From the NCBI GenBank assembly GCA_009694305.1, contig SHVL01000027.1:1-32246 (forward strand): a stretch of DNA of 32,246 bases, read 5' to 3'. This stretch comes from Thermoleophilia bacterium (GTDB taxonomy: Bacteria > Actinomycetota > Thermoleophilia > Gaiellales > Gaiellaceae). This document shows, piece by piece, positions 1 to 32,246 of this stretch (positions are counted from its first letter, which is position 1; each line of letters starts with the position of its first letter). The notes beneath the pieces were generated by a model. It made no database searches. It worked only from the letters and a program-made list of their open reading frames with translations, and was not told where the DNA came from. The position numbers and the translations under genes are program-made.

Positions 1-1643
1 GTCGGCTTGATCCGGTCGGCGACGACGAACAGCCCGGCCACGGCACCGTCGATCGCAGCCGCGACGACGGTACGACCCTTGCTCTCCTCCGAAGCGAACA
101 CGGTGGCGATCTCCGGCGAGAGCTCGAGACCCCACTCGACGAGCATCGCCGGGCGGCCGACGACGACCTCGTGCCCATCGACAACCGCTTCGACGCCGAG
201 GCCACTGCGGTTCCTGAAGCCGCCGACCTCACCGAGCGCACCGATCTCGGAGCGCGCAAACGCAGCGATCGCCTGTGCGATCGGATGCTCGCTTGCGTCC
301 TCGGCCGCGCCCGCGAGTCGCACGAGTGTGCTCCTGTCTACGCCGTCGGCAACGACGACAGCGGTAACCCACATCTTCCCCTCTGTCACCGTCCCCGTCT
401 TGTCGAGCACGATCGTCGTGATCTGCCTCGTCTGCTCGAGGATCTCGGGGCCCTTGATCAGGATCCCGAGCTGGGCGCCGCGGCCGGTGCCGACCATCAG
501 CGCCGTCGGGGTCGCAAGGCCGAGCGCACACGGGCACGCGATGATCAACACGGCGACAGCCGCGGTGAATGCCGCCGACATGTCACCGGTGAGCACGAGC
601 CAGCCGACGAGCGTCGCGAGCGATATCCCGATCACAACGGGAACGAAGACGGCGGAGACGCGATCTGCAAGGCGCTGGATCGGTGCCTTACCGGTCTGGG
701 CTTCCGAGACGAGTTGGGCGATCTGCGCCAGAGCGGTGTCGGCTCCCACCTTCGTCGCCTCGACGACCAGGCGCCCGGACGTATTGATCGTCGCACCGGC
801 GACATCGTCGCCAACGGTGACCTCCACGGGGACGGGCTCCCCGGTGAGCATCGACTGGTCGAGTGCGGAGCTCCCCTCGACCACGCGCCCGTCGGTTGCG
901 ATCTTCTCGCCGGGCCGCACGACGAACCGATCTCCCGGCACGAGCTCGTCGATCGGCACGAGCACCTCGATGCCGTCGCGCAGGACGCGGGCGTCCTTCG
1001 CGCCGAGTTCCACGAGGGCCCGGATCGCCGCACCCGAGCGACTGCGCGCGCGGGCCTCCAGATAGCGCCCGCACAGGATCAGCGTCGTGATCACTGCTCC
1101 GACCTCGAAGTAGATTTCCGCGTCGATCCCTGCAACGAGAACGACCGTAGACCACGTCCACGCGGCCAGCGTGCCAACGGAGACCAGCGTGTCCATCGTC
1201 GCCACACCGTGACGCGCGTTGACGAACGCTGCGTGATGGAAGGCCCAGCCGGCCCAGAGAACGACCGGCGTCGAAAGGGCCAGCGCAACCCATTCCCATC
1301 CGTCGAACTGCAACGGCGGCGCCATACCGAGCAGTACCAGTGGCGCGCTCAGGGCGGTTGCGACCGAAAGACGGAGCTTCAGCGCGCCAACCCGGTCTGT
1401 TGCTACGGCTTCGCCCGGCAGAGCCGCGTGGTAGCCTGCCGCCTCGACCGCAGCGACGAGATCAGCAACCCCGACCGTCCTCGAGTCGTAGGTGACGGCC
1501 GCCTGATCGGTGGCGTAGTTGACCGTCGCCTCGACACCGTCTAGTCTGTTCAGGTTCCGCTCGATCCGGGCCGCACACGAGGCACAGGTCATGCCCTCGA
1601 GATCCAGGAGTACCCGCTCTGTCGGCTCGGTTGTCGTGGACAC
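1..1643 (-). CDS. copA: Copper-type P1B ATPase, N-terminal part (cut by window edge)
   Basis: Reading leftward from a GTG at 1643, the frame stays open to the window edge for 547 codons. Residues 16-22 read GMTCASC, the CxxC metal site of an N-terminal heavy-metal-associated domain. Membrane segments follow, then an actuator domain with LTGEP, the intramembrane CPC metal site (Cys370, Cys372), the phosphorylated Asp414 in DKTGT, and EHPIAQA of the nucleotide-binding domain. This order is that of P1B-type heavy-metal ATPases; CPC with a CxxC domain points to monovalent copper export across the cytoplasmic membrane. Silver transport is possible. The C-terminal GDGxND hinge and last helices lie outside the window. 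The start is chosen because the metal-binding domain begins directly after it; a GAGAAGGG stretch lies about 11 bases upstream. No copper chaperone or CsoR-type regulator is visible here. Confidence 0.95.
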
Positions 1644-1668
1644 GGCCCGGACTCGCCCTTCTCGATCA

Positions 1669-1686
1669 GCGGGCCCGCAGGCCCGC
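1669..1686. other. GC-rich hairpin between copA and the lipase remnant
   Basis: GCGGGCC (1669-1675) and GGCCCGC (1680-1686) form a perfect 7-bp stem with a CGCA loop. A second small hairpin, GACTG-TCCCG-CAGTC, lies just beside it. It sits downstream of the lipase remnant and upstream of copA on the same strand, so it could end the former transcript, but no T-run follows. Nothing else is seen between 1644 and 1777. Confidence 0.35.
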
Positions 1687-1777
1687 GCGTCGGCAGACTG
1701 TCCCGCAGTCCCGAATCCGGCGGGGCGCGCCAGCGGCGCCCGGCCCAGCAGGGCTCCACCCGGCCCGCATCTCCACC

Positions 1778-2520
1778 TCAGCCATCCTGGATGCCGGGAA
1801 GGGACGGTGGTGGATACGCACAGTCGCTCGGCGCGGGTGCACCGCCAAAACGTGCCGTTGCCCACTCGATCACTTCCGGGCCGGCCACCGCCGAGGTGTC
1901 CTGATGGTTCACCCCTGGCAGCCACAGGCTCTCGATCGTCACTCCCGCCGCACACCACTGCTGATTCAGCAAGATGTTGGTTCTCGCCAGAACCACAGTG
2001 TCGTCCATCCCCTGGGCAAGGAACATCGGAAGCCCCTTCGGCGGCTGTGCGGGCATCTGCTCGGTCACGGTCGCCGACCAGGCCGGATCATCGAGAGGAC
2101 ATGCCGCCCCCCCGCGGGTGCCGCGAGATCGGGCATGAAGCTCATGCCGCTCACTGCGATAGGTGCGCCGGCGGCGTCGATGGAAGTGTAGATCACCCGA
2201 AACCCTTGCCCTCCGACGACCGGATACTCGAGCGGCTCGCTGCGGATGAGGGTGCCGGGCTCCGCAGGTACCGTCGTGGGCTCATCGTAGAAGCTCGATG
2301 GTGCGGACTCGGTCACCTCCGGCAGGGTGCTGGGTTCCGCGGGGTCTGTGGACCCGCTGGCACCCACTGGGGCCTCGCGAACTCCGTGCGAAGGCGCGCC
2401 GTCGGAGGGATGGACGTCCAAGTATCCGAGCTCGCCGACGACGAAGACAAAGCCGCCGAGTACAAGGCTGAGGGCTGCCACGACAGTCAGTTCCTTGAGC
2501 TAAATCGGTGCGCTTTGCAT
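1778..2520 (-). pseudogene. Secretory lipase (LIP family) remnant
   Basis: Two adjoining minus-strand frames each encode one end of the same enzyme. The piece at 2481-2065 has a hydrophobic N-terminus and the family's N-terminal region, including SSFYDEP, LIRSEPL and GFRVIYTS. The piece at 2068-1778 carries the family's C-terminal part, with [10 protein letters not shown] (the catalytic-Asp region), the His region LPGVNHQD, and the ending APAPSDC. The middle, including the nucleophilic serine elbow, is absent and the two parts are in different frames, meeting just after a run of seven G. The natural start also looks broken: ATG at 2520 has a strong ribosome site nine bases away, but codon 7 is TAG (2502-2500), followed in frame by a signal-peptide-like stretch. 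A GTG at 2481 could allow a shortened product. I infer an inactive gene; an assembly error at the junction is possible. Confidence 0.8.
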
Positions 2521-2529
2521 AGGTTGGCT

Positions 2530-2535
2530 CTCCTT
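2530..2535 (-). promoter_or_regulatory. Ribosome binding site of the lipase remnant
   Basis: AAGGAG on the minus strand lies nine bases before the ATG at 2520. It marks that ATG as the ancestral start and so exposes the TAG seven codons later as a nonsense mutation, not simply an upstream stop. Confidence 0.6.
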
Positions 2536-2710
2536 CTCATCAGATGCAGGTTGGCCCCGTCAGGCCATCACCGAAGCAAGTATGCCCAAACAGCGGCGGA
2601 AGAGGGCACAATCTCAACGCCGCCCGGGCACACGACCCAACCGTAGCGTTGCCGGATTCAGGGACTCCGACAGTCCAACACTTGCCGGCGAGGCCGGCGG
2701 CGACGTGCTT

Positions 2711-2739
2711 GCCCGGGCACTGTCAGGCAGTGCCCGGGC
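2711..2739. terminator. Strong stem-loop downstream of the kelch gene
   Basis: GCCCGGGCACTG (2711-2722) and CAGTGCCCGGGC (2728-2739) make a perfect 12-bp stem with a five-base loop. It lies 41 bases beyond the stop of the leftward kelch gene, where a terminator is expected. The only T-run (TCCTTTT) is on the plus-strand side, so classical intrinsic termination would act on rightward transcription. It may act in both directions. Apart from this and the ribosome site, 2521-2780 shows no gene. Confidence 0.55.
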
Positions 2740-2780
2740 GTCCTTTTCAACGAAGGCTTCCGGCGGCCGAGCCGCCGGGG

Positions 2781-4037
2781 TTAGTGGCGCCCGGGTCCGA
2801 ACCTCCAGACGTCATTATCGACCTTGAGATAGTTGACGGGATCGAAGAAGTTGAACGTCTCGCGGTCTCCACCGAAGGTGTAGATCGACTGGCCCCCATC
2901 ATCTTCTCCTCCCTCGAGGACGAGGACGTCGAAGTCGTACTTCACCTCCGAGGAATCTGTTGCGTTCCACGGATTGCCGGGAACGAGTTTCCAGGTGTCT
3001 CCGTCCTTGCTCTCCCAGGTATCCGTGGGATTCGACGGAGGACCGAGAGGGTTCCCACCGGGAGGGAGACCGAAACCGCCGAAGCAGACGAACCTGTCGC
3101 GTAGTACCGCACACTGATGGCCTGGCCTCGGAGACCAGCCTGCATGCTCGGTCACCCGTTCCCAGTCGGAGCCGTCACGGGAGCGCCAGACGTCGTTGAA
3201 ATACGGCGGGCACGGCTTTGTGGGGTCCGCACACGTGAATCCCTCCTCGCCGCCGAGCAGGTAGATCCAGCCGTTCTTCTCCACGAGAACGGCCCCTGCT
3301 CGCGCCGTCCACGGGGCGTGCTCGACGACCCTCGTCCAGCTGCTCCCGTCTTTCGACTTCCACACGTCGTTGAAGTATTTCCGGCTCGGCGGTGCGCCGG
3401 GAACGGTGGAGGCGTCGTCGTTCTGCGACCCGCCAAGGACGTAGATCTGATCGCGATGGACGATCGAGCTCAGTCCGGCGCGGGCCTCCCAGCCCGCGTG
3501 CGGGGTGCGTTGTGTCCAGTCTGCTCCATCACGGCTCGACCAGACATCGTTGAAGAAGTCCGAGCAGGAGAACGCCGGCGGCGTACATCCGGCAAACGGG
3601 CCTGCCTTGAAGTTCTGGCCGCCGAGCACGAACATCTCGCCGCCCTTGGTGACCGCCTGGAAGTACGCGCGTGCGGGCCAACCGGCACTCGGGGTGACCT
3701 GCGCCCACGTGGCGCCGCGGTCGCCACTCCGCCAGACGTCCTGCCAGATGATACTGAGCGGGATCGGGAACGGCGCACCGGGAACAGCAAGAGGCTGGAG
3801 CGGTGTTCGTCCACCCATCACGAACACGGAGTGACGCAGCTCGACGGCCTGGAGGCCTGCACGTGCTGCCCAGCTCGTGGGCCCTGCCGGCGTATCTGGC
3901 CTGATCAACCGCCAGCTATAGGATCCGAGGCCACTTTCGCCACCCCCTCGCGTCTGGCCCGGAGCGGCCTGCGAGAGTCCTGCCACGGCACCAGACACAA
4001 CGAGCGTTACAGCGCAAACAAAGATTCGGCTCTTCAT
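2781..4037 (-). CDS. Secreted kelch-type beta-propeller protein
   Basis: This 418-residue protein begins with a signal peptide: MKSR, then a hydrophobic stretch ending near SQAAPG at about residue 27. The rest consists of about five repeats of 55-65 residues. Each carries a WxARAG-like strand, a VLGG or LLGG turn and a linker of the form FFNDVWxSxDGxxWxxV, which is typical of kelch/galactose-oxidase-like blades. The protein is probably exported and folds as a propeller. No catalytic residues or cell-wall anchor are visible, so ligand binding is a guess. The start is firm: AGGAGG lies five bases before the ATG. The upstream region is AT-rich for this genome. It is a single-gene transcript, with the stem-loop at 2711-2739 downstream. 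Confidence 0.85.
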   Translation of the reverse strand: MKSRIFVCAVTLVVSGAVAGLSQAAPGQTRGGGESGLGSYSWRLIRPDTPAGPTSWAARAGLQAVELRHSVFVMGGRTPLQPLAVPGAPFPIPLSIIWQDVWRSGDRGATWAQVTPSAGWPARAYFQAVTKGGEMFVLGGQNFKAGPFAGCTPPAFSCSDFFNDVWSSRDGADWTQRTPHAGWEARAGLSSIVHRDQIYVLGGSQNDDASTVPGAPPSRKYFNDVWKSKDGSSWTRVVEHAPWTARAGAVLVEKNGWIYLLGGEEGFTCADPTKPCPPYFNDVWRSRDGSDWERVTEHAGWSPRPGHQCAVLRDRFVCFGGFGLPPGGNPLGPPSNPTDTWESKDGDTWKLVPGNPWNATDSSEVKYDFDVLVLEGGEDDGGQSIYTFGGDRETFNFFDPVNYLKVDNDVWRFGPGRH

Positions 4038-4098
4038 CCTGCCCTCCTTTTCTCTTGTTCTCTCGTGGCGCCCCTGAGGTCACCGGTCTCCTACATAC

Positions 4099-4116
4099 TA
4101 GACAAAATATAGACAA
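4099..4116. promoter_or_regulatory. Direct repeat in the kelch gene promoter region
   Basis: TAGACAA occurs at 4099-4105 and again at 4110-4116, so the repeats start 11 bp apart, one helical turn. They lie in the AT-rich stretch 4090-4137, between the kelch gene start and the VOC gene end. Same-face spacing suits a protein binding to tandem half-sites. On the kelch strand the same bases give TTGTCT and TATATT, so they may also contain promoter elements. No exact -35/-10 pair with 17-bp spacing is clear. Confidence 0.4.
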
Positions 4117-4171
4117 GATGGGAGATCAATTTTTTCGGGCTCCGGAGAGAAGAGAGTCGCTGCGGCGACCG

Positions 4172-4636
4172 TCACCGGCCGGGAAGAAAAAGCGTGGCCG
4201 CGGCCGCCCCCTTTGCCTGCGGGTAGAGACTCGCGAGCTCAATCATCTCCGGGATCTCACTCCTCCACCTCTCGGCATCGGGATGATCGACCTCGACGCG
4301 GTTGCCGCTCGGGTCAACCACGTACAGCTGCACTTCACCGCTCGGGTGTACGTAGACGGCGTGGCCCTGGTCGTCACGGACAAGCACCCCCGCCTCGACC
4401 GCACGGCGATAGACGGAGCCGAGATCGTCCACCTGCAGGGCAAAGTGGCCCGAGTGCCCTTCAGCTCCCGTCTTCTCGTACAGATGCACCTGGAGGTCCC
4501 CGGCACGAAGCCACGCGACCGGAGCGTCGAATGCGGGAGCAACGAGCCGCTCGAGGCCAAAGAGACCCTCGTAGAAGCGAATCGCCATCTCGAGGTCGGC
4601 GACCTGGACGCTGACGTGGTTCAGAGAAGAGCGCAC
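4172..4636 (-). CDS. VOC family (glyoxalase/dioxygenase-like) protein
   Basis: From a GTG at 4636 this gives a 154-residue single-domain protein. It opens with LNHVSVQVADLEMAIRFYE, the first beta-alpha module of the vicinal-oxygen-chelate fold, with its metal-ligand His. The second module contains GHFALQVDDL and ends at LYVVDPSGNRVEVDHP, whose last Glu fits the C-terminal metal ligand. Such proteins are glyoxalases, ring-cleaving dioxygenases or resistance proteins; the substrate cannot be told from sequence. The frame is open upstream to an ATG at 4750, but those extra 38 residues do not look like VOC sequence. No Shine-Dalgarno sequence is seen at either start. It is transcribed away from the SDR gene at 4798. 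Confidence 0.8.
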   Translation of the reverse strand: MRSSLNHVSVQVADLEMAIRFYEGLFGLERLVAPAFDAPVAWLRAGDLQVHLYEKTGAEGHSGHFALQVDDLGSVYRRAVEAGVLVRDDQGHAVYVHPSGEVQLYVVDPSGNRVEVDHPDAERWRSEIPEMIELASLYPQAKGAAAATLFLPGR

Positions 4637-4759
4637 ACGGGGGATCGTCGCGCTTCGGAGTGCCGTGCGCAACAGGAACCGACGGGACACCGCTCCGAGC
4701 GGCCCCACGCCGATACATCCGCACGCTCCAGGCAAATGCCTCACGATCATGCGCCACCG

Positions 4760-4791
4760 TTGACGCTGGCCGGTCGTGGATCCACTACGGT
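4760..4791 (+). promoter_or_regulatory. Candidate promoter of the SDR gene
   Basis: TTGACG (4760-4765) is a near-consensus -35. TACGGT (4786-4791) fits a TANNNT -10 and ends six bases before the GTG start at 4798, as expected for a leaderless mRNA. The 20-bp spacing is longer than usual, so the two elements may not belong together. Confidence 0.4.
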
Positions 4792-4797
4792 CACACC

Positions 4798-5544
4798 GTG
4801 GATCGTGGAGTCGTACTCGTCACGGGTGGAAGTCGCGGAATCGGCGCGTCCGTCGCGCGCGCCGCTGCAGCGGCCGGTTGGGCCGTGTGCCTCACCTATC
4901 ACGACAACGCGGCTGCGGCGGCCACGGTCGTGGCCGACATCGAGGCCGCCGGGGGTGTCGCTGCCGCCGTCAGGGCAGACATCGCCAGCGAGGCCGACGT
5001 GCTCGCGGCCTTCGCGGCCGCCGAGCGTCTCGGCCCCCTCACGGGTCTCGTCGCCAACGCCGGCATCGTCGATATGAAGTCACGGGTCGATGAACTGTCC
5101 GTCGAACGCCTCGAGCGAGTCCTTGCAGTCAACGTGCTGGGAACCATCATCTGTTGCCGTGAGGCAGTGAAACGGCTTTCCACCCGTCACGGCGGCAGCG
5201 GCGGCGCCATCGTGCTCGTCTCCTCTGCAGCGAGCCGGCTCGGAGGGGCCGGTGAGTACGTGGACTACGCCGCATCGAAAGGAGCAGTGGACACGCTCGG
5301 CATCGGACTCGCCCGCGAGGTGGCCGGCGAAAGCATCCGGGTGAACGTCGTACGCCCCGGCAAGATCGACACGGAGATTCACGCCTCCGGTGGTCAGCCC
5401 GACCGCGTCGCGCGGCTGATCCCGTTGCTTCCTCTCGGCCGGGCGGGTCAGGCCGACGAGGTAGCGGCAGCGATTCTCTGGCTCCTCGGCGAGGAAGCGT
5501 CATACTGCATCGGCAGCATTCTCGATGTCACGGGCGGCCGCTAG
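4798..5544 (+). CDS. Short-chain dehydrogenase/reductase (classical type)
   Basis: A 248-residue NAD(P)-dependent oxidoreductase of the classical SDR family. Residues 9-16 read TGGSRGIG (cofactor-binding glycine motif), ANAG is at 86-89, the catalytic serine is in VSS (142-143), and Tyr157 and Lys161 form YxxxK. The C-terminus GSILDVTGGR is typical of FabG-like enzymes. The substrate is unknown. The frame extends upstream to 4660, but the Rossmann fold begins right after the GTG at 4798, and the preceding stretch is the intergenic region shared with the VOC gene. There is no Shine-Dalgarno sequence; a TANNNT box six bases upstream suggests leaderless translation. It converges on the hydrolase gene ending at 5611. 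Confidence 0.88.
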   Translation: MDRGVVLVTGGSRGIGASVARAAAAAGWAVCLTYHDNAAAAATVVADIEAAGGVAAAVRADIASEADVLAAFAAAERLGPLTGLVANAGIVDMKSRVDELSVERLERVLAVNVLGTIICCREAVKRLSTRHGGSGGAIVLVSSAASRLGGAGEYVDYAASKGAVDTLGIGLAREVAGESIRVNVVRPGKIDTEIHASGGQPDRVARLIPLLPLGRAGQADEVAAAILWLLGEEASYCIGSILDVTGGR

Positions 5545-5610
5545 CCCGTCGATCGAGAACGTGCCGGGAAGAATACGGACCGGGAGCCGTGGCCGGCCCT
5601 GCCCCCCGGC

Positions 5611-6288
5611 TCAGCGCGTGCCCGTGGCACAGGTCGAGTCTCCCCCGGCCTGAAATAGAGCCAGACGCTCTGCAACTCCGTCGATCCAGGCCCTCGCACA
5701 CGGAAGCTTCACGATGGAGCCCGACCGTCGCCGCAGCGCCGGCCCATGGAGTCCTCGTGGGATCAGCGTGTAGGTGCCCTCGACACCAAGAGCACGCGCG
5801 CGGTCGAACCCGCGTTTCGAGCTCGAGGCACTGACTCCCGGGATCCCTGGCAGGTAGCGATCCCAGGAGCCATGGATGACGTCGAGCCGCTTGCCACGGA
5901 GGCCGTCGAGCGAGAGCCTCTCGGGAATCCACGGGGCGAGGCCGAGCACACCGGCGGCGGCGGCGTGTCCGCAGGCTCCGATCGAAACGGCTCCTCCCAT
6001 CGAGAAGCCAACGAGCAGCGCGGGCCGATCGACGAGATCGAGGGCGGCCCGTGCGTCGGCCACGCACGAGTCGAGTTCGTTCCACGTCTTGACCCGGTAG
6101 CGCACTTCGGCGAAGGCCAGTCCCGGAAAGCGGGGTGCCAGATCGCTCGTCAGCAACTCGCTCGTAGCACTCCATGTCCCCGGCACCGCTCGTGCGGAGC
6201 CTCCGTTGACGAGAACGACGGCGAGCGGAGCCAGTTCGTTGCAGATGCGTGCGTCGGCACCCGTCGGAAGTCGCACGACCCCGGTCAT
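5611..6288 (-). CDS. Alpha/beta hydrolase
   Basis: A 225-residue protein starting at ATG 6288. It has VNGG near the oxyanion region, the nucleophile elbow GFSMGG, a candidate catalytic Asp in HGSWDRYLP and a candidate His in RGLHGPA, all in the order of the alpha/beta hydrolase triad. It resembles the dienelactone-hydrolase-like group; its substrate is not evident. No signal peptide is seen, so it is probably cytoplasmic. The ATG overlaps the TGA of the upstream SGNH hydrolase gene in an ATGA junction, so the two are translationally coupled and probably act together. The frame is open far upstream of this ATG, but that part is antisense or out of frame to the SGNH gene and is not protein-like. 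Confidence 0.85.
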   Translation of the reverse strand: MTGVVRLPTGADARICNELAPLAVVLVNGGSARAVPGTWSATSELLTSDLAPRFPGLAFAEVRYRVKTWNELDSCVADARAALDLVDRPALLVGFSMGGAVSIGACGHAAAAGVLGLAPWIPERLSLDGLRGKRLDVIHGSWDRYLPGIPGVSASSSKRGFDRARALGVEGTYTLIPRGLHGPALRRRSGSIVKLPCARAWIDGVAERLALFQAGGDSTCATGTR

Positions 6289-6887
6289 CCCTGACTCGCC
6301 GTCTGTCCCGGCATACAGGCCTTCACCGCCGCGCCGACTGCCAGCGCACGCTGACGGTAGCCCTCCTCGTTCCCGTGCAGACCGTCTGCGGCCAACCACT
6401 CCGGATGACGCTCGACCATGTCGGCCCATTCGACGAGCCTCACACGCCGGTTTGCGCCAGCAGCCTCGCGAAGGATGCCGTTGAAGGCATCGTTCGGCGC
6501 ACCGTTGCGCCAGATCGTGGCCCAGAGGACACAGCGGTTCTGACCGATGAGAGCAAGGACACGCGCGACATCCCTGCGAAACGCCGTCTCCTCGGCGGGC
6601 AAGTCGTTTGTTCCGAGGCTGATGACGACGTAGCTGGAGAGGGCCGGCCGTTCGGCCTCGAGCTCCACGATGGCCCCTGACGTCGAGCGGCCGACGCGAT
6701 CGTTCGCGACCATCTTCCACCCCGGCAGTGCCTCCAGAAGGTAGCGCTCGACACCCTTGTTGAGAGAATCGCCGACGAGGGTGACCGTCCCGCGAGAAGC
6801 TGTAGCCGGCCGGTCGTTGCGGGCGACAAGAAGTGCCGCCCCGGCCAGGACAACGAGGAGCGCAGCGAAGAAAGAAGTGGGGCGCAT
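6285..6887 (-). CDS. SGNH/GDSL-type hydrolase, membrane-anchored or secreted
   Basis: A 200-residue protein with an N-terminal hydrophobic segment (about residues 4-22) acting as signal peptide or anchor. The SGNH blocks follow: VGDSLNKG with the catalytic Ser, LGTND with the Asn of block III, and DGLHGN with the catalytic Asp and His of block V. The family includes extracellular lipases, thioesterases and acetyl-esterases that act on lipids or cell-wall sugars. It is the first gene of a two-gene operon with the alpha/beta hydrolase. Its start lies 38 bases from the divergent recombinase gene at 6926, so both promoters must be packed into or overlap that gap. Confidence 0.88.
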   Translation of the reverse strand: MRPTSFFAALLVVLAGAALLVARNDRPATASRGTVTLVGDSLNKGVERYLLEALPGWKMVANDRVGRSTSGAIVELEAERPALSSYVVISLGTNDLPAEETAFRRDVARVLALIGQNRCVLWATIWRNGAPNDAFNGILREAAGANRRVRLVEWADMVERHPEWLAADGLHGNEEGYRQRALAVGAAVKACMPGQTASQG

Positions 6888-6925
6888 CGGGAAGGCAGGA
6901 GAGTGCTGAGGGCGAATCCGGACGG

Positions 6926-7759
6926 ATGAAGGTGAGCGCGTCGATCGATCGGTTCCTCGGCAGCCCCGGGCTCTCGGAGTCTACCCGACGTGCCTACGCA
7001 GGCGACCTCGCGGACTTCACCGGCTGGCTCGAGATCGCCGGCCACGCCATATCCGACGTTGACGTGCAGGTGCTCGCGGACTACACGGCAGAGCTCGGTC
7101 GCGGCCGCCGTGGCCTGTCTCCCTCGACGATCGCCCGCCGGCTCGCCGCAGTGAGGTCGTTCATGCGCTTCACCCTCGGAGCCGCGCACGTCCCGGAGAT
7201 CGCGCTGCCTCCACGCAGGCGGCGACGACTGCCCGACGCACCGAAGCTCTCCGACGTCGAGGCGGTGATCGCTTCGGTCAAGGGCGTTACACCCCTGGCG
7301 CTCCGCAACACTGCAATCCTCGAGCTCACCTACTCCTGCGGCCTGCGGAGCGCCGAGGTAGTGGGCCTGCGACTGGCCGACATCGATTTCGACCAGGAGA
7401 CAGTCCACGTCCGAGGTAAGGGAGGCAAGGAGCGCGTGGTCCCGCTCGGGGAACAGGCGGCGTACGCCGTCGCCGTCTACCTTCGAGAGGCCCGGCCCAC
7501 TCTGGCCCGGGGAGCCAATGACACGCTCTTTCTCTCGGTGCGTGGCCGCAGCCTCGACACGTCTGCCCTGCGCCGCCTGATGCAGAACCCGCATCGCCTC
7601 CGGCACGCCTACGCGACGCACCTGCTCGAAGGCGGAGCAGACCTGCGCACGATCCAGGAACTGCTCGGCCACGCATCCCTTTCCACGACACAGATCTATA
7701 GCCATGTCGATGCCCGCAGGCTTCGTCGGGTCTACGACTCCAGTCATCCGCGCTCGTGA
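6926..7759 (+). CDS. Tyrosine recombinase, Xer type (first of a tandem pair)
   Basis: A 277-residue integrase-fold recombinase with an N-terminal SAM-like DNA-binding domain (about 1-90) and a C-terminal catalytic domain. Catalytic residues are present: Arg141 (CGLRSAE), Lys165 (RGKGGKE), His223 and Arg226 (HRLR), His249 (LLGHA) and Tyr258. Xer proteins resolve chromosome dimers at dif by strand exchange. Compared with its neighbour at 7827 it lacks about 13 residues just before the HxxR motif, where the usual helix and linker should be. ATG 6926 is chosen because the domain starts there; the frame is open further upstream without recognisable protein. The C-terminus (YDSSHPRS) resembles the second copy (YFSAHPHA), consistent with duplication. 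Confidence 0.9.
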   Translation: MKVSASIDRFLGSPGLSESTRRAYAGDLADFTGWLEIAGHAISDVDVQVLADYTAELGRGRRGLSPSTIARRLAAVRSFMRFTLGAAHVPEIALPPRRRRRLPDAPKLSDVEAVIASVKGVTPLALRNTAILELTYSCGLRSAEVVGLRLADIDFDQETVHVRGKGGKERVVPLGEQAAYAVAVYLREARPTLARGANDTLFLSVRGRSLDTSALRRLMQNPHRLRHAYATHLLEGGADLRTIQELLGHASLSTTQIYSHVDARRLRRVYDSSHPRS

Positions 7760-7826
7760 GAGACGAGCGCGTACCCGGCTCCGCGCGCAGGAGCCAAGAA
7801 GCGCGCGCCGAATCGGATCGAGCCGC

Positions 7827-8753
7827 ATGACGACTCCCGCCCCAAAGAGATCCGACCCGGAGGTAGAGCGCTATCTGCTCCTGCTCGCCGCGCAGCGCTC
7901 TCCACGCACGGTGGATGCCTACAGTCGAGACCTCGCGGCAGCCACTGCGTTTCTCGGCTTCCCGATCGGAACGGCAACGACGAGCGACCTCGACCGCTGG
8001 GTCGCCGAGATGCGGGCAAGCGACCTCGCCTCCTCCACGATCGCCCGCCGGGTCGCTGCGGTGCGCTCCTACTACCGCCACCAGCTCCTGCTCGGCAAGC
8101 GCCACGACAACCCGGCCGCCGAGGTGGCAACCCCGCGGCGCACGAGCAAGCTCCCACGCACGCTCTCCGCTTCCGAGGCGGAGCGCCTGATCGAGGCCGC
8201 CAACGGCTCCACCCCCCGGTCGCTGCGCGATCGCGCTCTCGTCGAGCTCATGTATGGCGCCGGACTCCGCGTCTCCGAGACCGTGGGGCTCGCGCGTACC
8301 TCCGTGGACATCGAAGCGCGGATCGTCCGGGTGCTCGGAAAGGGTGATAAGGAGCGGATCGTCCCGCTGGGTCGGCCCGCAGCCGAGGCGGTGCGACGCT
8401 ACCTCGCACTCGGAAGATCGCAGCTCGACCGCCGGCATCGCCCCGACCTCTTCCTCAACGCGCGCGGTGGCGCGCTGACGCGAGCCGGGGCGTTCCTGAT
8501 CCTGCGCAAGCTCGCCGAGAAGGCAGGGCTCGAGCCGCAGCGCGTGCATCCACATCTCCTGCGGCACTCCTTCGCAACCCACCTGCTCGAGGGCGGGGCC
8601 GACCTCCGCTCGGTGCAGGAGATGCTCGGGCACGCCGACCTCTCGACCACGGAACGGTACACCCACGTCTCGGATCGCCGCAGGCGCGAAACGTACTTCT
8701 CGGCACATCCCCACGCCCGACAACTCGTGCCGATCAGAGACGACACGGCCTAG
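7827..8753 (+). CDS. xerD: Tyrosine recombinase, Xer type (XerC/XerD-like, second copy)
   Basis: A 308-residue recombinase of normal XerC/D length. Arg148, Lys172, His243, Arg246, His269 and the nucleophile Tyr278 are all in place, with HPHLLRHSFATHLLEGG conserved. It probably acts on the chromosomal dif site with or without the adjacent paralogue; whether it is the XerC or XerD counterpart cannot be settled by reading. ATG 7827 lies 67 bases after the first gene's stop, with GGATCGAG just upstream, and the two are probably co-transcribed. The gene converges on purK. No integron, phage or IS genes accompany it, which favours a housekeeping role over an integrase of a mobile element. Confidence 0.9.
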   Translation: MTTPAPKRSDPEVERYLLLLAAQRSPRTVDAYSRDLAAATAFLGFPIGTATTSDLDRWVAEMRASDLASSTIARRVAAVRSYYRHQLLLGKRHDNPAAEVATPRRTSKLPRTLSASEAERLIEAANGSTPRSLRDRALVELMYGAGLRVSETVGLARTSVDIEARIVRVLGKGDKERIVPLGRPAAEAVRRYLALGRSQLDRRHRPDLFLNARGGALTRAGAFLILRKLAEKAGLEPQRVHPHLLRHSFATHLLEGGADLRSVQEMLGHADLSTTERYTHVSDRRRRETYFSAHPHARQLVPIRDDTA

Positions 8754-8904
8754 CCGATCACGGGAACCACGGGTTCGGGCGAGCGTCGTGGCGTGTCGCG
8801 TCAACGGCCGGGAGCGAGCTGGTTCGTGGATCAAGGTGATGGTTGTCGCTGTGCGGGGTCGGCCGGGTCGTTCGGGTCGTCAGGTTCGAGCGCTCGAGCT
8901 CCGA

Positions 8905-9924
8905 CTAGCCGTCTGCAGCGCTCTCGACCAGAGCGAGTGTCTCGGCCACCGTTTCCTCGTCTGCGCCGACCAGGGTCAGATGCCCGATCTTGCGCCCGCG
9001 CCTCGGCTCCTTCCCGTAGAGGTGGAGGTGCGCGCCCGGAAGCCCGAGCAGCTGTTCCGACGGCGGGGCTCCACCGATCAGGTTGAGCATCACCGACGAG
9101 CCGACAGCCCCGGTCGCACCGAGCGGCAGGCCGAGGATCGCCCGCAGATGATTCTCGAACTGGCTCGTCACCGCTCCCTCGATCGTCCAGTGGCCCGTGT
9201 TGTGGACGCGCGGTGCGAACTCGTTCGCAAGCAACCTGCCTCCCACGTCGAAGAGCTCGAACGCGAGAACGCCGACATAGCCGAGCTCGTCGAGCAGCCT
9301 CCCGGCAAGCTCCTCGGCCTCCGCCTGCGGCGCTCCCTGCACCGGCGAGCGAGAGACCCGGAGGATGCCGTCACGGTGGGCGTTCTCGACGAGCGGCCAG
9401 AAGCGCGTCTCACCGTCGGTGCCCCGCACAGCGATGATCGACAGCTCACGGTCGAAAGCGACGATCTCCTCTGCCAGCTCGTGGTCGGAGATCACCTCGT
9501 CTGCGTCGAGCCGACGCTGGCCCTTACCGTCGTATCCGAGCCGACGCGACTTCACGAGCGCCGGAAGCCCTGTCTCCGCGAGAGAGCCGAAACGCGCGGT
9601 GGGGATCCCCAGCCGCCGGAACATTTCCTTCTCGACGAGACGATCCTGGCCCAGTTCGAGCGCGCGGTACGGCGGCAGGGCGCCAAGCTGCACGACGGAG
9701 GCCACGGCGACGTTCTCGAACTCGTAGGTCACGACATCCGCCCCGGCCCCGAGCCGGGCAAGTGCCACGGGGTCGTCGAAGGCTCCCACGACGAGCTCGC
9801 CGACATCGGCGGCCGGTGCGGACGGCGACGGGTCGAGAAACCGGAAGCGGAGCCCGAGTGGCAGCCCCGCGAGGCCGAGCATCCGTCCGAGCTGCCCTCC
9901 CCCGATACAGCCGACGAGCGTCAC
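8905..9924 (-). CDS. purK: 5-(carboxyamino)imidazole ribonucleotide synthase
   Basis: A 339-residue ATP-grasp enzyme that carboxylates AIR with bicarbonate and ATP to give N5-CAIR in purine synthesis. The start reads VTLVGCIGGGQLGRML, the family's N-terminal signature. EFENV, KSRRLGYDGKGQ (ATP binding) and NEFAPRVHNTGHWT (active site) follow in order. GTG 9924 is chosen because the conserved N-terminus begins there; GAGAG lies just upstream. The purE stop is 10 bases away, so the two enzymes of the step are co-translated. It is the last gene of the citA operon and converges on the Xer gene. The intervening 151 bases (8754-8904) show only a small palindrome, TCGAGCGCTCGA. Confidence 0.95.
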   Translation of the reverse strand: MTLVGCIGGGQLGRMLGLAGLPLGLRFRFLDPSPSAPAADVGELVVGAFDDPVALARLGAGADVVTYEFENVAVASVVQLGALPPYRALELGQDRLVEKEMFRRLGIPTARFGSLAETGLPALVKSRRLGYDGKGQRRLDADEVISDHELAEEIVAFDRELSIIAVRGTDGETRFWPLVENAHRDGILRVSRSPVQGAPQAEAEELAGRLLDELGYVGVLAFELFDVGGRLLANEFAPRVHNTGHWTIEGAVTSQFENHLRAILGLPLGATGAVGSSVMLNLIGGAPPSEQLLGLPGAHLHLYGKEPRRGRKIGHLTLVGADEETVAETLALVESAADG

Positions 9925-9934
9925 CGCAGCGCTC

Positions 9935-10429
9935 TCATGCAGCCGGGTCGGGCCCGTCGAGCACCGCCCGGGTCTGCGCCGCGCGGTAGGCCGCGAGTCG
10001 CTCCCGGATACCGGCATCTCCGAGCGCCAGGATTGCCGCCGCAAGCAACGCCGCGTTGACCGCCCCGGCCCGCCCGATCGCCAGCGTCCCAACCGGGATC
10101 CCGGCAGGCATCTGCACGATCGAGAGCAGCGAGTCCATTCCCTGCAACGTCTTCGACTCGACCGGGACACCAAGCACAGGCAACGCCGTCTTGGCGGCAG
10201 CCATGCCGGGAAGATGGGCGGCCCCACCGGCGCCGGCTATCAGCACCTGAAGCCCCCGTGCCTCGGCAGCGGTCGCGTACTCCGTCAGGAGGTCGGGCGT
10301 ACGGTGCGCCGAGACGACACGCTGCTCGAAGGGAATCCCGAGAGTCGTCAGCGTTTCGGCACAGTGCTGCATCGTCTCCCAGTCGGAGCGACTGCCCATG
10401 ATCAACCCGATGAGGGGAGCGTTCGCCAT
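9935..10429 (-). CDS. purE: N5-carboxyaminoimidazole ribonucleotide mutase
   Basis: A 164-residue class I PurE that converts N5-CAIR to [17 protein letters not shown] at residues 8-20 is the signature phosphate-binding loop. SAHRTP (40-45) carries the catalytic His, and [13 protein letters not shown] (64-76) is the substrate loop. ATG 10429 lies five bases beyond the HEAT-protein stop. Its position directly before purK fits the two-step route. Starts further upstream would run through the HEAT gene and are rejected. Confidence 0.96.
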
Positions 10430-10434
10430 GCGCG

Positions 10435-10932
10435 CTACTTCCGGTTCGCCTTCTTCACGAGCAGGAGGGAGACGGACTTCGCCGTCTTCCGCACCTCCGC
10501 GTCCGTGTCGTCGTCCTGCGCGATGGCGTCGAGGATCACGATCGTCTGCTTTGCCGGAGTGCCGTTCTTGAAACAGACGATCGCGAGTCGCCGCACCGCC
10601 ACATTCGAGTCGCGCGTGGCAAGGTCGTGGAGAAGCGGCCTGTACGCATTGATGTTGCCGGGATGTGCGCGCGAGAGCCCCTCGAGTGCAATCAACGCCG
10701 ATCCCCGTACCACCGGGCTCTCGTCCTCGAGTCCCCGGCGAAGAAGCTCGAGCTTCTGACGGAACCTGAAGTGGGCAATGGCACGGTAGGCCACCGCACG
10801 CTTTCGGTAGTCGTCGCTGCGGGCCGAGGCCTCGATCTCGTCGGCCCACTCGCCGCGGAGTGTGGCAAGCTCGGGCTCACGCCCATCTCGTGCGTATTCG
10901 TCGGCGAGCGCTGCCGCCCCGGAGAGATCCAC
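10435..10932 (-). CDS. HEAT-repeat-like protein in the citA-purEK operon
   Basis: A 165-residue, mostly helical, soluble protein. From about residue 70 it shows repeated helix pairs such as [39 protein letters not shown] and [13 protein letters not shown], the pattern of HEAT/PBS-lyase repeats that bind other proteins. No catalytic motif is seen. Its GTG start (10932-10930) overlaps the citA stop as TAGTG, and its stop is five bases from purE, so it is tightly coupled on both sides. A scaffold or regulator for neighbouring enzymes is possible but not shown. The Lys/Arg-rich tail VKKANRK could bind nucleic acid or acidic partners. Confidence 0.75.
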
Positions 10933-12014
10933 TAGGTGCCCGGGAGCGGTCGAGGGCCGGGCCCGACGTACCTCGCGGCCGGACGAACCAGGCGCCCGAG
11001 CCGCTTCTGCTCCATGATGTGGGCCGACCAGCCTGCCGTACGAGAGCACGCGAACATTGCAGGTGAGAGCTTCGCCGGAACCTCGGCGACATCGAGCACG
11101 ACTGCCGACCAGAACTCGACGTTGGTCGCGAGAACACGGTCAGGCTTGCGCGCCTGCAACTCGGCGAGCGCGGCCCGCTCGAGCTCCTCGGCAACCTCGT
11201 ACCGGGGCGAGCCGAGCGCAAGGGCCGTACGGCGCAGAATGCGCGATCTCGGATCCTCCGCCCGGTAGACGCGATGGCCGAAGCCCATCAACCGGTCGCC
11301 ACCGTCGAGCAGTTCTCCGACGTAGTCCTCGATCGAATCGGCCGCAGCGGCGCCGTCGAGCATCGGCAGCACACGCGCCGGCGCGCCGCCGTGGAGCGGC
11401 CCCGACAGAGCTCCAACCGCTGACGCAAGCGAAGCTGCGCAATCGGCACCCGTCGAAGCGACGACACGGGCCGTGAACGTAGAGGAGTTGAGACCGTGCT
11501 CGGCAGTGCATACCCAGTAGGTGTCGATTGCCTGAACGTGCTTCGGATCGGCCTCCCCGCGCCACTCGAGCAGGAAGCGCTCTGCAGCCGTCCGCCCACT
11601 CGCAACGAGATCCGGGTCAACGGGCGCAGCCATCCCGTCGGCGTGACGGGCCGACTGCGCTACGACCGAGAGCATCGTCCCGGACAACCTGGCAAGATCC
11701 GTGCGCGCCTGTTCGTCGGAGATGTCGATGAGCTGGCCAAGGCTCCACTCACCGGCGAGACCCGCTGTCACCGACTGCAGATCGGATGGCGCGTTCCCGC
11801 TGAGGTTGCGAGCGACGTACGGCGCAGCGGCGGCGAGGCCGAGCTCCGGATCGTCATCGACGAGCAGGCCCCAGACGTTCTCGAACGACACGCTGCCGAC
11901 AAGATCCTCGATGTCAACGCCGCGGTAGCGGAGCGCCCCACCGTCGCGGTCGGGCTCGGCGATCTCCGTCTCGAATGCAACGACACCCTCGAGACCCGGC
12001 TTGAACTCGGTCAT
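10932..12014 (-). CDS. citA: Citrate synthase 2-type enzyme
   Basis: A 360-residue citrate synthase that condenses oxaloacetate and acetyl-CoA. Catalytic His173 (AEHGLNSSTF), His208 (PLHGGA) and His247 (MGFGHRVYR) are present. The residue usually Asp in NVDF is Glu300 here (NVEFW). As I recall, the actinobacterial citrate synthase 2 branch has the same NVEFW and a C-terminus like YVGPGPRP, so I take this as a family trait, not a defect. 2-Methylcitrate synthase activity cannot be excluded. A strong AAGGAG lies four bases before ATG 12014. It is the first gene of the operon citA-HEAT-purE-purK and is divergent from malate dehydrogenase. Confidence 0.93.
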   Translation of the reverse strand: MTEFKPGLEGVVAFETEIAEPDRDGGALRYRGVDIEDLVGSVSFENVWGLLVDDDPELGLAAAAPYVARNLSGNAPSDLQSVTAGLAGEWSLGQLIDISDEQARTDLARLSGTMLSVVAQSARHADGMAAPVDPDLVASGRTAAERFLLEWRGEADPKHVQAIDTYWVCTAEHGLNSSTFTARVVASTGADCAASLASAVGALSGPLHGGAPARVLPMLDGAAAADSIEDYVGELLDGGDRLMGFGHRVYRAEDPRSRILRRTALALGSPRYEVAEELERAALAELQARKPDRVLATNVEFWSAVVLDVAEVPAKLSPAMFACSRTAGWSAHIMEQKRLGRLVRPAARYVGPGPRPLPGT

Positions 12015-12044
12015 CGATCTCCTTCGGACTACGGGAACAGAATG

Positions 12045-12059
12045 AGGTAGACGCTACCT
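12045..12059. promoter_or_regulatory. Inverted repeat between citA and mdh
   Basis: AGGTAG (12045-12050), ACG, CTACCT (12054-12059) form a perfect 6-bp inverted repeat with a 3-bp centre, 31 bases upstream of the citA start and 116 bases upstream of mdh. Its place between two divergent TCA-cycle genes suggests an operator serving one or both. The regulator is unknown. A weak -10 candidate for mdh, TATGCT, lies further right near 12085. Confidence 0.5.
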
Positions 12060-12160
12060 GATGGGCCAGCATCGAACGGGCAACTATGCTCACGAGAAAG
12101 CTCGGAGAAACTGCGTTTCGACCGCCAAACCCGAGCCGCGTCGCGCGGCGTCAAGAGACC

Positions 12161-12166
12161 AAGGAG
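12161..12166 (+). promoter_or_regulatory. Ribosome binding site fixing the mdh start
   Basis: AAGGAG lies eight bases before the GTG at 12175. This selects the GTG over the ATG at 12061, which would add 38 residues unlike any malate dehydrogenase. Confidence 0.8.
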
Positions 12167-12174
12167 CACAAGCT

Positions 12175-13101
12175 GTGAGAAAGAAAGTCACCGTCGTCGG
12201 CGCCGGCAATGTCGGAGCGACGTGCGCGCAGGAACTCGCGCGGCGCGACTACGCGAACATCGTCCTCGTGGACATCAAGCCGAACTTTCCGCAGGGCAAG
12301 GCGCTCGACATCAATCAGGCCGGGTCTGTCCTCGGCTACGAGCCGAACGTGATCGGGACGAACGGGTACGACGAGACCTCCGGCTCGGATGTCGTCGTGA
12401 TCACGGCCGGCCTGCCACGGCGGCCGGGCATGAGCCGCGACGATCTCGTGGCCACCAACGAGGCCATCGTCGGCTCCGTCACAAAGGAGATCGTCAAGCG
12501 CTCACCCCGCTCGATCATCATCGTCGTCTCGAATCCGCTCGACGCCATGTGCCACGTAGCGAAGTCGGCCTCGAACTTCCCGAGAGAGCGCGTCATCGGG
12601 ATGGCGGGCATTCTCGATACGGCCCGCTTCGCAGCGTCGATCGCCTGGGAGACCGGAATGTCGGTCAAGGACATCACGGCGATGGTCCTCGGTGGCCACG
12701 GCGACCAGATGGTTCCCGTCGTCTCGGCGACCACGGTCGGTGGCGTGCCGCTCGAGCAACTCGCTCCCCGGGGCCGGATCTCGAAGATGGTCGAGCGCAC
12801 GCGCACGGGTGGTGGCGAGCTCGTGAACCTCCTCGGCACCTCGGCGTGGTACGCCCCTGGCGCCGCCGCCGCGCAGATGGTCGATGCGATCTGCCTCGAC
12901 GAGAAGCGCGTGCTGCCCTGCACTGCCTACCTCGAAGGCGAGTATGGCATCGACGGCCTCTACCTCGGTGTCCCCGTCAAGCTCGGCGCGAAGGGTGTGG
13001 AGGAGATCGTGAAGCTCAGGCTGACGACAGACGAGAAGCGCATGCTCAGAACCTCGGCTGCTGCCGTACGCGAGGTCGTCGGCGTGCTCAAGAGCCGCTG
13101 A
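12175..13101 (+). CDS. mdh: Malate dehydrogenase (LDH-like type)
   Basis: A 308-residue NAD-dependent malate dehydrogenase of the lactate-dehydrogenase-like group. It has the GAGNVG nucleotide loop near the N-terminus and an Asp ending the second strand (LVDIKP) that favours NAD. LPRRPGMSRDDL carries the substrate Arg pair that distinguishes malate from lactate dehydrogenases. VSNPLDA, MAGILDTARF and the catalytic His in GGHGDQM follow. It interconverts malate and oxaloacetate, so its product feeds the divergently encoded citrate synthase. The start is set by AAGGAG at 12161-12166. Confidence 0.96.
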   Translation: MRKKVTVVGAGNVGATCAQELARRDYANIVLVDIKPNFPQGKALDINQAGSVLGYEPNVIGTNGYDETSGSDVVVITAGLPRRPGMSRDDLVATNEAIVGSVTKEIVKRSPRSIIIVVSNPLDAMCHVAKSASNFPRERVIGMAGILDTARFAASIAWETGMSVKDITAMVLGGHGDQMVPVVSATTVGGVPLEQLAPRGRISKMVERTRTGGGELVNLLGTSAWYAPGAAAAQMVDAICLDEKRVLPCTAYLEGEYGIDGLYLGVPVKLGAKGVEEIVKLRLTTDEKRMLRTSAAAVREVVGVLKSR

Positions 13102-13148
13102 GCACGCTCGGCCATCCGGCTTTGCACGTTCTGAACACTCCCTCCGGC

Positions 13149-13154
13149 TAGGCT
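13149..13154 (+). promoter_or_regulatory. -10 box for a leaderless SDR transcript
   Basis: TAGGCT ends eight bases before ATG 13163, and no Shine-Dalgarno sequence is present. TAGGCT also precedes sucC at a similar distance. No good -35 is seen at 17 bp. Confidence 0.5.
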
Positions 13155-13162
13155 GCTCCTCT

Positions 13163-13909
13163 ATGGATCTCGGCCTCCGCGGACAAACCGCAATCGTGCT
13201 CGGAGCCTCGCAGGGGATGGGCCTCGCGATCTCCGAGGGGCTGGCCGCGGAGGGGGCGAACGTGGCGATGTTCTCGCGCCGTGCCGATGTGGTCGAGCGC
13301 GAGGCGGCGAGAGTCGGTGGACACGCTGTCGCCGGCGACCTGACGAACGCCGACGACCTCGACCGGCTCGTGACCGAGACGCTTGCCACGTTCGGCGGCA
13401 TCGACATCGTCGTCCTGAACGGCGGTGGGCCACCCCCCGGCCCCGCTACAACGATGACCGCAGCCGACGTCATCGCCGCGGTCGAACTGCTGCTCGTGCC
13501 CCACGTCAGGCTCGTCGGCCTCTGCCTCCCGCATCTCCGCGAAAGCGGCCGCGGCCGCATCGTGGCGATCGAATCCACGTCGGTGAAGGAACCGATCGCG
13601 AACCTCGCGCTGTCCAATGCGGTTCGTCCGGGCGTCACCGGCTGGTTGAAGACGCTCGCGCGCGAGCTCGGGCCCGACGGGATCACCGTCAACACGATTG
13701 CCCCGGGCCGAATCGACACCGAACGGCTCCACGCGCTCTACGGCCCCGGCGGGCCACCTCCGGAGGTGCTCGCGCTGATTCCGGCGCGACGCGTCGGATC
13801 ACCGGCTGAGATCGCGGCAGCGGTCTGTTTTCTGGCGTCCGAGCAGGCCGCGTACGTCAGCGGCGTGGTCATCCCGGTAGACGGTGGCATGCTGAATGGT
13901 CTGTTCTAG
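13163..13909 (+). CDS. Atypical SDR lacking the Tyr-Lys catalytic pair
   Basis: A 248-residue SDR-fold protein with a cofactor loop GASQGMG (14-20) and NGGG (86-89) where NNAG is usual. The catalytic Ser region is kept (IESTS, 136-140). Where classical enzymes have YxxxK, this one reads SNAVR (151-155), with Ser151 and Arg155 in the Tyr and Lys positions. A family of FabG-like proteins with LSNxxR at this site is known to me, so this is a conserved variant, not a mutation. Whether it reduces anything is uncertain. It probably forms an operon with the YlbL-like protease, which overlaps its 3' end. It has high G+C and normal codon use. Confidence 0.85.
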   Translation: MDLGLRGQTAIVLGASQGMGLAISEGLAAEGANVAMFSRRADVVEREAARVGGHAVAGDLTNADDLDRLVTETLATFGGIDIVVLNGGGPPPGPATTMTAADVIAAVELLLVPHVRLVGLCLPHLRESGRGRIVAIESTSVKEPIANLALSNAVRPGVTGWLKTLARELGPDGITVNTIAPGRIDTERLHALYGPGGPPPEVLALIPARRVGSPAEIAAAVCFLASEQAAYVSGVVIPVDGGMLNGLF

Positions 13910-14924
13910 AGTGACTCGACGGTGGCTACACGTTCTCCTCTGGGGCGTCGCCACGATTGCTGCAGTGGCTGTCGCATTCTCCTGGTTTGCTCCCTCGCGC
14001 GAGTACCTCTACGCCCCGAACAGGGCTAGCCCGGTCGGCGACAAGGTGAAGGTCGAGGGCGAGCGCTCCGGCGGCGGAAAGGGTGGAGCCATCTACTACG
14101 TTGACGTCTCCGTACGACCGGCCACCTGGTTGGAGTCGGTGCTGCCGTTTCTCCGCCCGGACGGTTCTACGCTCGTACCACGGGACACGGTCGTGCCACA
14201 CGGGTCGTCGTTCGAGGAACGCCGCGCCGAAGGGCTACGCGCTATGGCCCTCTCGGAGCAGACCGCTGCCGCCGTCGCCCTCAAGCAGGCCGGGTATGAC
14301 GTTGTCGTAACGCCGCTCGGCGCACTCGTCGAAGGAGTCGCGACGGACGCGCCGGCCGCGAAGGTCCTCCACGCGGGAGACGTGATCCTCGAAGTAGGAA
14401 CCACCCGGACGCTCACCCCGAACGCACTTCGTCGCTCGCTCGACGACGTCCACCCGGGTGACGAGGTGGTGCTCCAGATCAAGCGAGACCGGGTGATGAA
14501 GACGGTCACGGTGAGGACGATCGATTCTCCCCGGGAGCCGGGACACGCGGTCATCGGGATTCGCTGCACGCAGGCCGCCAGGATCAAGCTGCCACTCAAG
14601 GTTGACATCGACCTCGGTGCCGTCGGCGGGCCGTCGGCCGGGTTGCCATTCGCGCTCGACATCCTCCAGGAACTCGGCACGAACGTCGATCACGGCAAAC
14701 GCGTGGTCGCAACGGGCGAGATCGGCCTCGACGGGAGCATCAGCCCGATCGGCGGGGTCAAACAGAAGACCTACGGCGCGCGCAGGGCAGGAGCGGACGT
14801 ATTTCTCGTCCCGGCTGGGGATAACGCTGCCGAGGCACGGCGCTATGCAGGGAACCTTCGCATCATCCCGGTGAAGAGTTTTCAACAGGCGTTGTCCGCA
14901 CTGGCGACGGCGGAGGCAAACTAG
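13896..14924 (+). CDS. YlbL-like membrane-anchored PDZ/Lon-type protease
   Basis: A 342-residue protein with one N-terminal transmembrane helix (about 9-31). A PDZ-like domain lies around residues 140-205 (GVATDAPAAKVLHAGDVI), and a C-terminal Lon-type proteolytic domain carries the catalytic dyad Ser247 (GGPSAGL) and Lys289 (GGVKQKT). There is no ATPase domain, as in the YlbL family. It probably degrades or trims proteins at the outer face of the membrane. The ATG at 13896 overlaps the SDR gene by 14 bases; a GTG at 13911 is an alternative start just after the SDR stop. The rightward gap to 15065 holds only the regulatory region of the next gene. Confidence 0.88.
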   Translation: MVCSRVTRRWLHVLLWGVATIAAVAVAFSWFAPSREYLYAPNRASPVGDKVKVEGERSGGGKGGAIYYVDVSVRPATWLESVLPFLRPDGSTLVPRDTVVPHGSSFEERRAEGLRAMALSEQTAAAVALKQAGYDVVVTPLGALVEGVATDAPAAKVLHAGDVILEVGTTRTLTPNALRRSLDDVHPGDEVVLQIKRDRVMKTVTVRTIDSPREPGHAVIGIRCTQAARIKLPLKVDIDLGAVGGPSAGLPFALDILQELGTNVDHGKRVVATGEIGLDGSISPIGGVKQKTYGARRAGADVFLVPAGDNAAEARRYAGNLRIIPVKSFQQALSALATAEAN

Positions 14925-14991
14925 CTGTTTTGCAGGTCTTTGCCGCCATGGACAACACGCGCTAATTGCGGGACTTTTCAGAGGTCGGCTC

Positions 14992-15020
14992 TTGCAAGAC
15001 GCATTTCCGTTGACCACAAT
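14992..15020 (+). promoter_or_regulatory. Possible promoter of the Cys-rich protein and LapA-like genes
   Basis: TTGCAA (14992-14997) and CACAAT (15015-15020) are 17 bp apart and each matches the consensus at four of six positions. Transcription would begin near 15027, close to the 5' arm of the hairpin at 15023-15056. A second -35-like TTGACC at 15010 has no good -10. The area 14925-15065 is AT-richer than its surroundings and contains no gene. Confidence 0.35.
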
Positions 15021-15022
15021 AG

Positions 15023-15056
15023 CCCTGTCTAGCAAAGACGAAATACCATGACAGGG
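15023..15056 (+). promoter_or_regulatory. Hairpin masking the ribosome site of the Cys-rich protein gene
   Basis: CCCTGTC (15023-15029) pairs perfectly with GACAGGG (15050-15056) across a 20-base loop. The 3' arm contains most of AGGGG (15053-15057), the ribosome site for ATG 15066. Folding would hide that site, so translation could be switched by temperature, a ligand, a protein or transcript start position. This is inferred from base pairing only. Confidence 0.5.
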
Positions 15057-15065
15057 GATGCCAGA

Positions 15066-15248
15066 ATGCCCGCCAAAGCAACATGCAAGGACTGTTACTT
15101 CCGCAGCGCAGGACTCTGTGCGCTCCCCGGCGAGACTCTCTGCCCCACCTTCCGCGCGCTCTCATCGGGTCGCAGCCTGCAGCCACCGCGCCAGGCACGG
15201 CTCGTGATCCGCCCGACGATGCCACTCGTCGCATCCCCCGGCCTTTAG
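15066..15248 (+). CDS. Small four-cysteine protein
   Basis: A 60-residue protein starting at ATG 15066 with AGGGG eight bases upstream. Its N-terminal half reads CKDCYF, then GLCALPG and TLCPTFR, so four cysteines in about 24 residues could bind zinc or an iron-sulfur cluster. The rest is basic and Pro-rich, without recognisable features. I recall similar short uncharacterised actinobacterial proteins but know no function. An ATG at 15048 is in the same frame but lies in the loop of the masking hairpin. The stop overlaps the next gene's start as TAGTG, so the two are coupled. Confidence 0.75.
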   Translation: MPAKATCKDCYFRSAGLCALPGETLCPTFRALSSGRSLQPPRQARLVIRPTMPLVASPGL

Positions 15249-15508
15249 TGTCTGCGAAGCCCATCCTCGAGGGAGCGAAACGAAGAAGTCCCTGGACGTT
15301 CCGGCGTATCGTCCTCGTCATCATCCTCGCCTACGTCCTCGTGCTCGTGCTCGCAAACCGCAACACCGTCGCCGTCAACTTCGTCTTCTTCAAGACAGAG
15401 GCGTCGCTCTTCGTCGTTCTGCTCCTCGCGATCGTGCTCGGCTTCCTCGGAGGCTGGCTCTTCGACGACGTCCGCGACCGCCGCAGGCGCAGCCGAACGA
15501 GCTCGTAG
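15248..15508 (+). CDS. LapA-like (DUF1049) small membrane protein
   Basis: An 86-residue protein from GTG 15248. A basic N-terminus is followed by a first membrane helix (about 26-40), the family signature RNTVAVNFVFF, a second helix (about 55-74) with a GFLGGWL turn, and a basic cytoplasmic tail. This is the lipopolysaccharide-assembly-A/DUF1049 layout. In E. coli LapA acts in envelope quality control; in Gram-positives the role is unknown. It shares its GTG with the TAG of the Cys-rich gene, so they are expressed together. Confidence 0.8.
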   Translation: MSAKPILEGAKRRSPWTFRRIVLVIILAYVLVLVLANRNTVAVNFVFFKTEASLFVVLLLAIVLGFLGGWLFDDVRDRRRRSRTSS

Positions 15509-15528
15509 AACGACCCTCTGTCTTCGAC

Positions 15529-15543
15529 GGGCGAGAAACGCCC
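15529..15543. terminator. Short hairpin between convergent genes
   Basis: GGGCG (15529-15533), AGAAA loop, CGCCC (15539-15543) form a 5-bp stem midway between the LapA-like stop and the aminotransferase stop. It could serve both transcripts. There is no T-run, so confidence is low. Confidence 0.3.
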
Positions 15544-15548
15544 CGCCC

Positions 15549-16631
15549 CTACAGCAGAGAGGCAAGGAGGGCGACGCCCTCTGTGATCCGCTCGGGCGTC
15601 TCGTAGCTGAAGGCGAGGCGGGCCGACGACCGGCCGGCGGAGGCGTTCGGGAAGAAGTCCGAGCCCCGCACGAACGTCACGCCCGCATCGGTCGCCCGCG
15701 TCAGCAGGGCTGCAGCATCGACGTCGTCGGCGAAGTCGAGCCAGAGGAAGTACCCACCCTCCGGTGAGCTCCAGCTCGTGCCGGCGGGCATCTCGGCCGC
15801 GAGGGCTACGAGCATCGCATCCTTGCGCGCTTTGAGCAGCCCGCGCACCCGATCGAGATTCGGCACGAACGCCTCACGGTCGATGAGCTCGAACACCGTC
15901 GCCTGCGGCAGGAGGCTCGGAGAGATGTAGGTCGAGACCGCGCGGTCGTCGTAGGCGGCCACGAGTCCGTCCGGGACGACGAAGTAACCGATCCGCAGAC
16001 CCGGTGCCACCGTCTTCGAGAACGAGGAGGTGAACGTGACGCGCTGCCCTCCCTCGAGCTCGTGCAGCGAGGGAACCGGGTCGCCGTCGTAGCGAACGCG
16101 ACCATACGGGTCGTCCTCGAGAATCGGGAGATCGTACTGCGCCGCCATCTCGACGAGCCGGCGGCGGCGCTCCGTCCCGAGCGTGCGGCCCGAGGGATTC
16201 TGGAAGGTGGGGATCGTGTAGAGGAACGAGATGTCGCCTCCGCGTTCCAGTTCAGCCTCGAGCGCGTCGAGGTCGAGGCCCTCGTCGTCCATCGCAATCG
16301 GCACGACCTCTACCCCGTCGCGCGCGAGAATCTTCAGCGGACGATCGTAGGTCGGCCCCTCCACGAGCACGCGGCCGGGTCGGAGTGCAAGCTGAACGGC
16401 CGCGTAGAAGACGAAACCCTGCAGGCCGCCGGTCGTGACGAACACCCGGTTCGCGGCCACCCCGTGCTGCTCTGCGAGCACCTCACGCAAGGGCTCGTAC
16501 CCGCCGCCCGTGCCATACGAGAGGATCGTCGTCCCGTCACGCTCGAGCGCGGCACGCGCACAGTCGGCGATCAGCGCCTGATCGAGACATTCCGGTGCCG
16601 GGGCACCCCGGGCAAACGAGATTGCAGCCAT
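15549..16631 (-). CDS. PLP-dependent aminotransferase (fold type I, LysN/ARO8-like)
   Basis: A 360-residue class I/II aminotransferase. It has SYGTGGGYEPLRE (38-50), the cofactor-binding TTGGLQG (66-72), PTFQNPSG (141-148) with the PLP-pyridine region, EDDPYG (172-177) and the Schiff-base Lys206 in SSFSKTVAPGLRIGY. The pattern matches 2-aminoadipate/aromatic aminotransferases related to the MocR C-terminal domain; no N-terminal GntR DNA-binding domain is present. The exact amino acid is unknown. There is no Shine-Dalgarno sequence; TACCCT (16643-16638) lies six bases before the ATG, which fits a leaderless mRNA. Confidence 0.88.
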   Translation of the reverse strand: MAAISFARGAPAPECLDQALIADCARAALERDGTTILSYGTGGGYEPLREVLAEQHGVAANRVFVTTGGLQGFVFYAAVQLALRPGRVLVEGPTYDRPLKILARDGVEVVPIAMDDEGLDLDALEAELERGGDISFLYTIPTFQNPSGRTLGTERRRRLVEMAAQYDLPILEDDPYGRVRYDGDPVPSLHELEGGQRVTFTSSFSKTVAPGLRIGYFVVPDGLVAAYDDRAVSTYISPSLLPQATVFELIDREAFVPNLDRVRGLLKARKDAMLVALAAEMPAGTSWSSPEGGYFLWLDFADDVDAAALLTRATDAGVTFVRGSDFFPNASAGRSSARLAFSYETPERITEGVALLASLL

Positions 16632-16637
16632 ACCGGG

Positions 16638-16643
16638 AGGGTA
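16638..16643 (-). promoter_or_regulatory. -10 box of the aminotransferase gene
   Basis: TACCCT on the minus strand ends six bases before ATG 16631, with no ribosome site in between. This matches the leaderless pattern seen at several lead genes in this window. Confidence 0.4.
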
Positions 16644-16790
16644 CCCGGCCAGGGTCTTCGCCTGAATGAGAACCTGTGCCGGCGGCGAATCGGGAATGAC
16701 TGCTATCGTTGTTCACAGGGAATCGGCGATGTGCCGCCCCGGGAGATCAGCTTCTTTCGACTCTAGGCTCGGAACTTCGAGGATTAGGCA

Positions 16791-16814
16791 GTTCGAGGGT
16801 AGATGGTCTCGAAC
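16791..16814 (+). promoter_or_regulatory. Hairpin in the helicase leader
   Basis: GTTCGAG (16791-16797) and CTCGAAC (16808-16814) form a perfect 7-bp stem with a 10-base loop, seven bases before the AAGGAG ribosome site (16822-16827). It lies in the otherwise empty 206-base gap between the aminotransferase and helicase starts. TAGGCT at 16764-16769 is a candidate -10 for a leader of about 60 bases. A structured leader suits an RNA helicase that controls its own message, but this is inference. Confidence 0.4.
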
Positions 16815-16837
16815 ACAATCCAAGGAGTACAAACCGA

Positions 16838-18034
16838 ATGCCAGATTCAACCTTTGCCTCTATCGGGCTGAGTACGGACATCGTCCGCGTCCTCACCTCA
16901 CAGGGCATCCACTCACCGTTCCAGATCCAGACGCGCGCTATCCCGGCCGCACTTGCAGGCCAGGACGTGCTTGCGAAGGCCCCCACGGGCTCGGGCAAGA
17001 CGCTCGCGTTCGCAATCCCCATTGTCGAGCGCACCGCGCGCGGCGACGGGCGGCCCGCCGCGCTCGTGCTCGTACCGACGCGCGAACTCGCAGTCCAGGT
17101 GACCGAGGTGCTCGCCGGCCTCGGCAAGTTCAAGGGCCTCGAGGTCGCATCCGTCTACGGCGGTGTCCCCATCCCGGCCCAGGCCGCAAAGGCCAAAAGG
17201 GCCCACGTCCTCGTCGCGACCCCGGGCCGTCTGCAGGATCTGATGGATCGGCGCATGGTCAACCTCGATGCCGTGACGATCCTCGTACTCGACGAGGCCG
17301 ACCGGATGCTCGACATGGGCTTCAAGCCGCAGGTGGACAAGATCCTGCGCCGCGTCTCCAACAACCGCCAGACGATGTTCTTCTCCGCGACACTCGACGG
17401 TGCCGTCGGCGAGCTCGCCCGCGAGTACACGAACCAGCCGGTCAGGATCGCAGCCGAGCTGCCGAGCGGGCACATGCCCGGAGAGATCGACCACCAGTTC
17501 GTCTCGGTCACGGCAGACAACAAGGTCGAGAAGCTCGTCGAGCTACTCGAGGCGGAGCGCGGCCTCGTACTCGTCTTCGTCCGCACCAAGCGCGGCGCCG
17601 ACCGTCTTGCCCAGCGCCTCGAGCGCCATCAGGTCCGCGCGGTCGCGATGCACGGCGACAAGACGCAGGCCGCGCGCGAGAAGGCGCTTGCGCACTTCGA
17701 GGCCGGCAAGGTGACGACACTGATCGCCACCGACGTCGCCGCCCGCGGCCTCGACCTGTCGGACATCACTCACGTGATCAACTTCGATCCGCCCGAGGAC
17801 GAAAAGGCATACACCCACCGGGTCGGCCGCACAGGTCGCGCCGGGCGGTCGGGTACGGGCGTCACGCTCGTGCTCCCCGACCAGCAGGCCGAAGTCAGCC
17901 GGGTCGCGCGCATGAACGGCCAGTCGGACGCGTGGGAGGAGACCGGCATGAAGTCGGCCGCCCCGAGGCTTCTCTATTCGGGCCGCAAGCGCGGCTCGAA
18001 GTGGGGCCCCACCCGGGCTCGCCGCAAGATCTAG
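16838..18034 (+). CDS. DEAD-box ATP-dependent RNA helicase
   Basis: A 398-residue helicase with all core motifs in order: the Q motif (FASIGL...PFQIQ), motif I APTGSGKT (48-55), PTREL, TPGR, DEAD, SAT, ATDVAARGLDL and HRVGRTGRAG. It unwinds short RNA duplexes in ribosome assembly or RNA decay; its length is near that of RhlE/CshA-type proteins. The C-terminal tail (GRKRGSKWGPTRARRKI) is basic and probably binds RNA. ATG 16838 is supported by AAGGAG ten bases upstream; the earlier ATG at 16709 would add non-homologous residues from the leader. A cold-shock role is plausible but not shown. Confidence 0.95.
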   Translation: MPDSTFASIGLSTDIVRVLTSQGIHSPFQIQTRAIPAALAGQDVLAKAPTGSGKTLAFAIPIVERTARGDGRPAALVLVPTRELAVQVTEVLAGLGKFKGLEVASVYGGVPIPAQAAKAKRAHVLVATPGRLQDLMDRRMVNLDAVTILVLDEADRMLDMGFKPQVDKILRRVSNNRQTMFFSATLDGAVGELAREYTNQPVRIAAELPSGHMPGEIDHQFVSVTADNKVEKLVELLEAERGLVLVFVRTKRGADRLAQRLERHQVRAVAMHGDKTQAAREKALAHFEAGKVTTLIATDVAARGLDLSDITHVINFDPPEDEKAYTHRVGRTGRAGRSGTGVTLVLPDQQAEVSRVARMNGQSDAWEETGMKSAAPRLLYSGRKRGSKWGPTRARRKI

Positions 18035-18061
18035 AGGACACGCGACTTCCGCCTCTGGCGC

Positions 18062-18089
18062 CCGGTGGCCGGCCTCGGCCGGTCGCCGG
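18062..18089. terminator. Stem-loop between helicase and cupin genes
   Basis: CCGGTGGCCGG (18062-18072) pairs with CCGGTCGCCGG (18079-18089), with two G-U pairs and a six-base loop. It lies 28 bases after the helicase stop and 20 bases after the cupin stop, so it may end both convergent transcripts. No T-run follows. Confidence 0.45.
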
Positions 18090-18108
18090 CACGCGCCTCT
18101 CGCCCGTG

Positions 18109-18450
18109 CTATTCGACGTACGTGTCGTCATGGCTGTACGCCGGCACGCAGCAGCAGAGAAGCCGTGCACCATCCTGGCCCGCGCATAACGCATGCCACG
18201 CACCGGGCGGAATCAGGATCGCATCGCCCTCCCGCACCTCTCGCACCTCTCCGTCGAGCTCCATCGTGCCACCACCTCCGGTGAGCAGGTAGATCTCCTC
18301 GCTGAGTGCATGCCGGTGGCGTACCGTTGACTGGCCGGGCTCGAGCGTCGCCTCTGCCAGGGACTGAGCGGGTGAGTGGATGAACTCCCGAATCGTCGAA
18401 CCGTCCTTCGTCGTGAACGGCTCGAGTGTCTCGTAGCAGACGACGTCCAC
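18109..18450 (-). CDS. Single-domain cupin protein
   Basis: A 113-residue cupin from GTG 18450. Motif 1 reads RHRHALSEEIYLLTGGG, with the HxH and Glu metal ligands, and motif 2 reads GDAILIPPGAWHA, with the fourth ligand His, so a metal-binding barrel is expected. The ligand or reaction is unknown. A Cys-Cys-Cys run lies near the C-terminus (LLCCCVP), which is unusual. The GTG shares its G with the TAG of the tatA-like gene (TAGTG), so both are translated together. Confidence 0.82.
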   Translation of the reverse strand: MDVVCYETLEPFTTKDGSTIREFIHSPAQSLAEATLEPGQSTVRHRHALSEEIYLLTGGGGTMELDGEVREVREGDAILIPPGAWHALCAGQDGARLLCCCVPAYSHDDTYVE

Positions 18451-18794
18451 TAGTGCGTGGGAGGCCCGGGCGCGTCGCCGCCGGCCGAAACGACAGGGTC
18501 GGGCGCGACAGCGTCCACGGGTGCCACCACGGAATCGACCACCGACGGCGCAACCTCCGGTCTCGCAGCCTCGATGGCCGGCACCGGCTTCGGCGTCGAT
18601 TTCGACTTCGGTTTCCGGGGCTCGTCCTCGGCATCGAACACCGAGCGAGGATCCATCTCCGACACCGAATCCTTCAGCTCGCGGACGCCGGTACCGAGGC
18701 GCCGCGCCATCGCCGGAGCCCCCTTGGCACCGAAGAGGAGCAGCAGCACTCCCACGACGATGAGAATCTCCCAGATACCTAGACCGAGTGGCAC
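18450..18794 (-). CDS. tatA: TatA/TatB-type twin-arginine translocase subunit
   Basis: A 114-residue protein with the TatA layout: an N-terminal helix starting at GIWEILIVVGVLLLLFGAKG, the FGAK hinge, an amphipathic helix (APAMARRLGTGVRELKDS) and a long flexible Pro/Ala/Val-rich tail. Tat exports folded proteins. Whether it works as TatA or TatB is unclear; the long tail and the following EMDP resemble TatB somewhat. I place the start at GTG 18794, which gives the typical short N-terminus and has TACAGT seven bases upstream. A GTG at 18830 would add 12 residues. No tatC is in the window. Confidence 0.85.
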   Translation of the reverse strand: MPLGLGIWEILIVVGVLLLLFGAKGAPAMARRLGTGVRELKDSVSEMDPRSVFDAEDEPRKPKSKSTPKPVPAIEAARPEVAPSVVDSVVAPVDAVAPDPVVSAGGDAPGPPTH

Positions 18795-18801
18795 AGCCAC
18801 A

Positions 18802-18807
18802 ACTGTA
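18802..18807 (-). promoter_or_regulatory. -10 box of the tatA-cupin operon
   Basis: TACAGT on the minus strand ends seven bases before GTG 18794, and no ribosome site lies between. It supports the shorter TatA and a leaderless transcript. Confidence 0.4.
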
Positions 18808-18922
18808 CCAACGGCTTCCGCAGCGAGCACGCCGGCGGTCGCTGCCGGTCGTTCCCGTCACCTGCAAGCACCGTGGCGCAGAGCGCCCGTACAGGTGAAG
18901 GTAGGCGGCTCCTCGGGACGGC

Positions 18923-19414
18923 TCAGTGGCCGACGAACCACTTCAAAACGACGATGCCGAGCCCGAACAGGGCGTTGACGAGAACGACCACGAGCGTCGC
19001 CCTTCGCCCGAGGTGTTCGTTGCGCGCATAGAGCAAACCCCACCAGATGAGCGATGCTGCGCCGTAGCCGATCGCGATCGCGTAGGCAGTCCGATATTCA
19101 ATGAGACCGATGCCGCCGGCGACCAGTGCGAGGGCGGGAACGACCACCGCCTGAAGCAGCGGCCATTCGCGGAATGCGAACTGCCGCACCTGCCGATACG
19201 AGATCGGTTCGTCACTTTCGATGCTCCAGGCAAGCAGTCCGGCGTACACGTGCGCAAGCCAGAAGACGCCAATGGTGACCGTGACGATGGAGAGCGAACG
19301 CCAGATCGTGAGAGATGTGTCAGACGCGGCCACGATCGACGTGACGAGGATCGTTCCGTAGATGCCGCCCGCCAGGTTTTCGCCACGATCAAACAGAAAC
19401 AGGAAGAACTTCAA
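18923..19414 (-). CDS. Unknown four-helix membrane protein
   Basis: A 163-residue integral membrane protein that I do not recognise. Hydrophobic segments lie near residues 16-30, 40-65, 92-115 and 130-160, separated by charged loops such as SIESDEPISYRQVRQ and ARNEHLGRRA. The start is a TTG at 19414 with a strong AGAGGAGG seven bases upstream; a GTG at 19468 is in frame but gives a Pro/Ala/Gly-rich extension over the intergenic region. It follows sucD on the same strand by 71 bases and may be the last gene of the sucC operon. No transport or enzyme motif is visible. Confidence 0.7.
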   Translation of the reverse strand: MKFFLFLFDRGENLAGGIYGTILVTSIVAASDTSLTIWRSLSIVTVTIGVFWLAHVYAGLLAWSIESDEPISYRQVRQFAFREWPLLQAVVVPALALVAGGIGLIEYRTAYAIAIGYGAASLIWWGLLYARNEHLGRRATLVVVLVNALFGLGIVVLKWFVGH

Positions 19415-19485
19415 TCCGGTGCCTCCTCTCCCAGCCGTCGATGTTGGAGCGGGTACCGCCCCCGGCACCGAGTGGCCACGGCGGC

Positions 19486-20358
19486 CTACCTTCGCGCGAT
19501 CTCGGCGACGATCTCGGCCGTCTCGGTCGGCGTTCTCGCAACCCGAATACCCTTTGCCTCGAGCGCGGCCTTCTTGCCCTCTGCCGTCCCGGACGAACCC
19601 GAGATGATCGCCCCGGCGTGACCCATCGTCTTGCCCGGCGGCGCGGTGAAGCCGGCGATATATGCGACGACGGGCTTGGTCACCTCGGCTTCGATGAAGG
19701 CCGCGGCCTTCTCCTCCTCGTCGCCACCGATCTCGCCGACCATGACCACGTACTCCGTCTCCGGGTCTGCCTGAAACTTTGCGAGGACATCGATGAACGA
19801 CGAGCCCACGATCGGGTCGCCGCCGATGCCGACGATCGTCGAGTTGCCAAGGCCCATCTGCGACAACTCGTGACCAATCTGGTAGGTGAGCGTGCCGGAG
19901 CGGGAGATGAGGCCGATGTTCCCGGCGGTGAAGATCTCGGCCGGCATGATGCCGACGTTCGCCTTGCCAGGAGAGAGAACCCCCGGGCAGTTCGGGCCGA
20001 TCAGCGTCACTCCACGGCCGTGGAGGTAGGTGTGGATCCGCAACATGTCGTGTGCGGGCACGCCCTCCGTGACGCAGATCACGGTACCCACACCGGCATC
20101 GACCGCCTCGTAGACGGCGTCGGCAGCAAAGGCTGCAGGTACGAAGACCATCGCCGTGTTCGCGCCCTGCTCCGAGACGGCGTCGGCGACCGTGTGGTAG
20201 ATCGGCACACCTTCGACATCCTGTCCGCCCTTGCCCGGCGTTACACCGGCGACGAGGTTCGTTCCGTAGGAGCGGTTGCGCAGACCGTGAAAGCGGCCCT
20301 CCGACCCGGTGAGGCCCTGGACGACGAGACGCGTGTCGTCGTCTACGATGATCGCCAT
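19486..20358 (-). CDS. sucD: Succinyl-CoA ligase, alpha subunit
   Basis: A 290-residue alpha chain of succinyl-CoA synthetase. It contains [12 protein letters not shown] and the CoA-binding Rossmann region [14 protein letters not shown], then [11 protein letters not shown]. The phosphorylated His247 is in TMGHAGAI. With SucC it makes succinate and ATP or GTP from succinyl-CoA. Its ATG lies one base after the stop of the methyltransferase gene, so translation is coupled to that gene and not directly to sucC, which is unusual. Confidence 0.96.
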
Positions 20359-20359
20359 C

Positions 20360-20998
20360 TCAGCCGTGCACCGCCCGTAGCGCGATCCGGTCGAGCGTCA
20401 CGAGCCCCCCGTTGACGCGGTCGCCGAGCAGGGCCGTTGCGCGCTCGGCCTCGTCGCCGTCGCAGCCACATCGGTCGAGCCAGGGCTGAAACGCAATCGG
20501 CTTCTCGAACAGCCGCACCTCCTCGACACGCAGGCCCGCCCGCGTGACGAACTCGCGCCACTCGGCCTCGCTGTGGTTACGCACGTGAGAGGGGTCTCGC
20601 AGCTTCTCCGCCTCCTCGACGTCATCACCCATGAAGAGGTTGTCCACGATCAGCACCGCGTCTGCTGCAACACGCGCCATCTCCGCAACCGCCTGCTCGA
20701 CATCGTCGTAGTGATGTGCGGCGACCCGCGTGGAAACGACGTCGAAGCTGCCGTCGGCGAACGGGAGGTCCTCGGCGCGGCAGATGACATCCGGGTGCAT
20801 GCCGGGAGCGGGATCACAGCTCACGACTTCGATGCCCGCCTCGCGGAGGCGCCCTGCAAGATGGCCGCCTCCGGTTGCCACATCGAGTGCCGTTCGTGCA
20901 CCCACAGCCCATCCGACGAGCAGGTCGAGATCGGGGCCCTCCCGGTGGGCATCGCTCGTCCGGTACATCTCGGCGCGCTCGCTCCAGACATCGGTCAT
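20360..20998 (-). CDS. SAM-dependent methyltransferase inside the sucC-sucD operon
   Basis: A 212-residue class I methyltransferase. Motif I is LDVATGGGHLAGRL (38-51), the second-strand acidic residue is Asp62 in CDPAPGM, motif II-like RAEDLPFADGSFDVV lies at 74-88, and HHYDD follows. The family (Methyltransf_11, UbiE/MenG-like) methylates small molecules; the C-terminus is not diagnostic. The gene is locked between sucC and sucD: its ATG overlaps the sucC stop (ATGA) and its stop is one base from the sucD ATG. Cys-rich WLDRCGCDGDE near residue 180 is distinctive. The substrate is unknown, and a link to succinyl-CoA ligase function is only suggested by position. Confidence 0.88.
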   Translation of the reverse strand: MTDVWSERAEMYRTSDAHREGPDLDLLVGWAVGARTALDVATGGGHLAGRLREAGIEVVSCDPAPGMHPDVICRAEDLPFADGSFDVVSTRVAAHHYDDVEQAVAEMARVAADAVLIVDNLFMGDDVEEAEKLRDPSHVRNHSEAEWREFVTRAGLRVEEVRLFEKPIAFQPWLDRCGCDGDEAERATALLGDRVNGGLVTLDRIALRAVHG

Positions 20999-22137
20999 GC
21001 GGCGAGCTCCACAGCGAGCTTCGCGGCCTCGAGCATCGTCGGAGAGACGTGCAGGTTCGCAGGAGCCGCCTCGGCGAGGATCCGCCGGCCCTCCTCGGCG
21101 TTGGTGCCGTCGAGACGCACGACAATCGGCAGGTCGAGCCCCATCTCGACGAGCGCCTGCAGGATGCCGCGCGCCACCTCGTCGCAGCGCGTGATGCCGC
21201 CAAAGATGTTGAAGAAGATTGCCTTCACCTGCGGGTCGCTCGTGACAACCGACAACGCGTCAACCACACCCTGGGCGCTGCCACCGCCACCGAGATCGCA
21301 GAAATTCGCGGGACGGCCGCCCGCGAAGGTGACCAGATCGACAGTGGACATCGTCAGCCCCGCACCGTTCCCGCACACCCCGACATCGCCGTCGAGCTTC
21401 ACATACGTCACGTGCTTCTCGCGGGCGAGGGCCTCGAGCGGGTCGGCTGCCTCCGCATCGCGCATCTCGGCGATCGCCGGATGACGGTGGAGCGCGTTGT
21501 CGTCCACCGTGAACTTCGAGTCGAGAGCCTTGACGAGCCCGTCAGGCGTGACGATGAGCGGGTTGATCTCGCAGAGCATCGCGTCGAAGCGTACGAAGGC
21601 GTCGTAGAGTTGCCCGACGATCTTCGCGATCTGCTTCTGCTCGGACGGGTCGGTGACGCCGGCGCCGTAGACGAGCCGGCGCGCCTGCCACGGCTGGAAG
21701 CCCTCGAGGGGATCGACATGGAGCCTGACGAGCGCATCGGGGCTCTCGGCGGCGACCTGCTCGATCTCGACGCCGCCCTGGGTCGTGAACATGAAGAGGG
21801 GCTTCTTGACGCCGCGGTCGAAGGTCAGCGAGAGGTAGTACTCCTTCGCGATGTCCGATGCCAGCTCGATCCAGAGCCGCTTGACGACGTGTCCCTTGAT
21901 GTCGAGTCCGAGGATGTCCTGGGCGTACGCTTCGGCCTCGTCAGGTGTGGCGGCGAGCTTGACACCCCCGGCCTTGCCGCGCCCTCCCGTCAGCACCTGC
22001 GCCTTGACGACGACCTCACCGCCAAGCTCCTCTGCCGCCGCGCGGGCCTCCTTTGAGGTGAGCGCCAGCCTGCCGTCCGAGACCGGAATCCCGACCTGCC
22101 GGAACAGCTCCTTGCCCTGATACTCGTAGAGATCCAC
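20995..22137 (-). CDS. sucC: ADP-forming succinyl-CoA ligase, beta subunit
   Basis: A 380-residue ATP-grasp beta chain. VDLYEYQGKELF is the family N-terminus. KAQVLTGGRGKAGGVK forms part of the nucleotide site, and EINPLIVTPDG and FFNIFGGITRCDEVA are highly conserved. It pairs with SucD. The start is GTG 22137 with no ribosome site; TAGGCT nine bases upstream suggests a leaderless message. It leads the operon sucC-methyltransferase-sucD and possibly the membrane-protein gene. Confidence 0.96.
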   Translation of the reverse strand: MDLYEYQGKELFRQVGIPVSDGRLALTSKEARAAAEELGGEVVVKAQVLTGGRGKAGGVKLAATPDEAEAYAQDILGLDIKGHVVKRLWIELASDIAKEYYLSLTFDRGVKKPLFMFTTQGGVEIEQVAAESPDALVRLHVDPLEGFQPWQARRLVYGAGVTDPSEQKQIAKIVGQLYDAFVRFDAMLCEINPLIVTPDGLVKALDSKFTVDDNALHRHPAIAEMRDAEAADPLEALAREKHVTYVKLDGDVGVCGNGAGLTMSTVDLVTFAGGRPANFCDLGGGGSAQGVVDALSVVTSDPQVKAIFFNIFGGITRCDEVARGILQALVEMGLDLPIVVRLDGTNAEEGRRILAEAAPANLHVSPTMLEAAKLAVELAA

Positions 22138-22146
22138 GAGCGAAAG

Positions 22147-22152
22147 AGCCTA
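22147..22152 (-). promoter_or_regulatory. -10 box of the sucC operon
   Basis: TAGGCT on the minus strand ends nine bases before GTG 22137. The 44-base gap to the divergent lipoprotein gene must hold both promoters. No TTGACA-like -35 is visible at 17 bp. Confidence 0.5.
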
Positions 22153-22181
22153 CCTGCACGAATGTGCGACCATTCAGAGAG

Positions 22182-22754
22182 ATGCGAACACTCCTCTTGC
22201 TCGTGCTCGCCTCCCTCGCAGTCGCCGGCTGCGCTTCGGAAGCGGTCGTCGTTCCCGCCACCGTCAAGGCGCCGCCGCAGACGGCGCGCCCCGACTGGAA
22301 AGAGCCCTACCCGGCCGTTGCGCCTGCGCTCGTCTTCGGCGTTACGCGCTTCACGGTCACCCGCGAGGGATGGAAGGCCGACATCTCGGTCGAGAACAGG
22401 TCGGGTGTCGGCTGGAAGGTGGGCGATCTGAGGGCAGGAGGGCAGGCTTTCGGCGTGCTGCTCTTTCCCGACGACGATCTGGACGCGCTCGAGCGTCGCA
22501 GCCGCAGCGGCGACCTTCCCGCGATCCGCGCCGCGACGAGCTACAACCCCGCGCTCCCACTCGTGCTCGGGCCGGACAAGACGTGGCAGGGGACGATTGC
22601 CGCCCCGGGCGCGCTCGCAGGGGGCCTCTGGATCAGACTCTCCTTCGGGCCCTTCATCAGTGTCGGCAAGCCACCCGAAGGGGCCGCAGCACAGGTTGTC
22701 TGGTTCACGGATCACGCGCTGAGGCTCGAACAGGTCGCAGCCGAACCGGCCTAG
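22182..22754 (+). CDS. Putative lipoprotein
   Basis: A 190-residue protein. Starting from ATG 22182 it has a short basic start (MR), a Leu-rich signal sequence and a lipobox LAVAGC, with the lipidated Cys at about residue 17. The mature part has beta-strand-like character (RFTVTREGWKADISVENRS) and a segment about favoured values (LPLVLGPDKTWQGTI), suggesting an Ig-like or DUF4352-like fold, but no family is recognised. It should be anchored on the outer face of the membrane. ATG 22182 is preferred over 22164 because of AGAGAG just upstream and the proper signal peptide. It is followed by gldA after 84 bases. Confidence 0.72.
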   Translation: MRTLLLLVLASLAVAGCASEAVVVPATVKAPPQTARPDWKEPYPAVAPALVFGVTRFTVTREGWKADISVENRSGVGWKVGDLRAGGQAFGVLLFPDDDLDALERRSRSGDLPAIRAATSYNPALPLVLGPDKTWQGTIAAPGALAGGLWIRLSFGPFISVGKPPEGAAAQVVWFTDHALRLEQVAAEPA

Positions 22755-22826
22755 CGGCGGACTCGCGACCATCGCACGGTCCGGAGGCCCTGCCAGGCCC
22801 CTCCCGAAATCGAAAACACAGGCTGA

Positions 22827-22832
22827 TACGGT
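22827..22832 (+). promoter_or_regulatory. -10 box of the glycerol dehydrogenase gene
   Basis: TACGGT ends six bases before ATG 22839, with no Shine-Dalgarno sequence. This suggests that gldA has its own leaderless transcript rather than depending only on the lipoprotein gene upstream. Confidence 0.4.
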
Positions 22833-22838
22833 GACCCG

Positions 22839-23930
22839 ATGCTCAACCTCTTCTGCGCACCGGCGCGGTACGTGCAGGGCCGCGATGCAACCGATGCCCT
22901 CGGCTCCGAGATGCTCCATCTAGGGCTGGAAGGCCCCGCACTGCTGATCGCCGGCGCAACGGTGACGCAGGAGCTCGAGAAGCGATGGGCAACGACCCTC
23001 GGAGCCGCGAAGATCGACTTCTCGATTCGTGTCTTCGGGGGAGAATGCTCGCAGAGCGAGATCGACGCGGGCATGCGCGACGCGACCGAGCGCGGTGCCA
23101 GGGTGATCGTGGGCGCGGGTGGCGGCAAGTGCCTCGACGCGGCGAGAGCCGTCGCAAGCGCCCTCGACCTGCCGGTCGTGAACTGTCCGTCGCTCGCCTC
23201 GAGCGACGCCCCGTGTAGCGCGCTGTCTGTCATCTACACGGAGTCGGGCGCGTTTGACCGCTACCTCTTCTACCGTCGCAATCCCGACCTCGTGCTCGTG
23301 GACACCGGCGTCGTTGCCCGGGCCCCTGTCCGCTACCTCGTCTCCGGCATGGGCGATGCGCTCGCCACGTGGTTCGAGGCGCGGACGGTGATCGAGGCGC
23401 GCGGGTCAAACCAGCTCGGTGGCGCACCCACTGTGACGGCGGGTGCCCTCGCCCGGCTCTGTTATGAGACGCTGATAGCCGACGGCCTTGCGGCGAAGGC
23501 GGCCGTAGAAGCCCGCTCGGTCACTCCGGCACTCGACCGGGTCGTGGAAGCCAACACCCTGTTGTCGGGCCTCGGGTTCGAGTCGGGGGGCCTCGCGATT
23601 GCCCACTCCGTCCACAACGGGTTGACCGTCGCAGCCGGGACTCACGCCTCGCTGCATGGAGAGAAGGTGGCTTTCGGACTGCTCGTACAGTTGATCGTGG
23701 AAGGCCGGCCGGAATCCGAGATCGACGAGGTCGTGGCATTCAGCCGATCCGTCGGCCTGCCTCTCACGCTCGCCCGGGTCGGCCTGAGCGAGCACGAGCC
23801 CGACCTGATCGAGGCGATCGCAGAGCGCACCGTTGCGGAGGGAGAGACCGCCCACCACGAGCCGTTCCCGGTGACGGCACCGCTGATTGCCGACGGCATC
23901 TACGCCGCCGACGCACGCGGACGGCGCTAG
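22839..23930 (+). CDS. gldA: Glycerol dehydrogenase
   Basis: A 363-residue iron-containing-alcohol-dehydrogenase-family enzyme of the GldA group that oxidises glycerol to dihydroxyacetone with NAD. GAGGGKCLD (93-100) is the nucleotide loop, and PSLASSDAPCSALSVIY is typical of GldA. The zinc ligands are Asp173 (GMGDALATW), His256 (AIAHSVHNG) and His273 (LHGEKVAFG). Its length matches the family. No dihydroxyacetone kinase or glycerol facilitator is in the window, so a role on another small polyol is possible. Confidence 0.93.
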   Translation: MLNLFCAPARYVQGRDATDALGSEMLHLGLEGPALLIAGATVTQELEKRWATTLGAAKIDFSIRVFGGECSQSEIDAGMRDATERGARVIVGAGGGKCLDAARAVASALDLPVVNCPSLASSDAPCSALSVIYTESGAFDRYLFYRRNPDLVLVDTGVVARAPVRYLVSGMGDALATWFEARTVIEARGSNQLGGAPTVTAGALARLCYETLIADGLAAKAAVEARSVTPALDRVVEANTLLSGLGFESGGLAIAHSVHNGLTVAAGTHASLHGEKVAFGLLVQLIVEGRPESEIDEVVAFSRSVGLPLTLARVGLSEHEPDLIEAIAERTVAEGETAHHEPFPVTAPLIADGIYAADARGRR

Positions 23931-24036
23931 GAGGCCGCGCTGCTCCTATCGGTGGCCCTTCTTGCAACGCGCGAGGCCTGGCCTCTCCCCCCTACCAGCA
24001 GCGCAGGCACCCACGGTGTGCTCCAGCGACGCCCCA

Positions 24037-24079
24037 CCGTGCGACCGTGGACCGTGCGACCGTGCGACCGTGCGACCGA
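24037..24079. repeat. Octanucleotide tandem repeat after the AOC-like lipoprotein gene
   Basis: CCGTGCGA occurs at 24037-24044, then as a 7-base version (CCGTGGA), then three more times exactly to 24075, followed by CCGA. The array ends directly against the stop codon of the lipoprotein gene (24082-24080), between convergent genes. The only other content of the 149-base gap 23931-24079 is unstructured. Confidence 0.85.
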
Positions 24080-24589
24080 CTACTTCAGCAGCTCGAACTC
24101 GTGCACGTAGGTGCCGTCGGCGTTCCGGGTTGTGGTGACCTGCCCGCGGGCCCCGATGTACTCACCGGTGCCGCCGACGACAGCGCGAACGTGCGGGTCA
24201 CCAGGCTTCATCTCACGCTGGTCAACCGGATAGACGCTGTCGGACAGAACGGAAATTGTGTCGTCGGGGCCAAGCCGAAACACCAGCAAGGCGATACGCT
24301 GCTCGACCTCTTCGGCCAGGAGCCCCTCATCGGGGAGTATCGCCGTCGTCAGCGTTCCTATCAAGAGGCCTACCACCTTCCCGTCGCGGCTGACCGGCGC
24401 AGCATACGAGACCACATCACCCACCGACTTGCCGGCCGGCTCAAAGTCCTGACTGACCAGACGCGGCGCCTTCTGCTCCAGGGTGAACGTCGTCGTGCCG
24501 CTACTCGAGCAGCCGGTGAGCAAGGCGACGAGCAAGGCGACGCTGAGAGCGAGAAGGCGAGAAGGCGAGAAGGCGAGAAGGCGAGACAT
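24080..24589 (-). CDS. Lipoprotein with allene-oxide-cyclase/dirigent-like domain
   Basis: A 169-residue protein from ATG 24589. The signal sequence (MSRLLAFSPSRLLALSVALL) ends in a lipobox LLTGC, with Cys at about residue 26. The C-terminal half has the barrel signature AVVGGTGEYIGARGQVTTT and the ending DGTYVHEFEL, which is typical of bacterial AOC/dirigent-like barrels. These are small-molecule-binding folds, often without known activity; it should sit on the outer membrane face. Its first codons are built from an 8-bp tandem repeat, and another 8-bp array abuts its stop. No ribosome site is seen; TACCGT lies ten bases before the ATG. Confidence 0.75.
   Translation of the reverse strand: MSRLLAFSPSRLLALSVALLVALLTGCSSSGTTTFTLEQKAPRLVSQDFEPAGKSVGDVVSYAAPVSRDGKVVGLLIGTLTTAILPDEGLLAEEVEQRIALLVFRLGPDDTISVLSDSVYPVDQREMKPGDPHVRAVVGGTGEYIGARGQVTTTRNADGTYVHEFELLK
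24551..24586. repeat. Octanucleotide repeat in the lipoprotein signal-peptide region
   Basis: GAGAAGGC is repeated four times exactly (24551-24582) with half a fifth copy to 24586, immediately inside the start codon at 24589. Read from the minus strand it encodes the doubled SRLLAFSP/SRLLALS. Eight is not a multiple of three, so gain or loss of one copy would shift the frame and switch the gene off. Confidence 0.9.
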
Positions 24590-24953
24590 CGTCGGCGACA
24601 CGGTAGCCGCGATGTCATCGTCGAGCGAGGTGATGCCAGATCGCCTGCACGTCTCGCTCACCCGGAAGGCATGGCCGCGGAAATCGCTCGGGCTCTCCTC
24701 CATGCACGCCGTCTCGCCCGTCGCATCTGTGCCACGCTGGAGGTGGGAGAGACATCGGGGCCACTGAACTCTGTCTGCACGACCTCGAATGACTCGGTGG
24801 CTCGACGCCCGCAGGCTCGCCGACGGCATTGACATCGATCCGATTGCCGTCGCAAAGCACGATCCGTGAGCAGCCGGGCGGCGCCTCGCGCACCTCGAAG
24901 CCGGCGCACGCGAGGGCAGCGGCAGGTTCGTCGCGGGCCGCCCTGCTACAGGA
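24590..24953 (-). pseudogene. Possible nucleotidyltransferase remnant
   Basis: No intact gene occupies these 364 bases. On the minus strand, near 24920-24810, one frame reads ACAGFEVREAPPG then RIVLCDGNRIDVNAV, which resembles the central part of ANT-type nucleotidyltransferases (GFE...RLVLRDxxRRVDLHPV). Further left, near 24690-24600, two other frames read GERDVQAIWHH and SLDDDIAA, similar to the family's Q-x-x-x-H and D/E-rich end. Reading them as one protein requires at least two frameshifts, and the N-terminal GG-W-x-D region is missing. It would be a degraded, truncated gene. The alignment is from memory and may be chance; otherwise this stretch is empty. Confidence 0.35.
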
Positions 24954-25784
24954 TCAACGATCGAGCACTGCAATCCAGCCGATGTTCGACTCGTGCTCTG
25001 CACCGCAACTCACCGGGGCCGCCTTCCCCTCCCGCTGCTCGACACGAGCCGTGATCACGCCGGACGGGGTCGCGAACGCGACCCGCTCGCCGTCATCCGA
25101 GACGAGCGTCAGGGCGTCCACCCCGTCACATCCGCTGGCCCTCCGCACAGCGACCTCTGCAGCCTGCACCCACGGGGCGTAGAGCGTGCGGCCCCGATAG
25201 AGATCGAGCGGGATCCGGCCTCCCGCCACGGTGTCCACGACCTCGCGGGCACGGTCGAGTGGAATCCGGCCGAGCTGGATCCCGTAAGGGAGCACGACGA
25301 CGTTGGGGGCAAACCGGTGGCCGCCGAGATGGGATGCCTGCCAGAGCCGCTCGGGAGCGACGTGTGGGGCAAGAGCCTCGTAGAGCGGAGCTCCGAGGCG
25401 CGCACAGCAGGCGTCACGCCGACCGTGCGTGCAAACAAGGAGGAGTGGGGCGTGAACGACGCCTCCGCCAGACAGGTCCGTAACGGACAGCTGCTGCAGC
25501 GAGTCGAGATCCCAGCGCAGGGCTTCTCCCCCGTGCTCCCGCACCACTGCCCTGATGACGGTGCCACCCACCCGACGGTCGGGTCGGCGAATCAGGATCA
25601 CCTTCCCCGGATAGGCACTCAACTCGTCACGCAGGGCCGACGGCAGACCGCTTTCCCTGATCGCATCTCCACCCCACGCTCCTCGCACCTCGACGAGTAG
25701 CCAGTCCGAGCCCTGCGTCGCCGTACCGGCAAGCGGCTCGTCGGCGGCGAGCGAGAGCTCGGAGCAGCCGGGTGCCGGGCTCAC
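24954..25784 (-). CDS. Sucrase/ferredoxin-like family protein
   Basis: A 276-residue protein of the sucrase/ferredoxin-like (thioredoxin-like ferredoxin, PF06999-type) family. The motif CTHGRRDACCARLG, about midway, supplies cysteines, and SHLGGHRFAPN follows; both are family hallmarks thought to hold a 2Fe-2S cluster. Its function is largely unknown; it may be electron transfer. An N-terminal domain (WLLVEVRGAWG) precedes it. The start GTG overlaps the methyltransferase stop as GTGA, so it is coupled to the carboxylase operon upstream. Confidence 0.85.
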   Translation of the reverse strand: MSPAPGCSELSLAADEPLAGTATQGSDWLLVEVRGAWGGDAIRESGLPSALRDELSAYPGKVILIRRPDRRVGGTVIRAVVREHGGEALRWDLDSLQQLSVTDLSGGGVVHAPLLLVCTHGRRDACCARLGAPLYEALAPHVAPERLWQASHLGGHRFAPNVVVLPYGIQLGRIPLDRAREVVDTVAGGRIPLDLYRGRTLYAPWVQAAEVAVRRASGCDGVDALTLVSDDGERVAFATPSGVITARVEQREGKAAPVSCGAEHESNIGWIAVLDR

Positions 25785-26950
25785 TGCGGCAGTCTGTCCG
25801 CAAGCAGGCGGCCGAGCGCCGGGTCGATCCCGAGTGCGACAGCAAACGCACGGTACTCCGCGAATGTCTTGTCCCGGTCGCGCCCCGGACGCAAGACGGC
25901 ACGCAGCAGAACGTTCTTCGACGTGTGCTCGAGCTCGATGAACTCGACGACCTGTACGTCGTAGCCGACGGCTCCGAGGAGGTGTGCCCGCGCCGCATCG
26001 GTCACCTCCGCTGCCAGTCGCTCCCTCAGGATCCCGTGTCGCAGGAGCGGACGCAGCGCCTCGTTCTCGAGCTGGGGCATCAGCTCGTGCTGGCAGCAGG
26101 GGACGGCAAGGATGACGGGAACGGCCGCGCGCACGGCGCGGTCGAGAGCGTCGTCCGTTGCCGTGTCGCAGGCGTGCAGGCTCACGACGAGGTCTGTCCC
26201 GGCGAGCGCCGCGTACCCCGCGATGTCACCCACCTCGAAGCGGAGACCATCCGCACCCACGCGCCGTGCGAGCTGCTCGCACTCGTCAACCACATCGGCT
26301 CTGAGGTCGAGCCCGACGATCTCGACCTCGCGCCCGTGGATCTCGGTGAAGAGATGATGGAGCGCGAAGGTGAGATACGACCTGCCTGAGCCGAAATCGA
26401 CAATCCTGAGCCGGCCCGGCGGGAGCGAGGGGAGGATGTCCTCGACCAGCTCGAGAAACCGGTTCACCTGGCGGAACTTGTCGTAGCGTGACGCGCGCAC
26501 CTTGCCCGCTGGCGTCATCACACCGAGCTCGACGAGAAAGGGCACCGGCGTGCCCTCGGGAAGCAGGCGGCGCTTCGTGCGGTCGTGCACGAGCGTTGTC
26601 GCCGGCCGACTCGGAGCACGGCGCAGGATCGTCGGCTTCCCCCGGCCGGTGAGCACCTGCCAGTCGGCGTCTACGGCCTGAAAGAGGCCCTGCCGGAAGT
26701 CGGTCTCGAGGAGGCCGACGAGCCGTAGCACCGCGGCATCGGGCAGCAGGTTCTCGTCGGTCGTGCGCGTTACCCGGTGCGCCGTGAAGCGATAACGCAG
26801 CGCGTTGCCGACCTCGACCGGGGCAACGGTGATCCGCGAGGGCCGAGAGGGATCGCTCCGCCGCGGCCGGCTCAGGGTCACGCCCGTGAGAGCACCCTCG
26901 GTCACGAGTCGTCGCACCAGCGCATGGACGTCGGCGTCGTCGAGCGTCAC
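25781..26950 (-). CDS. Large SAM-dependent methyltransferase (Methyltransf_32 type)
   Basis: A 389-residue protein. The N-terminal 150 residues are mixed and without known motifs. KFRQVNRFLELVED (about 160-172) is followed by the SAM motif VDFGSGRSYLTFAL, an acidic second strand (IVGLDLR), GDIAGY, VSLHACDTATD and VPCCQHEL. The last two motifs mark the PF13679-like group related to RNA methyltransferases; a nucleic-acid substrate is plausible but unproven. The GTG start (26950) overlaps the carboxylase stop as GTGA, and its own stop overlaps the next start in the same way, so all three genes are translated in series. Confidence 0.85.
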   Translation of the reverse strand: MTLDDADVHALVRRLVTEGALTGVTLSRPRRSDPSRPSRITVAPVEVGNALRYRFTAHRVTRTTDENLLPDAAVLRLVGLLETDFRQGLFQAVDADWQVLTGRGKPTILRRAPSRPATTLVHDRTKRRLLPEGTPVPFLVELGVMTPAGKVRASRYDKFRQVNRFLELVEDILPSLPPGRLRIVDFGSGRSYLTFALHHLFTEIHGREVEIVGLDLRADVVDECEQLARRVGADGLRFEVGDIAGYAALAGTDLVVSLHACDTATDDALDRAVRAAVPVILAVPCCQHELMPQLENEALRPLLRHGILRERLAAEVTDAARAHLLGAVGYDVQVVEFIELEHTSKNVLLRAVLRPGRDRDKTFAEYRAFAVALGIDPALGRLLADRLPQ

Positions 26951-28722
26951 TCGCCCTCGCCGATCACACAGATCAACTGTCCACTTGTAACGCTTGCGCC
27001 CTGCGCGACGGCGAGAGCCCCCACCGTCCCCGCGTGCTGGGTCGTGACCTCGTTCTCCATCTTCATCGCCTCGACGACGCAGATCACGTGCCCGGCGGCG
27101 ACCACGTCGCCGTCTGCAACCCGAACCGAGAGAACCGTACCCTGCATCGGACTGACGACAGCGCCCGAGGTCGCACTCCCCGCTGCGCCGGATCGCTCAC
27201 GCCGCCGCCGACCGAGGGGTGCCCAGGGAGGATCGGTGACATGCACTCGCACGTCGAATGCCCGGCCGTCAACCTCGACTGCCACAACCCGCGCACGGGT
27301 CGCCGTGTCGTCCGACCCCTTCACTATTCTCGTTGCCTGATGAGAAAACGTATCGGTCATCTCCTGCGCGCGCTGCGCCAGCTCCTGCGACTCGACAAGT
27401 CCGTGGCACCCATCGCCCTCGACAAAGCAGGGCTCGGTGAGAAGGGCGGCGTGGAACCCGAGCAGCGTTGGAGGGCCCTCTATCCTGAACTCGGCCAGGC
27501 AGCGAAGCATGCGCCGCCTGGCCGTTTCGCGGTTCGTGTCGTGCACGATCAGCTTGGCGATCATCGGGTCGTAGAGGCCCGAGATCTCGTCGCCCGCGCA
27601 CACACCCGAGTCCACGCGCACCCCGGGACCCGACGGCTCCTCGTACGCCGTGATCACACCCGGCGCCGGCAGAAAGCCTTTCCCGACATCCTCTGCATTG
27701 ATCCGACACTCGATCGCGTGCCCGCGCAGCACCACGTCCTCCTGTCGCAGCGACAACGGCTCGCCCTGGGCGATCAGGATCTGCTCCCGTACGAGGTCGA
27801 TGCCCGTCACGAGCTCGGTCACGGTGTGCTCCACCTGGATCCGCGTGTTCATCTCCATGAAGTAGTACGACCCGTCACGCGTCAGCAGTCCCTCTATCGT
27901 TCCCGCAGACCTGTACCCGGCCGCACGGGCAGCATTGACGGCGATCTCGCCGATCCTCGTACGCAACGCGTCGTCAACCGCGGGCGACGGTGTCTCCTCG
28001 ACGAGCTTCTGATGGCGCCGCTGGATGGTGCAGTCGCGCTCCCCGAGAAAGAGCACCGTTCCGTGACCGTCGGCGAGAATCTGCGCCTCCACATGCCGTG
28101 GTTGCTCGAGGTACCGCTCCACGTAGACCGTGTCGTTTGCGAAGTACTTCAGCCCCTGCCGTTGCGCTGCCTCGAACGCCTGCGCCGCACCCGCGGGGTC
28201 GGTGACCATCTCCATGCCCTTGCCACCGCCACCGGCTGCGGCCTTGATGATCAGCGGGTAGCCGATCTCCTCACCGAGTGCCACGACTTCCTCGACCGAC
28301 CGCACGGGCTCGGTGGCGCCGGGAATGATCGGCACGCCTGCGGCCCGCATCGCCCTCCGTGCCTCCGTCTTCGAGCCCATCAACTCGATCGCCGCCGGAG
28401 GGGGGCCGATCCACGTGATCCCGGCCTCCTCCACCGCGCGCGCGAACGGGGCGTTCTCGGCGAGGAACCCGTAGCCGGGATGAATGGCGCAGACTCCCGC
28501 CCGAAGCGCCGTCTCGATGATCACATCGCCTCGCAGGTAGCTGTCGTCTGCCGGGCCGGGCCCGATCCGAAATGCCTCGTCGGCAACGCGGGCGTGGAGC
28601 GCAACGCGGTCGGCATCCGAGTACACGGCGACCGCTCCTATCCCGAGTTCGCGCAGCGTCCGGAAGATCCGAACGGCGATCTCCCCGCGGTTTGCAACGA
28701 GCACTTTGGTGAAGGGAGGCAT
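26947..28722 (-). CDS. accA: Acyl-CoA carboxylase alpha chain (biotin carboxylase plus carrier)
   Basis: A 591-residue biotin-dependent protein. Residues 1-450 form biotin carboxylase: KVLVANRGEIAVRI at the start, the Gly-rich ATP loop AAAGGGGKGM, ERDCTIQRRHQK, and EMNTRIQVEHTVTE. The C-terminal carrier domain holds the biotin-accepting Lys554 in EAMKMENEV. This two-domain chain is the alpha subunit of actinobacterial acetyl-/propionyl-CoA carboxylases; the carboxyltransferase beta chain is not in the window, so the acyl-CoA used is unknown. ATG 28722 is chosen because KVLVANRGEIA follows at once and GAGGGAG-like bases precede; ATG 28755 would extend into pgsA. It is divergent from pgsA with 25 bases between starts. 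Confidence 0.93.
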   Translation of the reverse strand: MPPFTKVLVANRGEIAVRIFRTLRELGIGAVAVYSDADRVALHARVADEAFRIGPGPADDSYLRGDVIIETALRAGVCAIHPGYGFLAENAPFARAVEEAGITWIGPPPAAIELMGSKTEARRAMRAAGVPIIPGATEPVRSVEEVVALGEEIGYPLIIKAAAGGGGKGMEMVTDPAGAAQAFEAAQRQGLKYFANDTVYVERYLEQPRHVEAQILADGHGTVLFLGERDCTIQRRHQKLVEETPSPAVDDALRTRIGEIAVNAARAAGYRSAGTIEGLLTRDGSYYFMEMNTRIQVEHTVTELVTGIDLVREQILIAQGEPLSLRQEDVVLRGHAIECRINAEDVGKGFLPAPGVITAYEEPSGPGVRVDSGVCAGDEISGLYDPMIAKLIVHDTNRETARRRMLRCLAEFRIEGPPTLLGFHAALLTEPCFVEGDGCHGLVESQELAQRAQEMTDTFSHQATRIVKGSDDTATRARVVAVEVDGRAFDVRVHVTDPPWAPLGRRRRERSGAAGSATSGAVVSPMQGTVLSVRVADGDVVAAGHVICVVEAMKMENEVTTQHAGTVGALAVAQGASVTSGQLICVIGEGE

Positions 28723-28732
28723 ACGTGCCGGG

Positions 28733-28738
28733 TATTCT
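28733..28738 (+). promoter_or_regulatory. -10 box of the pgsA-type gene
   Basis: TATTCT ends nine bases before GTG 28748, in the 25-base gap shared with the divergent carboxylase gene. With so little room, the -35 must lie inside the carboxylase coding region. Confidence 0.45.
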
Positions 28739-28747
28739 CCCTCAAGC

Positions 28748-29287
28748 GTGACCATTCCCGATCAGTTGACGCTCGGCCGCGCCCTGGCAGTACCCGTTGT
28801 CGTCGTCCTTTTCGCCTGGGACTTCCCCGATCACGACACCTGGGCGACCGCCGTCTTCGTCGTCGCGATGGCGACCGACCAGATCGACGGCTGGCTGGCA
28901 CGCCGCTGGAACCAGACATCCTCTTTCGGGTCGCTCCTCGATCCGATCGCCGACAAGGTGCTGATCATGGCGGCGTTTGCGATGTTGATCGCCGAGGGCG
29001 TTGCGCCGGCGTGGATGGTGGCTGCGATCCTCGCACGCGAGTTCCTCGTCTCCGGGCTCCGCCTGACGGCGATCGAGAAGGGCGTGGTGATCGCTGTCCG
29101 TGATCTCGGAAAGCTGAAGACGTGGGCACAGGCGATCGCTGTCACCGTCGGAGGGATGGCGGCAGCCGGGGCGTGGAGCGACGACCTTGCCTGGTGGGCT
29201 CTGCTCTTCGCTGTTGCGTTGACGTGGATCTCGGGACTCGACTACGCCCGCTCTGTTCCACGGCTGCTGCGCGGCGACACGTCCTGA
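28748..29287 (+). CDS. pgsA: CDP-alcohol phosphatidyltransferase (PgsA type)
   Basis: A 179-residue membrane enzyme. The family signature is complete: DQIDGWLARRW, then FGSLLDPIADK, i.e. D-G-x2-A-R-x8-G-x3-D-x3-D, with the metal-binding aspartates. Several hydrophobic helices surround it. It most likely makes phosphatidylglycerol phosphate from CDP-diacylglycerol and glycerol 3-phosphate. GTG 28748 is chosen because VTIPDQLTLGR is the usual N-terminus. The 3' end overlaps the convergent epsilon-like gene by 46 bases. Confidence 0.92.
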   Translation: MTIPDQLTLGRALAVPVVVVLFAWDFPDHDTWATAVFVVAMATDQIDGWLARRWNQTSSFGSLLDPIADKVLIMAAFAMLIAEGVAPAWMVAAILAREFLVSGLRLTAIEKGVVIAVRDLGKLKTWAQAIAVTVGGMAAAGAWSDDLAWWALLFAVALTWISGLDYARSVPRLLRGDTS

Positions 29288-29517
29288 GGCTCGCGAGCCA
29301 CCGACTCCTGCAGTCCGGCCTCGCGCCACGCCGAAACGGGCCGCTCGCCGATGACACCGGCCGCCCTCAGTGCTGCGAGCGCCGCCCTCACGGCGTCGCG
29401 CTCGGCAGGGGTGGGGTCAGGATCGAGAAGGGGGTCGAGGTCGATATGGAGAAGGGGGTCGCCGCCGAGAAGGAGACCGAGGTCGGGATGAGACTCGAGA
29501 TCGGGGCCGTCACTCAT
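29242..29517 (-). CDS. Small protein resembling the acyl-CoA carboxylase epsilon subunit
   Basis: A 91-residue acidic, soluble protein. DPTPAERDAVRAALAALRA followed by a SAW-type motif (VSAWREAGL) matches the pattern of actinobacterial epsilon subunits, which stabilise alpha-beta carboxylase complexes. The carboxylase alpha gene lies about 0.5 kb away on the same strand, which agrees, although pgsA separates them. The N-terminal LLLGGDPLLHIDLDPLLDPD is Leu/Asp-rich. Its ATG (29517) overlaps the end of the molybdate transporter gene by 8 bases, so it is translated with that operon. The identity is by pattern only; it could be an unrelated small protein. Confidence 0.55.
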   Translation of the reverse strand: MSDGPDLESHPDLGLLLGGDPLLHIDLDPLLDPDPTPAERDAVRAALAALRAAGVIGERPVSAWREAGLQESVAREPQDVSPRSSRGTERA

Positions 29518-30685
29518 GGTGCGATGCTACGCGACGGCGGGCCTTCGTCCTCCGGGTGAGTCGCGCCAGGCCGACGGGAATCCACCAGGCACCGAGGCCC
29601 GCGGCGAGACCAATGAGAAGGTTCGCCTCGAAACCGAGGCCACCGATGAGGAGCGCGACTGCCCACCCGTGAAGGCCGCGGAGGTCGCGGAGCAGACCAA
29701 TGTGCAGGAGCCCTGCAACGGCGAGCAATCCGGCGAGAATCGGCAGCGGAAACGCCGGAAGCACGGCGGCCAACCCCGCGCCGACTCCGAGAGCGACGAC
29801 GACGAGGGCCGCCCCGAGCGCCGCGGGTGCACGCCACGTGCGAGCGCCGAACGCGTAGTGGGCCGTGAGGCCCCCGGCACCATGACACACGGGCATTCCC
29901 GAGATTGCCCCGGCGAAGATGTTTGCCGACCCGAGCGTGATCGCGAGCCGTCCGGGCCTGACGCGCTCGGCGGCAGCCCCGAAGTACGAGCGGGCCGCGT
30001 CGGCGGTCGCAAGGCACGAGTTCGCAAACGTCAGCGGCAACTGCGGGATCACGAGCACCGTAAAGGCCGTCCAGAATGTCGCCGAGTCGAGAGACGGAAA
30101 CGCGATCACGGAAGGGCCGGCCACGAGTCCCCCGCCGGCCCGCGCGAGCATCGCCACGAGTCCGATGCCAATGAGCACGAGCGTCACCGGTCGCCGCCGC
30201 AGGAGCACCGCGAGCACCACGACGAGAATCCCGAGCGGTACCGCCCACGCCGGAGCGAGCGCATACGCCGAGAACGACGATGGCGGATCGGATACGAGTC
30301 CCCAGGCGATCTTCAGAAACAGCAGCCCGACCGTGAGTTGCACGCCACGGATCAGCGGCTTCGGGAATGCCCGGCCGGCAAGATCGACGAGGCCCGTGCA
30401 CCCGACGACCAGGAAGATCACCCCCATCAGGATGGCAGCGGCGGCGATCTCGTTTGCCCCGAGGCCCTGCGCAATCGCGATCGCACCGAGCGCCTTCAAC
30501 GGCTGCACCGGTACGGGAAGTCGGTAGACCGCCGCGACGACGAGGAGCAGACCACCGGCTGGAAGAAGGACAGCGGTCGCCGAGAGCCCGTTCTTGACGA
30601 TGAGCGCCACCGCAATCGGGATGAGAACGCCGAGATCTGCAACCGCGCCCGACAGCTCCCGGGTCAGGCCGGAGCGCAGCCTCAC
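29510..30685 (-). CDS. MOT1-type molybdate (or sulfate) transporter
   Basis: A 391-residue membrane protein with about ten helices. ELSGAVADLGVLIPIAVAL at the N-terminus, PVPVQPLKALGAIA in the second quarter and MPVCHGAGGLTAHYAFGART later are signature blocks of the MOT1 branch of the SulP superfamily. Molybdate is the probable substrate because the preceding gene encodes a Mop-domain protein. The GTG start overlaps that gene's stop as GTGA. Confidence 0.88.
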   Translation of the reverse strand: MRLRSGLTRELSGAVADLGVLIPIAVALIVKNGLSATAVLLPAGGLLLVVAAVYRLPVPVQPLKALGAIAIAQGLGANEIAAAAILMGVIFLVVGCTGLVDLAGRAFPKPLIRGVQLTVGLLFLKIAWGLVSDPPSSFSAYALAPAWAVPLGILVVVLAVLLRRRPVTLVLIGIGLVAMLARAGGGLVAGPSVIAFPSLDSATFWTAFTVLVIPQLPLTFANSCLATADAARSYFGAAAERVRPGRLAITLGSANIFAGAISGMPVCHGAGGLTAHYAFGARTWRAPAALGAALVVVALGVGAGLAAVLPAFPLPILAGLLAVAGLLHIGLLRDLRGLHGWAVALLIGGLGFEANLLIGLAAGLGAWWIPVGLARLTRRTKARRRVASHHE

Positions 30686-31059
30686 TTCTCGACCATCACG
30701 CTCGTTGACTTCACCACCCCCGCAGCACTCATCCCTGCCCTGAGGCCGAGCTCCTCCGCCGACTCGCGCGTGATGATCGCGACGACGCGCGACGGCTCGG
30801 TCACGTCGATCTCGACCCGGGCGAGCAGTCCGTCCACTTCGACCGACCGGACGACTCCCCGGAAGCGGTTGCGGGCCGAAAGCTCCTGCCGTCCCTCGAC
30901 ACCCCGAAGGCGCTCGACCTCCTCGAGCGACACGACGCGCCGGTTGGCAGCGTCACGAGCAACTTCGATCTTCCCCTCACGATCCCAGCGCCGCAGGGTG
31001 TCGAGACTGATCCCGAGCATCCGGCTGGCCTGTCCCGCAGATACACTATGCATAGGCAT
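30682..31059 (-). CDS. HTH plus Mop (TOBE) molybdate-sensing regulator
   Basis: A 125-residue two-domain protein. Residues 6-52 form a MerR/excisionase-like helix-turn-helix (SAGQASRMLGISLDTLRRWD, RRVVSLEEVERLRG). Residues 62-125 form a single Mop/TOBE domain (NRFRGVVRSVEVDGLLARVEI, ITRESAEELGLRAGM, VVKSTSVMVEK) that typically binds molybdate or tungstate as an oligomer. It probably represses or tunes the transporter gene it is coupled to, in response to oxyanion level. ATG 31059 or ATG 31053 could be the start; neither has a good ribosome site, and both sit inside the inverted repeat at 31051-31067. Confidence 0.88.
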   Translation of the reverse strand: MPMHSVSAGQASRMLGISLDTLRRWDREGKIEVARDAANRRVVSLEEVERLRGVEGRQELSARNRFRGVVRSVEVDGLLARVEIDVTEPSRVVAIITRESAEELGLRAGMSAAGVVKSTSVMVEK

Positions 31060-31067
31060 TACCTATG
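31051..31067. promoter_or_regulatory. Inverted repeat over the start codons of the molybdate operon
   Basis: CATAGG (31051-31056), CATTA, CCTATG (31062-31067) form a perfect inverted repeat that extends imperfectly to 8-bp arms. It covers both possible ATG codons of the regulator. TTTACA just upstream on the minus strand is a -35-like element. A dimeric HTH protein bound here would block transcription or translation, so autoregulation by the encoded HTH-Mop protein is a natural hypothesis. It does not resemble the E. coli ModE site. Confidence 0.55.
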
Positions 31068-31496
31068 TAAAATAACACAACCGCACCCCGGACTGCCGAC
31101 CAGATCGAGAAGCCACTCGTCAGAGGCATGCCCTATCAGCGGCCCGGTACGCACCACGGAGCCTGGCAGTCTCCGCGTCGGTCAGCCTTGAGTCTCTCGT
31201 TCCCGGGCTGGCCAGACAGGCGGTCGTCGGCGACGCAGGGCACCGCTACCGGCAGTGAGTCGAGGTCGGCGAGCATCGTGGCCGGGGCCGAAGATGCAAG
31301 ACGTCGCGCCTGCTTCGACCTCGCTACCGCTCGTCTCTCCAGGCGAGCCAGAACTGCGACACGACGTGTCCGGTGGCGACGTCTCACCCCGGTACGCCTG
31401 TTGACACCTGAAGCCGGTGGTCGCCGTGCGTGCGCCCGCAGGAGGCTGCGCCGTCTTCCCTACGGTGTTCCCGGTGGGATGTTCGAGGACGGCGTT
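31068..31496. other. Gene-poor stretch upstream of the molybdate operon
   Basis: These 429 bases hold the promoter region of the HTH-Mop gene at their left end (AT-rich 31068-31080). The rest has frames open for 80-140 codons on both strands, but their translations are Arg/Ser-rich and look like shadows of GC bias, without motifs. No RNA gene or strong terminator was seen. Confidence 0.5.
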
Positions 31497-31955
31497 CTAG
31501 GCGCTCTTCATACGTCGTGCAAAGTCCCAACTCGAAACCTCGACCGGGTCGAGCCGTAGGACGACCTCGGGGGTCGTGCGGGCAAGCAACGCGCGCGCGA
31601 AAGGACTCTCCGTGGTTCCTGTATACCGGACGATCAGCTCACCGAGCGTGGCGAGATTCTCGTCGGGCTCGATCGTCACCCGCGCACGGCCGCGAACTCC
31701 GCGATACGGTAGCGCCTCACCCGACACCTCGAAGGCACATCGTGGCTCGTGCGCGAGCACCCGGACCAGCGAGCTCGATTCCTGGGTGGCACAGACGATC
31801 TCCTCGTCGCGTCGTACAAACCAGAGCGAGACAACGACGGGCCAACCCGAAGGAGCGACGGCCGCAAGCCGCAGCGGGATCACCGTATCGTCGAGGAAGG
31901 CGGCAACCTGCTCCGCGGCGAACGGGCCCACGGCCCGGGCAGTCGAAAGAGACAC
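31497..31955 (-). CDS. FMN-binding split-barrel (PNPOx-like) protein
   Basis: A 152-residue protein of the pyridoxamine-5'-phosphate-oxidase-like fold. Its layout is VAAFLDD, LRLAAVAPSGWPVVVSLWFV, then EEIVCATQESSSLVRVLAHEP, FEVSGEALPYRGVRGRARV and a C-terminal RLDPVEVSSWDF. This pattern is common to flavin- or F420-binding actinobacterial proteins of unknown substrate. GTG 31955 is chosen because the fold starts there and TATCCT lies six bases upstream. The frame upstream runs through a 13-bp minisatellite and is not protein-like. It probably stands alone. Confidence 0.8.
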   Translation of the reverse strand: MSLSTARAVGPFAAEQVAAFLDDTVIPLRLAAVAPSGWPVVVSLWFVRRDEEIVCATQESSSLVRVLAHEPRCAFEVSGEALPYRGVRGRARVTIEPDENLATLGELIVRYTGTTESPFARALLARTTPEVVLRLDPVEVSSWDFARRMKSA

Positions 31956-31961
31956 GGAGGC

Positions 31962-31967
31962 AGGATA
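31962..31967 (-). promoter_or_regulatory. -10 box of the FMN-binding protein gene
   Basis: TATCCT on the minus strand ends six bases before GTG 31955. The 13-bp repeat array begins 19 bases further upstream, so the -35 region would overlap the first repeat unit. Confidence 0.45.
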
Positions 31968-31985
31968 GACGGGCGAGCACCGTCG

Positions 31986-32102
31986 GTGCGCAGTGCAAGG
32001 TGGCCGTGCAAGGCCGCAGTGCACGGCCGCAGTGCACGGCCGCAGTGCACGGTGGCCGTGCAAGGCCGCAGCACAAAGCCGCAGCACAAGGCGGCCCTGC
32101 AC
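31986..32102. repeat. 13-bp minisatellite, nine units
   Basis: Nine consecutive 13-base units occupy 31986-32102. Units 3 to 5 are identical (GGCCGCAGTGCAC). Units 2 and 6 are GGTGGCCGTGCAA, and the others are variants such as GGCCGCAGCACAA. The variant order suggests growth by unit duplication. It lies directly upstream of the FMN-binding protein gene and could alter its promoter by changing length. The core GTGCAC is palindromic. Confidence 0.85.
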
Positions 32103-32221
32103 GGCAAGGGCGCGGGCCACGAACGGCAGAGAAGACAGCCGGCAACCGGCTAATCGTGATGCCCCGGTCCTCAGGCGGCAGACCTCCCACCCCGGGTCGC
32201 TCATCGGTCGCATTCCCCCCG

Positions 32222-32246
32222 GACACCACCGACACCACCGACACCA
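32222..32246. repeat. 9-bp repeat cut by the window end
   Basis: GACACCACC occurs twice exactly (32222-32239) and a third, partial copy reaches the end of the window. On the minus strand it would encode a repeating Val-Ser-Val type peptide if part of a gene beyond the edge. The remaining bases 32103-32221 show nothing recognisable. Confidence 0.6.

Follow-up and report, generated by a model that had tools for sequence, protein, structure and literature searches.

An octanucleotide repeat in the signal-peptide codons of a Thermoleophilia lipoprotein gene: a possible phase switch, probably an incidental slippage site

Most known cases of reading-frame phase variation come from host-adapted bacteria. 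An octanucleotide repeat at the start of a lipoprotein gene of a Thermoleophilia bacterium raises the question of whether copy-number changes could switch such a gene on and off, or whether the repeat is an incidental product of slippage. The locus lies in a window of 32,246 nucleotides (the whole stretch of DNA that was analysed). It makes up contig 84 in the draft genome, 2.47 Mb in size, of an uncultured member of this class of the Actinomycetota. The features at the 5' end of the gene are the following.

24080 to 24589, minus strand: gene for a lipoprotein of 169 residues with an AOC-like (PodA-like) beta-barrel; ATG at 24589, stop codon at 24080-24082
24512 to 24589, minus strand: lipoprotein signal peptide with 26 residues before the Cys of the lipobox L-T-G-C (LLTGC), as read from the sequence, the homologue alignment and the presence of Lgt
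24549 to 24586, minus strand: octanucleotide array; the gene strand has CTTCTCGC in four whole units, with incomplete units besides
24518 to 24542, minus strand: in-frame 12-mer duplication (2.1 copies) that encodes VALL-VALL in the hydrophobic core of the same signal peptide

Tandem Repeats Finder places the 5' array at 24549-24586 with a period of 8, 4.8 copies, a match of 100% and GCGAGAAG as the unit, corresponding on the plus strand to 4.75 error-free copies over 38 nt. Read on the minus strand, the four whole CTTCTCGC units and their flanking partials start directly after the ATG codon and code for the n-region of the lipoprotein signal peptide, MSRLLAFSPSRLLALSVALLVALLTGC. The sequence-only reading had described an octamer repeat that lies just inside the start codon and encodes the signal peptide, and both approaches confirm it; its unit, GAGAAGGC, is the same repeat in another register. 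The array is far beyond chance. Specifically, no array of period 2-15 appeared in two 1.53-Mb order-3 Markov simulations under the genome model (about 3 Mb in total), and when the same peptide was recoded synonymously 200,000 times, no run with an 8-nt period exceeded 26 nt, against the 38 nt observed. Thus, the repeat is a DNA-level expansion rather than a by-product of the peptide. At the RNA level, folding of the stretch that contains the start and the array gave a z-score of -0.01, and no RNA family reached its gathering score in the window.

The gene itself has a coding-type G+C distribution by codon position in its body (0.67/0.46/0.79). From the lipobox Cys onward, homologues within the class share about 40% of their residues with the product, with E values as low as 2e-23. 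Several of them are themselves lipoproteins whose signal peptides are short and ordinary, the lipobox Cys being common to them. The features expected of a bacterial lipoprotein, i.e., a signal peptide with a lipobox Cys at its end and an Lgt in the genome (2.4e-60), are both present, and from these we infer that the product would be surface-exposed. Pfam AOC_like (PF18678) was matched at 4.4e-5, with 23.6 bits against a gathering cut-off of 25.9. When the family profile was compared with solved structures, the nearest was 5k21, the pyocyanin demethylase PodA (E 4.4e-12), which was also the top Foldseek match (2.6e-8) of an AlphaFold2 model of the product (pLDDT 84.6); the model additionally matched allene oxide cyclases, dirigent proteins and Diels-Alderases. 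Judged from sequence and model together, the product would most likely be a membrane-anchored AOC-type barrel, which perhaps binds a small hydrophobic molecule. It has the beta-barrel fold in common with PodA (PDB 5k21) and detectable sequence similarity to it, but the relationship is remote, at 27% identity when the structures are aligned, and the product here is, unlike PodA, a predicted membrane-anchored lipoprotein; the similarity is too distant for pyocyanin demethylation to be transferred to it. A scan of 84,980 genomes and viral contigs with this single protein confirmed no close homologue. The AOC-like barrel family is expanded in some Thermoleophilia, where a single genome has several copies (G097, G207, G231 and others; L012-L014, L184, L185), and tandem multi-barrel proteins of the family were seen as well (G334:C211, L192). 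The same stretch also holds a plus-strand open reading frame of 261 codons (24047-24832), which was rejected as a gene since it has no coding-type codon pattern and it is the minus-strand frame that has homologues.

Copy-number changes at the array would act through the reading frame, and here a further start codon has to be considered.

24616 to 24618, minus strand: second possible ATG start, which shares the frame of the gene body at three or six whole units

In silico, ATG 24589 reads through to the gene stop with one, four or seven whole units, and the allele with a single unit gives MSRLLALSVALLVALLTGC, whose signal peptide of 18 residues before the Cys comes near the length found in the homologues. 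Any other number breaks the frame from the same ATG; three units give a product of 26 residues and five units one of 75 residues. With three or six units, translation from ATG 24618 gives a product beginning with MTSRLPCRRRCLAFSPSRLLALSVALLVALLTGC, which would also be a plausible lipoprotein signal. Clear OFF states arise only at two or five copies, and the gain of one copy would switch the gene off. The proposal that slippage by a single copy silences the gene is thus borne out in part: the frame from ATG 24589 breaks, but at three units ATG 24618 comes into frame, so that the idea of loss of one copy as an OFF state may be wrong. Neither ATG 24589 nor ATG 24618 is preceded by a clear Shine-Dalgarno sequence; leaderless transcripts are common in actinobacteria, in which a missing Shine-Dalgarno sequence is not unusual. 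No promoter consensus was found upstream of the gene. Two features by which contingency loci are recognised are seen here, namely a non-triplet repeat that lies within or beside a gene and exceeds what chance would give (four whole units, the threshold for octamers being three units in a survey of Haemophilus influenzae; PMC2651432) and, in silico, copy changes that lead to alternative ON and OFF frames.

A third such feature, retention of the repeat in orthologues or in other species, was not found. None of six congeners has a detectable homologue of the lipoprotein gene. The locus could be read through in three of them (G004, G005 and G006), in which the flanking genes are conserved and the interval is occupied differently: almost nothing lies between the conserved flanks in G004, G005 has 4.7 kb including an ABC transporter, and in G006 the interval measures 2.5 kb and contains genes that look DUF1028-like and short-chain-dehydrogenase-like (the names of these genes in G005 and G006 come from reading their translations). 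In the genome under study, the interval holds a glycerol-dehydrogenase-like gene and the lipoprotein gene. This variable interval (22754-25150) extends from the succinyl-CoA-ligase side to the Suc_Fer/methyltransferase side, and its genes differ from one examined congener to the next. Conserved flanks, a differing interval and the lack of a homologue in congeners together indicate that the gene was either gained recently here or lost elsewhere and, on this comparison of sequences, it is an accessory gene. Among 399 genomes of the class that were searched, none of the 398 others contains three exact units of the octamer, and lipoprotein homologues elsewhere in the class have no tandem repeat near the signal peptide. 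The sequence-only reading had named a lack of the repeat in orthologues as evidence against its own proposal, and on this point the outcome went against a switch: the homologues have no signal-peptide repeat and the six congeners no gene. Absence from relatives would count against a conserved, selected switch and would still be compatible with a recent or species-specific one. In this regard, many phase-variable loci are strain-specific, and retention is neither obligatory nor an absolute requirement for a contingency locus.

The array is not the only one in this genome, nor even at this gene, which has a second octamer array just behind its 3' end.

24036 to 24078, no strand assigned: octamer array of ACCGTGCG, 5.5 copies with one imperfect junction, between the stops of two convergent genes

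The second array begins 2 nt past the stop of the lipoprotein gene and is unrelated in sequence to the 5' array; it falls within the span that the sequence-only reading had covered (24037-24589) and was not mentioned there. No intrinsic terminator was found at this array, and its fold was no better than that of shuffled sequences. A census of non-triplet arrays that are perfect and have 2.75 copies or more, covering 2.21 Mb or 90% of the genome, found such arrays at about eleven places, with several periods and mostly between genes. Three are octamer arrays, one at each end of the lipoprotein gene and one between comEA and comEC on contig 40; two of these three thus lie within 550 bp of each other in 2.21 Mb. 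Arrays of several periods elsewhere, together with the ACCGTGCG array at the 3' end, point to a general background of slippage. Inside genes with a family match, the only arrays are that of the lipoprotein gene and one in a methyltransferase ORF (L086:17535-17565), which lies beyond the domain. Tandem slippage is general in this genome, whereas the position of the 5' array is exceptional. Four of the roughly eleven array places include a stop codon or sit at most 3 nt from one.

Arrays at stop codons: 24078/24080 in the window, L100:3694/3695, L126:6723/6726 and L067:9406

The arrays concerned (L100:3695-3718, L126:6668-6723, 24036-24078 in the window and L067:9333-9418) differ in sequence and tend to start 1-3 nt from a stop codon or to include one. 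The comEA-comEC locus (L067, G000:C40) carries a compound array at 9277-9418, in which two runs of the heptamer GCAAGAG are followed by 10.75 copies of the octamer GTCACGGA, and which covers the stop of comEA as well as the stretch ahead of comEC or at its start. At nearly eleven octamer units, this compound array is more promising as a site of length variation than the lipoprotein array. Towards the end of the contig, the window also holds a degenerate 13/26/52-mer array (31989-32104) and, at the very end, 2.8 copies of GACACCACC (32222-32246), a repeat at which the contig may break.

Four readings of the 5' array can be weighed against this evidence. The copy number might simply be wrong in a metagenome-type assembly, and the genome is indeed a draft of 98 contigs, but the array is perfect, at 38 bp shorter than a typical short read, and leaves a frame of 169 codons intact, which makes an assembly artefact very improbable. 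Translation might start elsewhere than at ATG 24589, in which case most of the array would be leader or the N-terminus would be different, and the copy number would alter little or would affect translation and not the frame. Such a start would fit with the missing Shine-Dalgarno sequence at ATG 24589 and with a frame that is open upstream to 25003 and contains in-frame GTG and ATG codons. However, codon-position G+C in the upstream extension (0.60/0.67/0.72) is not coding-like and is unlike that of the body, the downstream TTG starts would delete most of the signal peptide, and ATG 24589 itself places a normal signal peptide ahead of the lipobox; a different start is accordingly improbable, if less so than an assembly error.

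A true contingency locus, in which the gene would be ON at 1, 4 and 7 units, ON from the other start at 3 and 6 and OFF at 2 and 5, and in which selection would keep the repeat for the sake of a mixed population, deserves more weight, and we still consider it unlikely. In its favour are the position of the array and the frame arithmetic, the predicted export of the product, and the two ATGs in two frames, an arrangement also found in the Haemophilus lic genes. MutS-type mismatch repair was not detected in the genome, in which NucS is present; an 8-nt loop exceeds what MutS usually handles, so that the absence of MutS says little about the slippage rate. Additionally, a documented precedent for tract-mediated phase variation comes from an environmental actinomycete, at Streptomyces pglX (PMC4365076). 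Against a contingency locus, the repeat occurs in no homologue and in no other genome of the class, there are four units only, the locus is a single isolated one and not part of a set of similar ones, and neither ATG has a clear Shine-Dalgarno sequence. Phase variation by the octamer array is possible; the full proposal, i.e., an opa-like octanucleotide phase switch in the signal peptide of a PodA-like lipoprotein of a presumably free-living actinobacterium, with two starts that yield ON, ON-alternative and OFF states, strikes us as doubtful. The comparative evidence favours an incidental, lineage-specific product of slippage, with a switch as a plausible reading.

We therefore regard the array, with a probability of roughly 0.6, as a site of incidental slippage at a low rate and not as a contingency locus under selection. 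In line with this reading, the gene is in frame at one, four and seven units, the homologues are free of the repeat and the array is present in one of 399 genomes of the class. We infer that replication slippage expanded a single octamer into a tandem array where this accessory lipoprotein gene encodes its signal peptide, probably in a recent event and with no selection for switching. Growth from one to four units would have added 24 bp and thus, with the reading frame preserved, eight residues in the tolerant n-region. A further slip by one unit would cut the product from ATG 24589 at 26 or 75 residues, and a three-unit allele could be rescued by ATG 24618; the locus would be able to slip again, and switching would be possible in principle. 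What speaks against incidental slippage is that a frame-changing array at the very start of a gene for an exported protein is the classic layout of a contingency locus, that just one other of the approximately eleven array places lies in a family-matched gene, and that four units exceed the three-unit threshold. More generally, signal-peptide codons can acquire a non-triplet repeat through a frame-preserving expansion of three units, in the absence of selection for switching. There is at present one candidate locus. If the array varies, it would constitute a switch of the opa type in an actinobacterial class that branches deeply and is probably free-living, and one acting on a predicted exported barrel of a small-molecule-binding type.

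Among known systems, the Neisseria opa genes carry (CTCTT)n in the codons of the leader peptide, where copy changes shift the frame (PMC3960869). The array described here resembles them in having a pyrimidine-rich repeat on the coding strand, with a non-triplet unit, within signal-peptide codons, and differs in that the unit is of 8 nt and not 5, only four whole units are present, a single gene in a single genome is concerned and the product is not an outer-membrane opacity protein. In Haemophilus influenzae biogroup aegyptius, hmw1A and hmw2A have 12-15 strain-variable copies of the octanucleotide GCATCATC (PMC3309571), which is likewise an octanucleotide unit attached to a surface-protein gene, but their array lies in the promoter region and the one here in signal-peptide codons. 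Indels of 7- or 8-nt units cause coding-region frameshifts in the high-G+C genome of Burkholderia mallei (PMC1574311), which differs in having more than 12,000 repeats of all kinds and in that variation was observed on passage. The intergenic heptamers of Xanthomonas and Nostoc follow the upstream gene at a short distance from its 3' end, 28 nt on average (PMC4692102). Several arrays in the present genome are also found just behind genes, but the heptamers share one motif over many, mostly intergenic loci, whereas the arrays of this genome have differing motifs, and one of them is intragenic. A literature search for phase variation by repeats of 6-9 nt in environmental actinobacteria returned no precedent closer than the G-tract of Streptomyces coelicolor pglX, which varies at 10^-2 to 10^-4 (PMC4365076). 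Like the array studied here, as read for a switch, pglX concerns reading-frame phase variation via a repeat tract in an environmental actinomycete; it differs in that its tract is mononucleotide, its gene encodes a DNA methyltransferase for phage defence and its switching has been measured.
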